64,000 bases of DNA, taken from IMG/VR virus record IMGVR_UViG_3300032117_000009, positions 1 through 64,000 of that record. One strand, given 5' to 3'. Under the pieces are notes generated by a model. That model saw only the letters and a list, made by a program, of their open reading frames with translations, did no database searches and had not been told where the DNA came from. Positions 1-64,000 of the stretch are shown piece after piece (position 1 is the first letter of the stretch; the number at the start of each line of letters is the position of its first letter). The DNA comes from a virus. The translations under genes were made by a program, and so were the position numbers.

Positions 1-7
1 ACAGTTT

Positions 8-973
8 TCAAGCATATTTGTTTTCATTGTAATACTTTAAGTTATTAAACTTTTTTCCTACACTCAATTCATTGCCATTCCATAATGTACCAGTTACCCA
101 TTTAGTTTTTATACTATTGAACCCAAGCTCTTCTAAAAATTCTAATACAATATCTGCTTTTAAATTTCCAGGACGTATTGGATTAAATTTTATGTCAGGC
201 ATGTCAATTGTGCAATATGAACCATTTAAGACTATAAGTTTATAACCTATTCTTGCATTTTCTTCTTGCCCAATTATTTTTTTATCATTGCTTAGCAAAA
301 CTTTGTCCAAAGAGCCATATTTGTGAATTAATTCTATTGCGGTTTTCTCACCGATTCCATAAACGCCAGGTATATTATCTGACTCGTCGCCTGATAATGC
401 CCAGGCTTCTGGCAAACGATTTGGTTCTATCCCATAAAGCTCAGTAACCCTTTGTAAATCATATATATCTTCTTGCTTAATACCTATTGATGGCTTAACA
501 ATTGTTACTTTATTTGATACAAGTTGCCTTAAATCATGGTCACCACTTACAATAACAATATTGCAATCGTGTGTATTGACTAACTTAGCAATAATATCAT
601 CAGCTTCTACATTTGGTTCACGTAAAACAGATATGTTAAATATTTCAAGTAAACGTATTAAAACATCTACTTGCCTTCTAGATTCTTGTCTTTTAGCAAC
701 TTCATTTGGGTCATTAAATTTACGATTCCCTTTATATTCAGGAAATATTGCTAATCGTTTTTCGCTTTGACCCCAATCAAAAGTTATTACAACTTTATTT
801 GGATTATATCTATTTACAAAATGAACAAGGGTAGTAAAAAAACCATAGACTCCCCAGGTGCCTTCACCATTTTTATTTTTCAACAGCTCTGTTTGTTTGC
901 TAAGGGCATGATATGCGCGCAAAGCCACATTATGACCATCAAAAATTAATAACGTTTCAGGCTCTTTTGGCAC
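8..973 (-). CDS. 5'-3' exonuclease (FEN / Pol I N-domain family)
   Basis: 321 aa. Predicted structure-specific 5' nuclease that removes RNA primers and flaps during phage DNA replication. The acidic metal-binding residues of the family are all visible: D12 (FDGHN), D66 (TFDWG), E123/D125/D126 (VEADD), D145/D147 (SGDHD) and D196/D199 (GDESDN). These are followed by the helix-hairpin-helix GVYGIGEKTA near 203-212. Length matches stand-alone phage exonucleases of the T5 type. The start is GTG, overlapping the stop of the upstream gene by one base; the Shine-Dalgarno is weak, suggesting translational coupling. Confidence 0.93.
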   Translation of the reverse strand: MPKEPETLLIFDGHNVALRAYHALSKQTELLKNKNGEGTWGVYGFFTTLVHFVNRYNPNKVVITFDWGQSEKRLAIFPEYKGNRKFNDPNEVAKRQESRRQVDVLIRLLEIFNISVLREPNVEADDIIAKLVNTHDCNIVIVSGDHDLRQLVSNKVTIVKPSIGIKQEDIYDLQRVTELYGIEPNRLPEAWALSGDESDNIPGVYGIGEKTAIELIHKYGSLDKVLLSNDKKIIGQEENARIGYKLIVLNGSYCTIDMPDIKFNPIRPGNLKADIVLEFLEELGFNSIKTKWVTGTLWNGNELSVGKKFNNLKYYNENKYA

Positions 974-1218
974 TAGAAATCAATCTGCTTTTCTTTATAT
1001 TCTTCAATAAAGTTATCGATAACCATATTAAAAAATTCACTAAAAGTTACGTCCAATTCCATGCAAGCTTTAGAAATTAAATAAAGATCTTGGCCAGTGA
1101 AATCAATTTCAATAGATACGGACTTATGCTTTTTATAAATTAGCTGATCAAGGTTACCATCATAATATTGGCTTATCATATCTTGGTTGTTGTACATTTC
1201 GCTAAACAAAAAACTCAT
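973..1218 (-). CDS. Small protein, possible ribbon-helix-helix fold
   Basis: 81 aa, not firmly recognised. After an N-terminal tail, the segment SVSIEIDFTGQDLYLIS followed by two amphipathic helices resembles the beta-strand plus helix-helix layout of short phage ribbon-helix-helix-like proteins. That assignment is inference from pattern only. Sits between a zinc-binding micro-protein and the 5'-3' exonuclease, and is coupled to both by short overlaps. Confidence 0.6.
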   Translation of the reverse strand: MSFLFSEMYNNQDMISQYYDGNLDQLIYKKHKSVSIEIDFTGQDLYLISKACMELDVTFSEFFNMVIDNFIEEYKEKQIDF

Positions 1219-1388
1219 CCTTCATATTTTTGCGATGCTTTCCAAAGCCTATAATCTTGTATCGTATATTGGTTGTTCACAATAGGTATTTGATTGCAAA
1301 TACCACATTTTTGTATTATGCAAAATTTAGCTACTGGCCATGGTCTACAACACATTGCATAAACAATTTCATAGTTTTTATTTTGCAT
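1215..1388 (-). CDS. Cysteine-rich micro-protein
   Basis: 57 aa starting at MQNKNYEIVY. A longer reading frame runs up to 1571, but that part lies inside the preceding gene, which ends at 1390; the ATG at 1388 directly after that stop is the sensible start. Cysteines at CC, C and CGIC (residues 13-14, 23, 28 and 31) could form a zinc site. Overlaps the next gene by 4 nt. Function unknown. Confidence 0.55.
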   Translation of the reverse strand: MQNKNYEIVYAMCCRPWPVAKFCIIQKCGICNQIPIVNNQYTIQDYRLWKASQKYEG

Positions 1389-1389
1389 A

Positions 1390-1782
1390 TTATGAAACGA
1401 GGCGCTTTTCATCAATCTCGTTGACCAGGTATTCACCCTTCTTAATTCTGGTGAACAAATCTTTGCGTGACTGAATAAAGTTATTTGCTGTTGCGTAAGA
1501 CAATCCGGTGTCTTCAACAATCTGAAACCCACCCTTGATAATTTCTCCAAAATGAGCCTTCGCCCAATCATTCAGCTTATGCTGTGTTGTTACTTTCTTG
1601 TTTTTTGGAGTAATCGGAGCAACTTCCATGCCAAGTTCATTGATGATTGATTGAGCAACACCATAGTCACGCAAGGTCCTGGCAATGTCCTTACCATCCT
1701 TTTCTGCAACTTGGACAATTGCTTGCGCCCTGTACATTTCCTGATTACGAAGCAACTCTTTGTTGTTAAATGCGTTGTTCAT
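1390..1782 (-). CDS. Hypothetical protein with possible C-terminal DNA-binding region
   Basis: 130 aa, no family recognised. The C-terminal half (about 62-120) is rich in short basic helices and contains DTGLSYATANNFIQSRKDLF, which reads like a helix-turn-helix recognition segment. This is a weak, pattern-based suggestion. It follows the P-loop-like gene by one base and precedes the cysteine-rich micro-protein, so it belongs to the same early/replication cluster. Confidence 0.6.
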   Translation of the reverse strand: MNNAFNNKELLRNQEMYRAQAIVQVAEKDGKDIARTLRDYGVAQSIINELGMEVAPITPKNKKVTTQHKLNDWAKAHFGEIIKGGFQIVEDTGLSYATANNFIQSRKDLFTRIKKGEYLVNEIDEKRLVS

Positions 1783-1783
1783 T

Positions 1784-2443
1784 TTACTGTCTCCACTTTA
1801 TTGACTCAGCTTCAATTTTTTTGAAAGCTTCTTCTGTTACTGAAGGTAACATTACCACTTCCAACTTTAGTTGTCCAATCAGATTTCTAATGGCAAGATC
1901 AATTTCTTTTTGATACAACTTTTGTTTTGGAAGGATACCTTCTTCGTTCAGTATATCAGGTGACTCATCTGTAATTGGCACATAATACAAAAAATCCCAA
2001 AAATCTTTTTCTATAGCTACTTGATTAATTAAAACTTGGAAAACTGATTGGATGATTATAAGATTGCCATGGTCTTCTGTAAAAAATGGATTTCCATCTG
2101 ATCCCAGGATTTGGTTACTTGAATTAATCTTTTCTTGGATGCTTTTCATTCTTACCATATTAATCGCAAGCTCATTCAAAGCCCATTCATCAGAGACAAT
2201 GTATAAATCTTTATTAAGAGATAGAACATTAACTCTTCTTGCAAAAACAGTACTCAAATCAAATTCAAAGCTATTTTTAAATTGATCTAGATATGAATCA
2301 TCAATTTTATTATAAATTGATGATGGCAAATTATTTTTGATTTTTTCTTTTGGAACTCCATCAAGCATATCAATTGCACGCATTTGCAAAATTGAAATGT
2401 CTGTTCCTGGCGCTCCAACAAAAGCTATTTTTTTACCAGTCAT
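1784..2443 (-). CDS. P-loop-like protein (AAA_28 / nucleotide kinase type), degenerate Walker A
   Basis: 219 aa. The N-terminus KKIAFVGAPGTDIS sits where NadR/dNMP-kinase-like P-loop proteins carry GxPGxGKS, and VSDEWALNELAIN (about residues 83-95) matches the later DR..LD..AY element of that group. The invariant Gly-Lys of the P-loop is replaced by Asp-Ile, so nucleotide binding may be altered or lost. The family assignment is inference. Ends one base before the next gene. Confidence 0.6.
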   Translation of the reverse strand: MTGKKIAFVGAPGTDISILQMRAIDMLDGVPKEKIKNNLPSSIYNKIDDSYLDQFKNSFEFDLSTVFARRVNVLSLNKDLYIVSDEWALNELAINMVRMKSIQEKINSSNQILGSDGNPFFTEDHGNLIIIQSVFQVLINQVAIEKDFWDFLYYVPITDESPDILNEEGILPKQKLYQKEIDLAIRNLIGQLKLEVVMLPSVTEEAFKKIEAESIKWRQ

Positions 2444-2444
2444 T

Positions 2445-2795
2445 TTATACCTTATATTTTTTGTATAAATTTTTTCTATTTCTTATAAACAATGGCTCTG
2501 AAAAAGCATCTAACCTCATAACAACTATTCTTAATTGTCGATCTGACATTTTTCCATTAGCTCTTAATGCATGGGCAATTCTTCTTATGTCGTATAAAGA
2601 ATATTTACGATGCTTATTTTTAACATTATCTTCGTTAATGTCATCTGTATATGACCTTACAGGCGTAAGATCTTCACCATCTACACTGACAAAATAACCA
2701 GCATTTTCTTTCATTCTAAAAGCCCCTGGAGAAAGATCGAAGAATGCAGCAGCCATTGACTGTGTAAATCTTCGATCTTTCTCCGAGGGAATCAT
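2445..2795 (-). CDS. Putative MerR-like DNA-binding protein
   Basis: 116 aa. Residues about 66-95 (SLYDIRRIAHALRANGKMSD) resemble the helix-turn-helix plus wing region of MerR-type or ParB-like regulators. No effector domain is present. Shares one base with the 239-aa gene upstream, so it is probably co-translated with it. It may be a transcriptional regulator; target unknown. Confidence 0.55.
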   Translation of the reverse strand: MIPSEKDRRFTQSMAAAFFDLSPGAFRMKENAGYFVSVDGEDLTPVRSYTDDINEDNVKNKHRKYSLYDIRRIAHALRANGKMSDRQLRIVVMRLDAFSEPLFIRNRKNLYKKYKV

Positions 2796-3514
2796 TAGAT
2801 CTTCCTAGTGATGAATTTGGCAACACGCTTGGTGGTAGAAGTTGCCTTAGCCAGCTCATCCAAAGTGATGTTGCCAAGAGCAACCTGAGTCTCAAGAGCC
2901 TTCTCGTTGATCTCGAACTCAACGTTTGCCTCTTCCGAGATGGCCGAACCATCAGGACCAGTGATGACCTTGATTGACTCAATGCGGTTAACGATCTTGT
3001 CGAAACGGTCACCAAGAACCTCACGAGCAAGATCCATGTCAACAAACGGCTTGCCACCCGAAACTTCACGGCACAGCTTGACACCGTACTTCTCAGAAAT
3101 AAAAGCGTTGGGGACGAACTCAGGGTCAGCAATGTTGTCCTGTGCAGCCATGAAGTTGAATGCATCGAAAACAGTGGAGCGGATCTTTGCAACACGACCC
3201 TCAAGAATGTCCTTGGTCTTGTTCACAGAAGTCAGCTCGTATGCGATCTCATCGACCTCACTCTGAGTGATCTCACGAGGCTCAACAGGGGTGACCGAAG
3301 AACCGAGAATGAATGGCATCTCAACAAACAGGTCAATCTCATCATCAGTAGCCTCACGACCATCCATCTCCCAAGAGCGACGAGTCTCAACCCTGGTTGC
3401 GCTGCTCGGAACAGGCATAGTCTCCTGTGCCCACTCAACACCATTGCGGATAAGGGCGTCACGAAGATCGTCCATGGAAATTTCGCCTAGATCCTTGATC
3501 TCAACGTTACTCAT
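2795..3514 (-). CDS. Abundant-type hypothetical protein with GC-rich codon use
   Basis: 239 aa, acidic N-terminus, basic C-terminal tail (TSTTKRVAKFITRKI). No motif recognised. Base and codon use differ from the neighbours: many C- and G-ending codons, like the major capsid gene in this window. A clear AAGGAG Shine-Dalgarno lies 10-15 nt before the ATG. This suggests strong expression. Lies downstream of a 220-nt AT-rich non-coding stretch after tRNA-Val. Confidence 0.75.
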   Translation of the reverse strand: MSNVEIKDLGEISMDDLRDALIRNGVEWAQETMPVPSSATRVETRRSWEMDGREATDDEIDLFVEMPFILGSSVTPVEPREITQSEVDEIAYELTSVNKTKDILEGRVAKIRSTVFDAFNFMAAQDNIADPEFVPNAFISEKYGVKLCREVSGGKPFVDMDLAREVLGDRFDKIVNRIESIKVITGPDGSAISEEANVEFEINEKALETQVALGNITLDELAKATSTTKRVAKFITRKI

Positions 3515-3735
3515 TTTTACTTACTCCTTTTTTTTGGTTTGTATTGCTTACTGATATCAATATACACGAATTTTTTGTCTTCGTGTCGTTTTTTTTGGAT
3601 TTTTTTATTTTTTTTTTTTGTGAACCAGGGAGGCAGGGTTTTCACCTGCATCATCAGCGGGGTTTAATTTTTTTCTGATATTTTACTTGATTGGACTTAA
3701 CTAGTATGCCTCTCAAGCTTTAAACTACTCCCAAG

Positions 3736-3808
3736 TGCTCGTGGTCTGGTTCGAACAGACGACTCCCTCGGTGTAAACGAGGTACTCTAGCCACTGAGTT
3801 ACACGAGC
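3736..3808 (-). tRNA. tRNA-Val(TAC)
   Basis: Cloverleaf read by eye: 7-bp acceptor GCTCGTG/CACGAGC, anticodon stem CCTCG/CGAGG with loop TTTACAC, T-arm GTCTG TTCGAAC CAGAC and discriminator A. No CCA is encoded. Confidence 0.93.
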
Positions 3809-3820
3809 TTATTTAATTGT

Positions 3821-3979
3821 CTAAGTATCTATTGCGTCCAAGTCTTCCTGGGCTTCCTGGACTTCCTTCTTCCATTGCCTACGCTCTCTGACCTTCACGA
3901 GCTTGTGGTCATCCCATCCACAGCACTTGCACCACTTGCCGTAGTAACCCTTCTTGCCGATCATCGAACTCTCACTCAT
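3821..3979 (-). CDS. 52-aa cysteine-rich basic micro-protein
   Basis: Reads MSESSMIGKKGYYGKWCKCC then GWDDHKLVKVRE and a charged tail. The KWCKCCGW core offers a few cysteines plus His but not a full zinc ribbon. Start is well supported: AGGAGT lies four bases before the ATG. Codons are C/G-ending, unlike most neighbours. Lies between tRNA-Val and the pyrimidine-dimer glycosylase-like gene. Function unknown. Confidence 0.7.
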   Translation of the reverse strand: MSESSMIGKKGYYGKWCKCCGWDDHKLVKVRERRQWKKEVQEAQEDLDAIDT

Positions 3980-3989
3980 GTTTACTCCT

Positions 3990-4409
3990 TTATGGCCAGA
4001 TATAATCTAAGTCATCTGGCACATTGTTGAAAAACTGGTTGTAGTAATCAAAATCCTTACGGAGAAGATTACTTTGATGACTACGGTGAAACAATTCTGA
4101 ACCTAGCCAGGGTGGTGTTTCAATTCCAATTTGGATAGTTTCATTATCTACCATTGCCATAATTTTATCTCTACAGGTATCTTTATAGCCACGATACGTC
4201 CATTCTTCACAAATAGCCATTCCATAGATAACAAGTTCGAACTCATATCCACGCCACATGTTAACTGCTGGATGGTTTTGCCAACCGTATTCAAGATTAG
4301 TCAACGCATTAAGAATTTGAAGTGTTTCAACTCGTTGCTTTCCAAGTCTACGCATATCAAGAACTTGCGCTGATTTTTCATATGATTCATATGGAAGAAA
4401 CGTTTGCAT
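3990..4409 (-). CDS. Pyrimidine dimer DNA glycosylase family protein (Pyr_excise-like)
   Basis: 139 aa. N-terminus MQTFLPYESYEKSAQVLDMR then RLGKQRVE and the NHPAVNMWRGYE block are hallmarks of the family annotated as pyrimidine dimer DNA glycosylase, with T4 endonuclease V as the distant founder. Probable role: base-excision repair of UV photoproducts in phage DNA. Full-length for the family. AGGAG Shine-Dalgarno precedes the ATG. Sits between tRNA-Arg and the micro-protein. Confidence 0.8.
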   Translation of the reverse strand: MQTFLPYESYEKSAQVLDMRRLGKQRVETLQILNALTNLEYGWQNHPAVNMWRGYEFELVIYGMAICEEWTYRGYKDTCRDKIMAMVDNETIQIGIETPPWLGSELFHRSHQSNLLRKDFDYYNQFFNNVPDDLDYIWP

Positions 4410-4444
4410 TACTACTCCTTTTGTTTTACTTTTTTATTATATCG

Positions 4445-4518
4445 TACCCCAGGAGGGATTCGAACCCCCGACCCACAAGGTAGAAGCTTGTTGCTCTAAT
4501 CCACTGAGCTACTGAGGC
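4445..4518 (-). tRNA. tRNA-Arg(TCT)
   Basis: Acceptor GCCTCAG/CTGGGGT (with G-T pairs), anticodon stem ACAAG/CTTGT, loop CTTCTAC giving anticodon TCT, T-loop TTCGAAT, discriminator A. Reads AGA codons. Confidence 0.93.
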
Positions 4519-4523
4519 ATGCA

Positions 4524-4772
4524 CTATCTTGGTTGTCTATAACAATCTATACCATACGCAGTTAAAATGTCAACTGCTTTTGTGTAAGCGTTTCCATTTC
4601 CACCACCAGTTTGTGGTTGAGCTTTTGCTACCATTGCTTTAATCCACCTACTACTATTTTGTGGATTTATAACAAATGCATCAATTTCTTGTTTTGTTGC
4701 TGGTGTATTCGATAAACTCATAATTGTCTTAGCTGCCCACCTTACTTCATTTTCTGTAGGCGTATCACTCAT
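4524..4772 (-). CDS. Hypothetical protein
   Basis: 82 aa. Starts MSDTPTENEVRWAAKTIMSL, has a Gly/Asn-rich hinge (TGGGNGNAYTKA) and a C-terminal helix ending DCYRQPR. No domain recognised. Overlaps the macrodomain gene by four bases (ATGA-type coupling), so the two are probably co-translated and perhaps functionally linked. Confidence 0.7.
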   Translation of the reverse strand: MSDTPTENEVRWAAKTIMSLSNTPATKQEIDAFVINPQNSSRWIKAMVAKAQPQTGGGNGNAYTKAVDILTAYGIDCYRQPR

Positions 4773-5251
4773 CTGTTATACCACATATTTCTTGTTTGTT
4801 TTGGAGTTGGTGCATATGTATATGCTACAACATTTACAGGGGATTTATCTGCATGTTTTTTAATAATTTTTCTTACTTGTCGCCATCCAAGGCCACCAAT
4901 ACCACAACCAATTTGAGGTATACCAATGTTTTGCACCCCATATGTTTCGGCATGAGAAATCATTCTTTTTACTGATTTGTCAATTAAATCATATCTAGCA
5001 TCAGCTCCAGGATCGATTTGTGTAGCCAAATTATATACCATTGGCTTTCCTTCTTCTTTCCATGGAAGAATATGCCCAGGTTTTAAAACATTTTGTGAAC
5101 AAAGTTCTTGATAGTGGTCTTTCATATCTGGGTACTTTGCTGCAAAAGCTCCAGCAATTCCTCCCATTATTCCTCTAATATTTACACCGTGAGCAAGTGC
5201 ATCAAGGCTACTATCTGCAAACATATCTCCTGTACGCTCAGTAAACGGCAT
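4769..5251 (-). CDS. Macrodomain protein (DarG / ADP-ribose-binding type)
   Basis: 160 aa, a single macrodomain. Visible family motifs: GDMF near the N-terminus, GVNIRGIMGGIAGAFAAKYP (residues 22-41, with conserved Asn24 and the Gly loop), YQELC..LKPG, and IGIPQIGCGIGGLGW (109-123), the ADP-ribose loop. The combination resembles the DNA ADP-ribosyl hydrolase domain of DarG antitoxins more than generic macrodomains. Likely binds or removes ADP-ribose; in a phage this could protect DNA from DarT-like defence. AAGGAG Shine-Dalgarno. Confidence 0.85.
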   Translation of the reverse strand: MPFTERTGDMFADSSLDALAHGVNIRGIMGGIAGAFAAKYPDMKDHYQELCSQNVLKPGHILPWKEEGKPMVYNLATQIDPGADARYDLIDKSVKRMISHAETYGVQNIGIPQIGCGIGGLGWRQVRKIIKKHADKSPVNVVAYTYAPTPKQTRNMWYNR

Positions 5252-5269
5252 AATATCTCCTTAAAAAAA

Positions 5270-5389
5270 TCATGGTGTCTCTCCACCAGTCAAGTCTCGT
5301 ATGCCGACTTTCGCCATTTCTTCGAGTGTGCTCAGCATCAGATTGGTTACTCTTATAGCTGCACTCTGATTGTGGATACCATACCACAA
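5270..5389 (-). CDS. Possible 39-aa leader/micro-protein
   Basis: Open frame from a TTG with AGGA ten bases upstream, containing an internal ATG that gives MLSTLEEMAKVGIRDLTGGE plus two residues. The composition looks protein-like, and its stop lies just before the Shine-Dalgarno of the macrodomain gene, so it could act as a coupled leader. Start uncertain; may be no gene at all. Confidence 0.25.
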   Translation of the reverse strand: MWYGIHNQSAAIRVTNLMLSTLEEMAKVGIRDLTGGETP

Positions 5390-5441
5390 CTTCTTTTAAT
5401 CCTATCCCCTACTTCTATTCAAATCAAATTTTAATTTTACG

Positions 5442-5525
5442 TGCCTCTGAAGGGACTCGAACCCTTACTTCCTTTCGAAAACCAGGACCTAAACCTGACG
5501 TGTATACCAATTTCACCACAGAGGC
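5442..5525 (-). tRNA. tRNA-Leu(TAG)
   Basis: Acceptor GCCTCTG/CAGAGGC, anticodon stem TCAGG/CCTGG, loop TTTAGGT, long class-II variable arm, T-arm AAGGG TTCGAGT CCCTT. Reads CUA and probably other CUN codons. Confidence 0.92.
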
Positions 5526-5530
5526 TAAAG

Positions 5531-5612
5531 TGCCGATGGTGGGACTCGAACCCACAAGCCCGAAGGCAATTCATTTTAAGTGAATCGTGTATACCAATTC
5601 CACCACATCGGC
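5531..5612 (-). tRNA. tRNA-Leu(TAA)
   Basis: Acceptor GCCGATG/CATCGGC, anticodon stem ATTCA/TGAAT with loop CTTAAAA, variable arm TGCCTTCGGGC, T-loop TTCGAGT. Five bases separate it from tRNA-Leu(TAG). Confidence 0.93.
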
Positions 5613-5642
5613 ATATTCTTTTTTTACCTTTTCCAATCACAA

Positions 5643-5875
5643 TTTTCATTGCTGAAAGCAGGCCCATCGGTTCTCTGCCGTAAGACTTTTCAGATGCCTC
5701 TTACTTGGTCTTGGCCGTGGCTTAGATAGTTGATCACTCTATCTGCCACTACGTTCCAATATGCACTCATCCCCAGTCTTGGAGTTTGCGGAGAACCGCT
5801 CACCCCTCAGGAGTGTCCTTGTGCAGAAACTTGTCCGAGTACTTCCCGATGGGTTACTGCCCTCAGCAATGAAAA
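5643..5875 (-). ncRNA. Structured non-coding RNA candidate closed by a long-range stem
   Basis: About 233 nt. The ends pair: 13 bp (5863-5875 with 5643-5655), a 4-bp GCAG/CTGC segment and 8 bp (5846-5853 with 5663-5670). Inside, read by eye: a helix joining 5821-5830 with 5762-5766 and 5753-5757, hairpins 5801-5815 and 5788-5799, a two-part hairpin 5717-5749 (GTGGC plus AGATAG arms), and hairpin 5680-5704. The stretch is clearly less AT-rich than its surroundings. It lies between a membrane-protein gene and the two tRNA-Leu genes, so it may be co-transcribed and processed with them. I do not recognise the class; it does not show RNase P, tmRNA, SRP or 6S signatures that I can see. Confidence 0.65.
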
Positions 5876-5910
5876 CTGTATCATGGATTATTGGAATTTG
5901 CAAATTTTTA

Positions 5911-6222
5911 TTAATCGTGAGTATAGCCGTGTTCCTTGTCAAGCTCATCATGTTGTTTCTTAAGGGCACGCTTACCCAAGAAATAACCAAGTGAAAGAAG
6001 AATAACGCTTTCTATGGTGCTATAAAACAACTCTGCAGTAGCATGCGGTGCATCTGTAATAAGACCATAAGTTTTTTGAACATAGCCAGGATCTGGATTT
6101 CCACTTTGTTCACCAACCCATTGTGCATGAATTAAATGCCCGAGCATAATTACAATCAATGCTGTTGTAATAACAAGCAATGGCACTGCGATTGCAATTA
6201 CTTTACTATTAATATTTTTCAT
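5911..6222 (-). CDS. Small two-helix membrane protein
   Basis: 103 aa. An N-terminal hydrophobic helix (about 7-29, IAIAVPLLVITTALIVIMLG) and a second near 67-85 (YSTIESVILLSLGYFLG) are separated by a polar loop and followed by a charged tail. Possibly a holin or envelope protein, but no family is recognised and no lysin is adjacent. Follows the lipoprotein gene by 13 bases, suggesting a joint membrane function. Confidence 0.7.
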   Translation of the reverse strand: MKNINSKVIAIAVPLLVITTALIVIMLGHLIHAQWVGEQSGNPDPGYVQKTYGLITDAPHATAELFYSTIESVILLSLGYFLGKRALKKQHDELDKEHGYTHD

Positions 6223-6235
6223 TTTATTTTCTATT

Positions 6236-6688
6236 TCATGCTGTTGAAGCAGCTGTGTTAAGTGAGTTCATAGCATTTTCAAAATCTTGGATAGCTTGCT
6301 GCATTAAACTAGGATCGTCTGTAGCAACTGCAGAAACACAAGCTTGTGAACCACTTACAAGACTACTAAGCACAGATGCAAGAATAGCTCCCTTTGTTGG
6401 ATCTGGGTAAGGGCCATCTGATTGAAGTTGTTGTGCATCATTTCTAAGTGTAGCACAGTCTGCTCCAATTTGTGCATTACTTGCATTATTATTCGCATCG
6501 GTCTGCATTTGATTCAAATCATTAACTAACGTTTGAACGTCCTGACCATGAGCATTTTTCCATTGTTGCGTTGCGCTTACTTTACTTTGAATATTGTTGC
6601 TGCTAGACGAATTATTTGTTCCTGAAGAACAAGCTGCCATTGTTAAAGCAACCGCAATCAATGCTCCAATTACTCCATACTTCTTCAT
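6236..6688 (-). CDS. Predicted lipoprotein
   Basis: 150 aa. Signal peptide MKKYGVIGALIAVALTMAAC with a lipobox (TMAAC) placing the modified Cys at 20, followed by a Ser/Asn-rich linker and a Gln-rich helical domain with two further cysteines. Probably exported and anchored to the host membrane late in infection; superinfection exclusion is one known role of phage lipoproteins, but nothing here proves it. AGGAG Shine-Dalgarno. Confidence 0.75.
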   Translation of the reverse strand: MKKYGVIGALIAVALTMAACSSGTNNSSSSNNIQSKVSATQQWKNAHGQDVQTLVNDLNQMQTDANNNASNAQIGADCATLRNDAQQLQSDGPYPDPTKGAILASVLSSLVSGSQACVSAVATDDPSLMQQAIQDFENAMNSLNTAASTA

Positions 6689-6718
6689 ATTACTCTCCTT
6701 ATTATTTTATATTACACA

Positions 6719-6856
6719 CTACGTTCGCAATGATCTTCTATTGTGTGTTCTAATTCTGTGGCAATTAGAGCATACCACATCACACTTATCAATTTCTTTT
6801 AAAAGCCTGTCAATTGATATTCCGTCATTTACATATGATGAAATATTAAATTCCTT
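6719..6856 (-). pseudogene. HNH endonuclease C-terminal remnant
   Basis: A 45-codon open stretch with no usable ATG/GTG/TTG start, directly after an in-frame stop. It reads ...LLKEIDKCDVVCSNCHRIRT and ends HNRRSLRT. CSNCHRIRT is the typical end of HNH homing endonucleases. Begins ten bases from the 3' end of tRNA-Gln. Best explained as the decayed tail of a homing endonuclease once placed next to the tRNA; an ATT start is conceivable but unlikely. Confidence 0.6.
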
Positions 6857-6865
6857 CTATTTTGG

Positions 6866-6938
6866 CTCGGGGACTAGGGATCGAACCTAGACTCTTCTGA
6901 TCCAAAGTCAGACGTGTTGCCAATTACACCATCCCCGA
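6866..6938 (-). tRNA. tRNA-Gln(TTG)
   Basis: Acceptor TCGGGGA/TCCCCGA, anticodon stem TCTGA/TCAGA, loop CTTTGGA, T-loop TTCGATC, discriminator G as usual for Gln. A CCA is encoded right after it (6863-6865). Confidence 0.93.
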
Positions 6939-6943
6939 ATAAG

Positions 6944-7015
6944 TAGAGCCACGGAGAATCGAACTCCGATTTCGAGTGTGAAAAACTCGTGTCCTAACCA
7001 TTAGACGATGGCTCC
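6944..7015 (-). tRNA. tRNA-Glu(TTC)
   Basis: Acceptor GGAGCCA/TGGCTCT, anticodon stem CGAGT/ACTCG with loop TTTTCAC, T-arm CGGAG TTCGATT CTCCG, discriminator A. Confidence 0.92.
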
Positions 7016-7033
7016 GCATTATTTTATTACAAG

Positions 7034-7107
7034 TGCCTCCGGTGAGACTCGAACTCACGACCTTGGGATTAAAAGTCCCCTGCTCTAACCAACTGAGCTA
7101 CAGAGGC
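7034..7107 (-). tRNA. tRNA-Lys(TTT)
   Basis: Acceptor GCCTCTG/CGGAGGC, anticodon loop CTTTTAA on stem GGGGA/TCCCA (outer pair mismatched), T-arm GTGAG TTCGAGT CTCAC, discriminator A. Confidence 0.9.
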
Positions 7108-7113
7108 AATCAT

Positions 7114-7281
7114 TTACCTATCAACATAGAAACCGTTAAAAGTTTCCCGTTTTCGATTTTTCTTTGATTTAGTTTCTTTTATAATTTTAGAAGAATCTTT
7201 TGTTGTTACATAAATGATTGCAGCTAACTCAATTATCACTATAACATTTAAAACAATATAAGGAATAAGAAAATATTTCAC
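7114..7281 (-). CDS. 55-aa single-pass membrane protein
   Basis: GTG start with AGGGG six bases upstream. One N-terminal transmembrane helix (about 3-26: YFLIPYIVLNVIVIIELAAI) and a strongly basic C-terminal tail (KETKSKKNRKRE). Begins two bases beyond the stop of the preceding gene, so translation is probably coupled. Topology resembles small phage membrane effectors or holin accessory proteins; function unknown. Confidence 0.6.
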   Translation of the reverse strand: MKYFLIPYIVLNVIVIIELAAIIYVTTKDSSKIIKETKSKKNRKRETFNGFYVDR

Positions 7282-7283
7282 AT

Positions 7284-7481
7284 TTAACCCCTATGCCCAG
7301 AAGTTCCAATTGCTACTTCATTATATTGTTTGGAATCAAAATTTCCAAAACAGCCGTTGTGCGTAAGATCTTTGCGAAGTCTACGTCCATTACGATAGGC
7401 AATAGCATCTTTTGCTCTATTTGCCTTTCGCATCTCATTTTTTTCTCTGAACATTTCAGCTGTCCAAATTCTTTTACTCAT
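7284..7481 (-). CDS. Small basic protein
   Basis: 65 aa from the ATG (MSKRIWTAEMFREKNEMRKA); a GTG nine bases upstream is an alternative start, but GGAAAG is better spaced for the ATG. Very rich in Arg/Lys in the first half, suggesting nucleic-acid contact. No family recognised. Preceded by a CATGCTATAGTA promoter-like motif at 7519-7527 and the three-hairpin element. Confidence 0.6.
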   Translation of the reverse strand: MSKRIWTAEMFREKNEMRKANRAKDAIAYRNGRRLRKDLTHNGCFGNFDSKQYNEVAIGTSGHRG

Positions 7482-7518
7482 TTTTTTCACTTTCCACTAA
7501 AGTTTTTCTGATGTAACT

Positions 7519-7527
7519 ACTATAGCA
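7519..7527 (-). promoter_or_regulatory. Extended -10 promoter motif
   Basis: TGCTATAGT on the minus strand, an extended -10 box, about 40 bases before the small basic protein. The same CATGCTATA core occurs before the helicase gene and before tRNA-Thr. No good -35 box is visible here. Confidence 0.45.
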
Positions 7528-7568
7528 TGCTTTCCACTATTTTTTTACTTTTTTATTTTTTTTGGGAA

Positions 7569-7673
7569 ATACGGTTGGGGAGCTAAGATGCGAAAAGCTC
7601 AACCCAACCGTATCCCCCTACAACCTTAGGTCATTAGGTTGTATTTGGGAAGATGCCGTGGATTCATCTCCCA
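7569..7673. ncRNA. Three consecutive hairpins in an intergenic region
   Basis: Stem 1: ATACGGTTGGG (7569-7579) with CCCAACCGTAT (7603-7613), extended inward by GAGCT/AGCTC. Stem 2: TACAACC (7619-7625) with GGTTGTA (7637-7643). Stem 3: TGGG/CCCA plus AGATG/CATCT (7646-7673) with one bulged A. No U-run follows on either strand, so these are not ordinary terminators. May be a regulatory leader or a small RNA; transcribed strand unknown. The rest of 7482-7716 holds only the promoter motif and AT-rich DNA. Confidence 0.55.
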
Positions 7674-7716
7674 TTTACTAAGTTCAAGTATATACTATAT
7701 TTACTTCTTTTTTTAT

Positions 7717-7902
7717 CTACTTGTTGTTTTTGTTAAAATTTTCTACTTTTTTCATAAAGCTAGCCATCCACTTACTGAATTCCATGATTTCATCATAATC
7801 ATCTTCTTTATCAGCATGGCTAACCATAATCATCTTGCCTACCAAAGTTGAATGTTCTTGATTTGACTTGATGTAGTTAAAAATTTTATCTTCCGTTTTC
7901 AT
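7717..7902 (-). CDS. Small acidic hypothetical protein
   Basis: 61 aa starting MKTEDKIFNYIKSNQEHSTL. The start at 7902 is preferred over an ATG at 7917 because AGGAG lies four bases before it and the upstream ATG has no such site. Helical, Met/Lys/Asp-rich; ends KKVENFNKNNK. Overlap with the stop region of the lysozyme gene is avoided with this start. Function unknown. Confidence 0.6.
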   Translation of the reverse strand: MKTEDKIFNYIKSNQEHSTLVGKMIMVSHADKEDDYDEIMEFSKWMASFMKKVENFNKNNK

Positions 7903-7910
7903 ATTACTCC

Positions 7911-8453
7911 TTACCATGATCCTGAACAGCCATTCTGGTCAGGAGGATTTGGTTGTATTTTTTCAGCAATAATTATTTGCTGATCTATTGTAGCTAAGCC
8001 TGCATTGGGGGCAAATTGCAAACCTCCGTAGGCTACCCACGTTGAGTTTAACATACCCAGACCACCTGAGTAAACACTTCCCTGGTAACTCCAGTCACCA
8101 CCCTCTTCACAAATTGCAACTTTTTGCCAAGCTGCTTCTTCTTCAGGTGTAACTATTGAAGTATTTACCGTTGTTGTCGGTTCTGTTGTTGTGGTTGTTG
8201 TTACCACGGTAGTACTTGTAGTAGTAGAAGCAACTATTGTTGTAGTTGTATCTACAGCAGGCGGTGCTTTTATTACATGCCAAGGTACATGAAGATTATT
8301 TCTATGTACCGAACTCAATAAAATTACTTTGGAATAAGAATGACTTTTGACATTCTGTTCTGGGTTGTTGGCTGTGCTTATAGCTGTGATCCCTATCAGG
8401 GTGGTAAACACAAACGCTAAAAGAACAGTTACCTTAGCGAAAACAAGTCGCAG
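7911..8453 (-). CDS. Exported Rpf-like transglycosylase (cell-wall lytic protein)
   Basis: About 180 aa if started at CTG 8453; 166 aa from the GTG at 8411. The CTG start adds RLVFAKVTVLLAFVFTTLIG, completing a convincing signal sequence, and AGGAGAG lies four bases before it, whereas the GTG has no Shine-Dalgarno and cuts the signal peptide. Then a Thr-rich linker (TTTTIVASTTTSTTVVTTTT) and a C-terminal lysozyme-like fold, WQKVAICEEGGDW...GGLGMLNSTWVAYGG...QQIIIAEKIQ, matching resuscitation-promoting-factor/transglycosylase domains with the catalytic Glu in ICEEGG. Points to an actinobacterial host wall. Confidence 0.75.
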   Translation of the reverse strand: MRLVFAKVTVLLAFVFTTLIGITAISTANNPEQNVKSHSYSKVILLSSVHRNNLHVPWHVIKAPPAVDTTTTIVASTTTSTTVVTTTTTTEPTTTVNTSIVTPEEEAAWQKVAICEEGGDWSYQGSVYSGGLGMLNSTWVAYGGLQFAPNAGLATIDQQIIIAEKIQPNPPDQNGCSGSW

Positions 8454-8462
8454 TGTTCTCTC

Positions 8463-8492
8463 CTAACACTTGTCCAATAAAACGTGTGTTAG
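8463..8492 (-). promoter_or_regulatory. Hairpin covering the Shine-Dalgarno of the Rpf-like gene
   Basis: CTAACAC and GTGTTAG form a 7-bp stem with a 16-nt loop; the 3' arm runs into the AGGAG, so ribosome access may be gated by this stem. Confidence 0.4.
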
Positions 8493-8526
8493 TCCATAGC
8501 ATCACTCCAATCTCAATGATTAACTT

Positions 8527-8564
8527 GCTATATATTATATAGCGATTCTTAGCTGGTTTTACAA
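8527..8564 (-). promoter_or_regulatory. Putative promoter with palindromic -10 region
   Basis: TTGTAA (8559-8564), 17-nt spacer, TATATA (8536-8541). The -10 lies in the near-perfect palindrome GCTATATATTATATAGC (8527-8543), which could bind a dimeric regulator. Drives the Rpf-like gene about 70 bases downstream. Confidence 0.4.
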
Positions 8565-8657
8565 AAATTCTGTTTCTTATGATTTTCTTATAAAAAAAGT
8601 GCTTAGAAACTTTGACACGTAGCTGAAAAAGGTGCTGTAATTACAAAACCCCTTCCA

Positions 8658-8770
8658 CTGCAATTATATATATAACATAACGATTACTGATGATTATTTA
8701 TTGATGATTGAATTGATAAATGATAAAAATAAAAAAAATAGTAAATAACTAATTATATATATAATTGCAG
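8658..8770. repeat. 18-bp perfect inverted repeat flanking an AT-rich, iteron-like core
   Basis: CTGCAATTATATATATAA (8658-8675) is the exact reverse complement of 8753-8770. The 77 bases between hold several degenerate copies of TGATgATT/TGATaAAT. It begins eight bases after the helicase stop. Candidate origin, regulator-binding cluster or large terminator-like cruciform. The rest of 8565-8657 is AT-rich with no gene seen. Confidence 0.6.
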
Positions 8771-8778
8771 TTTGATCC

Positions 8779-10632
8779 TTAGCCAAATAGAAGGCTTTGA
8801 ACAGTAATTTCTTCTTCCAAGCTAACATTTTCATCAACTACCCCACGAATTGCTTCTGCTTCCGCTCTACGCAAAAGAACTTTTCTATCAGTTCTTTCTT
8901 CGATGGTTCCCTTAGCTACTGGACGATAAATCCAAGTATGTGTGATTCCTTTAGAAACAGAATCCCCTCTGTTAATCCTATCTTTGCGTTGTTTATATTC
9001 AGAATATGACCTGGGTACTTCAATATGCCAAAGGTAAGGAGCGTAAAGGTTAAGACCTTCTTGGCCAGCATCAGAGGAAAGAAGGATAGCAGCTCCCTTG
9101 TGGCCATTAAACGTCTTGATGGCATCTTGCTGCTCATCATCACTCATACCAACGCCCCAGATAGCCTGAATAGGAAAGTTACCGTTGTACTTAGCCTTCA
9201 GTGCCCTTAGATAAGGAAATAGAGTGTTGTTGGTCCAATAGCTAAATAAAACAACCTTCTCATCAGCTTCAATCAAAGTGTCAATAGATGCTTCAATCAA
9301 CTGATACTTAGATGAATCTTCAGTTCGATAATCTTTGCCAAATTCATTTACCAATTCTTTCGCCACAAAGCTATCAGAATTGTACATAGCTTCAGGGGTA
9401 TTGCAAAGAACACGAAGAAAATCAACCATACCCCATGCTGCACTACCCATACTTGGGTTATAAGAATTTTTTACGATTTCTTCAGCACGTTCATAAATAT
9501 CTTTCTCTGGGCCAGAGAGTTCAAAAGGAATTTTCTTTGCCATAGACTCTGGGAATTGTCTAGCAATATCAGGATCGCTTTTCATGGCAATATGAGTCCA
9601 CTTTTCATGGCGCTTACCAAGTATAGGAAGCTTTGATTGATCCCATTCCTTTACATAGATATTTTCTACCCATTTGTTACGAAAAATCTCAAACTCTTTG
9701 CCATATTCATATTTGAATTCATTAGGCGTAAGATCAGATACCCCATTAAGATCAGGTACGAGAACGTTAAAAATATTTCTGATATTAAGTGGAGAAGTTT
9801 TATAAGGTGTAGCTGTAAGCCCAAGGCACATAGTAGTTTCAGATCGCTCCAAAAGCATAGAGAAGCCACTAGAGAGAAGATTAGTGTCAGTGTTGATCTT
9901 TTGAGCTTCATCAATAACAATAAAAACACGCTTACCATTGATCATGTCCAGGATTTGCTGCAAATCAGTACGACTCCAATCCTCTGTCTTAGGCTTACCA
10001 CGACCATTGGACTTCATCGTAGCATTACGAATTTTTTCGTAATTAAGGATAAGAACTTGCGAATTGAAACCTTTATAAAAATCATGCCTTTTGGTTCTAT
10101 TCCAATCACCGATAGCTTCAACGGATAGGTGAGTCATGCGAATAAATTCATCACGCCAATCAATGCGCTTAGGCCCACGCTTGCAAAATACAAGCACCAT
10201 ATCAATTTTTCCCTCGGTGAACAATCTTTGAGCAGTCAGGCAACTACAAAGAGTTTTTCCTGCGCCAGTATCCCATTGAACAAGAACCCTAGGCTGTGGT
10301 TGTTGCAAAGCACCCCATATAACGTTAAGCCCAGTATTTTGAAATGGAAATAATTTATGTTCATTAAGGAACGGGCTATCAACTTCATAAACATTTGAAG
10401 CAGCATGATACAACATTTCGTACCTAGCCTGAGATTCACCTTCAAATTCAATTTCCAAACCAAGCTCACGCAAAGCTTTGTCAAATTGAACAATCTTGTC
10501 GTTGTTGATTAGTGAATCGTACTTGTCCAGAAATGGACGCAGCTTTTCAAAATTTTTGTTAAGAGAAGAAAAACGAAGAACACCATTCAACGTTCTGCTC
10601 TCTTCTACAAAAACTGTTTCTTGAATACTCAT
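8779..10632 (-). CDS. SNF2/DEAD-type superfamily 2 helicase
   Basis: 617 aa from MSIQETVFVEE; an upstream in-frame ATG (10677) is rejected because GGAGG stands five bases before 10632 and the -10 box lies between the two. Motifs: Walker A QWDTGAGKT (about residue 120-127), motif II VIDEAQK, motif III GLTATPYK, and in the second lobe VLFSYW, SSDAGQEGLNL and QRKDRINRGDS (motif VI). ATP-dependent DNA translocase or helicase for replication, recombination or remodelling. It is the only enzyme gene between the tail module and the small-gene region, and has its own promoter. Confidence 0.9.
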   Translation of the reverse strand: MSIQETVFVEESRTLNGVLRFSSLNKNFEKLRPFLDKYDSLINNDKIVQFDKALRELGLEIEFEGESQARYEMLYHAASNVYEVDSPFLNEHKLFPFQNTGLNVIWGALQQPQPRVLVQWDTGAGKTLCSCLTAQRLFTEGKIDMVLVFCKRGPKRIDWRDEFIRMTHLSVEAIGDWNRTKRHDFYKGFNSQVLILNYEKIRNATMKSNGRGKPKTEDWSRTDLQQILDMINGKRVFIVIDEAQKINTDTNLLSSGFSMLLERSETTMCLGLTATPYKTSPLNIRNIFNVLVPDLNGVSDLTPNEFKYEYGKEFEIFRNKWVENIYVKEWDQSKLPILGKRHEKWTHIAMKSDPDIARQFPESMAKKIPFELSGPEKDIYERAEEIVKNSYNPSMGSAAWGMVDFLRVLCNTPEAMYNSDSFVAKELVNEFGKDYRTEDSSKYQLIEASIDTLIEADEKVVLFSYWTNNTLFPYLRALKAKYNGNFPIQAIWGVGMSDDEQQDAIKTFNGHKGAAILLSSDAGQEGLNLYAPYLWHIEVPRSYSEYKQRKDRINRGDSVSKGITHTWIYRPVAKGTIEERTDRKVLLRRAEAEAIRGVVDENVSLEEEITVQSLLFG

Positions 10633-10649
10633 TAGAACCTCCGCTAGGA

Positions 10650-10677
10650 AGTATAGCATGGTGCCAATGAGAGTCAA
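10650..10677 (-). promoter_or_regulatory. Sigma70-type promoter of the helicase gene
   Basis: TTGACT (10672-10677), 16-nt spacer, extended -10 TGCTATACT (10650-10658). It sits between the stop of the 1140-aa tail gene and the helicase Shine-Dalgarno, giving a very short leader. Confidence 0.65.
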
Positions 10678-10680
10678 GCA

Positions 10681-13600
10681 CTAACTAGAAATTATTGTAT
10701 TACTCAAAGTTAAGTTGGCTGGATAATAATTGTTGTTCAAATGAAACATTGGGTGATCACACGGAGCGACCTTAGATATAACTTCGTTTGTCCTTGGATC
10801 TGGGAAATAATCAATGCTTGTTTGTGGCGTATAAGGATTTTGTTGGTAAATAGGTCTTATGAGCAAAGATTTAATGTTTGCGTTTGTTGTATATGATTGA
10901 GCTTTTAAAGTAAAGCTAGTACTACTAGTAGAAAAAGAAGCAAAAGCATATGGATTATTAATAGCAGTTGTAATTGGAAGCCAAGGGCCACCAGAAGATA
11001 AAGCATAGCTCCAGCTAATAGGATGATAAAACGGAGCAAACATTGTTAAATAAAATACTTCGTTAACAGTTGTATCTATTTGCAACAATTCAACATACAA
11101 TTTTTTTATATTGTTTTGTATTGAAGAATAAGGAATTTGTATATCAATCCAATTATTTAAAGGAACTTTTGTTGTTATGCTGTTTAATAAAGTTGGAGAA
11201 CTGTTGCTATCTAATATTCCATAAAGATTTAGCTGATAAGTTCCATTATTAGTATTAGGAAGAAAAATCCTGGCAATGGCTGAGCAACGCATATTAGTTG
11301 TGTCTAGACCAGAAGGGCTAAGCGATATTGGAATTGTTGCTACGCCGTAAGTAGCGTTAGAACTATTTGGAGAAAATTGCCAAACTCCAGTTGCTAAATT
11401 AAATGTAGAAATTTGTGGTAAAGGGGTAATAACATTATAAGAAGTTGAATTCGCTAAACTAGTACCAGTATTTAAATAACCGAGGTTATTATTTGTCATC
11501 ATAACCTGATCAATTGGCATTGGAGAAACCCAATCACTAGTTATTGAAGCTATTTGCAAACCAGTAACTTGATCATAGGATTGAAATGCATTTGTATACA
11601 ACACATTGCCTGTTGCGGTTGCATTATAGCCAAGTGGTTGAGATGCGTTTGAAGAGTTAAACGAAAACGTCATGTTTGTTGACGTAAAAATAGAACCAGA
11701 AGTGCCAGAAGTAGATGGAGTGATAGAGCAATTATCAAAATAATATTCTGTATCATCAATAATTATTTGATTTACTTTATAAAAATTCAATGCAGCCAAT
11801 CCTGCAAAATATGATTTATTCCAGGTTTGATTTATTTGAATTATGTTGTAGTTGTGAATACAAGTTTGAGGGAAGCGCAGAGGTAAATATGAAGGAAGTT
11901 CAGTATCACTAGAAGGACTTTCTGAACCTATTAGAGAAGAAAGAAGGCTAGAGCTAGATGTTGGGTCAACAATAGAAGTTATTGTATTTTGGCTAGGTTC
12001 TGCACTTGTCCCTAATTGAGTTGCGTTTAATTCAGTAAGCGTTACTGGGCTAACAAACTGTTCTTGAGCTGCTCCGGTAACCGTAGTAGGAGATTGAAAA
12101 TTATTTGGTGGCAAAGTCCCAGCAGCAGAATTTGTTTGTATTCCAAAATATTGCTGAGAATTGGTATCTAATAGTTGTTGTTCGATTTGATTAAAATAAT
12201 TAACAACCCAACTTGGAAAAAGTTTTACTGTGCGTTCAATTGATCCACTTGTTAAAGGGTAAACTTCAGGTGACAAATTAGTAAATTCTAATTTAATATA
12301 TCTTGCAGATATAGTTGGCAAACTATAAGTTGCTTTACGTACAGAAATATCTGATTGTAAAGGAATCCATTCTTTTGTTTCGTAATAACCAGATCCAGGA
12401 TTACTTCTTATTGTTGAGCTATATAATGGTGCAAGCAATAAAGCTCTGTAATCACCACGCAAACTTGTTGCAGGGCCATTAGAATTTATAAACAAACGTG
12501 GATTGCTAAAATAACTTTGCATAACTTGTGAGCTTGCAACATCTTGGCGAATCCAAAAATCTTTTATTGTCCCATAAGATGGTGAAGAGCCAGATACGCT
12601 ATTTCCAAGTGTAAATGGTGTATCTGTAGCAAAATTAGAAGAACCAGTTGCAGTGTTACTAGAAGTTAATGAAGAATGGTTATCAACAGTAATTGAGTAA
12701 ATGGGGCTTGAAGTATTAGAAGCGTCATAATTTATAACAATACCATACCAAGGCCAACCAGTAGAATCTTGTGATATTTTTCCAACTGTATTTACTGATA
12801 CTGTTTTGCCATTTATTACTGCAGTAAAAGTTACATTAGTGTTTGTATTTTTAAAATAAATAGCGATGCTATCATTTCCGCCAACTTGTTGATTAAGTAA
12901 TGTATATTGTGTGCTTCCAGTTGGCATAGATGTGTTAGGTGAATATTTAAGACCAATGCTCCAACTTGAGCTACTATTAAAACCAATTGTAGATGGCGTT
13001 AACAATCCATAATTATTTGCATTACCAAAGACTGCGCCAGAACTTGTTGGTGGCAAAATGCCATATGTTTGTTGGCCAACGTTGTTAAATGTTACTAAAT
13101 ATGATGAAGATTTTTGTGTAAGATTTGTTTGCGACCTGCTACAATAAAAAATATCATTAACGGTAGGATCATTAGAATAATAAAGGTTACATTGCACTCC
13201 AGAATACAATGGGTCCATGTACATGCTATCGATAGTTTGTTGTGAGCCTAAATCAACATATAAGTTTACAACTGCATCACCCACTGGTTGGGGGCTAGAT
13301 TTCCAATAACTTGATGTATTCGCCAAAACAGCAGTTCGATCAATTGGGTGTTGAATTTGGCTGGAATCTTTTTGAGTAATTACATAGTTTTCTGTAAGAC
13401 CAAGAGCATTTCTTGATGTAATTACAGCTGTGTTAGGAACTTGATCCCAACTTGTAGCATTTAATTTTAAATCAACATTTCTTAACCAAAATGGGTAACC
13501 ATTGTTAATATTAAAAGGATTTATTTCTTGTGGTCTAAAATTTAATTTGACATTCCTATCAAATCTCAATTCCAACAATGTTGTCCCAATGACTTGGGTT

Positions 13601-14103
13601 TGTATCTCTATATGTACCCATTGAAAATTGCCATTGTTGTATCCACCTAATCCTAAAGTAGTACCACCAACATAATTACCATTAATATCTGTTAACTGAT
13701 TCATTATTCCAGATATAGGATTTTTATAATATACAGACCAATTAGCTGGAACATCGCTAAAATCAAAAGATAAATAATTGAAAAATGTTAAGTTAGAACT
13801 TGTTGGTATTTTCAACTGTAATTGCACAGCAGTTATATCTTTTGACCCCAAAGTGTCAGAAGGAGATACCCAATAATTTTGCTGATTCTTTTTTACTTTT
13901 TTATTGTTAAGCTTTGTAGGACCAGGAGTAGATACTTGTGTTGATTGTGGTGATGGAAAAGTTTGTGATTGTACATTAAGAGAATCAACAGCACCAGTGT
14001 AGGGATATGATTTATTAATAGTAATACCATCAACAGTCATTTCTGGAGAAGATATTGGATCTACATAATCTTTTAATGGGTTCTTATGGTATGGTCTAGG
14101 CAT
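10681..14103 (-). CDS. Large tail fibre/baseplate-associated protein with LamG-like domain
   Basis: 1140 aa, Ser/Thr/Asn-rich, typical of secreted virion proteins. N-terminal proline-rich anchor; a discoidin-like segment about 265-320 (VVNLYVDLGSQQTIDSMYM); a concanavalin/LamG-like segment about 365-500 (NNYGLLTPSTIGFNSSSSWS ... WYGIVINYDAS ... FTLGNS); then beta-rich repeats. Such domains bind host glycans. Last gene of the long structural operon, one base overlap with the gene before it. Role as fibre or adhesin is inferred from position and composition. Confidence 0.7.
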   Translation of the reverse strand: MPRPYHKNPLKDYVDPISSPEMTVDGITINKSYPYTGAVDSLNVQSQTFPSPQSTQVSTPGPTKLNNKKVKKNQQNYWVSPSDTLGSKDITAVQLQLKIPTSSNLTFFNYLSFDFSDVPANWSVYYKNPISGIMNQLTDINGNYVGGTTLGLGGYNNGNFQWVHIEIQTQVIGTTLLELRFDRNVKLNFRPQEINPFNINNGYPFWLRNVDLKLNATSWDQVPNTAVITSRNALGLTENYVITQKDSSQIQHPIDRTAVLANTSSYWKSSPQPVGDAVVNLYVDLGSQQTIDSMYMDPLYSGVQCNLYYSNDPTVNDIFYCSRSQTNLTQKSSSYLVTFNNVGQQTYGILPPTSSGAVFGNANNYGLLTPSTIGFNSSSSWSIGLKYSPNTSMPTGSTQYTLLNQQVGGNDSIAIYFKNTNTNVTFTAVINGKTVSVNTVGKISQDSTGWPWYGIVINYDASNTSSPIYSITVDNHSSLTSSNTATGSSNFATDTPFTLGNSVSGSSPSYGTIKDFWIRQDVASSQVMQSYFSNPRLFINSNGPATSLRGDYRALLLAPLYSSTIRSNPGSGYYETKEWIPLQSDISVRKATYSLPTISARYIKLEFTNLSPEVYPLTSGSIERTVKLFPSWVVNYFNQIEQQLLDTNSQQYFGIQTNSAAGTLPPNNFQSPTTVTGAAQEQFVSPVTLTELNATQLGTSAEPSQNTITSIVDPTSSSSLLSSLIGSESPSSDTELPSYLPLRFPQTCIHNYNIIQINQTWNKSYFAGLAALNFYKVNQIIIDDTEYYFDNCSITPSTSGTSGSIFTSTNMTFSFNSSNASQPLGYNATATGNVLYTNAFQSYDQVTGLQIASITSDWVSPMPIDQVMMTNNNLGYLNTGTSLANSTSYNVITPLPQISTFNLATGVWQFSPNSSNATYGVATIPISLSPSGLDTTNMRCSAIARIFLPNTNNGTYQLNLYGILDSNSSPTLLNSITTKVPLNNWIDIQIPYSSIQNNIKKLYVELLQIDTTVNEVFYLTMFAPFYHPISWSYALSSGGPWLPITTAINNPYAFASFSTSSTSFTLKAQSYTTNANIKSLLIRPIYQQNPYTPQTSIDYFPDPRTNEVISKVAPCDHPMFHLNNNYYPANLTLSNTIISS

Positions 14104-15617
14104 TAAAGTGCTCCATAAGCTGTTGCCACAATGTTAACTAAAGGCGATAATAATATTTCTTGAGCTGGAATTGGGTTTGAAACAATATAGGTATTTGAAA
14201 TTGGCAATCTATATTGTGATAAAGTTGAATTAAATTGTCCACCTAATTTATTTACCATTTTTTGTAAATATGTTAAATAATCTGATTGACTTGCATATTC
14301 AAAATTATAAAATAATTGAATATTTACAACTGCACCGTTAGAAACTGTGTCTGCCTGATTTCCTGAAAAAACACAACCTGTAAAAGTACTTGAATTATAC
14401 CCAGTATAAGTAAAAGAATAAACCATTCCGCTTGTAGCTGTTAAAGACCCTGTGCCAATTTTTGGAGTTGTAGATGGGATTGTAGAAGAAACGGTCAATG
14501 ATGTAAGTGCAGAAAGAGCAGAAGTGGAACTAAGATTTGTAGTAGTTGTATAAATGCTATAATGATTTGGATCTCCAAAATACTTTCCATCAGGAAAATT
14601 ATCTGGGCTATCTGCTAATCCAACTGAAATCCAATTGCCGTAATTTGTTCCACCTTGTACGTTTCTTTGAGTGCCTGGAGAACCAATTGGCTGTATTTGC
14701 GTCAAATCATTTGGTTGAGGATAAATAAAAGTTGTAACAGTAGCAACATTTGGGGAAAGGTCAATACTTTCTTCAGAAGCTCTTCTATGAGCAAAAATTG
14801 GAGCTACTGTTGTTTGACTTGGATTAAGCCAATATTGCGTTGGAAAAACAGATTGATTAATTGGATTTACAGTTGGGTTTACTGCACCAGTAGTTACATA
14901 CTTATCAAATTCAAACCATTCACTATCAGAAACTGTTTGTCTAATCGATGTTGCAATTTCGCCAGAATTGGCAGAAGAATAAACATTAACAATAGAATTG
15001 CTCGGCATTAGTAAATCTACCATTTCAGCAACAGCACTAATTTGATCTTGTGTTAAAATATTATCGCCAAAAGGAATAATAACAAATTCTGTTGGAGAGC
15101 TTGTATTAAAATTAAGTGCAGGGCTTTGCGTACTAGTATTTAAATTATATTTCCATTGTTCTACAATTCTTACTCTACAGCCCAATATGGCTTCAGCTAA
15201 CAAAGTAACGCCTAAAACAGTTGCTCCACTATTAATAGCTGTGAGCATAAGAGAAAGCCGTTCTCTGAATGCAGTATCGCCAAGTCCAATTGCATCCCAA
15301 GAAGATCTGGGAAGCTGGTCTGTGTAAGGGTCTGGATTGTTTATTAAATTATATTGCTCTTTTGGCAATCTATAAGTATTCAACAAAGAGCCAACAATAT
15401 CATCTAAATCACTGAATTCAATACCGTTGAGATTTTGTGTTATTAAAGCAGAAGTTTGTACCAGGTTAAGCTGCCCAGTACCGGAATCTCCTAAAAGAGT
15501 TTTAAGAAGAGTATATAATTTATCGGTTGGGTAAAGATTATATATAGTTTCGGGGAAATTAGAAACCTTTTTAAGGAAGTCTCTATCAACTACTACAGGA
15601 ACAATATTCCCAGCCAT
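14103..15617 (-). CDS. Baseplate-associated tail protein
   Basis: 504 aa. The helical N-terminal 160 residues (VDRDFLKKVSNFPETIYNLY ... SSWDAIGLGDTAFRERLSLM) look like a baseplate wedge partner following the J-like protein, comparable in position to tail protein I/gp53-type genes. The rest is beta-rich. Overlaps both neighbours by one base, so it belongs tightly to the baseplate cassette. Exact homologue not recognised. Confidence 0.65.
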   Translation of the reverse strand: MAGNIVPVVVDRDFLKKVSNFPETIYNLYPTDKLYTLLKTLLGDSGTGQLNLVQTSALITQNLNGIEFSDLDDIVGSLLNTYRLPKEQYNLINNPDPYTDQLPRSSWDAIGLGDTAFRERLSLMLTAINSGATVLGVTLLAEAILGCRVRIVEQWKYNLNTSTQSPALNFNTSSPTEFVIIPFGDNILTQDQISAVAEMVDLLMPSNSIVNVYSSANSGEIATSIRQTVSDSEWFEFDKYVTTGAVNPTVNPINQSVFPTQYWLNPSQTTVAPIFAHRRASEESIDLSPNVATVTTFIYPQPNDLTQIQPIGSPGTQRNVQGGTNYGNWISVGLADSPDNFPDGKYFGDPNHYSIYTTTTNLSSTSALSALTSLTVSSTIPSTTPKIGTGSLTATSGMVYSFTYTGYNSSTFTGCVFSGNQADTVSNGAVVNIQLFYNFEYASQSDYLTYLQKMVNKLGGQFNSTLSQYRLPISNTYIVSNPIPAQEILLSPLVNIVATAYGAL

Positions 15618-18600
15618 TAGAAATCACTCTGGCTTCTTGTATAGACATTTACTCTAAACAATTGTGGGAGCATATCAGCTTGTAACAAAACATCTCCTGT
15701 ATAAGTTTTAGTAACAATAATATCTCTAAAATCTACATTGCTAGCTGATCCTTGAACAATATCTTGTATTGCGTCGTAATAAGTATAAGGAGCAACCAAC
15801 TGTATTCCATAATAACTGCTAGAATCTGTTGTGGTTGCAATACGAGCATTTGTAACGCCTTGTATAGATAAGGCATTTGAAATAATTGAAGAAATCTGTA
15901 CTGGTTGATAAAAAGACAAACTATTTAAATATGTAGTCATCTTGGTATTAATATTTGACGTTACGGTTGAAGCAGAAACTGAACCATCAAGAACAACAAC
16001 AAGGTTTATCATTATAGGTTGAAAATTAGCTAAATGCGTCATGGTGCTAACGCCAAGAAGTCTTTGCTGTTGGATAAGATTATCAGTTGAAGTAACATCT
16101 GAATCTACATAATATTGTAAGTTAAATAATTGATCACCATTAGAAATTGTTGGAGTTTGACAAAAACGATATATTGTAGCGGTAATAGAACCAGTTGAAG
16201 TTGCAGCTTGGCTCATAGTAAAACCTACTCCAGGAACAACAGATTGAATTCGTGTATTCATGCTAGTACTAGATGGAATAGCTGTTCCACCAGTTACTAT
16301 TTGCCCAACGTCTAATAATGTCAAAGACGAACTCGTATCAGTAATAAAATTTGATCCAGATGTTGTGCCAACTGTTTCTGTTCGTGAAGAATATGAAGTT
16401 TGTCTAATACAAATTCCGTTCATTGCTTGTGGGCTACCAGCAGTTATTGTATTGTCATAAATTGGATAAAAATCAGAATTAATAATTACATTGTTGTAAG
16501 TTCCAGTAACTCCAGCAGATTGGCTTAATGTAACAATATTGCTAGATCTTGAGTAATTATTAATAGTTGGAATTGAAGAAAAAACACTAGATTCTGGTAT
16601 ATCAACGTTTTGTTTGTAATATACAGGATACATTTGAGTCTTTGGAACAATGCCAGTTGTTGAGCCAGATGTTAAACCTATTTTAATTGTAGGCTCAGAG
16701 CCACCGATTGGCCCACTATATGCTTGCAATTTAGAATGATTGCCATTAGCTTGACTTAAAAGAAGTTCCTGTGGATATATTCCATAAACAGGTTGTACAA
16801 CAGGTTGTTGACTAAAAATGTAATAAATATCTCCAACGACTGGTTGTGTTACTCCATCGCCAAGAACCCAATTTGATTTATTTGAAGAAGTAATTAATCC
16901 ACTGCTGCCAGGTGTTAAATTAGTACCTGAAGCATTCAAAGTTACATCTTCAGAAATCAATTGAGCATTAATACCATCAATAACAATATCTACATAATTA
17001 CTATTTATTGACCAACTTGAACTGCCAGCATTGTAAACTGGTTGATTTCTTGAAGCTAAAGAAACATAATAATACGTAAAAGATACAATGCTGCCAGGAT
17101 AAAGCCAAGAATAATTATTACCATTTGAAAAATATATTGATAATGAAGCTATAGTTATAACATTTCCTAAAGGAGATGCTGTACCATTTGTAAAAATGGC
17201 AGGGGTTACTACATAAGTATAATCAGTTGAAGGCGAAGCAGTTTGTATTAAACCATTAGAATTGGTTCCTTGAATTGCTTCAAGTCCTTGAGGATAAAAA
17301 TATTGTGAATCAGGTATTGACGTTGTAATGAAAGTAGAGAATGTATATGGGTTTGTAACCTGGAACAATAATTGAATTCCAGCTCCACCAAAACCTGCAG
17401 ACATTGAATTGTTTATTGTAAAATAGTTCCCACCAAAATAACCGCTTGTTATTACATAAGAATTTGCTGGAACGTTTGGTCCGTAAACATAAGAACCTAT
17501 ATCAGGGGGGTAAAGAGTAGAAGTGTCTCCAATTTGTGCTGGTGTTCCGCCTGACCAACTTACCACAGATCCACTATCAATTCTGCCGAACATAAATGTT
17601 AAGTTTGTATCTAATGGTTTTGCAAAATTAAAATTGCAATAAGCTAATTGGTTTATTGTGCCAAGTAAACCAGAAGGTACTGACCAAAATGCATTTGCGC
17701 CAGTGCCATTTAATGAAGCAAAATTAAAAGAAAGATATTGATTAACAGTACTAACATTTACTGGTGTTCCGCCAGTTACAATTGCTGAATAGGTGAAAAA
17801 ATCTATATACATAGCTTGTGTATAGCCATTTGCATTGTTATTTTGTGTGACAATGCATTGATACCCATATTGCTTTAAAACATAATTAAATGCTGTTTGG
17901 ACATTACCTATAAAAGTTGCTGCTGTTGAATTGTAATTAGCAGTATAAGATGCAGAAGTGCCGTTTGGCGAAGTATATGTTACAGTAAAGCTTCCACCAG
18001 TTGCAGTAACATATAAGTTTGCTGTGTTATAAATTGGGATTAAACTAACAAGTTGTTGTATATCATTAATGATTGGTCCATTAAAAGCATAATTTAAATT
18101 GTTTTGTAATTGCTGAACTGTTGTAAGAGTTGGGTCATAATTGTTTGTTAATAAACTATTTGTTGTTGCAGGTATGCAAAACGTTATTGGTGCAGGAATG
18201 GTAGCGTTTGCCCCTGGGCTAATTGTAGTAGTTTGAGAAGTTGTGATAGTTGTCGTACCGTCAGAATTTGAAGTAATCGTATTAACAATCGCTAACATTG
18301 TTAAAGGAATATATATCGTTGGATTATTAATAGTTCCAGAAACAATATTCATACCAGGATAAATACCATTTGAATTAGTTCCAGATGGCAAAACAATTGT
18401 TATAACAGAACTTGAGCCAGAACCTGTAACTGTCCAGGTGGCATTAACGGTAACAGAAGCATATGGTTGAAATTTATGATAACTTTGAATATACCCAGCA
18501 CCATTGTTAGATGTTAAAGAACTTGACGTATATTTGCTTGCAATTTTTAATTGTGTTTGAATTTGCAAATGCTCAGTATTTTGTTCCTGTGGTCCTAAAA

Positions 18601-19543
18601 TTTGAACACGAGTATTATCTGAATTACTGTAAGCCAATGCTCTAAATTGGTCTTCTGTTCCAGCTAAGTTTTTAAAAACAGTATTGTTCCAACGTTGCCT
18701 TAGTTGTGCATCTGTTTCTGGATCTGTTCCCCCAGAAAGGACTGAGTTGGTAACTTGAGAAACGCCAACTAAAGTTGTTCCAAACGAAGTAACTGCACCT
18801 GCAGTTAAATTACCATTTGATCCTGGAAGAACAGCTTGTATTGGAACTTGTACTTGTGATGATCCTTGAGCTATAGAACTTGCTGCAGTTGTTTGATAAT
18901 AAATGGGCACTGTGCCAGTTACGTTGCTTGGTGCGTAAATTTGAGTGCCCATTGCAATTTCATAAGTAGAAGTTGCACCACCAGTCGGTACCCATGAAGG
19001 TGCAGTAGTTGCAGAAACATTAGCAAAATTAAAAGTTAAACTGCCTGGAGGCAATGGTGGTGTAAAAGTTAAAGAAAAAGGAGAATTAGTACCAGCAACA
19101 TTTACAACAGTTCCTGCTGGAGTAATCCCTGCAAGTGCATTTTGTATATCTGAATTCAAAGTAGATGAGTTTGCAGAAACAGTAGCTGAAGTAACACCAT
19201 TATATGCTGCAGTAAAAGTCCCAGTAGATCCTGAAGCAATTGTTAATACACCAGTTGCTATGCCATTTGTTGAAGTTGAAAACGTAGCAGTTCCAGTTGC
19301 TCTTTTCCCATAATTTCTATAAATACCAAAAAGGGCACAAAAAGCATCAAGGTCGTTGCCAGATTTCGTGTTAACATCAAAACTATAATTTTGCAACGTA
19401 TTGTTGTTTGCAGCAATAGCGAGTTCATTTGCGACAGCTTCTAAGATTTTATATTCAGCTGTACCAACACTAACATCCCAGCTAGGGTCTTGACTTGTTA
19501 AAGCTGAAATAAGCCTGTTTAAAATTGTTGTATTGTCTGCCAT
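15617..19543 (-). CDS. Baseplate wedge protein, J-like (gp6/gp47 family)
   Basis: 1308 aa, far longer than the 350-450 aa of a minimal baseplate J protein. The first 330 residues carry the family features: helical start with SVGTAEYKILEAVANELAIA and TKSGNDLDAFCALFGIYR, then GTQIYAP, VPIQAVLPGSNGNLTAGAVT and GGTDPETDAQLRQRWNN with AGTEDQFRALAYS. The C-terminal 200 residues (ASTVTSNINTKMTTYLNSLS, ILISNALSIQGV-type elements) complete the fold, with a large beta-rich insertion between. Follows the gp25-like gene by one base, as in most contractile tails. Confidence 0.88.
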   Translation of the reverse strand: MADNTTILNRLISALTSQDPSWDVSVGTAEYKILEAVANELAIAANNNTLQNYSFDVNTKSGNDLDAFCALFGIYRNYGKRATGTATFSTSTNGIATGVLTIASGSTGTFTAAYNGVTSATVSANSSTLNSDIQNALAGITPAGTVVNVAGTNSPFSLTFTPPLPPGSLTFNFANVSATTAPSWVPTGGATSTYEIAMGTQIYAPSNVTGTVPIYYQTTAASSIAQGSSQVQVPIQAVLPGSNGNLTAGAVTSFGTTLVGVSQVTNSVLSGGTDPETDAQLRQRWNNTVFKNLAGTEDQFRALAYSNSDNTRVQILGPQEQNTEHLQIQTQLKIASKYTSSSLTSNNGAGYIQSYHKFQPYASVTVNATWTVTGSGSSSVITIVLPSGTNSNGIYPGMNIVSGTINNPTIYIPLTMLAIVNTITSNSDGTTTITTSQTTTISPGANATIPAPITFCIPATTNSLLTNNYDPTLTTVQQLQNNLNYAFNGPIINDIQQLVSLIPIYNTANLYVTATGGSFTVTYTSPNGTSASYTANYNSTAATFIGNVQTAFNYVLKQYGYQCIVTQNNNANGYTQAMYIDFFTYSAIVTGGTPVNVSTVNQYLSFNFASLNGTGANAFWSVPSGLLGTINQLAYCNFNFAKPLDTNLTFMFGRIDSGSVVSWSGGTPAQIGDTSTLYPPDIGSYVYGPNVPANSYVITSGYFGGNYFTINNSMSAGFGGAGIQLLFQVTNPYTFSTFITTSIPDSQYFYPQGLEAIQGTNSNGLIQTASPSTDYTYVVTPAIFTNGTASPLGNVITIASLSIYFSNGNNYSWLYPGSIVSFTYYYVSLASRNQPVYNAGSSSWSINSNYVDIVIDGINAQLISEDVTLNASGTNLTPGSSGLITSSNKSNWVLGDGVTQPVVGDIYYIFSQQPVVQPVYGIYPQELLLSQANGNHSKLQAYSGPIGGSEPTIKIGLTSGSTTGIVPKTQMYPVYYKQNVDIPESSVFSSIPTINNYSRSSNIVTLSQSAGVTGTYNNVIINSDFYPIYDNTITAGSPQAMNGICIRQTSYSSRTETVGTTSGSNFITDTSSSLTLLDVGQIVTGGTAIPSSTSMNTRIQSVVPGVGFTMSQAATSTGSITATIYRFCQTPTISNGDQLFNLQYYVDSDVTSTDNLIQQQRLLGVSTMTHLANFQPIMINLVVVLDGSVSASTVTSNINTKMTTYLNSLSFYQPVQISSIISNALSIQGVTNARIATTTDSSSYYGIQLVAPYTYYDAIQDIVQGSASNVDFRDIIVTKTYTGDVLLQADMLPQLFRVNVYTRSQSDF

Positions 19544-20008
19544 TTAAACTACCGTTATCCCATTTTGCCCAACAGTGATGTTAAGATCAACTGTATCATT
19601 TGCTAATGTTTGAATTTGAACAGAAGCTGTAATCTGATTTGTAGTAGAACTTACATCAACTGAATTAACGCTTTGAATTATTTCTGATTTATTCCAATAG
19701 CCAAGAGCACCAATAGTTTGTGCCGTTTGCAATTGATAAACTTGTGTTTTTTGAAAAATGCCTAAAACTCTAAGAATTTCAGTTTTAACTTGAGATTGCA
19801 TAATGCCAATGTTAGATTGGCCAATATATGATTCTAAAACAGAGCCAAAATTAGGAGTTGTAAAACCAGGCCCTAATGGAGGATTGCCATACATTGGTTC
19901 TTTTAACCAAAGAGTTAATGCTTGGGCAAGCTTATCTGATCCTTGAACAAAAGTTAATTGTCCAGCAGTTGTCGCTAAATCACCATTTTGTACTTGTAAA
20001 GATTTCAC
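19544..20008 (-). CDS. Baseplate wedge protein, gp25/W-like
   Basis: 154 aa, GTG start with a GAGGAAG Shine-Dalgarno. Contains the characteristic LATTAGQLTFVQGSDKLAQAL start and LKEPMYGNPPLGPGFTTPNFG segment, then the helix KTEILRVLGIF. Length and order (directly before the J-like gene) agree with GPW/gp25 lysozyme-like wedge proteins that connect wedges and start sheath assembly. Confidence 0.85.
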   Translation of the reverse strand: MKSLQVQNGDLATTAGQLTFVQGSDKLAQALTLWLKEPMYGNPPLGPGFTTPNFGSVLESYIGQSNIGIMQSQVKTEILRVLGIFQKTQVYQLQTAQTIGALGYWNKSEIIQSVNSVDVSSTTNQITASVQIQTLANDTVDLNITVGQNGITVV

Positions 20009-20039
20009 ACTACTTCCTCGCTATGCTGGTCAAAATACA

Positions 20040-21284
20040 TTAAGTAATAGGCCCTCTATAAGCCACTGTAAGATACGTACTTGATGTGTCAGAAGTGCTG
20101 ATATTAACAGCAGAATTGCCTCCCCAAGCTGCATTAATCCCAAAACTTAAGTTGCCTTCGGTCAAAGCTAAAGTTGATGAAATTTGAGTAAGTGGGATGG
20201 CATCATTTGAACTGGTTCCAGTGCTAGGTGCGCTCCAAGGACCATTAAGAATTATATTATTAGGGTTGCTTATCACGTTAGGTTGTGCTATTTGAAGCCC
20301 CAATTGTCCATTATAGCCAGATGGAGTTCCTGCTTCTTGAGCAGTTAAAATAACACCTGGAGTTTGTGGACCGCCTGGGTTTGTATTGGCAGCTAATGTT
20401 TGTATGCTAATTGTGGTAGATGATACTGCACAAACTAACTGCAAATAATCTCCTGCATTTAATGTAAGTACATAATTTACTGCTCCAATAAGGGCGCTAG
20501 CGCCACCATGAGCAGTTCCAGGTACAGAATATTGAGAGTTGCTATTTGCTAAATCAGTTCCATTTTTTCTTAACCAAACATTAACAATGTCTGAGTTTGA
20601 ATCAGAATTGACAAATTGAATAGAATATTGTAAATTATAAGTTCCTTGGTTTGCAAAAGTAATTTGCGTTGGTTTACCGCTAGATCCATTTTGTATTGTT
20701 ACGCCATTATTTTCAAAAGAATTATTTATGCCAATAACATAAGGAGTGTTAATAGCAGAAGGTCCTTGGTTTGTAGTGTCATAAAAAGATCCATAATACC
20801 CTGAAGTAGAATTTGATCTATTTGAAGCTATAACTCTTGCAGAAGCAGTAACGTCATATAACCCAGGAACTGGTACGCTTATTTGGCCAGTCGTAGGGTC
20901 GCTTGCTATTGATCCCATTGTAGATGAAGTTGATTTTACTAATTTGTCATATATAACCTGGGTATATGTCAATGGACTAGAGTTTGGTGTCCACCCAACT
21001 GTACTATTAAACATAGCATAACTGTAGGGATTAAATTCACCTACAGAATACAACAATGTCCATTCTGTAGTTCTTCTTTCTATCCACCATTTTTGTCCCT
21101 GTTGAATTTGACTTAATGTTACGTTTGCAGGAAGATAAGTAAGAAGAATATTATATTGTGAACCATTGGTATCTAATCCCATAACATATGGGACACCATT
21201 TGTTTTTCCTGATATAACAGGGTTAGTTATAAGGGTACATTTCCTCATAACAGACATGTTGTCAAAGCCTCTACCAACCGTCAC
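20040..21284 (-). CDS. Baseplate/tail spike protein with C1q/TNF-like domain
   Basis: 414 aa. The N-terminal 110 residues resemble a small OB-like baseplate domain (GQKWWIERRTTEWTLLYSVG). Residues about 195-300 (QGTYNLQYSIQF ... VWLRKNGTDLANSNSQYSVP ... LNAGDYLQLVC) match the C1q-like jelly roll seen in phage fibres. GTG start chosen with GGGA six bases upstream; an ATG at 21257 is an alternative. Between hub and gp25 genes, suggesting a baseplate spike or short fibre. Confidence 0.65.
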   Translation of the reverse strand: MTVGRGFDNMSVMRKCTLITNPVISGKTNGVPYVMGLDTNGSQYNILLTYLPANVTLSQIQQGQKWWIERRTTEWTLLYSVGEFNPYSYAMFNSTVGWTPNSSPLTYTQVIYDKLVKSTSSTMGSIASDPTTGQISVPVPGLYDVTASARVIASNRSNSTSGYYGSFYDTTNQGPSAINTPYVIGINNSFENNGVTIQNGSSGKPTQITFANQGTYNLQYSIQFVNSDSNSDIVNVWLRKNGTDLANSNSQYSVPGTAHGGASALIGAVNYVLTLNAGDYLQLVCAVSSTTISIQTLAANTNPGGPQTPGVILTAQEAGTPSGYNGQLGLQIAQPNVISNPNNIILNGPWSAPSTGTSSNDAIPLTQISSTLALTEGNLSFGINAAWGGNSAVNISTSDTSSTYLTVAYRGPIT

Positions 21285-21300
21285 TTATAATCCCAATCTA

Positions 21301-23718
21301 TTATGGAGTAGAAAATCCAAGATAAAGCATCCTATTGGCACCATTAGCTCCAGTACTTACAGAAGGCGCTGTTACAGTTGCTCTTGTTGTAAAACCGTTG
21401 GACATTGAGCCAGAATGTGTTACTGATTGAACATAAAGTTGTAAAGTTCCACCTTCTACAATTATTTCTGGAAAATTAATTCTTGTACCTGGGTAAAGCT
21501 CAGGCATAAAAGTAAAACCAACTTCTGTAGAATATTGTTGTGCCCACATTTGCATAAATGTCATAAGAGCATATGTAAATTCAAGAGTATGATCACGAAT
21601 TAATGGTTGTTGAGAAACAAATGGTCGCATTCCATATTTTCTTAAAAATGCTTGCGAATCAAAATTAAATGTGTTTGCACTATCTCCGCCAAAAAGAACG
21701 TTCATTATATTTGTATCTTGGACAGAAACGATTCCTTGAGTGCTCAACCAGTCGGCAACGTTAACCGATTGGCCAAGGCTACCGTTTGGGTCACCAACAA
21801 CAGCTACGTGAGTAGTTAAATAATCATCATTGTGATAAATTGAAAGATCTGTTATTTCAATATTATAAATATCTAATACCGCAGGAGTTGAATAAATACC
21901 AAAATAATCTGGAAACCAAGAAACAAAATCACCATTGCCCAATGATTGAAAATTTCTAAACGCTGCTGTGCTAAGCTGGTTCACTGTATTTAAAACAGGT
22001 TCATCCATCATGAAACCTCGTGGAGTTCCATATGTTATTTGAGCAACAGGATTCCACTGAGGCAAAGTGAATATTGTATTAAATAAATCGGGAGAAAAAA
22101 TTGAAGACGAAGCGGTTGTGCTTGTATTAGATGAGTTTTGTGCGCTTATTCCGCTAGATTGGTATTGTATATTACCATTGAGGGCAGAAGGTCTTGATAT
22201 TCCTGTCCAAGGTCCCCACATAGGACCTGTTCCAATTAAAGCTCCAGTATGAGAAGCAGAAACTTGCACCCCATTAGTTCCATTAGTATCTGTAGGTGAA
22301 ACAATACACATTACAACATGTTCATTACCACCAGGACCATAGAAAACTAAATCACCAGGTTGAGGCAAAACCTTATAATTTTTTGTAGCTGGAATATCGC
22401 CAGAGCCATCCGAATATATTACAACGCCAGCATCAAATTGTGAACCACTATAACGAGGTAAAGTTATCCCAGCTTTTGCATATGCATAAAGCGTTAACCC
22501 AGAACAATCAAAACCAACACCAGTGTTTCCTTCTGTTGGTCCAGAGGCAGAACCACCAGCGAATGAATATGGCACTCCAGTTTGTGATAACGCTGCTTGT
22601 ATTGCTGTCTGAGCAATAGAATTTACAATTGCCGTTGAAGATACAGTAGACCCAGGTGATGGATAAACAGGTATATTATCATTTGGTAAAGTTGTATACT
22701 GAGAATAATGATTTTTATCCCAAGAAGATTCTTGCAAAGCTTTTAAAAAATCATTTGGAGAACCGTTTTTTTGTGATAGAACATTTAATATCATTTGATA
22801 ACTACCATTTGTTAAAGTTTTAGCAGTATCTTTCGCACTATCATCTAAAGATTGGTATTTGTGTCCAGGCCTTATATTTAAAGGGTTATTTAAAGGTGGA
22901 TTCCACCATTGATCCCTAGGTTCTTCCATTGCCATCCAATGAACCATAAGCCATTGGTTGCTGGTTGTTTGTGGCATTTTTGCATATCCAAGTACAGTCC
23001 TAGCCCAACCATAATTTGTACCTGTACCCTGTGCTGCAGTTGCCCCTGGGCCACTTTGTGCTGAATTACCAGCACCATTTGCATCAACAGCTGACATAAA
23101 TTGCAAAGCTAAACTATCATTTAATTGTTTAGAATCTTTTGTATATTGCGTAGCAACAGTAGAAATAAATTTATCGGGCAAACGCTGAATATGAATTTTA
23201 TTTGGGTCCCAATTAGCTACTTTTGTAAGTAAATTATATACACCTTGCGCTGCACCACCGTCTGTATAATTTTGTTCATTTTGAATCGTTGTGTACATGC
23301 CAGGTAAAATAGCCCTTACTTCAGGTACAGAAGAATCCCAAAAAGTATTTTGTAATCTTTTAATTGTGCAACTAGCAGAAATTTCAACGGCATTTGGAAG
23401 AATAGTTATAAGCGGTGCTTGAGTAACATAACCAGAAAAAACTTGTATATTAACCGTTCTAGTCATATTAACAACTATTCTATCAAGTGTTTGAATTAAA
23501 GCTTTTGTACCACTTTCTGTAGCTGTTGCATTTGAACCTTGATTTAAACTATATTTTCTATTTTTGTTATTAAGCGTTACAGTAAAAGTGCTTACGCCAT
23601 TAACAATTCTGTTCATTTCAAAAGAAATAATATCAGAAGAAACATCTATAACGCCTTGACTTTTTGTATCAATCAAAACATTAATTTGTGGGGTGTAAAT
23701 AACTGAACCTGATTGCAT
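21301..23718 (-). CDS. Tail hub protein with NlpC/P60 peptidase domain
   Basis: 805 aa. N-terminus INVLIDTKSQGVIDVSSDII and SFEMNRIVNGVSTFTVTLNN resembles gpD/gp27-like hub domains. Residues about 370-490 form an NlpC/P60 domain: VGFDCSGLTLYAYAKAGITL with catalytic Cys, followed by QPGDLVFYGPGGNEHVVMCI with catalytic His. C-terminus has YPGTRINFPE and YVQSVTHSG, as in hub proteins. Likely cuts peptidoglycan peptides during tail penetration. Overlaps the 197-aa gene by one base. Confidence 0.82.
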   Translation of the reverse strand: MQSGSVIYTPQINVLIDTKSQGVIDVSSDIISFEMNRIVNGVSTFTVTLNNKNRKYSLNQGSNATATESGTKALIQTLDRIVVNMTRTVNIQVFSGYVTQAPLITILPNAVEISASCTIKRLQNTFWDSSVPEVRAILPGMYTTIQNEQNYTDGGAAQGVYNLLTKVANWDPNKIHIQRLPDKFISTVATQYTKDSKQLNDSLALQFMSAVDANGAGNSAQSGPGATAAQGTGTNYGWARTVLGYAKMPQTTSNQWLMVHWMAMEEPRDQWWNPPLNNPLNIRPGHKYQSLDDSAKDTAKTLTNGSYQMILNVLSQKNGSPNDFLKALQESSWDKNHYSQYTTLPNDNIPVYPSPGSTVSSTAIVNSIAQTAIQAALSQTGVPYSFAGGSASGPTEGNTGVGFDCSGLTLYAYAKAGITLPRYSGSQFDAGVVIYSDGSGDIPATKNYKVLPQPGDLVFYGPGGNEHVVMCIVSPTDTNGTNGVQVSASHTGALIGTGPMWGPWTGISRPSALNGNIQYQSSGISAQNSSNTSTTASSSIFSPDLFNTIFTLPQWNPVAQITYGTPRGFMMDEPVLNTVNQLSTAAFRNFQSLGNGDFVSWFPDYFGIYSTPAVLDIYNIEITDLSIYHNDDYLTTHVAVVGDPNGSLGQSVNVADWLSTQGIVSVQDTNIMNVLFGGDSANTFNFDSQAFLRKYGMRPFVSQQPLIRDHTLEFTYALMTFMQMWAQQYSTEVGFTFMPELYPGTRINFPEIIVEGGTLQLYVQSVTHSGSMSNGFTTRATVTAPSVSTGANGANRMLYLGFSTP

Positions 23719-24311
23719 TAAAAGTTGCCTTGCGGTTGGTGAAAAGTTCCTTGACGAGAATGAATTTGCAATTTATTTTGCAAAGGATTTGCGTTTGTAA
23801 CTGCGCTACTAATTGAATCTGATGGTAATATTGTGTACCAAGATCCTCCAAACATACTAACAAGATTATTATTTACAAGTCCACTTTCCTGAGCTGCCTG
23901 GGCAATTTTCCAAGTTTTATCAGGAAGTAAAATATTCATTCTATAATTTCTTATAAATACATTGTCAAATCTACGGTATTCTTTTTGAGCAGATTCAATC
24001 CAGCCTTCAAAAAACAAATCATTTGCTGTGTAAAGCAATTGCATAGGTGTTGAATCGCCACCAGTAATTAATTGATAGTGTGTTCTAATTTGTTCTTGAA
24101 ATGCATCCATGTCTGCATATCTTTGCAACGACCATATTGCAGTAAAATCAACAAACATTTCAGATCGACGTATGGGCCGATAAGATATACCTCTTTTAAC
24201 TTGGTTATCATCAAATTCAACATTTGAAGATGTTTGTACAGATTGTAGCCAAAGCTCAGTTGCAACAGGACCATAACTACCTTGAGTTGTTAAGATTGCG
24301 TTCCCAGCCAT
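23718..24311 (-). CDS. Tail/baseplate protein
   Basis: 197 aa, MAGNAILTTQGSYGPVATEL. Contains charged helical stretches (MDAFQEQIRTHYQLI; ESAQKEYRRFDNVFIRNYRM) and no catalytic motif. It lies between the tape-measure-proximal protein and the hub, a position often held by baseplate hub-adaptor (LysM or gp53-like) proteins, but no LysM motif is visible. Overlaps the 55-aa gene by 22 bases. Confidence 0.65.
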   Translation of the reverse strand: MAGNAILTTQGSYGPVATELWLQSVQTSSNVEFDDNQVKRGISYRPIRRSEMFVDFTAIWSLQRYADMDAFQEQIRTHYQLITGGDSTPMQLLYTANDLFFEGWIESAQKEYRRFDNVFIRNYRMNILLPDKTWKIAQAAQESGLVNNNLVSMFGGSWYTILPSDSISSAVTNANPLQNKLQIHSRQGTFHQPQGNF

Positions 24312-24457
24312 TGGGAACCTCCATTTGACAATGTTGTATAAGCAGCTGATTGATGTATCACACCATAATCATGACTCCATGCAAATCCATTTGCATAAAC
24401 ATCTTCATTATCTGGAAAAATAATAGGAGTAGATAATTTTACGGTGCTTCTTATCAT
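24290..24457 (-). CDS. 55-aa virion-cassette micro-protein
   Basis: MIRSTVKLSTPIIFPDNEDV, then YANGFAWSHDYGVIHQSAAY and a short tail. Starts directly after the stop of the gene before it, and its 3' end overlaps the 197-aa gene by 22 bases in another frame. Composition is protein-like and it fills an otherwise unexplained gap in a tightly packed operon. Function unknown. Confidence 0.6.
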   Translation of the reverse strand: MIRSTVKLSTPIIFPDNEDVYANGFAWSHDYGVIHQSAAYTTLSNGGSQWLGTQS

Positions 24458-25183
24458 TTATTCATTGGTCCTTTGTGCAGAATGAATTGATTGTTGGTTA
24501 GCGTTTTGATTACCACTTGTTGTTGTTGATGAATTTGTAAAAGTTGTAGTCTGTGTTGACGGATTATTTGTCCAACTAACTGGTGTAGTTGGAACGCTAA
24601 TTGGGGGATTGTTCATAGTGCTCAATGCATTTGAAATAGACGTATTTACTTTTAGTAAACTATTGTTTCCAACTCCAGAATAATCAGAAGTTTGCGAACC
24701 AACAGAATTTGTCCCATTGCTCCAACCAATATTTTTAACAAGGTTATCAATTTCAGTTGTTGTAAGAGATTGGGTGATATCACCAAAACCTTCATCAACT
24801 TCAAATTGCATGCGATATGGATATGTAACAGATTGGTAATCCCATCCTAATTCCATAGATCTTGCCCACACAGAAAGAGGAATTTGCGGAATATTTAAAT
24901 TAGAACCAATTGGCGCAGGAAAATTAAGCGGAGAAGATAATTCATTATTTATTTGATAATCTTGCGTATTTTTAAAAGAAGTATAAAGATCAAATAAAGC
25001 TTGTCTACTGCCAGCATCACCTTCCCAGGTTATAGTTCCAATTCTAATTGATAAAATTTGTGTAACTCTTCCTCCAACCGTATTAAAAGAAACTTTATTT
25101 AAAATATAATTCCAATCAACAGAATTAGGACTATAAGGGTAAGCTATTCCATTTAAATATGCTAAAGAAGGAACATCTACCAT
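24458..25183 (-). CDS. Tail protein following the tape measure
   Basis: 241 aa from MVDVPSLAYLNGIAYPYSPN; the longer frame to 25237 runs inside the tape-measure gene, and the ATG at 25183 lies two bases after that gene's stop. N-terminal 150 residues form a compact beta domain (GGRVTQILSIRIGTITWEGD, then DAGSRQALFDLYTSFKN); C-terminal 90 residues are Ser/Thr/Asn-rich and probably flexible. Probably a distal-tail or hub adaptor. Confidence 0.65.
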   Translation of the reverse strand: MVDVPSLAYLNGIAYPYSPNSVDWNYILNKVSFNTVGGRVTQILSIRIGTITWEGDAGSRQALFDLYTSFKNTQDYQINNELSSPLNFPAPIGSNLNIPQIPLSVWARSMELGWDYQSVTYPYRMQFEVDEGFGDITQSLTTTEIDNLVKNIGWSNGTNSVGSQTSDYSGVGNNSLLKVNTSISNALSTMNNPPISVPTTPVSWTNNPSTQTTTFTNSSTTTSGNQNANQQSIHSAQRTNE

Positions 25184-25187
25184 TATA

Positions 25188-27203
25188 TTATAAAATTCCC
25201 AAAGTAGCAGATTGCAAAGCAGAAGATCCAAGGCCAACTATATTCCCAGCAAAACTTTCAGCTTTTACAATAAATCCAGCAGCTTTTGCCTTGTTGCCAA
25301 GTTCAATTGTTACACCATTAACATTTACTCCATTACCAGATTGTGTTCCTTGTAAAAGATTAGAATACTTAAGAGCTTTTTGTTCATCATTATATTTTTT
25401 CATTGCTGCGTTATAAGCAGATTGGTTAGTGTAAAAACCTCTCGAACTATCCCTATCAGCTCTTGTATAATCGCTAAGCTCTGGCCGTTTTATTGAACCA
25501 GACATTGCTGCTTTAATTGCCCCAGGATCTTTTTCTAACATTTGTGTAAAAGCTGTAGCTTGTTGTTGAGTCATCTCAATTCCCAAAGAACCCAAAAGCA
25601 TTTGTTCTGTGAATGGATTATTTGTATTTGATAACATTCTTTGCAAACCACCAAGCTCTGCCATAGCATAATTTGCACCACCTACACCACCATGACTTGA
25701 TGCCCAATTATAAAGCCCTGTGATTGGTACGCCTGCTGCTTGAGCAGTTAATGCTTGGCCAATTAAAGAACCACCATATTGCATTATTGAACCAGTAACT
25801 GGACCAAGTATTTGACCTAATTGTTGATTATTAGCTGTTAAGCCCATTGTCATAGCAGCAGCTGCGCTAGCTGGATTGCCAACCCCTAATCCAGAATAAA
25901 TCTGTGTTCCAGTAAGTAAATTTTGTTGAGCTTGTGCAAAAGAAACACCAACATTTGCTGCATTATTTGCAGTAGCTTGCAAAGCATTACTTAAAGAACC
26001 AAGGCTTTCCCCTGCCTGTACAACAGCTGCTTGGAAAAGTTGTTGTGATTCCTGTGGATTCATCCCAAAACGTTCATATGCGCCAGAAGCAAAGCTACGA
26101 TATTGATTAAGATAATTTGATCCAAATCCATAGCCAGACGCCAATCCAGTTGCCTCAATTTGTTTTGAAACACCACTTGGCATTAATGGATTCATAAAAG
26201 ATCCCATAAAAGATTGTATGTTAGAGCCATAACCACCAATCGGGCTATCAGAACCAGTTAATGTTCCATATTCCTGTCCAGTTCTAACTATATCTGAACC
26301 AACTTTATATGCCATTAAACCAGCAGATAATGCCATTCCAACAGGACCTGCAAAACGCATAGCACTAGAAAGCACGCCTCCACCAGCAGCTATACTACCA
26401 ATGGAAGTTGTATCGTCAACAAGATCAGCAGGCAAATCTCCAACCCCATCTATATGCAATGTATTAGTTGCAGATTCAGTTGTTTTACCACCTAAACCAG
26501 AAAATACTTTTCCCCATTTGTTCCAAGCTGCGCTTACCCCACGAATTCTAGGAAATATTAATGATGCTTTATTAAAACCGCTACCGATACTTTTGTAAGC
26601 TTCGCCAACATCTTGAGGTAATTTAGTAAAATAAAAAAAGTCCTGGGCAGCTTGTCGTGCTCTATCGACAGCCCCTTTTTCTTCTTCTTTCATCATCATT
26701 TCTTCAGCAACAGCTTCTTCTTGTTCAGGTGTTCCAGAAAAAGCTGAGGGAAAACCACCAAAATTACTCATCATTCCTGACATTGGGTTATAATAACCAC
26801 CCATCATGCCACCCATAAATCCAGACATACCACCCATGCCACTCATTCCGTATGGCATTTGTCCCATACCTTGCATTGTTTGTGCAAGACGAGACATAGA
26901 TTGTTCCATATCTTGATAAGCATTTACTTGATCACGCAAAGAATCAGTTCTAGAATCACTAATATTACGAAGTGATTGTTCAGCTTCTACCATTTGCTGA
27001 CGAAGAGAAAGTTGCTCCTGGTATTCAGAAGTTATTTCACGTAAACGGTCTTGCGTATCTGCTATTACGTCACGGAAAGCTTCTTGATCCATACGCATTT
27101 GTTTAATTTGATCTGCGAGGGTTGCAGCATCTTGCGATGATCTATCTAAATCTAGATTAACATTAAGGCCTAAGCTAACCTCAGGACCCATAATATTGTC
27201 CAT
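25188..27203 (-). CDS. Tape measure protein
   Basis: 671 aa. N-terminal coiled coil (about 20-105: Q/E/R-rich heptads such as DQIKQMRMDQEAFRDVIADT), a strikingly Gly/Met-rich patch at 110-150 (MGQMPYGMSGMGGMSGFMGG), then Ala/Gly-rich helices with a hydrophobic stretch near 275-300 (GPVGMALSAGLMAYKVG). Composition and position right after the frameshifted chaperone pair are diagnostic. The length is modest for a contractile-tail phage. Confidence 0.82.
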   Translation of the reverse strand: MDNIMGPEVSLGLNVNLDLDRSSQDAATLADQIKQMRMDQEAFRDVIADTQDRLREITSEYQEQLSLRQQMVEAEQSLRNISDSRTDSLRDQVNAYQDMEQSMSRLAQTMQGMGQMPYGMSGMGGMSGFMGGMMGGYYNPMSGMMSNFGGFPSAFSGTPEQEEAVAEEMMMKEEEKGAVDRARQAAQDFFYFTKLPQDVGEAYKSIGSGFNKASLIFPRIRGVSAAWNKWGKVFSGLGGKTTESATNTLHIDGVGDLPADLVDDTTSIGSIAAGGGVLSSAMRFAGPVGMALSAGLMAYKVGSDIVRTGQEYGTLTGSDSPIGGYGSNIQSFMGSFMNPLMPSGVSKQIEATGLASGYGFGSNYLNQYRSFASGAYERFGMNPQESQQLFQAAVVQAGESLGSLSNALQATANNAANVGVSFAQAQQNLLTGTQIYSGLGVGNPASAAAAMTMGLTANNQQLGQILGPVTGSIMQYGGSLIGQALTAQAAGVPITGLYNWASSHGGVGGANYAMAELGGLQRMLSNTNNPFTEQMLLGSLGIEMTQQQATAFTQMLEKDPGAIKAAMSGSIKRPELSDYTRADRDSSRGFYTNQSAYNAAMKKYNDEQKALKYSNLLQGTQSGNGVNVNGVTIELGNKAKAAGFIVKAESFAGNIVGLGSSALQSATLGIL

Positions 27204-27205
27204 TT

Positions 27206-27661
27206 TTATTCCTCGAAATCAGTTAATTGAGATATGTCAATTCCTTCGAATTGTTTTATAAAATTTTCTTCTACGGAGACTTCATTTTTGGAGAAATTTT
27301 GTTCTCCATTTTCAACAATATTGTTTTCTTGTTCTTTAAGAAGATTGTTATTTTTTTCAATAATATCAACAATATATTCAAATTCTTCAATTGACTCTGG
27401 AGCTTTCCATATAATTTGGTCATATCCAGCTTCTTCACGCTCTTGTTTATCTTCCATGTATTTTTCATACACTTCAGGGCGATGAATCATAAGTTGTTGT
27501 TCAAAATCATTGGTTTTATTATTTATAGATTTAATTTCTTGTCTATATAAATAAGTTTCCAAACAGAGTTCTTGCACAAGGCTAAGCTCTGGACCCGTTA
27601 ATAAACCTCTAGCATATGCTAAATCAACATGCCTGGTTACGTAAGGGTCTGACTCCCATCT
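27206..27661 (-). CDS. Tail assembly chaperone, -1 frameshift extension (GT-like)
   Basis: This open frame has no convincing start. Read from the slip site at 27661 it continues RWESDPYVTRHVDLAYARGL, LTGPELSLVQELCLE and a helical, acidic C-terminus, with clear protein character upstream of the first possible start (GTG 27577). A -1 shift from the 162-aa product at CCCAAAA gives a fusion of 155 + 151 residues (about 306 aa). As in lambda G/GT, the long form would recruit tail tube to the tape measure. Confidence 0.8.
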   Translation of the reverse strand, partial: RWESDPYVTRHVDLAYARGLLTGPELSLVQELCLETYLYRQEIKSINNKTNDFEQQLMIHRPEVYEKYMEDKQEREEAGYDQIIWKAPESIEEFEYIVDIIEKNNNLLKEQENNIVENGEQNFSKNEVSVEENFIKQFEGIDISQLTDFEE

Positions 27662-28125
27662 TTTGGGTCGTCATCACCTGTCTTTTGTTCTTCAAAAATT
27701 GGCGTGACTTTATTAAGTTTAATTATATCTAACTCATCAAGCACTTCAATTACTTTTCCTTCAAGCTCATTAATAGCTTCAAAAAGTATATCAATAACCG
27801 GATCATGCCAAGAATTAATAACATAATTATATTTTTGACGTAAAATATCTACGTCTTTTTCTGCAGCCATTAGTTTTTGGCCATCTACTAAAATAAGACC
27901 AGCAGCAACAACAGCTGCTCTATAAGATCTACCATATCCTAAGGTATCTGCAAGATCTGCGGTAATCATAGAAACAGAAATTTTATCGCCAGAAGTAAGT
28001 GTTCTAACTGTAAATTTGTGAAAAGGAATTTCTATTTCTTTTTCCAGATACCCTAGGTATAGTAGTCCTTCAAATGGTGCTTTCCACTTATCAGGGAAAG
28101 TTTGACTATCTACTTCTGTGGTCAC
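27637..28125 (-). CDS. Tail assembly chaperone (G-like)
   Basis: 162 aa. N-terminal beta segment (GYLEKEIEIPFHKFTVRTLT) and helical body fit phage tail chaperones. It lies between the tube/decoration genes and the tape measure. Most ribosomes would end here (KDGSQTLT); some shift -1 at 27661-27667 to make the fusion. Start ATG overlaps nothing and follows a 50-base gap. Confidence 0.8.
   Translation of the reverse strand: MTTEVDSQTFPDKWKAPFEGLLYLGYLEKEIEIPFHKFTVRTLTSGDKISVSMITADLADTLGYGRSYRAAVVAAGLILVDGQKLMAAEKDVDILRQKYNYVINSWHDPVIDILFEAINELEGKVIEVLDELDIIKLNKVTPIFEEQKTGDDDPKDGSQTLT
27661..27667 (-). promoter_or_regulatory. -1 ribosomal frameshift site CCCAAAA
   Basis: C CCA AAA in the zero frame fits X XXY YYZ; the -1 frame opens exactly here and stays open through the extension, while the zero frame stops 21 bases later. 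No strong stimulatory stem is obvious. Confidence 0.75.
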
Positions 28126-28175
28126 TCATTATCCTTTGGTCCAGGGGTTTTTAACCCTACCTTTTTATTTAAAAA

Positions 28176-29072
28176 CTAGTTTTTGTTACGAATTCTACGG
28201 TATGGTGTCTTTGATCTGAAAGAACGAATTTGAGCAGCAACAGAAGTGCTACCTGATCCACCAGAACCGTTTGTTGTAAGAGTTGTGCCAAATGGTGCAT
28301 AAGGCTTTGTAATAGTAGCACCTGTTGTTGTATCAGTAGTTGTCAAGAAAACTCCAGAGCTATTAGCAGCAAGGCCAGCATTGGAAGGATCTGGGTACAC
28401 AGGGGAGCCAACAGGAATATTGGTTGTGTTTCCTGTATTAACAGTAGCACATTCACCTTCAATTTGAATCCAGCCGTAGTAGTTTGCTGGGATAGCTACA
28501 AGAGCAACTCCAGCAAATACACCAACACCTGAAAAAAGATTTGTATTAGCTACAGTTTGGTGTGCCTTAACTACAGAACGGCCAACAAAACCGTTAGAGT
28601 CCCATACAACTACGTCACCAGCAGCAATTGCTGTTGAGCCAGAAGAATTGTAAACGTAAGTAAATCTTTCATCCTGTGGGCCAGTAATTGTAACGTTAAG
28701 AACGTTTGTAGAACTAATTTGGCTTGCAGGAGCTTGAATAGCAGTCCAACCTTGGAAACCTTCGCCAGAAAGATTAAGGCCACCAGTATTGTAAATTGGC
28801 GTAGATGAACTTGTGGTTAGAATTGACCAAACGCCAAGTTGTGGCGTAGCATTTGAAGTGCCAGCAGGAAGGCTATTGTTACCAGATGTTGGAACAGCAT
28901 AGCCATTTACTGATGCAACAGTAATAAATGACTGACGAGCAGCTGAAGAAATTTTTGAGAATGTTTCCCAATCTACTTCATACTGTACACCAGGACTCAT
29001 TTTACGGTGGTCAGGAAGAGTAGCATGTGCAATGCCAGGGGCTAATTGAATTGTGACGGAACGTGGTGCCAT
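28176..29072 (-). CDS. Structural protein, possibly decoration or tail-tube associated
   Basis: 298 aa from the second of two adjacent ATGs (AGGAG six bases upstream). N-terminal 60 residues are more ordered (PRSVTIQLAPGIAHATLPDH, with PGVQYEVDWETFSKISSAAR); the middle contains a beta domain like DUF2190-type head fibres (AAGDVVVWDSNGFVGRSVV, FAGVALVAIPANYYGWIQIE), and the tail ends basic. Lies between the tube and chaperone genes. Exact role uncertain. Confidence 0.65.
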   Translation of the reverse strand: MAPRSVTIQLAPGIAHATLPDHRKMSPGVQYEVDWETFSKISSAARQSFITVASVNGYAVPTSGNNSLPAGTSNATPQLGVWSILTTSSSTPIYNTGGLNLSGEGFQGWTAIQAPASQISSTNVLNVTITGPQDERFTYVYNSSGSTAIAAGDVVVWDSNGFVGRSVVKAHQTVANTNLFSGVGVFAGVALVAIPANYYGWIQIEGECATVNTGNTTNIPVGSPVYPDPSNAGLAANSSGVFLTTTDTTTGATITKPYAPFGTTLTTNGSGGSGSTSVAAQIRSFRSKTPYRRIRNKN

Positions 29073-29086
29073 CATTTTCTCCTATC

Positions 29087-29569
29087 TTAAGATCGGTGTT
29101 CGGTTCTGCTTAGGTACATTATTTGAACAGACTTAGGGAATGTCATAGTACCAATGTTTACGGTTTCATCAATCATTACGTTTACTACGTAGCAATTGTT
29201 ATATGTAATTGTTCTTACTGGTGTTAAGCCTTGTTGACCAATTACTTTTGTCATTCCAACTGCACCTTGTGCAAGCTGAGCTTTAAATACATCAAGCAAG
29301 TCGTTTGCTCCAGCAAAACCAGCAAGATTTTCCCAAACTTCTGTATTCCACTGTTCACGGAAAGTTACTTCAATTGTTCCAGCTTCAATAGCTGCTGGCA
29401 ATGCAACTTCTATAGGATATGGTGCATCAAGAGGTTGAATTGCCTGGGGAGCTGCAACAGGCCTTGGCGCAGTCTCACGAACTACGTCTACAAAAGCTAA
29501 GGGTTGGCTAGAGCCTTTCCAATAAAAGAAAGTATAACCACCACCAACTCTGAATGTTGAACTAGCCAT
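29087..29569 (-). CDS. Tail tube protein
   Basis: 160 aa. Beta-rich, with FRVGGGYTFFYWKGSSQPLA at the start and TITYNNCYVVNVMIDETVNI near the end, the layout of gp19-like tube proteins. Size and its place immediately after the sheath gene are the usual arrangement in contractile tails. Confidence 0.78.
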   Translation of the reverse strand: MASSTFRVGGGYTFFYWKGSSQPLAFVDVVRETAPRPVAAPQAIQPLDAPYPIEVALPAAIEAGTIEVTFREQWNTEVWENLAGFAGANDLLDVFKAQLAQGAVGMTKVIGQQGLTPVRTITYNNCYVVNVMIDETVNIGTMTFPKSVQIMYLSRTEHRS

Positions 29570-31738
29570 TTATGCTCCTGTTGAAAATGTATTGGTGGAA
29601 TTTACCGTTGGACTAAATTGTATTGTTCCAGCAGTTGGATCAATGCTAAACGAAACATTGATATAGTTCAACGGGAATGTTGGTGAATATTGGAATTGGA
29701 CAGTAACGCTTACTGGATAAGTAGAAGATTGCTGATATTGAATTCCAGAGTAACTTTGAATAAGATTTGCAATCACAGCATTGGCAAGTGTTGTTTGCAC
29801 AGTTGATATAATAACAGATGCTGTATTTGGTGTTAATGCAGAACCAATCAAATTTGAATTAACAAGATTTGCTTTAATAAGTCTATAAAGTTGATCTTGA
29901 GCACCAATAATTGAAATTTCTTCAGTTAACCAATTGCTTGTATTTGTTGTAAGCCCATGTCTGACATAAATTGTTCCATTTGAACGTTGTTTTAAGCACA
30001 AAACGCCATTACCTTGCATGCTTAAATAATCATTAACTGAGTAAGTTGGGTTAATGCCATAAAATCCATTAACAGTTTTATGTGTTAACGGTTCTTGTGG
30101 TCCAGGTTGCGATGCATAAATACCAGCTACTGCAGCTGCTCCGTAATAACCAGGAACTTGAATTACCTGATTAGTGGTTGTATTCGTAGTACTCATTTGC
30201 AAAGCGTTTGGTGCAAATACGGAAATTCTTTGATTATTAAACGCAGCAGCATCAGCAATTAACGCAGTTGCTGCAGTTATATTAGGTGTATTTGTTGAAG
30301 AATCTCTTGACAAAAAGAATCTTTGCAATGTTCCATTTGAAGATTGTGTTCCTGTGTATGTATTAAAGAAAGATACCCAAGATTGTGGGGTCCCAGCAGA
30401 AGGTATGGTAATTGTTCCACTTATTGGAGTTGAATTATAATCAAGCAAAGGAACAATTGTGTCAATATTGCCATTTCCACCTAAACAATAGTTAATTGTT
30501 TGTTGCCACTGAGCAGCAGTTGGAGATGCTGCTACAGTAGTATCTGTTGTTGTTGTTCCATTACCAACTGCTAAGCAATAAACTTGTGTAGCTCCGTTTA
30601 AAAAAGCCATCTGAGCTGCAAGCGAAATTGGAGAATTGATTTGTCCAGTGTTTGAATTTAAAGGTGAACCATATGTTTGGTTAACAGCATTTGGACTATT
30701 AAAAAACAATACTTTGTTACCATAATTAGTAGAGTAAGTATAATTAGCTGTTAAAGAAGCATTTGTAATTGTATTGGTAGCAGCAAGAGAAGTTCCAGAA
30801 GAATAGCCAGAAGTGCTAACTGAAAAAGTAATGATATTAAGTGGGTTATTAGATGCAGCAACTGTAGATGTAGCACCAGGAGTTGCTATTGAAGCTGTTG
30901 TTAAACCAGTAACCGAACCAGGGTTGCTGTTATTTGTAATTGTAAAACCAGTTGCCGTAGCACTTGCAATTTGCCAATTTCCGTTGTAAGCAGAATATGC
31001 GCTTGGTATTCCTGTAATAGTTACATATTGGTTTGCTGCAAAATTATTATTAGCTGTAATTGTCCAAGTTGTTGAGTTAGAAGAAATTGCTGTAATTGGA
31101 GAACCAAATTGGACTATTGTTGGTGTCGCAGAAACACCAAGAGCATTTGTTACAGTAACGGCAGAATTAAGCAATGCAAGTGAAGTTGGTGAACCATTGA
31201 TATAACCTGTTGCTATTGCATTTGTAATTGCATTGCTTAAGGAAGATGCTGATGCATTATAGGCTACAGAAGTAGTTACTTGGTTACCCGAGCTAGTTAA
31301 AAGTGGCTGACCGTTTACATAAAAAGATAAAGTTGCAGTTCCAGATGATGGCGTTCCTGTTGTGCTTAAAGTTGTTACACCAGTACCTAAAAATGTGCTT
31401 GAAGCCAAAAGGTTGCTATTGTTAGCTGCACTAGCATTTGAAGGTGCATATCCTAATTGATAATCTGTTCCAAGAGAAAGACTAGAACTATTAGAGTTAA
31501 AAGTATTTGTAATTAATGGCGTTGGGAGAGTGCTATTAGAACCAGAAGTAGTTACGTTTAATTGGCTTAGTGTGTTGATAGAATATGAATTTTTAAAAAA
31601 TAGTGAATTATCTATTTGTGGGAGTGAAGTAAGACCTGGACCAACAATGCACATGCTGATAGGACCATTTCCAACGCTAGAAACAACTGGCGTATTTGTT
31701 ACTTGTACATAGACACCTGGGTCTTGATAGGTCGCCAT
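29570..31738 (-). CDS. Contractile tail sheath protein
   Basis: 722 aa. Starts MATYQDPGVYVQVTNTPVVS, the sheath signature (YxxPGVYV). A large Ser/Thr/Asn-rich insertion (about 60-330) is followed by the conserved core: YCLAVGNG, NIDTIVPLLDY, AAAVAGIYASQPGPQEPLTH (about 530), GVLCLKQRSNGTIYVRHGLT, and the C-terminal NYINVSFSIDP strand used for sheath interlocking. The insertion includes a small beta module found in other virion genes here. Confidence 0.93.
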   Translation of the reverse strand: MATYQDPGVYVQVTNTPVVSSVGNGPISMCIVGPGLTSLPQIDNSLFFKNSYSINTLSQLNVTTSGSNSTLPTPLITNTFNSNSSSLSLGTDYQLGYAPSNASAANNSNLLASSTFLGTGVTTLSTTGTPSSGTATLSFYVNGQPLLTSSGNQVTTSVAYNASASSLSNAITNAIATGYINGSPTSLALLNSAVTVTNALGVSATPTIVQFGSPITAISSNSTTWTITANNNFAANQYVTITGIPSAYSAYNGNWQIASATATGFTITNNSNPGSVTGLTTASIATPGATSTVAASNNPLNIITFSVSTSGYSSGTSLAATNTITNASLTANYTYSTNYGNKVLFFNSPNAVNQTYGSPLNSNTGQINSPISLAAQMAFLNGATQVYCLAVGNGTTTTDTTVAASPTAAQWQQTINYCLGGNGNIDTIVPLLDYNSTPISGTITIPSAGTPQSWVSFFNTYTGTQSSNGTLQRFFLSRDSSTNTPNITAATALIADAAAFNNQRISVFAPNALQMSTTNTTTNQVIQVPGYYGAAAVAGIYASQPGPQEPLTHKTVNGFYGINPTYSVNDYLSMQGNGVLCLKQRSNGTIYVRHGLTTNTSNWLTEEISIIGAQDQLYRLIKANLVNSNLIGSALTPNTASVIISTVQTTLANAVIANLIQSYSGIQYQQSSTYPVSVTVQFQYSPTFPLNYINVSFSIDPTAGTIQFSPTVNSTNTFSTGA

Positions 31739-31790
31739 AACATTCTCCTTCTAAACTCTATATTGCTTAAAACTGTAAATTACATTACAA

Positions 31791-32435
31791 TCATTCAGCA
31801 TTATAAGTATAAGTCTGCGTGCTTAAAATTTTGTTGTTGTATTCAGCTTCGCCAGTAATTGTAATTTGATCAATTGGCAAAAGCGTTTGGGTATATTTAT
31901 CTTCATAAAATTCACCAATACAATTAATTCTTATTGTAGATTCATAAGTAAGTTCCTCAGAACTCCAAGGTGTACCTGGATTTACAGTGTCGCCTACTTG
32001 CAATATTTGTCCTGGGGATATTGTTAAGCCGATTAACTGGTCTGCAGCAATACTCTGATAAAAAGCAGAAGAACTGTTTGCCATATCATTCATAAGAATT
32101 AAATTGGTTAAAGTGTCCCAAATTCTATCTCTTTCTTCTGAAGACATAGCGAGTATTTCTAAATCAAAAGCACCTTCAAAATAACCATGGCGAACAGATT
32201 GCCAAGTCCCATCACTATTTTGAGTTTCTATGTTTGGACTTAAACCAGTATATTGTGTTCTTGTAGGACGAAATTGTACGTATACAGCTGGCCATTCAAT
32301 CTCTTGAACAGGATATTCAATAGTAACTGATCTTGGAGATAAATCAATTGTACTATTACTAGATGCTTGGCCAATAGCTGCAAACCCAGCTTGTATGGCT
32401 TCAATTAAAGCAATTTTTGCAGCAGTGATAAACAT
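31791..32435 (-). CDS. Tail terminator-like protein
   Basis: 214 aa. N-terminal helix AAKIALIEAIQAGFAAIGQA, then SVTIEYPVQEIEWPAVYVQF and helix SSEERDRIWDTLTNLILM resemble gp15/gpU-type terminators that cap the tail before head joining. Position directly before the sheath gene supports it. Overlaps the 166-aa gene by one base. Confidence 0.68.
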   Translation of the reverse strand: MFITAAKIALIEAIQAGFAAIGQASSNSTIDLSPRSVTIEYPVQEIEWPAVYVQFRPTRTQYTGLSPNIETQNSDGTWQSVRHGYFEGAFDLEILAMSSEERDRIWDTLTNLILMNDMANSSSAFYQSIAADQLIGLTISPGQILQVGDTVNPGTPWSSEELTYESTIRINCIGEFYEDKYTQTLLPIDQITITGEAEYNNKILSTQTYTYNAE

Positions 32436-32935
32436 TATTGTCCTAAAATTAGATCTATAACTTCTTCGGCATTTGTCAATTCCAACATTGCTATGATTTG
32501 ATTAGAGTCAAGTTGATTTATCCACTCTTCTGCTGCTTGCTCTAAACCATTTTCAATATAATGTAAAGCTTTAAGGCCAGGGTGCCTCCACATTATTTTT
32601 GATGTGACTATTCTTCCACCTGCATCACGAGAAGTTATTTTTCTTTTTCCTACATTTTCTGCAGTAGCTTTACGAAAAATTATTTGACCGTTTGGTAAAC
32701 GAATTGGTATTGTTTTGCCAATAAGTTCATATTGTATATGAGGCTTTGTTCCAACCTCTTGGTAATACATATATATTACGTCTTCAGGAACTACAATACC
32801 GATAGAACCTTCTTCGTTGGTAGAAAGAAGCGCAGCAGCTCCTTTACCAGTTTTTTTTGGTGCGTTTTGTTTTGCTATTTCTAAAGCACGTTTAGATATT
32901 CCATACGTAATATCTTTTGGTACAGGGAATAACAT
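32435..32935 (-). CDS. Head-tail joining / neck protein (HK97 gp10-like)
   Basis: 166 aa. The helix SKRALEIAKQNAPKKTGKGA with the NAPKKTG motif, followed by IYMYYQEVGTKPH and a late RHPGLKALHYI, is typical of gp10-like tail completion proteins. A Thr/Lys/Arg insertion separates them. Located between two neck genes, single-base overlaps on both sides. Confidence 0.78.
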   Translation of the reverse strand: MLFPVPKDITYGISKRALEIAKQNAPKKTGKGAAALLSTNEEGSIGIVVPEDVIYMYYQEVGTKPHIQYELIGKTIPIRLPNGQIIFRKATAENVGKRKITSRDAGGRIVTSKIMWRHPGLKALHYIENGLEQAAEEWINQLDSNQIIAMLELTNAEEVIDLILGQ

Positions 32936-33630
32936 TAGGCGTAAGGAACATAAGTTAATGGGTGGTCAGGCCATACATTTTCAAGCGTACATGTCTGAGA
33001 TATAATGTGGATTGGTTCATTAGAAATTGTTGGACCAGTTCTTATTGAATGAGGTATTACGTTTGATACTTGAAATCTTTCTGTTGATAGAACTGGGATA
33101 TCCCCATTCCATTGTGAAACCCGAATTACAAGATCACCTTGTCTAATTATTGGTGTAAAAGACAATTGAATTTGTGGGTTTTCTTTCCAAAATTGACCTG
33201 TGGAAAGTTTTTGACGAACCTGGGGTGAATCAGATGCAAGCATATAAAGATGATAAGCAACAGGTTTAAAGCCACCTGTAAAAGTAGTGCCATAGCAAGT
33301 TGGGCAATACGAATTACCAGATTGACGGTATACTTTAGATGCTCTTACTTGAACAGATTGAGTAGGATCAGTTGGATTAGGGCTATCTTGACAATCTATA
33401 CAATAAGTAACAAGACCCTGAGCAGCATCCTCTGCACGCCATAATAATCTAACTACGCACTTTTCTCCATACCATTGGAGAGCTTCTTCATGCCACTGTT
33501 GTTGGTTAGAATCAGCCCACAATTCTTCTTGTTTTATGACAAGTAATGGATCTACTTCATTATACGGCAAAGTTTGATAAGGTGTTGCTGCTGAAGTATA
33601 TCCATTACCGCTTACACCTATATCAGACAT
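32935..33630 (-). CDS. Neck/head completion protein with zinc-binding loop
   Basis: 231 aa. Two CxxC pairs (CIDC about residue 77 and CPTC about 114) probably bind zinc. The rest is beta-rich (LVIRVSQWNGDIPVLSTERF). Located between the glycosyltransferase fusion and gp10-like genes, consistent with a head-tail connector. No named family recognised beyond this. Confidence 0.62.
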   Translation of the reverse strand: MSDIGVSGNGYTSAATPYQTLPYNEVDPLLVIKQEELWADSNQQQWHEEALQWYGEKCVVRLLWRAEDAAQGLVTYCIDCQDSPNPTDPTQSVQVRASKVYRQSGNSYCPTCYGTTFTGGFKPVAYHLYMLASDSPQVRQKLSTGQFWKENPQIQLSFTPIIRQGDLVIRVSQWNGDIPVLSTERFQVSNVIPHSIRTGPTISNEPIHIISQTCTLENVWPDHPLTYVPYA

Positions 33631-33697
33631 TTATATCTTTTCTGTATTAAACAAATTCTTTCTTAACTTAAGTGATTGCAATAAAAAAATACAATAC

Positions 33698-34963
33698 TTA
33701 GCTCCAATTCAGTTCCCCTGGGATTCTTGGTCCATTTTTTATTGCTACGAGATTAGCTAATACATGAATTATATTGTGAGTTTTATTAAAATCTGATATA
33801 AATATATTTTCTAATCTAGAAATTTGAAATTTACAAGTTAATTCAGGAACGAATTTAGAAAATTGTTCGTTGGTGTAATACCAAAAAGAATTGCTATTAT
33901 AATAAGAAATATGGGTTGGGTCTTGAAATGCCCCTCTACCATCAGTACTTGGAGTAAGCGTTAATAACATTCCCCCATGAGCTAAAACCCTATAAAATTC
34001 ATTGAATATTTTTATTTTTTCTGGAAGATGCTCTAGGAAATCAAAAGCTCTAATTACACCAACACTATTATCTTCTAATTTAGATAATATTTCATATACA
34101 TCGCCAATTAAATCAGCATTATATAAGTCTATACCAATAAAACCCTCAGGTTTACTGTGAGCAGCGCCAAGATCTAAAGCAAGCAAATCATTTTTTTCTG
34201 CCCAAGCTTTTGCATTTCCTTCTATATATTTATCATAAAATATAATAGTTTCTTTTTGAATGCGAGAATTAATTTCAGGTTTTGATTGAGTATTTCCTGG
34301 ATGAATTCTTTGTAAATATAAGCATTCGTCAATATAATAAAATTTCCCATATTGATAAAGTCTGCAAATTAAATCTAAATCGTCTAATATTTCAAGCTCT
34401 GCATTGTAACCACCAACGGCAAAATAAGCTTCTTTTTTTATTGCACGAACATGATTTGGGGCAAACCAAATATATGACATAGATGAGGCAAACATATTCA
34501 TACTATGACAACGTTTTATTTTTAAACCATTTACAATTTCTTCTGAATATTCCCAACCAAATTGAAAAGCAAATTCATCATTATTTGGTGTGCCATTTTC
34601 ATTTATTTGAGCAAAATCAGAATAAACAAATACTGCATCTGGGTTTTGAATAAATTTTATTACTATTGATTGCAAAGCATTGTGCGAAAGAATATCATCA
34701 TGATCTAGCTCAACAAGTATTTCTCCCTGAGCAATATCACAACAAATTTTTTTTGCCTCACCAATACCTTTAATTTTATCAATTTTATGTATTTTAACCC
34801 TGGGGTCTTCAGGAGCTACCCAATCAGGAGAATTATTGTTAAGTAAAATAATCCATTCCCAATTTGTAAAAGTTTGTTTTCTCAAACTTTCGTAAGCATC
34901 ATTTAAAAACTTTGGTTCGTGAGAAGGAGTAAATACAGAAACTTTATTCATGCATGTTTGCAT
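33698..34963 (-). CDS. Glycosyltransferase family 2 - methyltransferase fusion
   Basis: 421 aa. Residues 7-240: GT2 fold with KVSVFTPSHEPKFLNDAYES, the nucleotide-sugar metal motif ELDHDD (85-90), and the acceptor-side ILDDLDLICR. Residues about 258-400: a class I SAM methyltransferase-like domain with ALDLGAAHSKPEGFIGIDLY, IRAFDFLEHLPEKIKIFNEF and HGGMLLTLTP. Probably adds and modifies a sugar on a virion protein or host polymer. Lies inside the structural operon as a likely late acquisition (moron-like). Confidence 0.85.
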   Translation of the reverse strand: MQTCMNKVSVFTPSHEPKFLNDAYESLRKQTFTNWEWIILLNNNSPDWVAPEDPRVKIHKIDKIKGIGEAKKICCDIAQGEILVELDHDDILSHNALQSIVIKFIQNPDAVFVYSDFAQINENGTPNNDEFAFQFGWEYSEEIVNGLKIKRCHSMNMFASSMSYIWFAPNHVRAIKKEAYFAVGGYNAELEILDDLDLICRLYQYGKFYYIDECLYLQRIHPGNTQSKPEINSRIQKETIIFYDKYIEGNAKAWAEKNDLLALDLGAAHSKPEGFIGIDLYNADLIGDVYEILSKLEDNSVGVIRAFDFLEHLPEKIKIFNEFYRVLAHGGMLLTLTPSTDGRGAFQDPTHISYYNSNSFWYYTNEQFSKFVPELTCKFQISRLENIFISDFNKTHNIIHVLANLVAIKNGPRIPGELNWS

Positions 34964-36253
34964 TTAATAAGGCGCTCCCCAATTCCTTGGTGCCCAAATT
35001 GTTTTATCCCAGGGAAATAAAGATAAATCAAATGGGGAAATAGAACCTCTGCTTTCGAGGTTATTCAAATTTTGATACATATTATAAACATCACCTTGCG
35101 CTGACCATGGATCAACGCCAAAAAATTCTTTTTCAGCAAAACCAGGTTCTGCATTAAAAGCATGAACAAATAAGTTTTTATCTGTTCCCACCATACCATA
35201 AGTTTGGATAGCTTTCAAAATCACTCTTAGAAAAGGTGGGTAAGGGCCAGATGGAGTTAAATCAAGATCACTTGGTAAAGTTGCCCATTGACCTTCCATT
35301 GGTATTTCATCAGAAACTGGCATTGCTGCACCATCACAGCTTAAAGCAGGCCAACATGGTCCTGTTGTTTGATAACGGGTTCCATCTGGGTGGATTGCCT
35401 CTCCAACACTGCTATTGGTAGCACAATTAGAAAATGTAAAAGCAACTGCATGATTTATCTGTTGGTTACGAGCTTCAGATATACCTATAAAACCAAGATG
35501 GTTATGCATCCAAACTGCTGCATCATATCCATACATAAATTGCAATGGATAATTGATATCTGTCCATCCATCTAAACCAATTGGAGCAATCGAAAACCCA
35601 GCCTGAGTTGCAGACCAGGTATTTGTCCCTGTGGACGCTACTTTGTAATACTCTCTAAGAATGCCCGTACCAACGTCAAAAATAGCGGTAGCAGAATCCT
35701 GGCCAGATTGTACGGCGTATTTAGGCGTCAACCATTCTGGCCAAGGAATCATACCATTCAATATTGATTGTGCATAATTGTTTCCTGCTAATGGGTCAAT
35801 ATTGCCAAGATTAGGATTGATTACTGCACTCCCAGAAATTGTCATTTGTTGAAAACTAGCGTTTGGCATTGTAGAGTCTACAACATAACAAGCAATTGGA
35901 CGAGTTCCAGACACAGAAGTGTTAAACGATGTTGGACCAAATCCGCTTCCAGCATTAATATGAGCTTGCATCCAAGCAGCTTGGTTTGCAGAATTACTAT
36001 GTACTGGCATATTAGATACTGAACGAGTTAAAACTGAATTTTGTGCAATATAAGGGTCAAAAGCAGATTGACGAGTCCAAGTAGGATCTGGCAAATTTTG
36101 ATTTGACCATGTTGTTCCATCATATGTTTTTGGAGAAACAGGTTTCCATATATTAGCATTGCTATCATAAATTCTAAACATTGTTCTAGGAACAAGGCCA
36201 ACAGGATTGCCAATCCAATTTTCACTTGCTCTCAAATTTAACAATGTGCTCAT
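34964..36253 (-). CDS. Virion-associated protein, possible receptor-binding / carbohydrate-active domain
   Basis: 429 aa from MSTLLNLRASENWIGN (ATGA overlap with the upstream gene; an ATG at 36262 is less likely). The C-terminal half has HAVAFTFSN, AIHPDGTRYQTTGPCWPALS, EGQWATLPSDLDL and ILKAIQTYGMVG in order, a pattern I associate with uncharacterised secreted proteins of actinobacteria. Conserved Asp/His residues would suit an enzyme or lectin. Located between fibre and glycosyltransferase genes. Function uncertain. Confidence 0.5.
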   Translation of the reverse strand: MSTLLNLRASENWIGNPVGLVPRTMFRIYDSNANIWKPVSPKTYDGTTWSNQNLPDPTWTRQSAFDPYIAQNSVLTRSVSNMPVHSNSANQAAWMQAHINAGSGFGPTSFNTSVSGTRPIACYVVDSTMPNASFQQMTISGSAVINPNLGNIDPLAGNNYAQSILNGMIPWPEWLTPKYAVQSGQDSATAIFDVGTGILREYYKVASTGTNTWSATQAGFSIAPIGLDGWTDINYPLQFMYGYDAAVWMHNHLGFIGISEARNQQINHAVAFTFSNCATNSSVGEAIHPDGTRYQTTGPCWPALSCDGAAMPVSDEIPMEGQWATLPSDLDLTPSGPYPPFLRVILKAIQTYGMVGTDKNLFVHAFNAEPGFAEKEFFGVDPWSAQGDVYNMYQNLNNLESRGSISPFDLSLFPWDKTIWAPRNWGAPY

Positions 36254-36696
36254 GCAGACCAAATTTCATAAACAAATGCTCCAAATGCATCATTGCCGGA
36301 TGCATCGTTTGGCCCCCCATATTTAATGCCAGTAGAGGTAACAGCTGTTTGTACTGCATAAGCTGCATCAAGCGTATGTGATCCAGCAGTTAAACCAGTT
36401 ATTGTAAAAACAGTTTCAACAGCAACCATTGTAGAAGCTGATGGCGCAGTAACCTGGCCCATTGGCACCCCACGACCTCGTACAGTTGATCCTTCAAGAA
36501 TACCAAGAAGAATTGTTGGAACTGATGTTGATCCATGAAGAACTGTTTTTAAACGCACCATTATATTACCTGATGATGGCACAATAACGCCAAGACGTAA
36601 GTTTGTAGTATCAAGAGCTGTCATTGCTATTGTGCTAGATGTACTTTTGATTACAGCTGTTGAAGGATCATAATTTGTACATGAAAGAAGCGACAT
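36250..36696 (-). CDS. Small beta-rich virion protein
   Basis: 148 aa. Beta-sandwich-like pattern of alternating hydrophobic and small residues (NLRLGVIVPSSGNIMVRLKT, VAVETVFTITGLTAGSHTLD). Resembles C1q/head-fibre knob modules that follow collagen-like fibres. One-base overlap with the collagen-repeat gene and four-base overlap with the next, so all three are co-translated. Confidence 0.6.
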   Translation of the reverse strand: MSLLSCTNYDPSTAVIKSTSSTIAMTALDTTNLRLGVIVPSSGNIMVRLKTVLHGSTSVPTILLGILEGSTVRGRGVPMGQVTAPSASTMVAVETVFTITGLTAGSHTLDAAYAVQTAVTSTGIKYGGPNDASGNDAFGAFVYEIWSA

Positions 36697-38633
36697 TATC
36701 CTCCTAACTTAGTTATAATAACATTATCTATAAATTGAGCACCTGGGACAACTGCTTGACCAGTTGCCGATGTTCCATAATTCGCATTTGCTGTTGCTGT
36801 GTTGACAGGAATTGATAAAGAACCAACTGAAATACTTGATCTGGTAACAAATGTTTGTGTTGAAGAACCTTGCGAAACAACAACGCTAGAACCAGAAGGT
36901 ATTGTTGATGAAGATGAATTTGCTGTTACGGAAAGGGAAGTTACGCTTGCTCCACTTGCAATTGCTGTGCTAAGCGTTCCCATTGAAATAGATCCATTTA
37001 TTACTACTGTAGGCACAGCATAATTAGCATTAGCTGTAGTTACATTTACAGGTATTGTCAATGTTCCTTGTGGAACGTTGGTAGCAACTGTAAAAGTTTG
37101 AGTAGAAGATCCTTGTTGAATTGTAATAGTTGAATTAGCTAAAATACCACCTGCATAAGTGTTTTGAGCAACATTTACATTTGTAACAGAATCTCCTGAT
37201 GAAAAACCAGATGTAATCGTTCCAAAGCTTTGAGAATAATCATGCGTCATGTTTACACCAAAACGTGTTTCTGAAAAACTTAAAGTAGTTGGGAATTTAT
37301 AAACTCCAGCGTTAGAAAGATCATAAACAAGATTTACCCCGTTTGGCTGATAAATAGTAATTGTTGTCCCAACTAATGTAACGGTATATGTTCCAAGGGG
37401 TGGTACGATATTAAGTCCAAATTGAAGATCAATGCTTCCACCCGATACATTGCCTGTTGATATACGAAAACGGTTATACCCATATTGCAATAAAACACCA
37501 CTAAAATTAGATCCATCACTTGCACCAGTAGCTGAGGTAAAACGACGACCAATATTTATTATTAAAGGATCTTGGGTGCTTGGGTTTGTTGGCAAATTTA
37601 ATAAAGTAAACTGCGCTTCTATGTTTTTAGCATTTAAGAATCTAAGAGCAACTTTATTATCTCCTGTAGTATAAGGAGCATAATCCATTGTTTGGTTAAC
37701 AGAAGTAATTTGAAAACTTCCAACACTATTAGCAGAAGTCAAATGCGTTACATCAGTCCCACCCAGGTCGTAAAGCCATTGTTGTGGAGTTCCACCGTTA
37801 GCAACATCTGTATATCTTGCTACTAAAGTATTGACTGCTGCTCCTGTAAAATTATCTGAAGTTATAGTAGATGTAGCAGATGGGTTTGGAAAATCATGAA
37901 CAAAAACTTGTGATGGTGATGATAATATATAACCAGATTGTGCAACAGGTGTTAAAACTACTTCTATTGGAAAAGTACCTATCGCACTATATGTTGCTCC
38001 TTGTGTAAGCGTTTGTCCAGCTCCACCACCACCTGAAGTCCATACATAATCAAGACCAACAATTCCAGAAGGAACGGTAAATTGAGAATTATAATCATTC
38101 CATGTTGGGACTAATGGTTGCACTGGTACAGGTGTTAAAACGCTTGAAGTATCAATCCATACAACTGGTAATGATTGATAAGTAGCTGAACTTGGAGCTT
38201 GTGGGCCATATGTTATAAAAACGTTTGTTGGCACAGAGCCTTGTGGCCCTTGATATCCTTGTGGTCCTTGAATACCAATATTTCCTTGATATCCTTGCGG
38301 TCCTTGTGCCCCTGGTCCATTATTAAGTATTAAAGCATCACTAGTTGCTTGCCAATAATTAACATCTTGCCAATAAACCCTTATATAAAAAAGTGATGCT
38401 TCTGTGCAAGGAATTTGCCAAGCTCCATGAGAACCATATTGAGTACCACTTGTTACAGGGCCAAAATCAGCAGGTAAGCCATCATTTGGTATAGGATCTC
38501 CAAGTTCAGGTGGTGTAGAAAATCTAGAGCTATTCCATAAATCTACTTGTGCGCCATCAATCGGTCCAGTATTGCTTTCTACCAAACCGCTAATTACTAT
38601 AGAAGAAGAAGAGCCTAAAGTAATTTTTAGCAT
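36696..38633 (-). CDS. Tail fibre with collagen-like repeats
   Basis: 645 aa. N-terminal 100 residues include a carboxypeptidase-regulatory-like beta domain (IVISGLVESNTGPIDGAQVD). Residues about 110-137 are collagen-type triplets (GPQGYQGNIGIQGPQGYQGP). A LamG/glycan-binding-like domain spans about 235-470, and the C-terminal 150 residues hold two tandem copies of a Ser/Thr beta module ending IPVN.TANANY. Likely trimeric fibre or head decoration. Confidence 0.75.
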   Translation of the reverse strand: MLKITLGSSSSIVISGLVESNTGPIDGAQVDLWNSSRFSTPPELGDPIPNDGLPADFGPVTSGTQYGSHGAWQIPCTEASLFYIRVYWQDVNYWQATSDALILNNGPGAQGPQGYQGNIGIQGPQGYQGPQGSVPTNVFITYGPQAPSSATYQSLPVVWIDTSSVLTPVPVQPLVPTWNDYNSQFTVPSGIVGLDYVWTSGGGGAGQTLTQGATYSAIGTFPIEVVLTPVAQSGYILSSPSQVFVHDFPNPSATSTITSDNFTGAAVNTLVARYTDVANGGTPQQWLYDLGGTDVTHLTSANSVGSFQITSVNQTMDYAPYTTGDNKVALRFLNAKNIEAQFTLLNLPTNPSTQDPLIINIGRRFTSATGASDGSNFSGVLLQYGYNRFRISTGNVSGGSIDLQFGLNIVPPLGTYTVTLVGTTITIYQPNGVNLVYDLSNAGVYKFPTTLSFSETRFGVNMTHDYSQSFGTITSGFSSGDSVTNVNVAQNTYAGGILANSTITIQQGSSTQTFTVATNVPQGTLTIPVNVTTANANYAVPTVVINGSISMGTLSTAIASGASVTSLSVTANSSSSTIPSGSSVVVSQGSSTQTFVTRSSISVGSLSIPVNTATANANYGTSATGQAVVPGAQFIDNVIITKLGG

Positions 38634-39499
38634 TAAATGCCACCTGCATTTGCTGCTGCGTACATAAAGTGAGGCCGAGCAGGGTTAATAAACATTCTTG
38701 GAATAAGACCACCAGCGACAAGCATAGAACGCTTAGAACCAACCATGTACGCCCTTTTCATTTGACGAAGTTGTTTATCAGCAATTTCTTTTTCAATTTT
38801 ATAAAATTCCATCCAACGGTCATAGTAATCTCTACGATTTAACCAAGCAGCATTCATGCCTTCTGGCGTTGGCTGTTCAATATATTGTCTTGCTACATGT
38901 TTGATAAAATGGGCATATGTTTGAGAAGTCAAAACACCGACCCAATTACCTGGCCATGAAGCATTTGCTGTAATACCAATTTCGTAAGCTGGCTGGAAAA
39001 CTGGTTGAAACTCATAGTTACAATAATCAATTGCTTCTGTTGACATTATAAATGAAACTTGCTCGTATGCATTAAAATTTGATTGTTTCATATTTTGTAG
39101 ATATGGACCACCTTGATCAGAATCAAAAGATGCATCAATTCTTTGAAAAATATTTACTGCAAGCTGTCTTTCATCATAAGTTAAACCTGACCAAAATGGC
39201 ATTTGTTCTGTTACTTCGTATTGATCAGTTGCAGTTCTTGGTGATCCACCTATTGAATAAGACCAGGTAACAAGGTAATTACCCATAATAGATGATTGTT
39301 GGGAATTAAGTGTATATTGATATTTACCAACGTCTTCTTTTGTTGCAACTGTACCAGCAGGAACAACAATAGTATTGCTATCAGTGTTTGTTACTTGTAA
39401 TGTTACTTCATCATTATCAGGATCTGCCAAGGCTCCATTTTGATAAATCATAAGGCCAACAGGCTCTGCAGCAAATTGTGGTACAGGTCTAACTCGCAT
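38633..39499 (-). CDS. Virion protein: beta-domain plus helical neck-like domain
   Basis: 288 aa. Residues 1-95 form an Ig-like beta domain (PVGLMIYQNGALADPDNDEV, YQYTLNSQQ); residues 105-260 are helical with LTYDERQLAVNIFQRIDASF and YYDRWMEFYKIEKEIADKQL. This resembles fibre-head adaptor or neck-attached proteins. Placed between amidase and collagen fibre. No enzyme motif. Confidence 0.6.
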   Translation of the reverse strand: MRVRPVPQFAAEPVGLMIYQNGALADPDNDEVTLQVTNTDSNTIVVPAGTVATKEDVGKYQYTLNSQQSSIMGNYLVTWSYSIGGSPRTATDQYEVTEQMPFWSGLTYDERQLAVNIFQRIDASFDSDQGGPYLQNMKQSNFNAYEQVSFIMSTEAIDYCNYEFQPVFQPAYEIGITANASWPGNWVGVLTSQTYAHFIKHVARQYIEQPTPEGMNAAWLNRRDYYDRWMEFYKIEKEIADKQLRQMKRAYMVGSKRSMLVAGGLIPRMFINPARPHFMYAAANAGGI

Positions 39500-39529
39500 T
39501 TTTACCTATATTCTTTCTAACTTTAAAAA

Positions 39530-40339
39530 TTAAAGCTGTTCAGAATTCCAATTGGTTTGTCCAATTGCTTGATAAAAATGCTTTAAACCATTGCTAGCGC
39601 CACGTACATAAACGTGAGTATACTTAGAAGTAACTTCTACAACAGGCGTAGCGTTTGCAAGTAAACCAGTTGGTTGAAAAGAATCTTCTCCCCAAGCCTG
39701 TGTTGCTGAAAGAGGGCCATCTACACCCTGATATTTATGGTGAAAAGTACCTGTGTTGTCTACCCACATTACATGAGTCATTCCATTTTCCTGGTAAACA
39801 GCTGAAGCCATTTCTTCATCTCCTGAAGTAGTCGGCGTAGGTGCCGGTGGTTGATTTGTTTGAGCTAAAATTGTTGGTATTTGATTAAGTATTGGCTGTC
39901 CTGGGCATGCTAAATGATTTCCACCAGCAACCCCTAATTCACCATGACCAATCCAACCAGAACCATTTGGGTCAGTAGTACGAACAAGAGGTATGTTGCT
40001 TGTAGTATTTAACCATTCATAAAGAGCAACATCAGCAGCAATTTGAGCAGTTGTTAATGAGTCGCCAGAATTGCCTTCGTGCTCAATAGAAATTGCAACA
40101 CCATTATAATTAGCTTCTGCCCAAGCTGTCATAGAAGTATCTACATATTGATGCACTGTTCCATCTTTGCCAACCCCAAAATGAGCAGAAACTTGAGCAG
40201 CTGGATTTTGAAACCAATTATCTGTACCAGCTAATGTTCCAGACATAATATGCATTACACCAAGTCTAACTTGACCAATTGGGCCACCTACATTAGGTAC
40301 ATTATCCCCAAGCCATACAGCTCCTGGGTATCTTGCCAT
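39530..40339 (-). CDS. N-acetylmuramoyl-L-alanine amidase (endolysin)
   Basis: 269 aa. Amidase_2 domain in residues 20-160: zinc ligands H30 (LGVMHIMSG), H142 and C145 (GGNHLACPG), with SAHFGVGKDGTVHQYVD and ISIEHEG (E86). A Pro/Thr linker (about 165-172) leads to a C-terminal beta-propeller-like sugar-binding repeat (HVMWVDNTGTFHHKY; THVYVRGASNGLKHFYQ). Hydrolyses the glycan-peptide bond for lysis; no holin is adjacent. Confidence 0.9.
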   Translation of the reverse strand: MARYPGAVWLGDNVPNVGGPIGQVRLGVMHIMSGTLAGTDNWFQNPAAQVSAHFGVGKDGTVHQYVDTSMTAWAEANYNGVAISIEHEGNSGDSLTTAQIAADVALYEWLNTTSNIPLVRTTDPNGSGWIGHGELGVAGGNHLACPGQPILNQIPTILAQTNQPPAPTPTTSGDEEMASAVYQENGMTHVMWVDNTGTFHHKYQGVDGPLSATQAWGEDSFQPTGLLANATPVVEVTSKYTHVYVRGASNGLKHFYQAIGQTNWNSEQL

Positions 40340-40394
40340 GTTATCTCCCTAAGAATCTTCTATAACTAATATTGAAAAGAACAATGAAATACAT

Positions 40395-42053
40395 CTAGGT
40401 TCCATTTGCAACACCAGCATCTGGAGGATCAAGATTTTCATCTAATGAATAATCAAAATCTGTACTAGTAGGCTCAACAAATTCTTCAGTTTCATTAGCT
40501 TCTGCAAAATCAGTTGGATCTAATTTCTCTGGCAAAGACCAATCATTTGTTATTAATTGTTGTGTATGACTAAACATATCTTGTATTTTTAAGAAAATAT
40601 TTTTGGTAATGTTACGTACATAGTTCAATCTAGAATTTACTTTGATTAAAATTATTTTAATTCTTTGTTTACTATTTGTTATTGAAACTATTGTTGATAT
40701 ATCTATAATAATAGCTTTAAATTTAGAAGCATTAACCATTGTACTTTCTAAAATATTAATTCGTTTTGTTATAGTAGATTTTCTAATTAAATTGTATGTA
40801 TTTGCTGATGCAGATATTATTGATGAAATAAAACTTTTTGCTGTTGGGTTTGATTTTGCTTCAATTGATTGTTTAACGTTACCTGAAACATTTGAATTAG
40901 AAGATTGTTGAGTAGTAAAACCTAATAATGAAGAAATTGATCCTACAACATTAAAAATTATATTGCTTATTGTTATATTATTATCAATTTTAGAAGATAA
41001 TAAAGAGCCATTTAAAGTTGCGTTAGTTTGTGTATTTGTATTTTTTGTTTCTTCATTTGTTGATAAATTTGATGTTATGTTACTAGAACTAATATAATTT
41101 CCAATTATATTTCCAATTATATTTATTGGTTGTCCAACTAAAGCTTGAACACCAGATTCTGCATTATTTACGCTAGAAATAGTTTCTAATATAGTAGCTC
41201 CGGTAACGCTTTCTGTAGTAGTATTGCCTGAGCTTGAATGGCTAGTTGTTAAGCTTGATGTTGTTATAACAATACCAGCACTAGATTCATTTGTATCTGT
41301 ATCAGTTACAGATTCAGATATTGAACCTAAAATAGAAATAGTAGAAGGTAAATAAGATATTTCTATGTAATTTGATGTATAGCTAGAAGAACTCCATGTC
41401 CACTTAGTAATAGCACCAATTCCATCTGTCCCAGATGTTCCAGGCAAATAATAAGCAGCGTTTGCCATTGACGTACCATTTAAAGGACCTGTCCACACAG
41501 ATGGCGTTAAGTTTGACCCAGATCCCCAAGTTGTGCTAGTGGTAGACCCAGCTACCGCAGCTGCTATCAATATTAAACTTGAAGTTTTTGCAGCTGGGGA
41601 AGAGAATCCAGGTGTTGTTAATGGGCTTGATACTCCGTAACCATTAATAACTTGGTCTAGAGGGTTTGAAGAAATACCTTTAAAATGATAAATATATGCA
41701 TATCTATAATTGGCACTTGTTGAAATGCCATTATTATCTGTAAGGTTAAATTGAACTGAGTTGCTGCCACCACCTGCTGAAATACTATTTGTTACATAAG
41801 TTCTCATTATAGCTAAGCCTGGAGCTGCAATAGAAAATACATATGCATCTCTTACCCATGTATTACCAGAAGTATCTGAAGCAGTTTGACAAATTGCTGT
41901 AGAACCACCATTTCTAACAACAGCAATTAATGTATCACCTAAACTTATTTGGGACGCATTGCTATAAGTAGCAGTTATCTGCGTACCAGTACTACTAGGA
42001 GTACCTGATCCAGCAACTTGAACATATGAAATGGGGGTATAAGCGCCCGCCAT
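40395..42053 (-). CDS. Ser/Thr-rich virion surface protein
   Basis: 552 aa. The N-terminal 240 residues form a beta domain (LGDTLIAVVRNGGSTAICQT, SDTSGNTWVRDAYVF) similar to jelly-roll adhesin domains of bacterial surface proteins. The centre is very Ser/Thr/Asn-rich; residues about 410-510 are basic and helical; the end is acidic (DPTDFAEANETEEFVEPTST). Lies among decoration and fibre genes. Function unknown. Confidence 0.6.
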   Translation of the reverse strand: MAGAYTPISYVQVAGSGTPSSTGTQITATYSNASQISLGDTLIAVVRNGGSTAICQTASDTSGNTWVRDAYVFSIAAPGLAIMRTYVTNSISAGGGSNSVQFNLTDNNGISTSANYRYAYIYHFKGISSNPLDQVINGYGVSSPLTTPGFSSPAAKTSSLILIAAAVAGSTTSTTWGSGSNLTPSVWTGPLNGTSMANAAYYLPGTSGTDGIGAITKWTWSSSSYTSNYIEISYLPSTISILGSISESVTDTDTNESSAGIVITTSSLTTSHSSSGNTTTESVTGATILETISSVNNAESGVQALVGQPINIIGNIIGNYISSSNITSNLSTNEETKNTNTQTNATLNGSLLSSKIDNNITISNIIFNVVGSISSLLGFTTQQSSNSNVSGNVKQSIEAKSNPTAKSFISSIISASANTYNLIRKSTITKRINILESTMVNASKFKAIIIDISTIVSITNSKQRIKIILIKVNSRLNYVRNITKNIFLKIQDMFSHTQQLITNDWSLPEKLDPTDFAEANETEEFVEPTSTDFDYSLDENLDPPDAGVANGT

Positions 42054-42057
42054 ATTA

Positions 42058-43053
42058 TTACGACAATGTTACGGTAATGCCAGTGGTAGCTGGAAGGGTG
42101 ATCTGCATACCAGAAGTTAACATTGGTACGTAGTTTGAAAGTGTATTCCAAGCATAAACAGATCCTGCGCCTTGGGTTTGGCTAGAAGCAAGGAAAAAAC
42201 CACAAACATTGCCCCAAGATCCACCAGAAGTTGTAGATCCAGATGGGAAAGTAATAGCTGTTGTATAGTTTGTAGTTGACCCATACGTAGAAGATCCGCT
42301 TGTTGTTATAAATGGTGAAGGTGTTTGTGGAGCAGCAAATGCGCTAGATTGACTGTTTGTCACTGATTGTCTTGCATAGTTATTTGAGCTAGCAACTTCT
42401 GTTGCGTAATAACCTGATGTTGAAGATGCCAATGCAATTGTTGAACCAATGGGAAGAGTAGTTGCAAAAGAAGTAGAAGAAAATGATAACGTTGTAGCGC
42501 CAACATAATTAGAACCACTACCAGAATAAGTTGACCCTGATCCTGATACTGATGGTGTTCCTGTAGTAGTTACGTTCTGGGTAACTGCTCCATTTGGGCT
42601 AGTTATAGTAAGAACTGTGCCTGATGGCAATGCTGTAGTAAGTGGTGTTCCAGTTGCCTGGTTTGTTCCCTGAGCACAAGCAACAGAAGTTAAAGAACCA
42701 GTCCCAGAAGCAGAAGATAAAACACCAATTGTTCCATAAAAATATGGTGTTACTTCTTGCCACCAAGTGGTTGAACTTGTTGCATCCTGAGTTAGAGCAC
42801 CAGCTGTGGTATTAAAAGTGACAGTTCCAGAAGCTGCAGAACCAGACGTTGCTACACAACGATAAAGTTTATTTGTTGCAGCTGTAGAAAAGTTTGAAGG
42901 AATAACAAGATCCCCAACGTTATATGTTTGTGCTGAATAAATGCCTTTTGAAGAAGTAATAAGCCCTACATAATAAGTACTTGGGATACCAGATGTATTA
43001 GAACCAAATAATGCTTGAAGCATTTGCGGTTCTCCATATGAGGTCAAAGGCAT
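42058..43053 (-). CDS. Virion structural protein (Ser/Thr-rich)
   Basis: 331 aa. An ordered N-terminus, PLTSYGEPQMLQALFGSNTS with PSTYYVGLITSSKGIYSA, is a pattern shared with phage minor structural proteins that begin 'L.......L..........YVGL'. The rest is low-complexity Ser/Thr/Gly beta. Follows the 205-aa gene with a related theme (YIAWGIGSG / ITNVGLFDSA). Probably fibre or decoration. Confidence 0.6.
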   Translation of the reverse strand: MPLTSYGEPQMLQALFGSNTSGIPSTYYVGLITSSKGIYSAQTYNVGDLVIPSNFSTAATNKLYRCVATSGSAASGTVTFNTTAGALTQDATSSTTWWQEVTPYFYGTIGVLSSASGTGSLTSVACAQGTNQATGTPLTTALPSGTVLTITSPNGAVTQNVTTTGTPSVSGSGSTYSGSGSNYVGATTLSFSSTSFATTLPIGSTIALASSTSGYYATEVASSNNYARQSVTNSQSSAFAAPQTPSPFITTSGSSTYGSTTNYTTAITFPSGSTTSGGSWGNVCGFFLASSQTQGAGSVYAWNTLSNYVPMLTSGMQITLPATTGITVTLS

Positions 43054-43065
43054 AATAATTTTCTC

Positions 43066-43683
43066 CTATTGGAATTGAACATCAATAATAAAATAAATAG
43101 AGTCCCCACTATTTAGTGTAAGACCTGTAAAATCTGCTTTTGCAAATAAACTGCCAGAAACAGATTGAACTACTGTAGAAGCTGCAATTGAACTAAGTGC
43201 TGTTGAACCGTTTACACCACGAGTAACTGTCCAGTTAACACCACTTATAGCTGTAACAGTCATAACTTCTGTTAAAATTTGAATGTTAAATGGAGTAGAT
43301 GGTATCGTACCAATGTTTCCAGAATTAGAAACCTGTATTGATGTTTGCACTGCACTAGTTATTTGAGTAGCAAGCGTTGTTTGGTAAGGTGATGTGGCAG
43401 AATCAAATAAACCAACATTTGTAATTGTTTCAGAAGATCCTGCAGTCAACGTTGCAACAACTTGGTAAGTATCCCCAGATGTTGTAGAAGTTACAGAAGA
43501 AGTAGTTCCTGCAGCTCTTCCATCTGCTATAACTTCATTAAACAATCCTTCATCTGAAGGAGCAGAAGTACCTGAACCTATACCCCATGCAATATATTTT
43601 GGCACAGAAGAAGGTGTAGCATAAGTATTTAATATTCTTTGTACTATGCCAGATCTACCTAATGTTGTAAGTGTAGCAGCCAT
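43066..43683 (-). CDS. Virion structural protein
   Basis: 205 aa. LTTLGRSGIVQRILNTYATP, PKYIAWGIGSGTSAPSDEGL and ETITNVGLFDSATS are the layout of phage tail-fibre-like/neck proteins of the 'W.GIGtGt......D..L..E' type. AGGAG lies before the downstream gene rather than here; this ORF starts four bases inside the stop area of the 49-aa gene. Function likely structural. Confidence 0.6.
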   Translation of the reverse strand: MAATLTTLGRSGIVQRILNTYATPSSVPKYIAWGIGSGTSAPSDEGLFNEVIADGRAAGTTSSVTSTTSGDTYQVVATLTAGSSETITNVGLFDSATSPYQTTLATQITSAVQTSIQVSNSGNIGTIPSTPFNIQILTEVMTVTAISGVNWTVTRGVNGSTALSSIAASTVVQSVSGSLFAKADFTGLTLNSGDSIYFIIDVQFQ

Positions 43684-43833
43684 TTACTTCTTCTTAAATA
43701 ATTTTTTTATTTTGCCAAGAGTTGTATCAGAGCTAGACTCCCAGGAAGATACTATACCAAAGTCTTCCTGGGAGCCATTAGCCCTAACAATAATTGCTTT
43801 GACGTTAATTTTTTTAACGCCAGATAATTCCAT
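43684..43833 (-). CDS. 49-aa basic micro-protein
   Basis: MELSGVKKINVKAIIVRANG, then SQEDFGIVSSWESSSDTTLG and a KIKKLFKKK tail. ATG lies three bases after the stop of the 393-aa gene; the stop is one base from the next start. A 12-bp perfect inverted repeat lies inside the coding sequence. Function unknown; could be a structural accessory peptide. Confidence 0.6.
   Translation of the reverse strand: MELSGVKKINVKAIIVRANGSQEDFGIVSSWESSSDTTLGKIKKLFKKK
43738..43774 (-). promoter_or_regulatory. Intragenic 12-bp hairpin
   Basis: CTCCCAGGAAGA (43738-43749) pairs perfectly with TCTTCCTGGGAG (43763-43774), 13-nt loop, within the 49-aa gene. A strong RNA stem between two virion genes, without a U-run; possibly an mRNA-processing or attenuating element. 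Confidence 0.45.
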
Positions 43834-43836
43834 TTA

Positions 43837-45018
43837 CTAACCCTGCCAACGAGTTGTACGGTACTGACCAGTTTGTACTGGAAGAGCACCAACATTAGAA
43901 CCAGTTACAGTAATTGATGTACCAGACGCTGTAGCGTTGAAAGCATTTGTTGTTCCTGGCCAATAAGGAACATTTTGGCCCTGCACAGATGAAAGCACAA
44001 AACTAGTACCAGGAGTAACTGTTCCAACATAAGCATTTGTTGGAATGCCAGTTCCAGTTACAGGCTTGCCAAAATCAGCCCATGTAATGCTTACGTCGGC
44101 AACAGTTCCTGAACCAGAAGTTACAGTAGCCGTATCGGTTCTAGAATAAATTTGTGACTCAACAACTGATGTACGAATTTGGCGAACTTGCGTTTCAGCA
44201 CCATATACAGTAGCACCAGAATAACCAGTAGTTGCATTTGGATTATGAACAAGTGCATCTGTTACATATGTAGGAGCTTGATATGCAGAAAAAGCATTTG
44301 CTGATTCTGGGTAAGCAACGACAGCAGGTGATGACGAATAAGCAGTACCACTTGTTGTGTATGTATTCCATACAAGCGTTGTTGTGCCAGTAGTTGTTTG
44401 CAAAGTTGCATTAGCAGCAGTTGTTCCAACATAAAGGTTGAAAGACGAAGCTGTAGTAGGCTGCAAAACATTTGCAGTTTGATCTGTTATTGCAAACGAA
44501 ATTGAAGCAGATGTTGTTGCTACAGAAATAGATGTAGCTGGGCTTGAGAAAGACTCAACGCCATTACTAACCCTTGTTACGTAATAGTAATACGTAGTTG
44601 CTGAACCTGGGTTAATTCCAGGAGTTGCTGTTATTCCTGAATAAGAACCTGGAGGGGTTACGTTCGTAGTTGCTGCTGAAGAAACTTTGAATGCAGAAGT
44701 TGTAAGACCAGAAGATGAAACGGTAAAAGTACCATTCAAACTAGCAGCTGTTCCAGTAAACCCAGCAACAACTACTGTCTCACCAGCAGTAAATGTATTA
44801 GTAGCAGTAAATGTAAATGTATAATTACCTGAAGAACCAGTAACGCTTGCTGCAGTAATACTAACGCCTGTAGCTGAAGTAGCTGTAGTTGTTACTGAAG
44901 CTGGTGGCTTAAGCAGATAAACACCCTGCTCACCTTCCATAGCAGAAGCGCCACCCTTAGAATTAACTCTAATGGCAAGCTTTTCTGCAGATTCTGTTGC
45001 TACGTTATATGTTGTCAT
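43837..45018 (-). CDS. Head decoration / virion protein with Ig-like modules
   Basis: 393 aa. Contains the module TFTAGETVVVAGFTGTAASL...NGTFTVSSSG (about 70-110), a fibronectin-like region (TTYYYYVTRVSNGVESFSSP) and a C-terminal domain with QVRQIRTSVVESQIYSRT. Ends LPVQTGQYRTTRWQG, close to the end of the preceding gene's product (YNTTQRGF), which suggests related tails. Located near the capsid genes; decoration role inferred. Confidence 0.65.
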   Translation of the reverse strand: MTTYNVATESAEKLAIRVNSKGGASAMEGEQGVYLLKPPASVTTTATSATGVSITAASVTGSSGNYTFTFTATNTFTAGETVVVAGFTGTAASLNGTFTVSSSGLTTSAFKVSSAATTNVTPPGSYSGITATPGINPGSATTYYYYVTRVSNGVESFSSPATSISVATTSASISFAITDQTANVLQPTTASSFNLYVGTTAANATLQTTTGTTTLVWNTYTTSGTAYSSSPAVVAYPESANAFSAYQAPTYVTDALVHNPNATTGYSGATVYGAETQVRQIRTSVVESQIYSRTDTATVTSGSGTVADVSITWADFGKPVTGTGIPTNAYVGTVTPGTSFVLSSVQGQNVPYWPGTTNAFNATASGTSITVTGSNVGALPVQTGQYRTTRWQG

Positions 45019-45617
45019 CAGAAGCCTCTCTGTGTCGTGTTGTATTGACCGTTCTGGAAGACAATAGCCCCAGCCCAGTCCTTAGTGTTTACGTTTGTGT
45101 TCCAGCTGATAAGGTCACCGTTCTGAGCTGTGATCCATGGATTCCACATATTGTAAGCACCACTTATAGTGTTGTTATATGGATAGGCAGTTTCTACAGT
45201 ACCATTTGTAGTTTGACTAACACCATTTTGTGTAGTGTTGTTAATTACAAAAGTCGTATTGTTTGTGATCGAAGCAATTATAAATGTTCCGTTGAATACA
45301 GCAGGGATTGTACCCTGTATTGAAACTGATTGGCCTGCACTAAAAGGATTAGCTGAAGTAGTTGTCACTATCCATGTTGATCCGTTTGCTACAATTCCAG
45401 AAACGGCAATCGATGGAGTGAACTTAAGTGAACCATCTACAGAATCGGCTACAGCTTCCTGAACGGCCTCTACATAATCATCAGAGACTTCATCCTGAGC
45501 GACTTCATCAACTACAACCTCAGCCTCTACTGGAGCTTCAGCCTTTATTTCTTTTTTCTTAGAAGCCTTGGGAGAATCCTTGACTTCTTTTACATCCTTA
45601 GTTGTTTCGTCGCTCAT
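45018..45617 (-). CDS. Virion protein with acidic N-terminal tail
   Basis: 199 aa from MSDETTKDVKEVKDS; the longer frame to 45653 overlaps the previous gene, and AGGAG is six bases before the ATG at 45617. Lys/Glu/Ala-rich unstructured first 60 residues, then the module NPFSAGQSVSIQGTIPAVFN (NGTF..) shared with its neighbour and the sheath, and a C-terminal segment WITAQNGDLISWNTNVNTKD. Probably capsid decoration. Confidence 0.65.
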   Translation of the reverse strand: MSDETTKDVKEVKDSPKASKKKEIKAEAPVEAEVVVDEVAQDEVSDDYVEAVQEAVADSVDGSLKFTPSIAVSGIVANGSTWIVTTTSANPFSAGQSVSIQGTIPAVFNGTFIIASITNNTTFVINNTTQNGVSQTTNGTVETAYPYNNTISGAYNMWNPWITAQNGDLISWNTNVNTKDWAGAIVFQNGQYNTTQRGF

Positions 45618-45627
45618 CATTTCTCCT

Positions 45628-46176
45628 TTAGTAGCGTCGTGAAACTTCCCCATTCCAGACTTCTTCTGGAGTTAGGGATTTGCCAATTGGTTCTGCCTCA
45701 TCTGGGAGGTCCTTCTTGTAAAGACCATTTTCTTCAGAAGCATTAGGTCCTAAAAGCTTAGCCATACGATCATTATGATCTTCTACGTTGCTAGGCTCAT
45801 CTGTTAATTCTGGAATCCGCTCAGAAGCTTCTTCCTCTGTTAAAAATCGAATCTTGCCTCTTTGGGCTGCACGAAGAATATAAGGATCTCTTCGTAAATC
45901 TCCCTCTAAGGTCTGTACAGAACCGTGGTAACCATTTGGGGAAAGTAAGAACGATCCTTTGGGGCTATTGAACACTGTTCTGGCTGCAGTAAGGTTTTCA
46001 ATCCATTCTGCAGTCTGTACATCTGAAAAGGCTTTTGCGCTTGGTGGCACAATTGACTTTGCAGCTGCTAAATCTTGTGGGTCTGGCTTGTGATCTACAA
46101 ACTCTCCATCAAGAGAAGGAACTTCAACTGGGGTAGCTTCCCCACCGTCACTTCTTCTGGTAACTTGTCTTGACAT
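45628..46176 (-). CDS. Hypothetical head-associated protein
   Basis: 182 aa, charged and Pro-rich. Contains SVQTLEGDLRRDPYILRAAQ and GKIRFLTEEEASERIPELTD, and a C-terminal PIGKSLTPEEVWNGEVSRRY. No domain recognised. Lies between the major capsid gene and decoration-type genes, a place for head-completion or capsid-binding proteins. Follows a strong hairpin after the capsid gene. Confidence 0.65.
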   Translation of the reverse strand: MSRQVTRRSDGGEATPVEVPSLDGEFVDHKPDPQDLAAAKSIVPPSAKAFSDVQTAEWIENLTAARTVFNSPKGSFLLSPNGYHGSVQTLEGDLRRDPYILRAAQRGKIRFLTEEEASERIPELTDEPSNVEDHNDRMAKLLGPNASEENGLYKKDLPDEAEPIGKSLTPEEVWNGEVSRRY

Positions 46177-46239
46177 TTTAATTTTCCTTTGCTTTCAAGG
46201 GATACGATATGTATCCTGAGCTAACTTTAAATACTAAGT

Positions 46240-46281
46240 GTTTGTGAGGGGCTAGAGCCAATCCCTAACCCCATCACAAAC
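46240..46281 (-). terminator. Strong hairpin after the major capsid gene
   Basis: GTTTGTGA.GGGG arms (46240-46251 and 46269-46281, one bulge) with extra pairing in the loop. The poly-U tail is weak (TATTT further on), so it may protect or process mRNA rather than stop transcription. Confidence 0.45.
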
Positions 46282-46299
46282 GGCAACGCACTCGTAAAA

Positions 46300-47307
46300 C
46301 TAGGCCTTGACGATCTTACCAAGACCACGAGGGTTAAGAACGATCTCAGAAACAAGCTCGTCCATGACCCAACCCTTGTGGAATTTCTCAGGGGTGTGGT
46401 TCTCTTCAACGTCAAGGGAGTACATGACAGGGAAGACACCGAGGAACTCAGGAGCAGGGGTCAGATAGACCGTACCCTGAGGAACCTCAATTGAACGCTG
46501 AACCTGGAAACCACCGAACTGGATGATGCGCTCACCGGCAACAACACGGTCCTTGAAAGCCCAACCAGTCTGGTTAATGTCCCACTTGTAAAGGTCACGG
46601 TAGTCGATTGGGTTCATCAGAAGGCGAGCAGCCTCAAGCTGGTGAACTTCGATCAGACCAACGAGGTCATACAGCGAGTCAGGAGTTACATAACCTGAAA
46701 GCTCATTGACGATGTGGGTTGGTGAAACAACGTGGTTAGGGTCAACAGCGTAGTTATTGATAGCAGCTTCAAGAACTGTGATCAGGCGAGCATCCTCTTG
46801 TTGCATGATAGCCTGCTTCGACATGTCTTGGGCATACTCTACGATGTTAACACGCAAGTACCAGAGGTCTTCCTTCTTAATCTGAGGGAAGGTGGCGATA
46901 CGGAACAAACGGACTGGAACTTTCTTACCTTCGAATGGGGTAACACGAACTTCACCCTCATTACCAGACAGAACGTAAGCCTGACCGTACTCGTCCAGAA
47001 CGTCATAGACAACTGGAACACCAGGGGTCAGTGGGTCCTCAAGAAGGACGTTACGGGTCATACCCTGGTAACGAAGCTTCAGCTGGATAGGACCAATCAT
47101 ACCCTGGCCCAAACGGACCATATAGTTGTCCTTGTCAGCAAGGATCTGCGACAGACGACGTTGCTTCTCTTCACGAGTAGCAGTAACACGGCCTGTAGCC
47201 TCCTTCAGACGACTACGAGCCTCAACAATGTCATTTACATAAGTATCTGACTTGCGAGCTACTCTAGGGCCAATACCGCCCTGATTTGAAGTTAGTGATG
47301 TAGACAT
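46300..47307 (-). CDS. Major capsid protein
   Basis: 335 aa. HK97-like fold features: an N-terminal helical arm with TGRVTATREEKQRRLSQILA, the P-domain-like YLRVNIVEYAQDMSKQAIMQ and LITVLEAAI spine helix, LLMNPIDYRDLYKWD, and the late PQGTVYLTPAPEFLGVFPVM. GC-rich, C-ending codons unlike the AT-rich neighbours indicate very high expression. AGGAG Shine-Dalgarno. Preceded by protease, scaffold-like and decoration-type genes in canonical order. Confidence 0.88.
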   Translation of the reverse strand: MSTSLTSNQGGIGPRVARKSDTYVNDIVEARSRLKEATGRVTATREEKQRRLSQILADKDNYMVRLGQGMIGPIQLKLRYQGMTRNVLLEDPLTPGVPVVYDVLDEYGQAYVLSGNEGEVRVTPFEGKKVPVRLFRIATFPQIKKEDLWYLRVNIVEYAQDMSKQAIMQQEDARLITVLEAAINNYAVDPNHVVSPTHIVNELSGYVTPDSLYDLVGLIEVHQLEAARLLMNPIDYRDLYKWDINQTGWAFKDRVVAGERIIQFGGFQVQRSIEVPQGTVYLTPAPEFLGVFPVMYSLDVEENHTPEKFHKGWVMDELVSEIVLNPRGLGKIVKA

Positions 47308-47332
47308 TATATTTCTCCTTTAAGAAATTAAG

Positions 47333-47884
47333 TTACTGAGCGTTACCAGAAACTGTGCCGAGCGTGCCAATAGGTACAAGACGGATAACAATTTGTGTAG
47401 CGCCAAGAACATCAATAAGCTCAGCAACTGGAACGGCACCTGAAGCTTGGTCAGTGGTAAGCATACCCTTCTTGCTAGTACCAGTACCAGCGTAAAGGTA
47501 CTGACGACCACCATTGTTAGGCACTGTGTAACCAGCTGAAGCAGCTGTATCGAAAGCAGGAGCACCAATGGTGAAGAAGGCATTAGAGCCACCCAACCAT
47601 ACTGCTACTGAGTTCATACCAACCTGTGAAAGGTCATCGATGTTGGCATTACGGTCGAAAGCAGCAAGGCCAAATGGCTTAGCATAGGCTGTGCTTACGT
47701 TTGTAGCACCATCGTAAAGAGCAACCGTGTCAGCACCTGTGCGGTAAACAACCATGCCTGAGTAAATGTTACCAGTCTCGGCTGGGTCCAGGAAGGTGTT
47801 GTACGGGGTAGCCTCGTACTTTTCGTACAATGGTGTGCAAGTTCTGTGTACACCAACATTAGCAACGCTGTTAAGCTGTAGCAT
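47333..47884 (-). CDS. Capsid decoration / stabilisation-type protein
   Basis: 183 aa. Beta-rich: TYSGMVVYRTGADTVALYDG-like stretch (residues about 38-58), PFGLAAFDRN, VAVWLGGSNAFFTIGAPAFD and a C-terminal GATQIVIRLVPIGTLG. Resembles phage capsid proteins that sit directly before the major capsid gene and trim or decorate the shell. AAGGAG precedes the ATG. Also GC-richer than average. Confidence 0.7.
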   Translation of the reverse strand: MLQLNSVANVGVHRTCTPLYEKYEATPYNTFLDPAETGNIYSGMVVYRTGADTVALYDGATNVSTAYAKPFGLAAFDRNANIDDLSQVGMNSVAVWLGGSNAFFTIGAPAFDTAASAGYTVPNNGGRQYLYAGTGTSKKGMLTTDQASGAVPVAELIDVLGATQIVIRLVPIGTLGTVSGNAQ

Positions 47885-47899
47885 GTTTTTCTCCTTTAA

Positions 47900-49522
47900 T
47901 TAAAGTGTGATGAGGTAATCGTCTTTTAATACATCTTGCTTCGAAACCGAAGCGGTTCTTGTGGTACGGCCCATCTCTGGAACACGGTTAGCCTTTGAGT
48001 TAGCAACTCGCATGGTTTGGCGTGTTTTTACCGCTCCGGTTCGCTCCATCGTGTCAAGAGTCATAATTACACCCTCAATCTTTGATGCAGACATTTTTTC
48101 ATACTGAGCAATGTGCTTAGCACGCTCATCTCTGTTAACCATGCCAAGTCGCTCAAGTCGATCTACAAGGTTAACGGCTTTCAGAAGGCCTTCACGATTA
48201 GAAGCAGTCTTTTCTCTTTCTACTTCTTCTTCTTCAGATTCCATCTCACGCTTTGATTCAGCATCAGACTTCTTCTTGTCATCCTTCTTATTATCCTTTT
48301 TCTTGTTCCTTTTAGCAACAGGCTGGTAAGGAGCAAAAGCTGGGTTTGTAGCATCACCAGGCCAAGGAGTCTTGTTCTCGCTTTGCTGCGGTACAAAACC
48401 AGTTGAAGCACCATCGTTGTAGTATGGTGGAACATCGGCAAGCTGAAGTTGGTTAGGCTGAAGGTTAGGTACAACTACATTGTCAATAAAATCAGGTGTC
48501 ATAACTTCTTGACGAGATTCTGTAACATCGTCAAGATCCTGCACTTGTGTTGGACGAGAAGTCTCTTGGTTACCATTAGTAGCCAGCTTGCCTTCTAATT
48601 GATCATGTACAGCCTTTAAATTGTCAATAACATTGGCAATCTTTACAGACTTGCCTTCCTTAAGGTGTTTGAAAATTATACCTAGTCTACGGTCAATAGC
48701 GTAAACTCGCTTGTCATTTTTAGCAGCAGACTTAATAGCATTGTGAGCAGCCCACATAGCCTTATCTACTTCCTCAACGCTACCTCGCTCAGCAAGACCC
48801 TTTGCAGCTTGACGAACAAATTTAGCAGCAGCACGCTCACCAATAGGTTGTTCCTCAGCATAAATATCAGGCTCAGCAACAACACGATTGTCACCAGGTC
48901 CACCCATAACATCCATAGCATCCAAATCTTGCACATTAATGTTGCGTGCAGGCATTACGTCCTTCCATTGTGAAGGCACTGGTGGTGGTGCCATTGATGA
49001 TAGACCTAATGGACCATCAAGGTACATGTTCGATACTTGATCGTACTGAACACCAGGTACCATAGCCTCTCTTTTACGAGGCCGTAGTTCTTTATCAAAC
49101 CGGCTCATATTAGCTCCTTGCCTTTGCTGTGTTACAGCATCTAGTTGTTGCATCCTTTGCAAATCTCTTAACTTAAGTAATTCTTGCTCAAGTTCATTAA
49201 TTCTTGTGCTAGGATCATTTTCCGCAGAACTTACATCAGATGCTTGATCTGCTTCTTGGTCTTCAACAGCTTGCTCTGGGTCTTCCTCTTCTTGTTGTTG
49301 TGGAGGCCCAGCACCTGCAGGCTGCGGTTCATATTGTGGATCACGACCTTTTTTATCAGTATCGGGATTTTGGAAATCTTCTGGTGGAGCTTCATAACCA
49401 CAAGAATCACAAAGCATTCCATCAAATTCGGAACCACATACAGGGCATTGAGATTCATCACGCATTGTGTCAACATCAGCTGGCAAACGCATGATCTCCT
49501 TTGATACCCTTAAATTAGGCAT
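47900..49522 (-). CDS. Scaffold-like acidic protein with N-terminal zinc ribbon
   Basis: 540 aa. Starts with a zinc ribbon, CPVCGSEFDGMLCDSCGYE (26-44), then an acidic Gln/Glu/Pro-rich stretch, a helical centre (about 230-310, AAAKFVRQAAKGLAERGSVE), a Lys/Asp/Glu-rich coiled segment (KKDNKKDDKKKSDAESKREM) and a C-terminal basic tail. Placed between protease and capsid as scaffolds are. Eight-base overlap with the protease gene. Confidence 0.65.
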   Translation of the reverse strand: MPNLRVSKEIMRLPADVDTMRDESQCPVCGSEFDGMLCDSCGYEAPPEDFQNPDTDKKGRDPQYEPQPAGAGPPQQQEEEDPEQAVEDQEADQASDVSSAENDPSTRINELEQELLKLRDLQRMQQLDAVTQQRQGANMSRFDKELRPRKREAMVPGVQYDQVSNMYLDGPLGLSSMAPPPVPSQWKDVMPARNINVQDLDAMDVMGGPGDNRVVAEPDIYAEEQPIGERAAAKFVRQAAKGLAERGSVEEVDKAMWAAHNAIKSAAKNDKRVYAIDRRLGIIFKHLKEGKSVKIANVIDNLKAVHDQLEGKLATNGNQETSRPTQVQDLDDVTESRQEVMTPDFIDNVVVPNLQPNQLQLADVPPYYNDGASTGFVPQQSENKTPWPGDATNPAFAPYQPVAKRNKKKDNKKDDKKKSDAESKREMESEEEEVEREKTASNREGLLKAVNLVDRLERLGMVNRDERAKHIAQYEKMSASKIEGVIMTLDTMERTGAVKTRQTMRVANSKANRVPEMGRTTRTASVSKQDVLKDDYLITL

Positions 49523-50174
49523 ATGGAACCATTTTCTTGTCTAGGAACCAGGCACTCTCATCTGCTGGGTCAAAAACACAGCTAAGTTCAAAGAAATTTG
49601 GATTGTGACAATTTTCCCAAACCAAAGCTTCTTTTCTGGAACCGTTCTTATAAATATCTAACCTCATGCCCTTCATATAAGGAAGGTGTTCGCAATAGTC
49701 ACGTTCGGTTTTAGCGTTATTGCCACATGCAGAACACGTAGTAGAGCCTACATCAGCACCCATGCTTACTCCAGGAATTTGACCACTCATAATTGCTTGG
49801 CCAAGTTTTGGAAAAGTATGAGAATCGATTTCCATCAAACAGTACACAGAACCATCTGTGTGCCCTGATGCAAGTCTTGTTTCTTTATAAAGAGCATCAA
49901 GCACAACTCCACGAGCCTCTTTTGGATCACTATTGTTGTGCTCTACAAAAACTGGACGACCTACAAAAGTTTTGTAAGCCTTTTTAAGTTCTCCTACTGG
50001 CCAGCCATCGTAATTAGCATTGACCCTAGAAGATATCGCCCTAGAAACTGCATAGAGATAGCCAGGACGCTCCTGGTAATCAAAATCCTTTAGTGTGATA
50101 GGATGAATTTTGACTTCCTCAGCTTTCTTGAGGAAGCCTCTACGTTCTAGAGTTGGTGCGCCGAATTTTATCAT
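49515..50174 (-). CDS. Prohead maturation protease
   Basis: 219 aa. Family features: YLYAVSRAISSRVNANYDGW, GRPVFVEHNN with catalytic His79, and GQIPGVSMGADV with catalytic Ser137, followed by ELSCVFDPADESA. An inserted zinc site C147-C150...C161-H163 (CSAC, CEH) is unusual for small HK97/T4-type proteases. Cleaves scaffold and capsid N-termini during head maturation. In the canonical place between portal and scaffold/capsid. Confidence 0.85.
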   Translation of the reverse strand: MIKFGAPTLERRGFLKKAEEVKIHPITLKDFDYQERPGYLYAVSRAISSRVNANYDGWPVGELKKAYKTFVGRPVFVEHNNSDPKEARGVVLDALYKETRLASGHTDGSVYCLMEIDSHTFPKLGQAIMSGQIPGVSMGADVGSTTCSACGNNAKTERDYCEHLPYMKGMRLDIYKNGSRKEALVWENCHNPNFFELSCVFDPADESAWFLDKKMVPYA

Positions 50175-50235
50175 AATGATCTAACTCTAAATTTGAGTAA
50201 AGAGTTTAAATACATTCTTTTTGCAAAAGAAATAT

Positions 50236-50679
50236 TCAATGTTTATTTAAATTGACAGAATTCAAATGTCGTTCTAAACGATTGTCAATATCAATTATTT
50301 TTTTACTTAATTCTTCAAGTGTTTTGCCACTATTAGCAATAACTGGCATAACATCTGTACGCATAGTATTTACGTCACGATTTACAATTTTTACAGCATC
50401 TTTTAAAGATGAACCGGAATTATCTTGTACTTCATGCTCAAGTTTTTCAAGTGTGCTATCTTGTTTACAAAGGTGTTCCCGTATTTCTGTAAATTGATCA
50501 CGCATTGATGGGTATCCAACTTCTGGGACTCCCATAACTTGATCATGGATAGCTGATTGATTTTTTGCTATTTTAGCTATAGATCTTCCAACCCAAATAA
50601 GCAATGTGCCAAACGCAGTGGCAGTTGCATAAATCAAAATTGTTTCTAAAGTAGTATTGATAGATATAACAGATAACAT
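50236..50679 (-). CDS. Membrane-anchored coiled-coil protein
   Basis: 147 aa. One N-terminal transmembrane helix (about 10-33, LETILIYATATAFGTLLIWV) followed by amphipathic coiled coil with EIREHLCKQDSTLEKLEHEV. Resembles small 'DUF2746-like' membrane proteins of actinobacteriophages that are sometimes placed near lysis genes. Here it lies between portal and protease. Possibly holin-related; unproven. Confidence 0.65.
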   Translation of the reverse strand: MLSVISINTTLETILIYATATAFGTLLIWVGRSIAKIAKNQSAIHDQVMGVPEVGYPSMRDQFTEIREHLCKQDSTLEKLEHEVQDNSGSSLKDAVKIVNRDVNTMRTDVMPVIANSGKTLEELSKKIIDIDNRLERHLNSVNLNKH

Positions 50680-50680
50680 T

Positions 50681-50848
50681 TTAATCTTCGTATATTGAAT
50701 CAGTAAGGTCTAAACGATCAAGATTGCGAGCTGTACCTGATTCTTTTATTACTTCATACTTTTGTATATCAGTAGATAACGAAGTTATACCAGAAGACCT
50801 GGTATTTGCTGTTAACAATCTTGGTTTTGAATCTAATAGTCTGCTCAT
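50681..50848 (-). CDS. 55-aa hypothetical protein
   Basis: MSRLLDSKPRLLTANTRSSG, then ITSLSTDIQKYEVIKESGTA and RNLDRLDLTDSIYED. AAGGA four bases before the ATG. The stop lies one base from the start of the coiled-coil gene. Fills the gap after the portal; the composition is ordinary protein. Function unknown. Confidence 0.65.
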   Translation of the reverse strand: MSRLLDSKPRLLTANTRSSGITSLSTDIQKYEVIKESGTARNLDRLDLTDSIYED

Positions 50849-50878
50849 ATCATTCCTTATAATACTTAATAAAAAAAA

Positions 50879-53800
50879 TTACATCTTTCCTTCATCATTT
50901 TGAAAATCTAAACCAGCACCAGTGTTACCATATCCAACTTCACCATCATCAGCAACACCATGCTGCATAGCTTCATTCGCAGCTTCATTATCGCTACCAA
51001 CTGCATTTGCAACACGATAATTTTCTTCAAAATCTTCTAAATTAAACTTTTCGTATTGGCTATCTGTAACAATTTTCATACCTTTTATTATTGTCATTTT
51101 ACGACGAAGTTGCTGCTCTTTAGGAACACCAAAATACATACGACCACCATATTCAGCTACATAACCATCATTATTAGATGCAGTTTTTGTAGAGGCGGTT
51201 TTAAAATCAACAGAATTTCTTTCTCCACAATTAGGGCATGGATTATTTAAAGTTTTCCCAACGAGTGAATCTTTATCAAGATCATCATAATCGCCTAACC
51301 AATCACAGGAAGAGCATTCAACTGGATTATCGTAGATATCAAAATCATAATCGCCATTGTTAAAATCATCATCATATTCATATGAAGAACCAGTTACAGA
51401 AGATTTCTTTGTTTTCTTTGTATCTGTTTTCTTTTTCGTTGGCTTCTTAGGTTGTGATTTCTTTTGATCATCAGATTCTGCTGGGCGCTGCGGTGGAATC
51501 ATACCTGGCATAAGGAACGGGCCTACCATGCTATCTGCATCAGCTTGCGTACCAGGAGTAAGAATATTAGGTGCTGATGGTTGTGATGTTATGTCAGCAA
51601 TGCCTTGTGGTGACATTTGTGCAATCATTTCAGGATTTTCTTGCTGCATATTGTATGCCATGAACTCTTGATAGTATTCAGGAGGAATAGGAAGTTCAAG
51701 AGCAATAAGACGCTCAAAGAGATCTTTTTTAAACCTTTGCTCAGCAACAACAGTTTGAAGTTTTTCTTCTGTCTTAGCTTCAATTTCATCTTTAAATTCA
51801 ATAGGAATATTGATAGCCATAGTTTTAAGAGAAACAGGAAAACCTTGACCAGCAAGCTCCATAACAAATTGACGCTCTACCTGCTCATCTCTTAAGTTCA
51901 TAGATTTAAACTGAACATCAGGGATGGCAAGTTTTGGACGCTCTTCTACGTACTCTTCTCCAGTTTCTTCATTTACAAGAAGAACTGTTTCCATGACAGG
52001 AATTCGAGCATTGCCAACTTTACGATATTCATAATGTCCTTGACGTTCAGCAACAGGACGCATACGTTCTTGAACAAATCTTGCAATCTTCTTCTGGTAT
52101 GTTGTGAGCATGTTAGTAATAAGCTCACGGTTAAGGGCACCAGAGGCATATGGGGCACCGCTCTTACCACCTTGCAGAAGTTCAGCACCAATACCGAACA
52201 CTTGCATAACCTTAGACTCAACACGTAAGAAGTCCTGGTCAAGACGAGGCATAGCTTCTCTACCGAATGCATTCTTAATATCAAGTCCATGGTGATAAGT
52301 CATCAAACGGAAGTCTGAATTGATAGCAAGTGCTAGGTCATCACGAAGTTGTTGAAGCTCAGTAGCGTCAGGAATCCAGGGTCCATCCTCGTCTACGTCT
52401 GGAAGACCAAGGGTAGCAAGAATAAGTGGTGAATATAACCTATCAGCAATAGCGTCTTGAGCAGCATTAAGCGATTCTTCAAGCATAAGCATACGGAAAG
52501 CACGAAGAAGAATTGGGCTACCGTGTTCTGACCATGGGTTAGTATTGTGCGTTACTAACCCAGCAGTTATGTGGGTGTGATAGTCGGCAATACCAATTGC
52601 CATAGTTTCTTCATCTTGTCCTAGCTCAATTTTTATAATTGAATCATAGGGGAAGTTGGATGGACGAGTATTTTTAACCGGAATTTCATCTGGAATGGCT
52701 TTTCTATTGCAAAGGGGTTTAACAAAGCTAGCGAGAATAGACTTTGACTCTTTTTTGCCAACTATTAAGCGATAACCATAGCCAGAATCTGGAGCATAAT
52801 CATATTTTGGAACATCATAGATTCTTGACTCTACGCCTAAGAAAGAAAGAAGTATTTGACAATCTTCAAGCAAAGGACGATTCATACTTGTCCAAACAAC
52901 CATGCCGTTTGAATCTACGTGGCCATCTGTGTCAAAATATCCTGCTAGGAATTCTGACCAAAATTCTTTTCCACCTTCCCAAACAAATGCAGGGACTCTC
53001 TTTGTGTGCGTTGTTTGTCCTCTAACTCCACAATCTACAAGTAGTTGTTTGATTAGATTTGGATTTTTAGTTTTTTCTCCCTGAGAAACAATCCATGAAA
53101 TTTTTGTAGATCCAGCTTGTGAAAGCTTGCAACCATAGGAAGCAACAAACTTATTCATCCAATCAATATTTTCTTGATCTTCATTATGGAACATAATTGT
53201 CTTATGCCCATAACTACCATCGCCAACCATCATTCCAAGGAATCTAGCAATGTCTTTTTCTTCATTGTTGTTTTCTTTATTAGAATAATTGTGTCCAACC
53301 AAAAGGTTTGTTCCAATAGTAAGATCAGAAGCTTCGACCCAACCATTTTCAGTAAGAAATGGGTGCTCTGAGTTAACACCAATCCTTCTACCTTGTTTTG
53401 TTGTAATCCAATAAATTGGCTCTGGATCGTTTATCCCCTGATGACTTACAGTGCTATGTACAATCTTATTGGCAGTCTCATCCCATGCAAGAACTTCATC
53501 GCCAACAGCAAGGTCCTGAGCTTTAATTGGACCAGATGGAGTCATGATATCAGTAGACCCAACAACACATTTAAATTTAATCTGTTTCATAAGAACATCA
53601 GAAACAGGAATTTCTTTATCCTGTCGTGCCCAGGCTACAACATCTGGGTAAAGTTGCATAAGTGCTGCATACTCTGGAGCAGGATCACGAGTATCAATAA
53701 GCTTCTTGATTTCATCAGGCACCTTGATGTGATACTGATAAGTTCTAAGTGCTCTATTCTTAGCTACAATAACGTCATTTGGGTTAATAATCTCGTCATC

Positions 53801-54400
53801 TTCCCAGGCACCAATACCATCGTGCCAAGAACCCATAGCAAAAGCTTCACCTACGGTCCAATGCTCACGGCCAAGGTCAAAAAGGAATTCGTCATAATCA
53901 AGACCATCAAAGAAAAGTTCTTGATAAAAATCAGCAATTTTTGGGTCTTGGTGAGTGAATTCAATATCTAGAAGTGGAAAACGAGTATAGATATCAATAA
54001 GCGAAGGTACGAGATAGTGAGTCGTGTACATAAGACGAGTCCAGTCACGAATCTTCTGAATCTGCTCGTCGGGGTCCTCCATGTTGAACCACCAAGTACG
54101 CTCACGCCAATACTCGAAAGGATCGTGGAGCTTAGGCCATGCCCATTGAGCATCGGTTCCCATAGCAGCACCTGTACGTCTGCCCATACCTTCCATATTG
54201 CGAGCAGATTGCTCATCAAATTGAGAAGATGCAGTTCTACCATCAAGGCGTTTTCTAGCTCTTGATTCAGAAGATTGCTGATTCATCACATCTTGTTTAA
54301 AAGATCCAGGAAGAATGAGCTTTTTAGCAGCAGCTCTTGATGCAGCTGCTTTGCGAATAGGTTCCCTTGGTAGGGTCAAGCCCTCGCCGTTATTAGCCAT
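50879..54400 (-). CDS. Portal protein with in-frame intein
   Basis: 1173 aa; 831 aa after splicing. Extein features: DPFEYWRERTWWFNMEDPDE, LVPSLIDIYTRFPLLD, a helix-rich core after the intein (NPWSEHGSPILLRAFRM, EELLQGGKSGAPYASGA-like clip region) and a C-terminal Lys-rich stretch plus a zinc ribbon (CSSCDW...CPNCGERN). The intein occupies residues 278-619. Portal forms the dodecameric DNA channel at one capsid vertex. Position before protease and capsid genes supports the call. Confidence 0.85.
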   Translation of the reverse strand: MANNGEGLTLPREPIRKAAASRAAAKKLILPGSFKQDVMNQQSSESRARKRLDGRTASSQFDEQSARNMEGMGRRTGAAMGTDAQWAWPKLHDPFEYWRERTWWFNMEDPDEQIQKIRDWTRLMYTTHYLVPSLIDIYTRFPLLDIEFTHQDPKIADFYQELFFDGLDYDEFLFDLGREHWTVGEAFAMGSWHDGIGAWEDDEIINPNDVIVAKNRALRTYQYHIKVPDEIKKLIDTRDPAPEYAALMQLYPDVVAWARQDKEIPVSDVLMKQIKFKCVVGSTDIMTPSGPIKAQDLAVGDEVLAWDETANKIVHSTVSHQGINDPEPIYWITTKQGRRIGVNSEHPFLTENGWVEASDLTIGTNLLVGHNYSNKENNNEEKDIARFLGMMVGDGSYGHKTIMFHNEDQENIDWMNKFVASYGCKLSQAGSTKISWIVSQGEKTKNPNLIKQLLVDCGVRGQTTHTKRVPAFVWEGGKEFWSEFLAGYFDTDGHVDSNGMVVWTSMNRPLLEDCQILLSFLGVESRIYDVPKYDYAPDSGYGYRLIVGKKESKSILASFVKPLCNRKAIPDEIPVKNTRPSNFPYDSIIKIELGQDEETMAIGIADYHTHITAGLVTHNTNPWSEHGSPILLRAFRMLMLEESLNAAQDAIADRLYSPLILATLGLPDVDEDGPWIPDATELQQLRDDLALAINSDFRLMTYHHGLDIKNAFGREAMPRLDQDFLRVESKVMQVFGIGAELLQGGKSGAPYASGALNRELITNMLTTYQKKIARFVQERMRPVAERQGHYEYRKVGNARIPVMETVLLVNEETGEEYVEERPKLAIPDVQFKSMNLRDEQVERQFVMELAGQGFPVSLKTMAINIPIEFKDEIEAKTEEKLQTVVAEQRFKKDLFERLIALELPIPPEYYQEFMAYNMQQENPEMIAQMSPQGIADITSQPSAPNILTPGTQADADSMVGPFLMPGMIPPQRPAESDDQKKSQPKKPTKKKTDTKKTKKSSVTGSSYEYDDDFNNGDYDFDIYDNPVECSSCDWLGDYDDLDKDSLVGKTLNNPCPNCGERNSVDFKTASTKTASNNDGYVAEYGGRMYFGVPKEQQLRRKMTIIKGMKIVTDSQYEKFNLEDFEENYRVANAVGSDNEAANEAMQHGVADDGEVGYGNTGAGLDFQNDEGKM
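52544..53569 (-). other. Intein (342 aa) with DOD/LAGLIDADG homing endonuclease
   Basis: Begins at Cys278 (CVVGSTDIMTPSGPIKAQDL), has NSEHPFLT as block B, endonuclease motifs FLGMMVGDGSYG and EFLAGYFDTDGHVDSNGM, and ends TAGLVTHN at Asn619 with Thr620 as the first downstream extein residue. All splice-essential residues are present, so splicing is expected. The +1 residue is Thr rather than the commoner Cys or Ser. Confidence 0.9.
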
Positions 54401-54414
54401 GGTCTACTTTCTTA

Positions 54415-54597
54415 TTAGTGATTGCAACTTGGGCAATACCCTTCAGCATACGGTGGGACTTCTGATCCACAATTACCGCACAATGAAGGAGCTCCAGAAA
54501 TGTGGATTCCACCTTCTATTGTATTACCTGAAAGAGTCCAATTTGTTGCTAATTTTCTTTTTGCTGATTGTCTAATATTTTGCTGACGATCTGCCAT
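54415..54597 (-). CDS. 60-aa zinc-ribbon protein
   Basis: MADRQQNIRQSAKRKLATNW then a C-terminal CGNCGSEVPPYAEGYCPSCNH: two CxxC knuckles 15 residues apart, a rubredoxin-like zinc ribbon. Lies between portal and a beta-rich protein with a one-base overlap. Similar ribbons occur in several other head genes here, suggesting a shared structural use. Confidence 0.72.
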   Translation of the reverse strand: MADRQQNIRQSAKRKLATNWTLSGNTIEGGIHISGAPSLCGNCGSEVPPYAEGYCPSCNH

Positions 54598-55328
54598 TAC
54601 ATTTGACCCCCTGGAGTAAACATCTCTTCAATTTCTGTCTGGTTATAGCCAGTATTACCAGTATTACCAACCCAGCTTGTTTCTCTACCAAATGGCTTGC
54701 TAGAGTTAACAACAAGGTTTGGTTGACCAAGGCGACCATTGACAGCGTTGGCATTAGCAGCCATGCGCTCAGCAGAAAGGTCTACAAACATGTTTGCTAC
54801 TGACCAATCAATAATTCCACCATCATTAGCTGTTGTAGAAGTTAAAGTAGCTTGAAGGCGGTATGAAGGAACCATATAGTCAGATGTTACTTGAAGAATT
54901 GAATCTTTATCTGAAACGCTTACTACTAGAGGGCTGCCAATACTAATCCAGTCATTAGCATCAGAAGCAAATCTTTTAAAAGATCCTTGAAGCTGGACAG
55001 ATGCGGTTCCTACCCAACTTGGTTCTGGATTCAGGTTGATGGTAATAGAGCCAATATCATTACCGCCAGTTCCTGATCCAAGAGAGAACCTGCAAGAAGT
55101 GCTGTAGATCCACTGAGGATTTGTTCCAGCAGTATAATTAAGGAACATTCCAGGGACAACGTTACCCTGTTTAAAAGTTCTTTGTGGGAAAGAACCGCTA
55201 CCAACAGTCAATGTAGAGTTTGGCGCATTGACATTAATAAAATTGTAAGTAGCTCCGTATCCACTATATCCATTTGCTGGTATTCCTGCTATGTAGGCAC
55301 CTTGTCCTACTCCTGAAGCAAATTGCAT
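54597..55328 (-). CDS. Beta-rich virion protein
   Basis: 243 aa. A compact beta domain: SITINLNPEPSWVGTASVQL, DSILQVTSDYMVPSYRLQAT, TANDGGIIDWSVANMFVDLS; C-terminal tail polar with EIEEMFTPGGQM. No family recognised. Located just before the portal gene's upstream ribbon gene; probably a minor head or vertex protein. AGGAG precedes the ATG. Confidence 0.6.
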   Translation of the reverse strand: MQFASGVGQGAYIAGIPANGYSGYGATYNFINVNAPNSTLTVGSGSFPQRTFKQGNVVPGMFLNYTAGTNPQWIYSTSCRFSLGSGTGGNDIGSITINLNPEPSWVGTASVQLQGSFKRFASDANDWISIGSPLVVSVSDKDSILQVTSDYMVPSYRLQATLTSTTANDGGIIDWSVANMFVDLSAERMAANANAVNGRLGQPNLVVNSSKPFGRETSWVGNTGNTGYNQTEIEEMFTPGGQM

Positions 55329-55342
55329 AATATTTCTCCTAT

Positions 55343-55918
55343 TTAGACCTCAGCGTTAAATTTGAATTCTCCGCTAAGGACCTTTAACGCATGATTAGCA
55401 AGGTCTTCGTCGGAAAAATCTTTTGAAGATTCTTGTGGTTTAATAATACCATCAAACATTTTATCAAATTGTTGTTCAGATGTTATAACTGGTTTTTCTA
55501 TTACTGGTGGTGCTTGAACTTGAGAAATAATTTCTGGAACTTCAATTTCTGCAACTTCTTCTTTTAATTCTTCAATTATTGAATATAATTGTTGAATTTT
55601 TAAGTTTGTCGTTTTTATATAATTTTTGATAGAATCAAATTCATTCTTACCGTAATATTTTTTTAAATAATCTACGCAAATTTGCCATACAAATGGTAAA
55701 TCTTCTTTTAAACCGTTAAGGTAAATAAGATCACCATCTGGTCTTACTTTAAATTCAAATTCACGGCCCTCGGAATCTAATAAAACTCCAGTAATTTCTT
55801 TTGGCGTTGTTTTGAACTCAACAATGTCAACTATACCGCAAATATTTGCATATTCTTTTTTTGGAATTTCTTCCGTTTTGTTAATTCGTTGGGTTTTTGA
55901 AAACCAGTTGATAATCAC
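55343..55918 (-). CDS. Hypothetical protein with coiled-coil and acidic tail
   Basis: 191 aa. N-terminal SH3/KOW-like strands (GIVDIVEFKTTPKEITGVLL, EGREFEFKVRPDGDLIYLNG), helical centre with heptads (IEELKEEVAEIEVPEII) and an acidic C-terminal helix SDEDLANHALKVLSG. Overlaps the upstream gene by 38 bases, which is unusually long in this window. Function unknown. Confidence 0.6.
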   Translation of the reverse strand: MIINWFSKTQRINKTEEIPKKEYANICGIVDIVEFKTTPKEITGVLLDSEGREFEFKVRPDGDLIYLNGLKEDLPFVWQICVDYLKKYYGKNEFDSIKNYIKTTNLKIQQLYSIIEELKEEVAEIEVPEIISQVQAPPVIEKPVITSEQQFDKMFDGIIKPQESSKDFSDEDLANHALKVLSGEFKFNAEV

Positions 55919-56372
55919 TCTTCTTCTCCATTGAGGCCTTGCGGTCCTCCCAGACTACACAGAATTCTTTTTCTCCAACTACAAGGACAGAACCCTGTAC
56001 TTTGTTACCTTTTTTATTAGCAAAAATAACTTTTGCACCAGCAATTGTTGGAGATTTTGTAGAAGCAACAACGACCATCTGAATATCTTTTCGAGCTTGA
56101 CGCTTACGAAAACCTGAAGCTTGAGCAGCAGTTCTCATATATGGAGCAGTTTGCTGAGCTGGGTTTTCATATGGATTTTCATGCTTATTGCTGTAGTTAT
56201 CACGATCAATTTCAGCAGCCCAAGCAGCACGAGAATCGTCTACAGTTTGACGATTTTGTTGAGCGTCATTTTGTACAGTGTTCATGTAATCATATGGCAT
56301 TGGTGAACCTGGAAGGGCAAAGTCTGCAGCAACATCACCGGCACTAAAGTCTTCTGTTGTGTAGTTATCCAT
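55881..56372 (-). CDS. Hypothetical protein with SH3-like C-terminal domain
   Basis: 163 aa. N-terminal disordered region rich in Asn/Gln/Asp; a basic patch (FRKRQARKDIQMVVVASTK); C-terminal beta barrel-like segment AKVIFANKKGNKVQGSVLVV, then KEFCVVWEDRKASMEKK. Such KOW/SH3-like ends occur in head-associated proteins. AGGAG before the ATG. No function assigned. Confidence 0.6.
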   Translation of the reverse strand: MDNYTTEDFSAGDVAADFALPGSPMPYDYMNTVQNDAQQNRQTVDDSRAAWAAEIDRDNYSNKHENPYENPAQQTAPYMRTAAQASGFRKRQARKDIQMVVVASTKSPTIAGAKVIFANKKGNKVQGSVLVVGEKEFCVVWEDRKASMEKKSDYQLVFKNPTN

Positions 56373-56480
56373 GATTATTTCTCCTTAAATAAAATCTATA
56401 CCAAATTGGTTAATCAATGCAATGAATCTATTCATTATTTTGATTGCACTTCTTATATCTATTTCTAGCAATATTAACAG

Positions 56481-57383
56481 TTACCATTCTATTTTATGAC
56501 TTGATACCATTGTACCATGTTCATAATCTGCAACTGGGTGGTCATGATCGCATGCATAAGCTCCATGTTTATGAGCTTCATCATAAACTTTTAAAAGGTC
56601 TTTTTCATTATAACCTTGAAGCCAATTGTTTCTAAATCCATGATGATTAATGAGATGATTTTTCAAACTTTCGTATGAAGCATGTTTATGAGATCTAGGA
56701 TAAATACCATCGCCATTACTATCAAGACCATTAACTTGTTCTCTTGTCATATTTCTTGGTGGTCTAAATGATCTTGGAGCATTTATTATTGTGTGCAAAT
56801 CTTCTGCAACATCTGGGGTTAATGCAGACTGATCGTTTGCTTGAAGCATGCTAGCATCTTCATAAGTATCTTGCGTAGTCATGCCAGGGCTTTTTGCAAT
56901 TTTTAATTTACCTTTATTACAATTAGGACAAGTTTCTCCAACGCCACCAAAAAAATCTGTTTCGTCGTCATCACCAGGATCTAATTCTTCTCCACATTGA
57001 TCACATTCTAAATCTATAGATGGAGCAGCTTTATAAACCCTTGCAGAAACAGAAAAACCATTTTCTTCTCCAAGAATTTCTCCATTATCAGAGCATCTTG
57101 GACAATATATTAAAGTATCGCCACTTTGTGTATGTGGGTACCCTTGCGATGAAGGAAAAGAACTATGGCAACCGGCACAATAAGATGTTGAAGATTCTTT
57201 TTTATTTTTTCTTTCCCAACCCATTCTTTTATAAAGGTCGTCAAGAATAATATCTCTTGTCCTTGGAACATGAACATCATCCTGTTGACCAGGGCAATAT
57301 GTTGTTCCACGACTATCAACCCAGTCTTCATTATCATTTGGGTAAATGCTGTCACCACAATGCCAGCAAATAGCTTTTTCCAT
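56481..57383 (-). CDS. Multi-zinc-ribbon protein
   Basis: 300 aa with repeated knuckles: CWHC (6-9) and a later Cys, CAGCHS (69-74) with CPRCSD (about 94), CDQCGEE (about 127) with CPNCNKG (about 152). The C-terminal third contains His-rich helices SYESLKNHLINHHGFRNNWL and KHGAYACDHDHP, resembling a helix-extended zinc finger. Adjacent to a second Cys-rich gene; perhaps an internal virion or DNA-binding protein. Function unknown. Confidence 0.65.
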   Translation of the reverse strand: MEKAICWHCGDSIYPNDNEDWVDSRGTTYCPGQQDDVHVPRTRDIILDDLYKRMGWERKNKKESSTSYCAGCHSSFPSSQGYPHTQSGDTLIYCPRCSDNGEILGEENGFSVSARVYKAAPSIDLECDQCGEELDPGDDDETDFFGGVGETCPNCNKGKLKIAKSPGMTTQDTYEDASMLQANDQSALTPDVAEDLHTIINAPRSFRPPRNMTREQVNGLDSNGDGIYPRSHKHASYESLKNHLINHHGFRNNWLQGYNEKDLLKVYDEAHKHGAYACDHDHPVADYEHGTMVSSHKIEW

Positions 57384-57385
57384 GT

Positions 57386-58819
57386 TTACGAATTTCTGTA
57401 ATTACGAGACTTACGCTTGCAATCTTCTACAGATGTACAAGGTGTGTCTCCATGCTGACGGTGCCAATCTTCGTGAAGATCATCGTGGAGTTGTGTTTCT
57501 GCTTCTGGCTCACCATTTTCACGCATATTATCCATATTGTCATAACGTGAAGCTTTAGCAGCACAATCTTCTTCTGATGTGCAAGGTGAGTCACCATACA
57601 TAGCATGCCAATCATCGTGGCCTTGATCATGGCGCATTACATCGCTCATATTATGATTGTAAGCTGGGCAACCAATTGAACCGTAATGGTCACCATATGG
57701 GTCTAGTTCTCCACCACATTGTCCACAAGAACCACATGCTCCACAGCCAGCACCATCACAATTAGGGCAATAATCACCATCAGCCATGTGAGCAGTGACC
57801 CAAGTAGAACCATGCTTGCTTTGCATCATAGCACGAAAAGATGCCTCAGCTTTTTCTTTTGAATCATGGTGAGAAAGGACTTTTCCTGTTCCCTTTTGAA
57901 GAATAACCCAGGAATCGCCACGCTTCTCAATGTACTTGTTAGCTGTACGTGAAGATGTGTGCCCCTGCTCGTCTTCCATAGGAGTATGAAATGACCCATC
58001 TGGGCATTGGCCATCTTTTTGACCAAAAATTACACCGCTCTCCCAGTACTTATCGTATGGGTTCCAGTCAATTCTTTGATTACAATTTTTGCAAGAAGAC
58101 CGTTCACCACCGTGGTAACCACCATAATCCCATTCAGATGCTAATTTGCGTGAAGCATCACGTTCCCAATCAAATGGTCGCTTACCTTTTTGAACATCCT
58201 TATGGTCTTCTTCCTTCCAATCATAAGGATTACTTTCTGGTCTTATGTTTTCAACATGACCTTTACCAAACGATGAACCATCTTCATCATTTGAATAATC
58301 ATCGTAATTTTTATTTTTATTTTTTCTGTCAATTAATTTTTGTATGCCATAAGAAGTAGCAGCCATTCCTCCTGCGATAAGATCACCAAGTGGGGTAAGA
58401 TACATTTCAGAAGATTCATGGCGAGAAGCATTCTTGCTTCTGCAAGCTTTGCAAAGTGGTGAATCTGAGTCTAGCTCACCATCAGCGCACTTTTCACAAG
58501 TTGACTTTGCAAACTTACGATTCTTGCCACAATTACAATCCTCGCACTTAGCATGACGAAGTGACCATTCAGTGTGAAGGGCTTTTACAAGCTTTGTCTT
58601 TGAATCTGATACATTGGCAAGGCGTGAAAAAGCAATTTTAGAAATCTGATCATCTACCATCTCACAACGTTGGGCAAATTCACCATCTGTGTGAGCGTTG
58701 AAAAGGAAATCACCAGTAACCTGGAGGGCATCATACTTAGCAGCGATAAGTGACTTACCTGCTGTCTTAGCCTGGAAAACGATCTCTTGTGAATCATCAA
58801 AATCGAACATGGAAGACAT
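57386..58819 (-). CDS. Cysteine-rich protein with repeated zinc ribbons
   Basis: 477 aa. N-terminal 95 residues helical (GEFAQRCEMVDDQISKIAFS); then CEDCNCGK..CEKCADG..CKAC (about 92-130); a small hydrophobic helix near 145-160; WVILQKGTGKVLSHHDSKEK, a motif common in phage head proteins; a cysteine cluster CPNCDGAGCGACGSCGQCGG; and two copies of DWH...GD.PCTS.EDC at the end. AAGGAG five bases before the ATG. Structural or DNA-handling role is possible; unknown. Confidence 0.65.
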   Translation of the reverse strand: MSSMFDFDDSQEIVFQAKTAGKSLIAAKYDALQVTGDFLFNAHTDGEFAQRCEMVDDQISKIAFSRLANVSDSKTKLVKALHTEWSLRHAKCEDCNCGKNRKFAKSTCEKCADGELDSDSPLCKACRSKNASRHESSEMYLTPLGDLIAGGMAATSYGIQKLIDRKNKNKNYDDYSNDEDGSSFGKGHVENIRPESNPYDWKEEDHKDVQKGKRPFDWERDASRKLASEWDYGGYHGGERSSCKNCNQRIDWNPYDKYWESGVIFGQKDGQCPDGSFHTPMEDEQGHTSSRTANKYIEKRGDSWVILQKGTGKVLSHHDSKEKAEASFRAMMQSKHGSTWVTAHMADGDYCPNCDGAGCGACGSCGQCGGELDPYGDHYGSIGCPAYNHNMSDVMRHDQGHDDWHAMYGDSPCTSEEDCAAKASRYDNMDNMRENGEPEAETQLHDDLHEDWHRQHGDTPCTSVEDCKRKSRNYRNS

Positions 58820-58879
58820 TTTATCTCCTTAGGTTAGGTGTAATCTGCCATTGAAGGCGCTGGGCATAGAAACAGAAAA

Positions 58880-58919
58880 ATGCTTCTAGTTTCATCAACT
58901 AAGACGATTCTAGAAGCAT
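58880..58919 (-). terminator. Rho-independent-type terminator
   Basis: ATGCTTCTAG/CTAGAAGCAT 10-bp stem with further pairing (TCGTC/GATGA) in the loop, followed on the minus strand by TTTTT. Lies after the 142-aa gene and before the cysteine-rich head gene, so it would separate the accessory block from the head operon. Confidence 0.7.
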
Positions 58920-58938
58920 AATAAATACATTGTTGGCC

Positions 58939-59367
58939 TTAAAAGTTAAACCCATGCTCTCTGAGCTTTTGTCTTGCGTAAGGAACAACCATTTTCCCCA
59001 TGTTTTTTGTACTATAGTCGCCTTGTTTTTCATCAGAATTATATTTTTCTAATTCATGAACATCAGAAGGGTAATAATCAAATTCTGGGTCTGGATCTTC
59101 TTCTTCAAAACCTTCCAAATATTTTAAAAATTTTTGGTAATAATTACGTATATTTTCACTATCTTGAGGCCCATCAACATCAAAATGTCTTACACCGTCA
59201 TACCATTTTTCATTAGGGATTTCACAAGTCCAATGCTGAGCATCATCAAAATTACTTGAAGCAAATTTAACTATTGGCCAATTTGTTATATGATGAACTG
59301 CCCATGCAAAAGCATCGCAATGTCCATGCTTATAATTAAGTTCATGTGGTTGTACATTATCACTCAT
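58939..59367 (-). CDS. Hypothetical protein with GHCDAFAWAVHHITNWPIV motif
   Basis: 142 aa. The motif GHCDAFAWAVHHITNWPIV (15-33) matches the pattern GxCxxxAxAxHxxTGWPx that I have seen in many phage and actinobacterial proteins of unknown function; the Cys-His arrangement would suit a thiol enzyme. The rest is acidic (EGFEEEDPDPEFDYYPSD) with a basic C-terminal helix. First gene after the tRNA array. Function not known. Confidence 0.65.
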   Translation of the reverse strand: MSDNVQPHELNYKHGHCDAFAWAVHHITNWPIVKFASSNFDDAQHWTCEIPNEKWYDGVRHFDVDGPQDSENIRNYYQKFLKYLEGFEEEDPDPEFDYYPSDVHELEKYNSDEKQGDYSTKNMGKMVVPYARQKLREHGFNF

Positions 59368-59403
59368 ATTACTATGACCAATCTATAAACAAATTACATA
59401 AAG

Positions 59404-59479
59404 TGGAGCGTGTGAGGATCGAACTCACCTAATAAAGAGATATAAGCTCTTCGGATGCTACCAGCTTACCTTACGCTCC
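59404..59479 (-). tRNA. tRNA-Ile(TAT)
   Basis: Acceptor GGAGCGT/ACGCTCC, anticodon stem AAGAG/CTCTT with loop CTTATAT, T-arm GTGAG TTCGATC CTCAC, discriminator A. Reads AUA, a codon rare in many high-GC hosts. Confidence 0.9.
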
Positions 59480-59494
59480 AAAATTATTATTTTG

Positions 59495-59579
59495 CGGATA
59501 CGGTGTGATTCGAACACACGGTTGCTTTCACAACGCTGGTTTTCAAGACCAGTCCATTAGTCCACTCTGGCACGTATCC
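59495..59579 (-). tRNA. tRNA-Ser(TGA)
   Basis: Class II tRNA: acceptor GGATACG/CGTATCC, anticodon stem CTGGT/ACCAG, loop CTTGAAA, variable stem GTTG..CAAC, T-loop TTCGAAT, discriminator G. Confidence 0.92.
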
Positions 59580-59590
59580 TAAAATTATAG

Positions 59591-59672
59591 TGGAAGCGGT
59601 AGGATTCGAACCTACGAACTCTGAGAGAACAGTTTTACAGACTGCCTGCTTTAGCCACTTGCATACACTTCC
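59591..59672 (-). tRNA. tRNA-Tyr(GTA)
   Basis: Acceptor GGAAGTG/CGCTTCC, anticodon stem GCAGT/ACTGT, loop CTGTAAA, long variable arm, T-arm GTAGG TTCGAAT CCTAC, discriminator A. Confidence 0.91.
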
Positions 59673-59676
59673 TTGG

Positions 59677-59749
59677 GGTGACCGATGGGACTTGAACCCA
59701 CAACCGCTCGGGCCACATCCGAGTGCTCTACCAATTGAGCTACGGCCAC
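59677..59749 (-). tRNA. tRNA-His(GTG)
   Basis: Acceptor GTGGCCG/CGGTCAC, anticodon stem CTCGG/CCGAG, loop ATGTGGC, discriminator C as expected for tRNA-His, with an encoded CCA (59674-59676). Only four bases separate it from tRNA-Tyr. Confidence 0.91.
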
Positions 59750-59815
59750 ATTTAGATAGGTCCTGATAGCCACTCCAGGTTGATCTACTATATAGATCGG
59801 CATTACCTACCATAG

Positions 59816-59888
59816 TCGGGTTGGAGAGACTCGAACTCTCGGCCTCATGCTCCCAAAGCATGCGATCTACCTACTGATCTACAACCCG
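59816..59888 (-). tRNA. tRNA-Pro(TGG)
   Basis: Acceptor CGGGTTG/CAACCCG, anticodon stem CATGC/GCATG, loop TTTGGGA, T-arm GAGAG TTCGAGT CTCTC, discriminator A. Its first 18 bases are also the last codons and stop of the upstream endonuclease gene. Confidence 0.92.
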
Positions 59889-60353
59889 TAAATAATTTTC
59901 TATTTCTAATTTGTTGTTTTCATACCAACCAAGTCTAATATTGCAACCACAACAAAGTAATCCTCTTACATTACCTGTTACATGATCATGATCAATTGCA
60001 AAGTTTCTTCCAGTAGAACATTTATCTGTCTTGCAGATAGAGCATTTGTTGTTCTGATTCTTCATCATATCATGAAAATCATCTATTGTTAAACCAAATA
60101 GTCTAGTTCTTTCTTTAATATTTAAACATGGTCTACAATATGCTGATTTTTTTACTTTATTGTTTTCTTTACAATAAATACATAAATCAGTAAAGTTCTT
60201 TTTTTGTGATCTAATTGGGTTGTTTGTTATAGCTGCACATTGCTGAGAACAAAACAAACCTGTGCCTTTTTTGATCTGGTACTGATATCTTGTGAATGTG
60301 TTGTTGCAATCTTTGCTTTTGCACGTTTCTTGAATTGAAGTAATTTTATTCAT
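59871..60353 (-). CDS. HNH homing-type endonuclease, endonuclease VII-like
   Basis: 160 aa. Several CxxC knuckles (CKSKDC, CIYC, CRPC) precede the catalytic core NNKCSICKT...FAIDHDHVTGNVRGLLCCGC (NIRLGWYENN), the recombination endonuclease VII-like treble clef found in many phage homing enzymes. AGGAGGG Shine-Dalgarno. Its last six codons and stop overlap the 5' end of tRNA-Pro, and a truncated tRNA-Pro lies on its upstream side, pointing to insertion at a tRNA gene. Confidence 0.85.
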   Translation of the reverse strand: MNKITSIQETCKSKDCNNTFTRYQYQIKKGTGLFCSQQCAAITNNPIRSQKKNFTDLCIYCKENNKVKKSAYCRPCLNIKERTRLFGLTIDDFHDMMKNQNNKCSICKTDKCSTGRNFAIDHDHVTGNVRGLLCCGCNIRLGWYENNKLEIENYLRVVDQ

Positions 60354-60401
60354 ACTTATAAACCCTCCTATTACTTTTTTGTTTTCAAGTATGAATTACA
60401 T

Positions 60402-60423
60402 TACCAAGCTGCGCCACAACCCG
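60402..60423 (-). pseudogene. tRNA-Pro 5' remnant
   Basis: 22 nt reading CGGGTTGTGGCGCAGC plus TTGGTA: acceptor strand and D-arm start of a tRNA-Pro, then the similarity stops. Lies about 50 bases upstream of the endonuclease start; the intact tRNA-Pro with the same acceptor strand is on the other side. Confidence 0.6.
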
Positions 60424-60448
60424 TTACTTGATTAACATATCATAAATA

Positions 60449-60637
60449 TTACTCTGTTTCTCCAATATCCCAATCATCATAAGAGCCAAGACGAACCATA
60501 TGAATACAAGGATCATCTCCACGTTCCCAAGCAAGCTCTTCGCTTTCATGCATAGGTCCACCATCATGCGTATTACAAAATTGATCTGTGCAATACCCAT
60601 TATCAATTCCAAATTTCAACCACTCATCAAATGTCAT
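60449..60637 (-). CDS. Small conserved-type phage protein
   Basis: 62 aa: MTFDEWLKFGIDNGYCTDQF, then CNTHDGGPMHESEELAWERG and DDPCIHMVRLGSYDDW. I recognise this as a type of short acidic protein frequent in actinobacteriophages; three cysteines and histidines could bind a metal. Located between tRNA-Asn and the endonuclease/tRNA-Pro unit. Function unknown. Confidence 0.75.
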   Translation of the reverse strand: MTFDEWLKFGIDNGYCTDQFCNTHDGGPMHESEELAWERGDDPCIHMVRLGSYDDWDIGETE

Positions 60638-60666
60638 ACTTTTATCTTTCCACTATGTTTATAAAG

Positions 60667-60740
60667 CTCCCGAGGTAGGACTCGAACCTACAACATCCTG
60701 ATTAACAGTCAGGCGCAACTGCCAATTGTGCTACTCGGGA
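60667..60740 (-). tRNA. tRNA-Asn(GTT)
   Basis: Acceptor TCCCGAG/CTCGGGA, anticodon stem CCTGA/TCAGG, loop CTGTTAA, T-arm GTAGG TTCGAGT CCTAC, discriminator G. Confidence 0.92.
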
Positions 60741-60750
60741 ATGTTTATTG

Positions 60751-61224
60751 TTAATAAGATTTACCTTCAGCATATCTTTTTTTTCGATATGCCCTTCCAT
60801 TACCTCTATTCTTTCCTTTATATGTTTCTAGAAGCATATCACAATTACCGCAGACTAAACGAACATTTTCCCAAGAGTTATTATATGAATTGCCATCTAT
60901 ATGATCAAGAATTAATGGCATTGGTTTTCCTTGCCACTCAGTCCCTTTACATATTGAGCAAGTGTTACCTTCTGTTGCAAGTCTAGTATTCTTTAATATT
61001 CTAGTTCCAGCTTTTTCATCTAATATTTTTTTAATGCCTCTACAAAAACTAGAACATACATTAGAACCTTTATAAGTTTTATTATCACAAATAACACACT
61101 GAGTAATTTTATTTTTATCTAGTTTAACTCTTTTTGGGTGTAAAGAATTGTTTCTTTTTGTAGAATAAGATCTAGAACAAAATTTTGGATTATTTGTTTC
61201 TTTTTTACAATTTAAACATTCCAT
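60751..61224 (-). CDS. HNH homing-type endonuclease
   Basis: 157 aa. N-terminal MECLNCKKETNNPKFCS and CVICDNKTYKGSNVCSSFC zinc knuckles, then the HNH core CSICKGTEW...LILDHIDGNSYNNSWENVRL and VCGNCDMLLETYKG. Starts with ATG just two bases beyond the end of tRNA-Thr with no Shine-Dalgarno visible, and ends ten bases before tRNA-Asn, filling exactly the space between the two tRNAs. Basic C-terminal tail for DNA contact. Confidence 0.85.
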   Translation of the reverse strand: MECLNCKKETNNPKFCSRSYSTKRNNSLHPKRVKLDKNKITQCVICDNKTYKGSNVCSSFCRGIKKILDEKAGTRILKNTRLATEGNTCSICKGTEWQGKPMPLILDHIDGNSYNNSWENVRLVCGNCDMLLETYKGKNRGNGRAYRKKRYAEGKSY

Positions 61225-61226
61225 AG

Positions 61227-61301
61227 AGCCAGCACTCGGACTCGAACCGAGGAAACCTCCACTTTACAAGAGTGGCGCTCTACCAACTGAGCTATACTGG
61301 C
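61227..61301 (-). tRNA. tRNA-Thr(TGT)
   Basis: Acceptor GCCAGTA/TGCTGGC, anticodon stem CCACT/AGTGG, loop CTTGTAA, T-arm CTCGG TTCGAGT CCGAG, discriminator T. First tRNA of the array in transcription order. Confidence 0.91.
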
Positions 61302-61319
61302 ATTTCTTGCTACAGAGAT

Positions 61320-61328
61320 ACTATAGCA
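61320..61328 (-). promoter_or_regulatory. Extended -10 promoter for the tRNA array
   Basis: TGCTATAGT about 20 bases before tRNA-Thr, in the context CATGCTATAGTA also seen at 7519 and, as CATGCTATACT, at 10650. The -35 (GTAAAA at 16-nt spacing) is poor. A small hairpin (TAGGTA/TACCTA, 61336-61350) lies just upstream. Confidence 0.5.
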
Positions 61329-61335
61329 TGAAATC

Positions 61336-61350
61336 TAGGTATTTTACCTA
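61336..61350 (-). terminator. Small stop-codon hairpin
   Basis: TAGGTA AAA TACCTA; the 5' arm includes the TAG stop of the 49-aa gene. Weak terminator at most, separating it from the tRNA promoter. Confidence 0.3.
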
Positions 61351-61497
61351 CTTCTCAATAATATTTACCTTAAGTCCACTAACTTGACTCAGAAGAGAGT
61401 TTCGAAGACCATCAATAGTCTCCTTAATCTCCTGTAGAGGAAGTTCATTGCCCTCTTGATTGTCGTAGGTGATCTTAATTGTAACTGTCTTAGGCAT
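61348..61497 (-). CDS. 49-aa hypothetical protein
   Basis: Starts MPKTVTIKITYDNQEGNELP with GGAGG four bases before the ATG; the longer frame to 61551 lies inside the Dps gene. Beta-alpha-beta pattern (TVTIKITYD ... IKETIDGLRNSLLSQ ... LKVNIIEK) suggests a small ferredoxin-like or dodecin-like fold. Overlaps the Dps stop by one base (TAATG), so the two are coupled. Confidence 0.65.
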   Translation of the reverse strand: MPKTVTIKITYDNQEGNELPLQEIKETIDGLRNSLLSQVSGLKVNIIEK

Positions 61498-61976
61498 TAT
61501 CCCTCCGTAACGTTTACTTTTCCTAGAGAAGAACCTAGCTGCCATTGCCACTTCTGATGCATGTCAATTCTTTCTGCAACGAAGTTAGCGACACCTTGTT
61601 CATTCTGCTCGTTTGCTTTTGTGAACAATTGTACCAGATCTTCCAGGACAATTTTATTATCTTCGTAAAGATTTTCAGTTAATGTCTTTGCATCAAACTT
61701 ATTAACGTCACGTTCTTTCAATGATGTTAACTCTAAAAACTCTTTGAGGGTAAATGGAGCTAACCCACCAATCTTACGACAGTTCTCAGCCATAGGATCA
61801 AGAGAATCATAAACATCTAAATAAATAGTTTCAAATAATGCGTGATATTCTTGAAAATCTGTACCTACAAGATTCCAATGATAACCATGTGATTGGTGAT
61901 AGAACACAGCAATATTAGCTACATTCTTCTTTAATGCTTTTAATAGCTCTTGATCCTTGGCTGATAAACTGTACAT
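61497..61976 (-). CDS. Dps-like ferritin
   Basis: 159 aa. Four-helix Dps pattern with all ligands of the inter-subunit ferroxidase site at family spacing: H33 (GYHWNLVG), H45 (EYHALFE), D60 and E64 (DSLDPMAEN), followed by KIGG. Dps dodecamers oxidise and store iron and can bind and shield DNA. No long basic N-terminal tail, so DNA binding may be weak. Follows a membrane protein gene; uncommon cargo for a phage. Confidence 0.85.
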   Translation of the reverse strand: MYSLSAKDQELLKALKKNVANIAVFYHQSHGYHWNLVGTDFQEYHALFETIYLDVYDSLDPMAENCRKIGGLAPFTLKEFLELTSLKERDVNKFDAKTLTENLYEDNKIVLEDLVQLFTKANEQNEQGVANFVAERIDMHQKWQWQLGSSLGKVNVTEG

Positions 61977-61981
61977 AGTTA

Positions 61982-62317
61982 TTACCTTAGTTTTGTACCG
62001 GCTGGGATTTGACCGTTAGCCTTAATGATTGTTTTTTGCACAGACTTCATAGCAATGTTATTAATTAAAGCAGTAACAACACCAGCAACCTGGGTAGCTA
62101 CGCCAGCCCAAACTTGAATGTTGTGCGAAACTGAATTAGGTATAACGACACCAGCTGATGTAAGAACACCGATGATAAATAAAGCAACAGCAACGACATA
62201 AGCAATGTCAGCTGGAATATTTGACCAAGTGACTGGCGGAACTGGTGTAGGTACTGTGTTTTCTTTTTTTGGTGCAATTGTTTTTGCAGTGTTTGTTGTC
62301 TTTCTGGCTTCAGCCAT
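61982..62317 (-). CDS. Two-helix membrane protein, holin-like
   Basis: 111 aa. Basic/Pro-rich N-terminus, transmembrane helices about 37-57 (DIAYVVAVALFIIGVLTSAG) and 66-87 (HNIQVWAGVATQVAGVVTAL), then a basic tail. Two-helix layout and size fit class II holins of actinobacteriophages, but the endolysin gene is far away at 39530-40339. AAGGAG precedes the ATG. Confidence 0.6.
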   Translation of the reverse strand: MAEARKTTNTAKTIAPKKENTVPTPVPPVTWSNIPADIAYVVAVALFIIGVLTSAGVVIPNSVSHNIQVWAGVATQVAGVVTALINNIAMKSVQKTIIKANGQIPAGTKLR

Positions 62318-62337
62318 TATTTCTCCTTATTTGTTTG

Positions 62338-64000
62338 TTACCAACTATAATTATCGTCGTAATCATCTTCATCGTCATCATCAGAATCATCATCTTCTGT
62401 ATATGAATCATATTCAGAGTCATCGTATTTTGATGAAGTAAACCAAGATGTTACATCTGGAAGTACAGCCTGCCCTTGTAATGAAGCTGGAAGCTGGGTT
62501 GTGCTTTGTTCGGTGCCTTTTGGTCCTTTTGGTCCTTCTTCAACATCTGCAACATTATTAGAAAGATCTTGTGGACCCATGCCTTCACCAAAAACAGAAC
62601 CTACACCTTCATAGTTTGTGTCTTCTATTTCAGCTAAAAACAACCTTGAAGCAAGTGTATCATGCGTAAAGAAACTATTTCCAGGTATTGTCTCAGAAAC
62701 TTCTTGTGGTTGGTTATCAACATCTTCACCAACTGTTTGGTTTGGAGCATCTACCCCAGAAAACTCTGGCCCAAGCTCTTTTGGTGATAACCTATCTGCA
62801 ATCTTTATATTACCGTTTTCATCAAAAGAATAAACTTTTGCTGTTTTAGTATTGTTATTCATATCGTAAAGATTTTTGTGGACATTTTCGATATCTTTTC
62901 TAGCTTTTTCAAAGCCTTTTTCACGACCTAAAAGACTATAAGCATGAACTGGTATTATATGTTCTTGTTGCCAACTATATCCTAAAATATTAGCATCATT
63001 ATCATATAATGGTTTAACATACCTTTCTGCATGTAAATGGGAAGAATCAGGATCTATAAGACCATTTGACGTATCGTAAAAATTAGTAAAATTATAATCT
63101 GTATCACTATAATCCCTACGCTCTATTTCGTTTTTAGGAATTCCAAATTTGTTTATATGATAATTTATATATTTATCTGCCTGAGCATTAGCTTCTTCTT
63201 CTGTTTTTGATATGCCGGTTATAGTATATAAATTATGTATTTCGTTTGGGTAGCCTTTCCATATCATTGCTTGTAATTTATGACCATTACCTATATTAGC
63301 ACTATGCTGATCTGGACGAGGGTAAAAATTATCCCAAGCTTCATCCCAAGAGCCTCCACGGTGTTCTTCAGCAAAATTTTCTCTATCTTCGTATGTTTTA
63401 TGTAATAATGGTGGATAATAAAAATGATCTCTATCATTCCAATCTGAATAATGAGTACCCCACTCTTCTGGTTCCCATTCACCAGTTATTTTATTGTAGC
63501 TAGCAAATTTATTATTTTTAGAAGAATTTATATCGTATAAATCTTTGTGGACACTTTCAATATCTTTTTTAGCTTGTGAATATAAATCATCTATGTTATT
63601 TAAATAATCCTCATATTTATAATTATAATGTGATTGTTGCCAAGAATAACCAATATGTTTGCCATTATTATCTATTAATGGTTTTATATCCCTAGTTACA
63701 ATTTGCCAACCTGGGTCACTAGGTTTTTTGTTTTTATTGCGAAAATCTCTCATTTTATAATCATCAGGATGAGTGTAATTATCAATATCATATTCACCAT
63801 CATCATTAAAACGAGAATCAATTGGCAAAGTCATATTTCCTTTATCATTTTTTATTTCAATATCCTTATGGTTGATTCCAAATTTATTTAAATGATAATT
63901 TAAATATTTATCTGCTTGAGAATGTGCTTCTTTTTCTGTTTTCCCAATACCATAAATTATATATTGAGATTCTATTCCATCATTATTTTTAAATATTCTT
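62338..64000 (-). CDS. Large repeat protein with acidic tail (5' end outside window)
   Basis: The frame is open to the window edge, so the ATG at 63834 is probably not the true start; about 553 residues are visible. Two long repeats: ...YGIGKTEKEAHSQADKYLNY / YTITGISKTEEEANAQADKY, and IGYSWQQ...DIESVHKDLYDIN / LGYSWQQ...DIENVHKNLYDMN. A short Gly-Pro-Lys collagen-like patch (EEGPKGPKGTE) and an Asp-rich C-terminus follow. No known domain. AAGGAG-led genes follow it. Confidence 0.7.
   Translation of the reverse strand, partial: RIFKNNDGIESQYIIYGIGKTEKEAHSQADKYLNYHLNKFGINHKDIEIKNDKGNMTLPIDSRFNDDGEYDIDNYTHPDDYKMRDFRNKNKKPSDPGWQIVTRDIKPLIDNNGKHIGYSWQQSHYNYKYEDYLNNIDDLYSQAKKDIESVHKDLYDINSSKNNKFASYNKITGEWEPEEWGTHYSDWNDRDHFYYPPLLHKTYEDRENFAEEHRGGSWDEAWDNFYPRPDQHSANIGNGHKLQAMIWKGYPNEIHNLYTITGISKTEEEANAQADKYINYHINKFGIPKNEIERRDYSDTDYNFTNFYDTSNGLIDPDSSHLHAERYVKPLYDNDANILGYSWQQEHIIPVHAYSLLGREKGFEKARKDIENVHKNLYDMNNNTKTAKVYSFDENGNIKIADRLSPKELGPEFSGVDAPNQTVGEDVDNQPQEVSETIPGNSFFTHDTLASRLFLAEIEDTNYEGVGSVFGEGMGPQDLSNNVADVEEGPKGPKGTEQSTTQLPASLQGQAVLPDVTSWFTSSKYDDSEYDSYTEDDDSDDDDEDDYDDNYSW

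What the first reader, a model, noticed from the sequence alone, without database searches (positions are those of the whole stretch)
5643..5875. Unrecognised structured RNA of about 233 nt next to phage tRNA genes
Seen directly: the two ends are complementary over 25 bp in three blocks (13, 4 and 8 bp), and at least five internal helices can be drawn without conflict. Base composition is higher in GC than surroundings, and no credible protein reads through it. Phage tRNA clusters are known sites of large RNAs such as GOLLD and ROOL, but this element is much shorter and I see none of the RNase P, tmRNA, SRP or 6S signatures. It could be a new class.
Basis: partly seen in the sequence, partly recalled or inferred. 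Interest (0 to 1): 0.78.

Follow-up and report, generated by a model that had tools for sequence, protein, structure and literature searches.

The report
Orphan folded RNA beside phage tRNAs
A 233-base stretch between a small gene and two leucine tRNA genes of a freshwater phage can fold into an unusually stable branched RNA, but no relative of it turned up in any collection searched, so it is a promising single example and not a demonstrated new RNA class.

Summary
Window 5643-5875 has complementary ends, many internal helices, high GC (49.8% against 37.5%), no credible protein and no credible Rfam match. It is the most structured of 8,252 scanned windows in its 124-kb genome. The RNA strand is very probably minus, that of all neighbouring genes and tRNAs: the fold is stronger there (-95.0 against -84.5 kcal/mol), the two breaks in the outer stem become G-U pairs, and the core alone stays unusually stable only there. 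The predicted shape is an 18 + 8 bp stalk carrying a multi-way junction.

No homologue was found by BLAST, exact patterns or a single-sequence covariance model. Covariation therefore could not be tested, and "new class" is unproven. A syntenic relative lacks the element.

The best-supported reading is a lineage-specific stable noncoding RNA, cotranscribed with tRNA-Leu(UAA)-tRNA-Leu(UAG) and probably freed by a host double-strand RNase and RNase P. It is comparable in context, not in sequence, to T4 rnaC and rnaD. A better-conserved, apparently noncoding segment lies nearby at 5270-5389, 92% identical in a second phage.

The parts
5643..5875 (-). Structured element, 233 nt, probably a noncoding RNA; 76 predicted pairs
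   Evidence: fold -95.0 kcal/mol, z -6.7; first of 8,252 windows
5857..5874 (-). P1 stalk, 5' side (18 bp, with two G-U pairs)
   Evidence: mean pair probability 0.99
5644..5661 (-). P1 stalk, 3' side
5846..5853 (-). P2, 5' side, CCCAUCGG (8 bp)
   Evidence: mean pair probability 1.00
5663..5670 (-). P2, 3' side, CCGAUGGG
5823..5829 (-). P3, 5' side (7 bp), closes the multi-way junction
   Evidence: mean pair probability 0.81
5672..5678 (-). P3, 3' side
5809..5819 (-). Short hairpin AGGA-CAC-UCCU
   Evidence: mean pair probability 0.84
5781..5806 (-). GC-rich hairpin with GA/AA internal loop and UUCU loop
   Evidence: mean pair probabilities 0.96 and 1.00
5682..5780 (-). Long arm with several internal loops and a 9-nt terminal loop
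   Evidence: mean pair probabilities 0.65-1.00
5791..5798 (-). CGGUUCUC, able to pair with GAGAACCG at 5668-5675 instead (alternative fold, about 6 kcal/mol less stable)
   Evidence: constrained fold -88.8 against -95.0
5530..5612 (-). tRNA-Leu(UAA), 30 nt downstream of the element
5441..5525 (-). tRNA-Leu(UAG)
5911..6222 (-). 103-aa gene upstream, stop codon 35 nt before the element; relatives in seven IMG/VR loci

Best explanation
A lineage-specific structured noncoding RNA encoded on the minus strand inside the phage's tRNA operon. Proposed working: (1) it is transcribed with the 103-aa gene upstream and tRNA-Leu(UAA)-tRNA-Leu(UAG) downstream; (2) it folds during transcription into a 26-bp stalk (18 + 8 bp with an asymmetric bulge) carrying a multi-way junction; (3) host RNases free it, a double-strand-specific enzyme of the RNase III type cutting or trimming the stalk and RNase P cutting at the 5' end of tRNA-Leu(UAA), much as flanking stems of precursor rRNA are used; (4) the stable product acts in trans during infection. 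Shown: the fold is exceptional, the minus strand is favoured, and the context is gene-element-tRNA-tRNA with 35- and 30-nt spacers and no terminator-like site between element and tRNA. Inferred: transcription, processing, stability. The target is unknown; binding a protein or part of the translation machinery is my best guess from the tRNA context alone.
For: Most structured window of the genome. Minus z -6.7 against plus z -5.6. Core without the stalk: z -3.06 on minus, -1.28 on plus. The two stem mismatches become G-U pairs on minus. Most helices have pair probability 0.8-1.0. It sits in one of the few large ORF-poor gaps of a genome that a simple ORF count puts at 96% coding, 162 of 163 ORFs on the same strand. 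No terminator-like site between element and tRNA. Precedent: T4 transcribes rnaC and rnaD, of unknown role, from its tRNA region (PMC3014915), validated by Northern blot (PMC9697503) and annotated beside tRNA-Arg; they have no credible Rfam match either.
Against: No homologue anywhere searched, so no covariation support. The syntenic relative L108 has the same tRNAs and neighbours but no such element by BLAST or by model in its record. Folding stability alone does not prove function. Promoter-like sites are at chance level (10 found, 10.2 expected). No expression data. Part of the strand preference is expected: minus windows average 3.4 kcal/mol more stable than plus windows in this genome, sd 9.65.
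Confidence: 0.5

Rival explanations
1. An operon-level processing or stability structure only: the stalk separates the 103-aa mRNA from the tRNA precursor or protects an mRNA end, and the enclosed sequence has no role of its own.
For: Position between mRNA and tRNA with short spacers. A related phage (L179) has several unrelated long-stem structures in ORF-poor stretches near tRNA and small ORFs, which suggests that such stems are common and interchangeable in these phages.
Against: The core inside the stalk is itself more stable than shuffles on the minus strand (z -3.06); a mere processing site would not need 233 nt in a 96%-coding genome.
Confidence: 0.27
2. A DNA-level mobile or inserted element (MITE-like) with 25-bp terminal inverted repeats, recently inserted beside the tRNA genes.
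For: Inverted repeat ends, higher GC than the genome, absent from the syntenic relative, single isolated occurrence.
Against: Single copy in its genome; terminal-repeat patterns give no match in genome contigs or IMG/VR; no evident target-site duplication on reading the flanks; structure continues throughout the interior and favours one strand.
Confidence: 0.1
3. Structure by chance or relic: a foreign or decayed stretch (for example of a gene or intron) that folds well but does nothing.
For: No homologue and no conservation evidence; the outer stem alone is reachable by chance in about 1 of 60 random windows.
Against: First of 8,252 windows, 0 of 200 shuffles; no Rfam intron match and no PHROGs match for overlapping frames; phages purge useless DNA.
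Confidence: 0.13

Closest known systems
T4 rnaC and rnaD (species 1 and 2 RNA)
   Same: RNAs of unknown role encoded on the same strand as, and directly beside, phage tRNA genes; also without a credible Rfam match (PMC3014915).
   Different: 139 and 119 nt against 233 nt. rnaC folds with a tRNA-like T arm, which this element lacks. No match by the single-sequence model beyond generic stems. Phage lineages differ. The T4 RNAs are detected experimentally (PMC9697503); this one is not.
GOLLD and ROOL RNAs
   Same: Ornate RNAs of phages and prophages, often near tRNA islands (PMC12286853).
   Different: Many GOLLD RNAs exceed 800 nt; this is 233 nt and has no Rfam match.
Bacterial Y RNA (YrlA, RF02553)
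   Same: Paired ends; three cluster C mycobacteriophages related to this phage carry Ro (TROVE) genes.
   Different: No Ro gene in this genome and no Y RNA match within the element.
Precursor-rRNA processing stalks cut by RNase III (my own knowledge)
   Same: A long helix formed by the two ends of a stable RNA inside a transcript that also holds tRNAs.
   Different: No cleavage evidence here; the enclosed RNA is small and unidentified.

Membership tests
GOLLD / ROOL | match to the family covariance model | tested here: not met
   no match at gathering score in the window nor at E <= 10 across 5400-6240
GOLLD / ROOL | length of many hundreds of nt | tested here: not met
   the element is 233 nt between a stop codon at 5911 and a tRNA at 5612
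GOLLD / ROOL | encoded near phage tRNA genes | tested here: met
Bacterial Y RNA | Ro (TROVE) protein gene in the same genome | tested here: not met
   none in G000; Myrna, Phabba and McWolfish have one
Bacterial Y RNA | match to the YrlA model | tested here: not met
   only a 14.8-bit hit over the tRNA genes, not the element
Retron msr-msd | adjacent reverse transcriptase gene | tested here: not met
   no RVT_1 in G000
tmRNA | tRNA-like ends and tag reading frame | tested here: not met
   ARAGORN finds none; no Rfam match
T4 rnaC / rnaD | sequence or structure similarity | tested here: not met
   only generic short stems match the model in the T4 tRNA region
T4 rnaC / rnaD | stable transcript from a phage tRNA operon | not testable with these tools
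   no RNA data for this uncultured phage
MITE-like element | multiple copies with the same terminal repeats | tested here: not met
   single copy in genome; zero pattern matches in genome contigs and IMG/VR
New structured-RNA class | several homologues with covarying base pairs | tested here: inconclusive
   no homologue found, so covariation could not be measured

The most novel reading that the evidence does not exclude
A genuinely new family of phage RNA: a compact multi-way-junction RNA on a 26-bp stalk, cut out of a tRNA operon, with a trans-acting role in infection or counter-defence, evolving so fast that only one member is visible in present data.
Probability: 0.25. Interest if true: 0.6.

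Novelty: new member of a known kind. Interest (0 to 1): 0.35.

Why it matters
Phages of several lineages keep folded RNAs of unknown function among their tRNA genes (T4 rnaC and rnaD, GOLLD, ROOL). If this one is real, it extends that habit to freshwater relatives of the cluster C mycobacteriophages and offers a compact 233-nt object that could be probed and structurally solved. It also suggests that such RNAs can be singletons that homology-based class discovery would miss.

Tried and rejected
Rfam at strict and permissive thresholds: nothing credible on the element. BLASTN against 49 related phage records, 50,697 phage records and 72,556 plasmids: only short chance matches or none. Exact patterns from the element in IMG/VR and genome contigs: none, or chance. 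Single-sequence covariance model over 1.36 Mb of loci, 49 records and 21 records including Myrna, E3, Stormageddon, Phabba and McWolfish: no credible match. With filters off the best matches are long stems, chiefly in L179, at E-values any inverted repeat can reach; not counted as homologues. Relatives were sought through the 103-aa gene, major capsid protein, helicase and DUF7242 protein: the closest by capsid protein that I could check do not cover this region, and those that cover it are distant. MITE, retron, Y RNA, tmRNA and protein-coding readings were rejected as in the membership table. A replication-origin reading has no support: cumulative GC skew shows no extreme at the element.

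Full report
Origin and setting. The window is the first 64 kb of a 124,688-base virus record. Its major capsid protein is about 63% identical to those of cluster C mycobacteriophages such as Myrna and Phabba and of Rhodococcus and Gordonia phages, and 62-100% identical to many IMG/VR contigs. A transglycosylase-like domain gene (PF06737) also fits an actinobacterial host. A simple ORF count gives 96% coding, 162 of 163 ORFs on the minus strand. Two tRNA clusters are present. On the minus strand the order is: lipoprotein-like gene, 103-aa gene (ends 5911), the element (5875-5643), tRNA-Leu(UAA), tRNA-Leu(UAG), a conserved segment (5389-5270), macro-domain gene.

Check of the observation. The ends pair over 13 + 4 + 8 bp. 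On the minus strand the two intervening mismatches are G-U pairs, so P1 is 18 bp, followed by an asymmetric bulge and the 8-bp P2. The minus strand folds at -95.0 kcal/mol (z -6.7, 0 of 200 shuffles), the plus strand at -84.5 (z -5.6). Over the genome, both strands, GC corrected, this is the most structured of 8,252 windows. The stalk alone is notable but reachable by chance (one or more of 60 random 64-kb sequences exceeded it). The core inside the stalk is z -3.06 on minus and -1.28 on plus. The strand argument is moderate: minus windows are on average 3.4 kcal/mol more stable than plus windows here.

Predicted anatomy (minus strand, numbered 1-233 from 5875): P1 2-19/215-232; P2 23-30/206-213; P3 47-53/198-204; hairpin 57-67; hairpin 70-95 with a GA/AA internal loop and UUCU loop; long arm 96-194 with several internal loops and a 9-nt terminal loop. 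An alternative 8-bp pairing, CGGUUCUC 78-85 with GAGAACCG 201-208, would replace P3 and the GC-rich hairpin and costs about 6 kcal/mol; a switch is possible but unsupported.

Search for relatives. The most useful relative is L108 (helicase 76% identical), which has the same tRNAs (Lys, Glu, Gln, Leu, Leu, Arg, Val) and a macro-domain gene but lacks the element. G047, closer by capsid protein (97%), aligns to about 45-86 kb of this genome and does not cover the region. The element is therefore recently acquired, lost elsewhere, or too fast-evolving to be seen. This is the main weakness: there is no evolutionary test of the structure.

Interpretation. The best reading is a stable RNA made from the tRNA operon and freed by processing of its stalk. 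Spacers of 35 nt (to the upstream stop codon) and 30 nt (to tRNA-Leu), no terminator-like site between element and tRNA, and promoter-like sites only at chance level argue for cotranscription. A double-strand-specific RNase acting on P1 and RNase P acting on the tRNA would release it; this is inference. The nearest experimental precedent is T4, whose tRNA region makes rnaC and rnaD (PMC3014915, PMC9697503); neither has a credible Rfam match, so absence from Rfam is weak evidence of novelty. The main rival is that the structure serves only processing or mRNA stability; a related phage with several long-stem structures in ORF-poor stretches (L179) makes that plausible.

What it is not. GOLLD, ROOL, Y RNA, tmRNA, retron RNA and MITE readings fail defining features that were tested (see membership test).

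Verdict. Observation confirmed; interpretation partly supported; a single unverified example of a known kind of thing, a folded RNA of unknown role in a phage tRNA cluster. 'New member of a known kind' refers to that loose kind and not to membership of any sequence family. The nearby segment 5270-5389 may be the better lead for a conserved RNA: it is 92% identical without gaps to a segment between tRNA genes of L108, where neighbouring genes are about 67-69% identical, and its first hairpin has a compensatory G-C to A-U change. A short reading frame inside it is also kept, so coding is not excluded.

Noticed in passing
window 5270-5389 (minus): 120-nt segment 92% identical, without gaps, to L108:14548-14667 between tRNA-Lys and tRNA-Glu, while neighbouring genes are about 67-69% identical in DNA; one compensatory pair change in its 5' hairpin; no Rfam match and no match in the phage collection. 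A 24-residue frame (NLMLSTLEEMAKVGIRDLTGGETP) is largely kept in both, so it may code.
   Followed up: partly
L179:13080-15030 and 16200-16900: ORF-poor stretch around tRNA-Asn in a related phage (G041) with at least four long-stem structures, two of them diverged copies of each other (14134-14220 and 16223-16373), and repeats of CCTGGGTA...AACTGCCC; some sit just upstream of ribosome-binding-site-like sequences. No Rfam match at gathering score apart from the tRNA.
   Followed up: partly
L178:132-195 (-) and 6309-6370 (-): Two type II hammerhead ribozymes (RF02276, above gathering score) on either side of tRNA-Leu in a related phage (G010).
   Followed up: no
window 50879-54400 (minus): Large gene, probably the portal protein, interrupted by an intein with a LAGLIDADG endonuclease domain.
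   Followed up: partly
L117:5229-5247 (minus): 19-nt exact match to the middle of segment 5270-5389, in an apparently noncoding stretch that ends in a terminator-like hairpin in another contig; may be chance.
   Followed up: partly
window 7491-7716: 226-nt ORF-free gap in the same tRNA region with unusually stable minus-strand folding (z-like -3.0).
   Followed up: no
Mycobacterium phages Myrna, Phabba, McWolfish (W01, W04, W05): Carry a Ro (TROVE) protein gene that the freshwater relatives examined, including this genome, lack.
   Followed up: no
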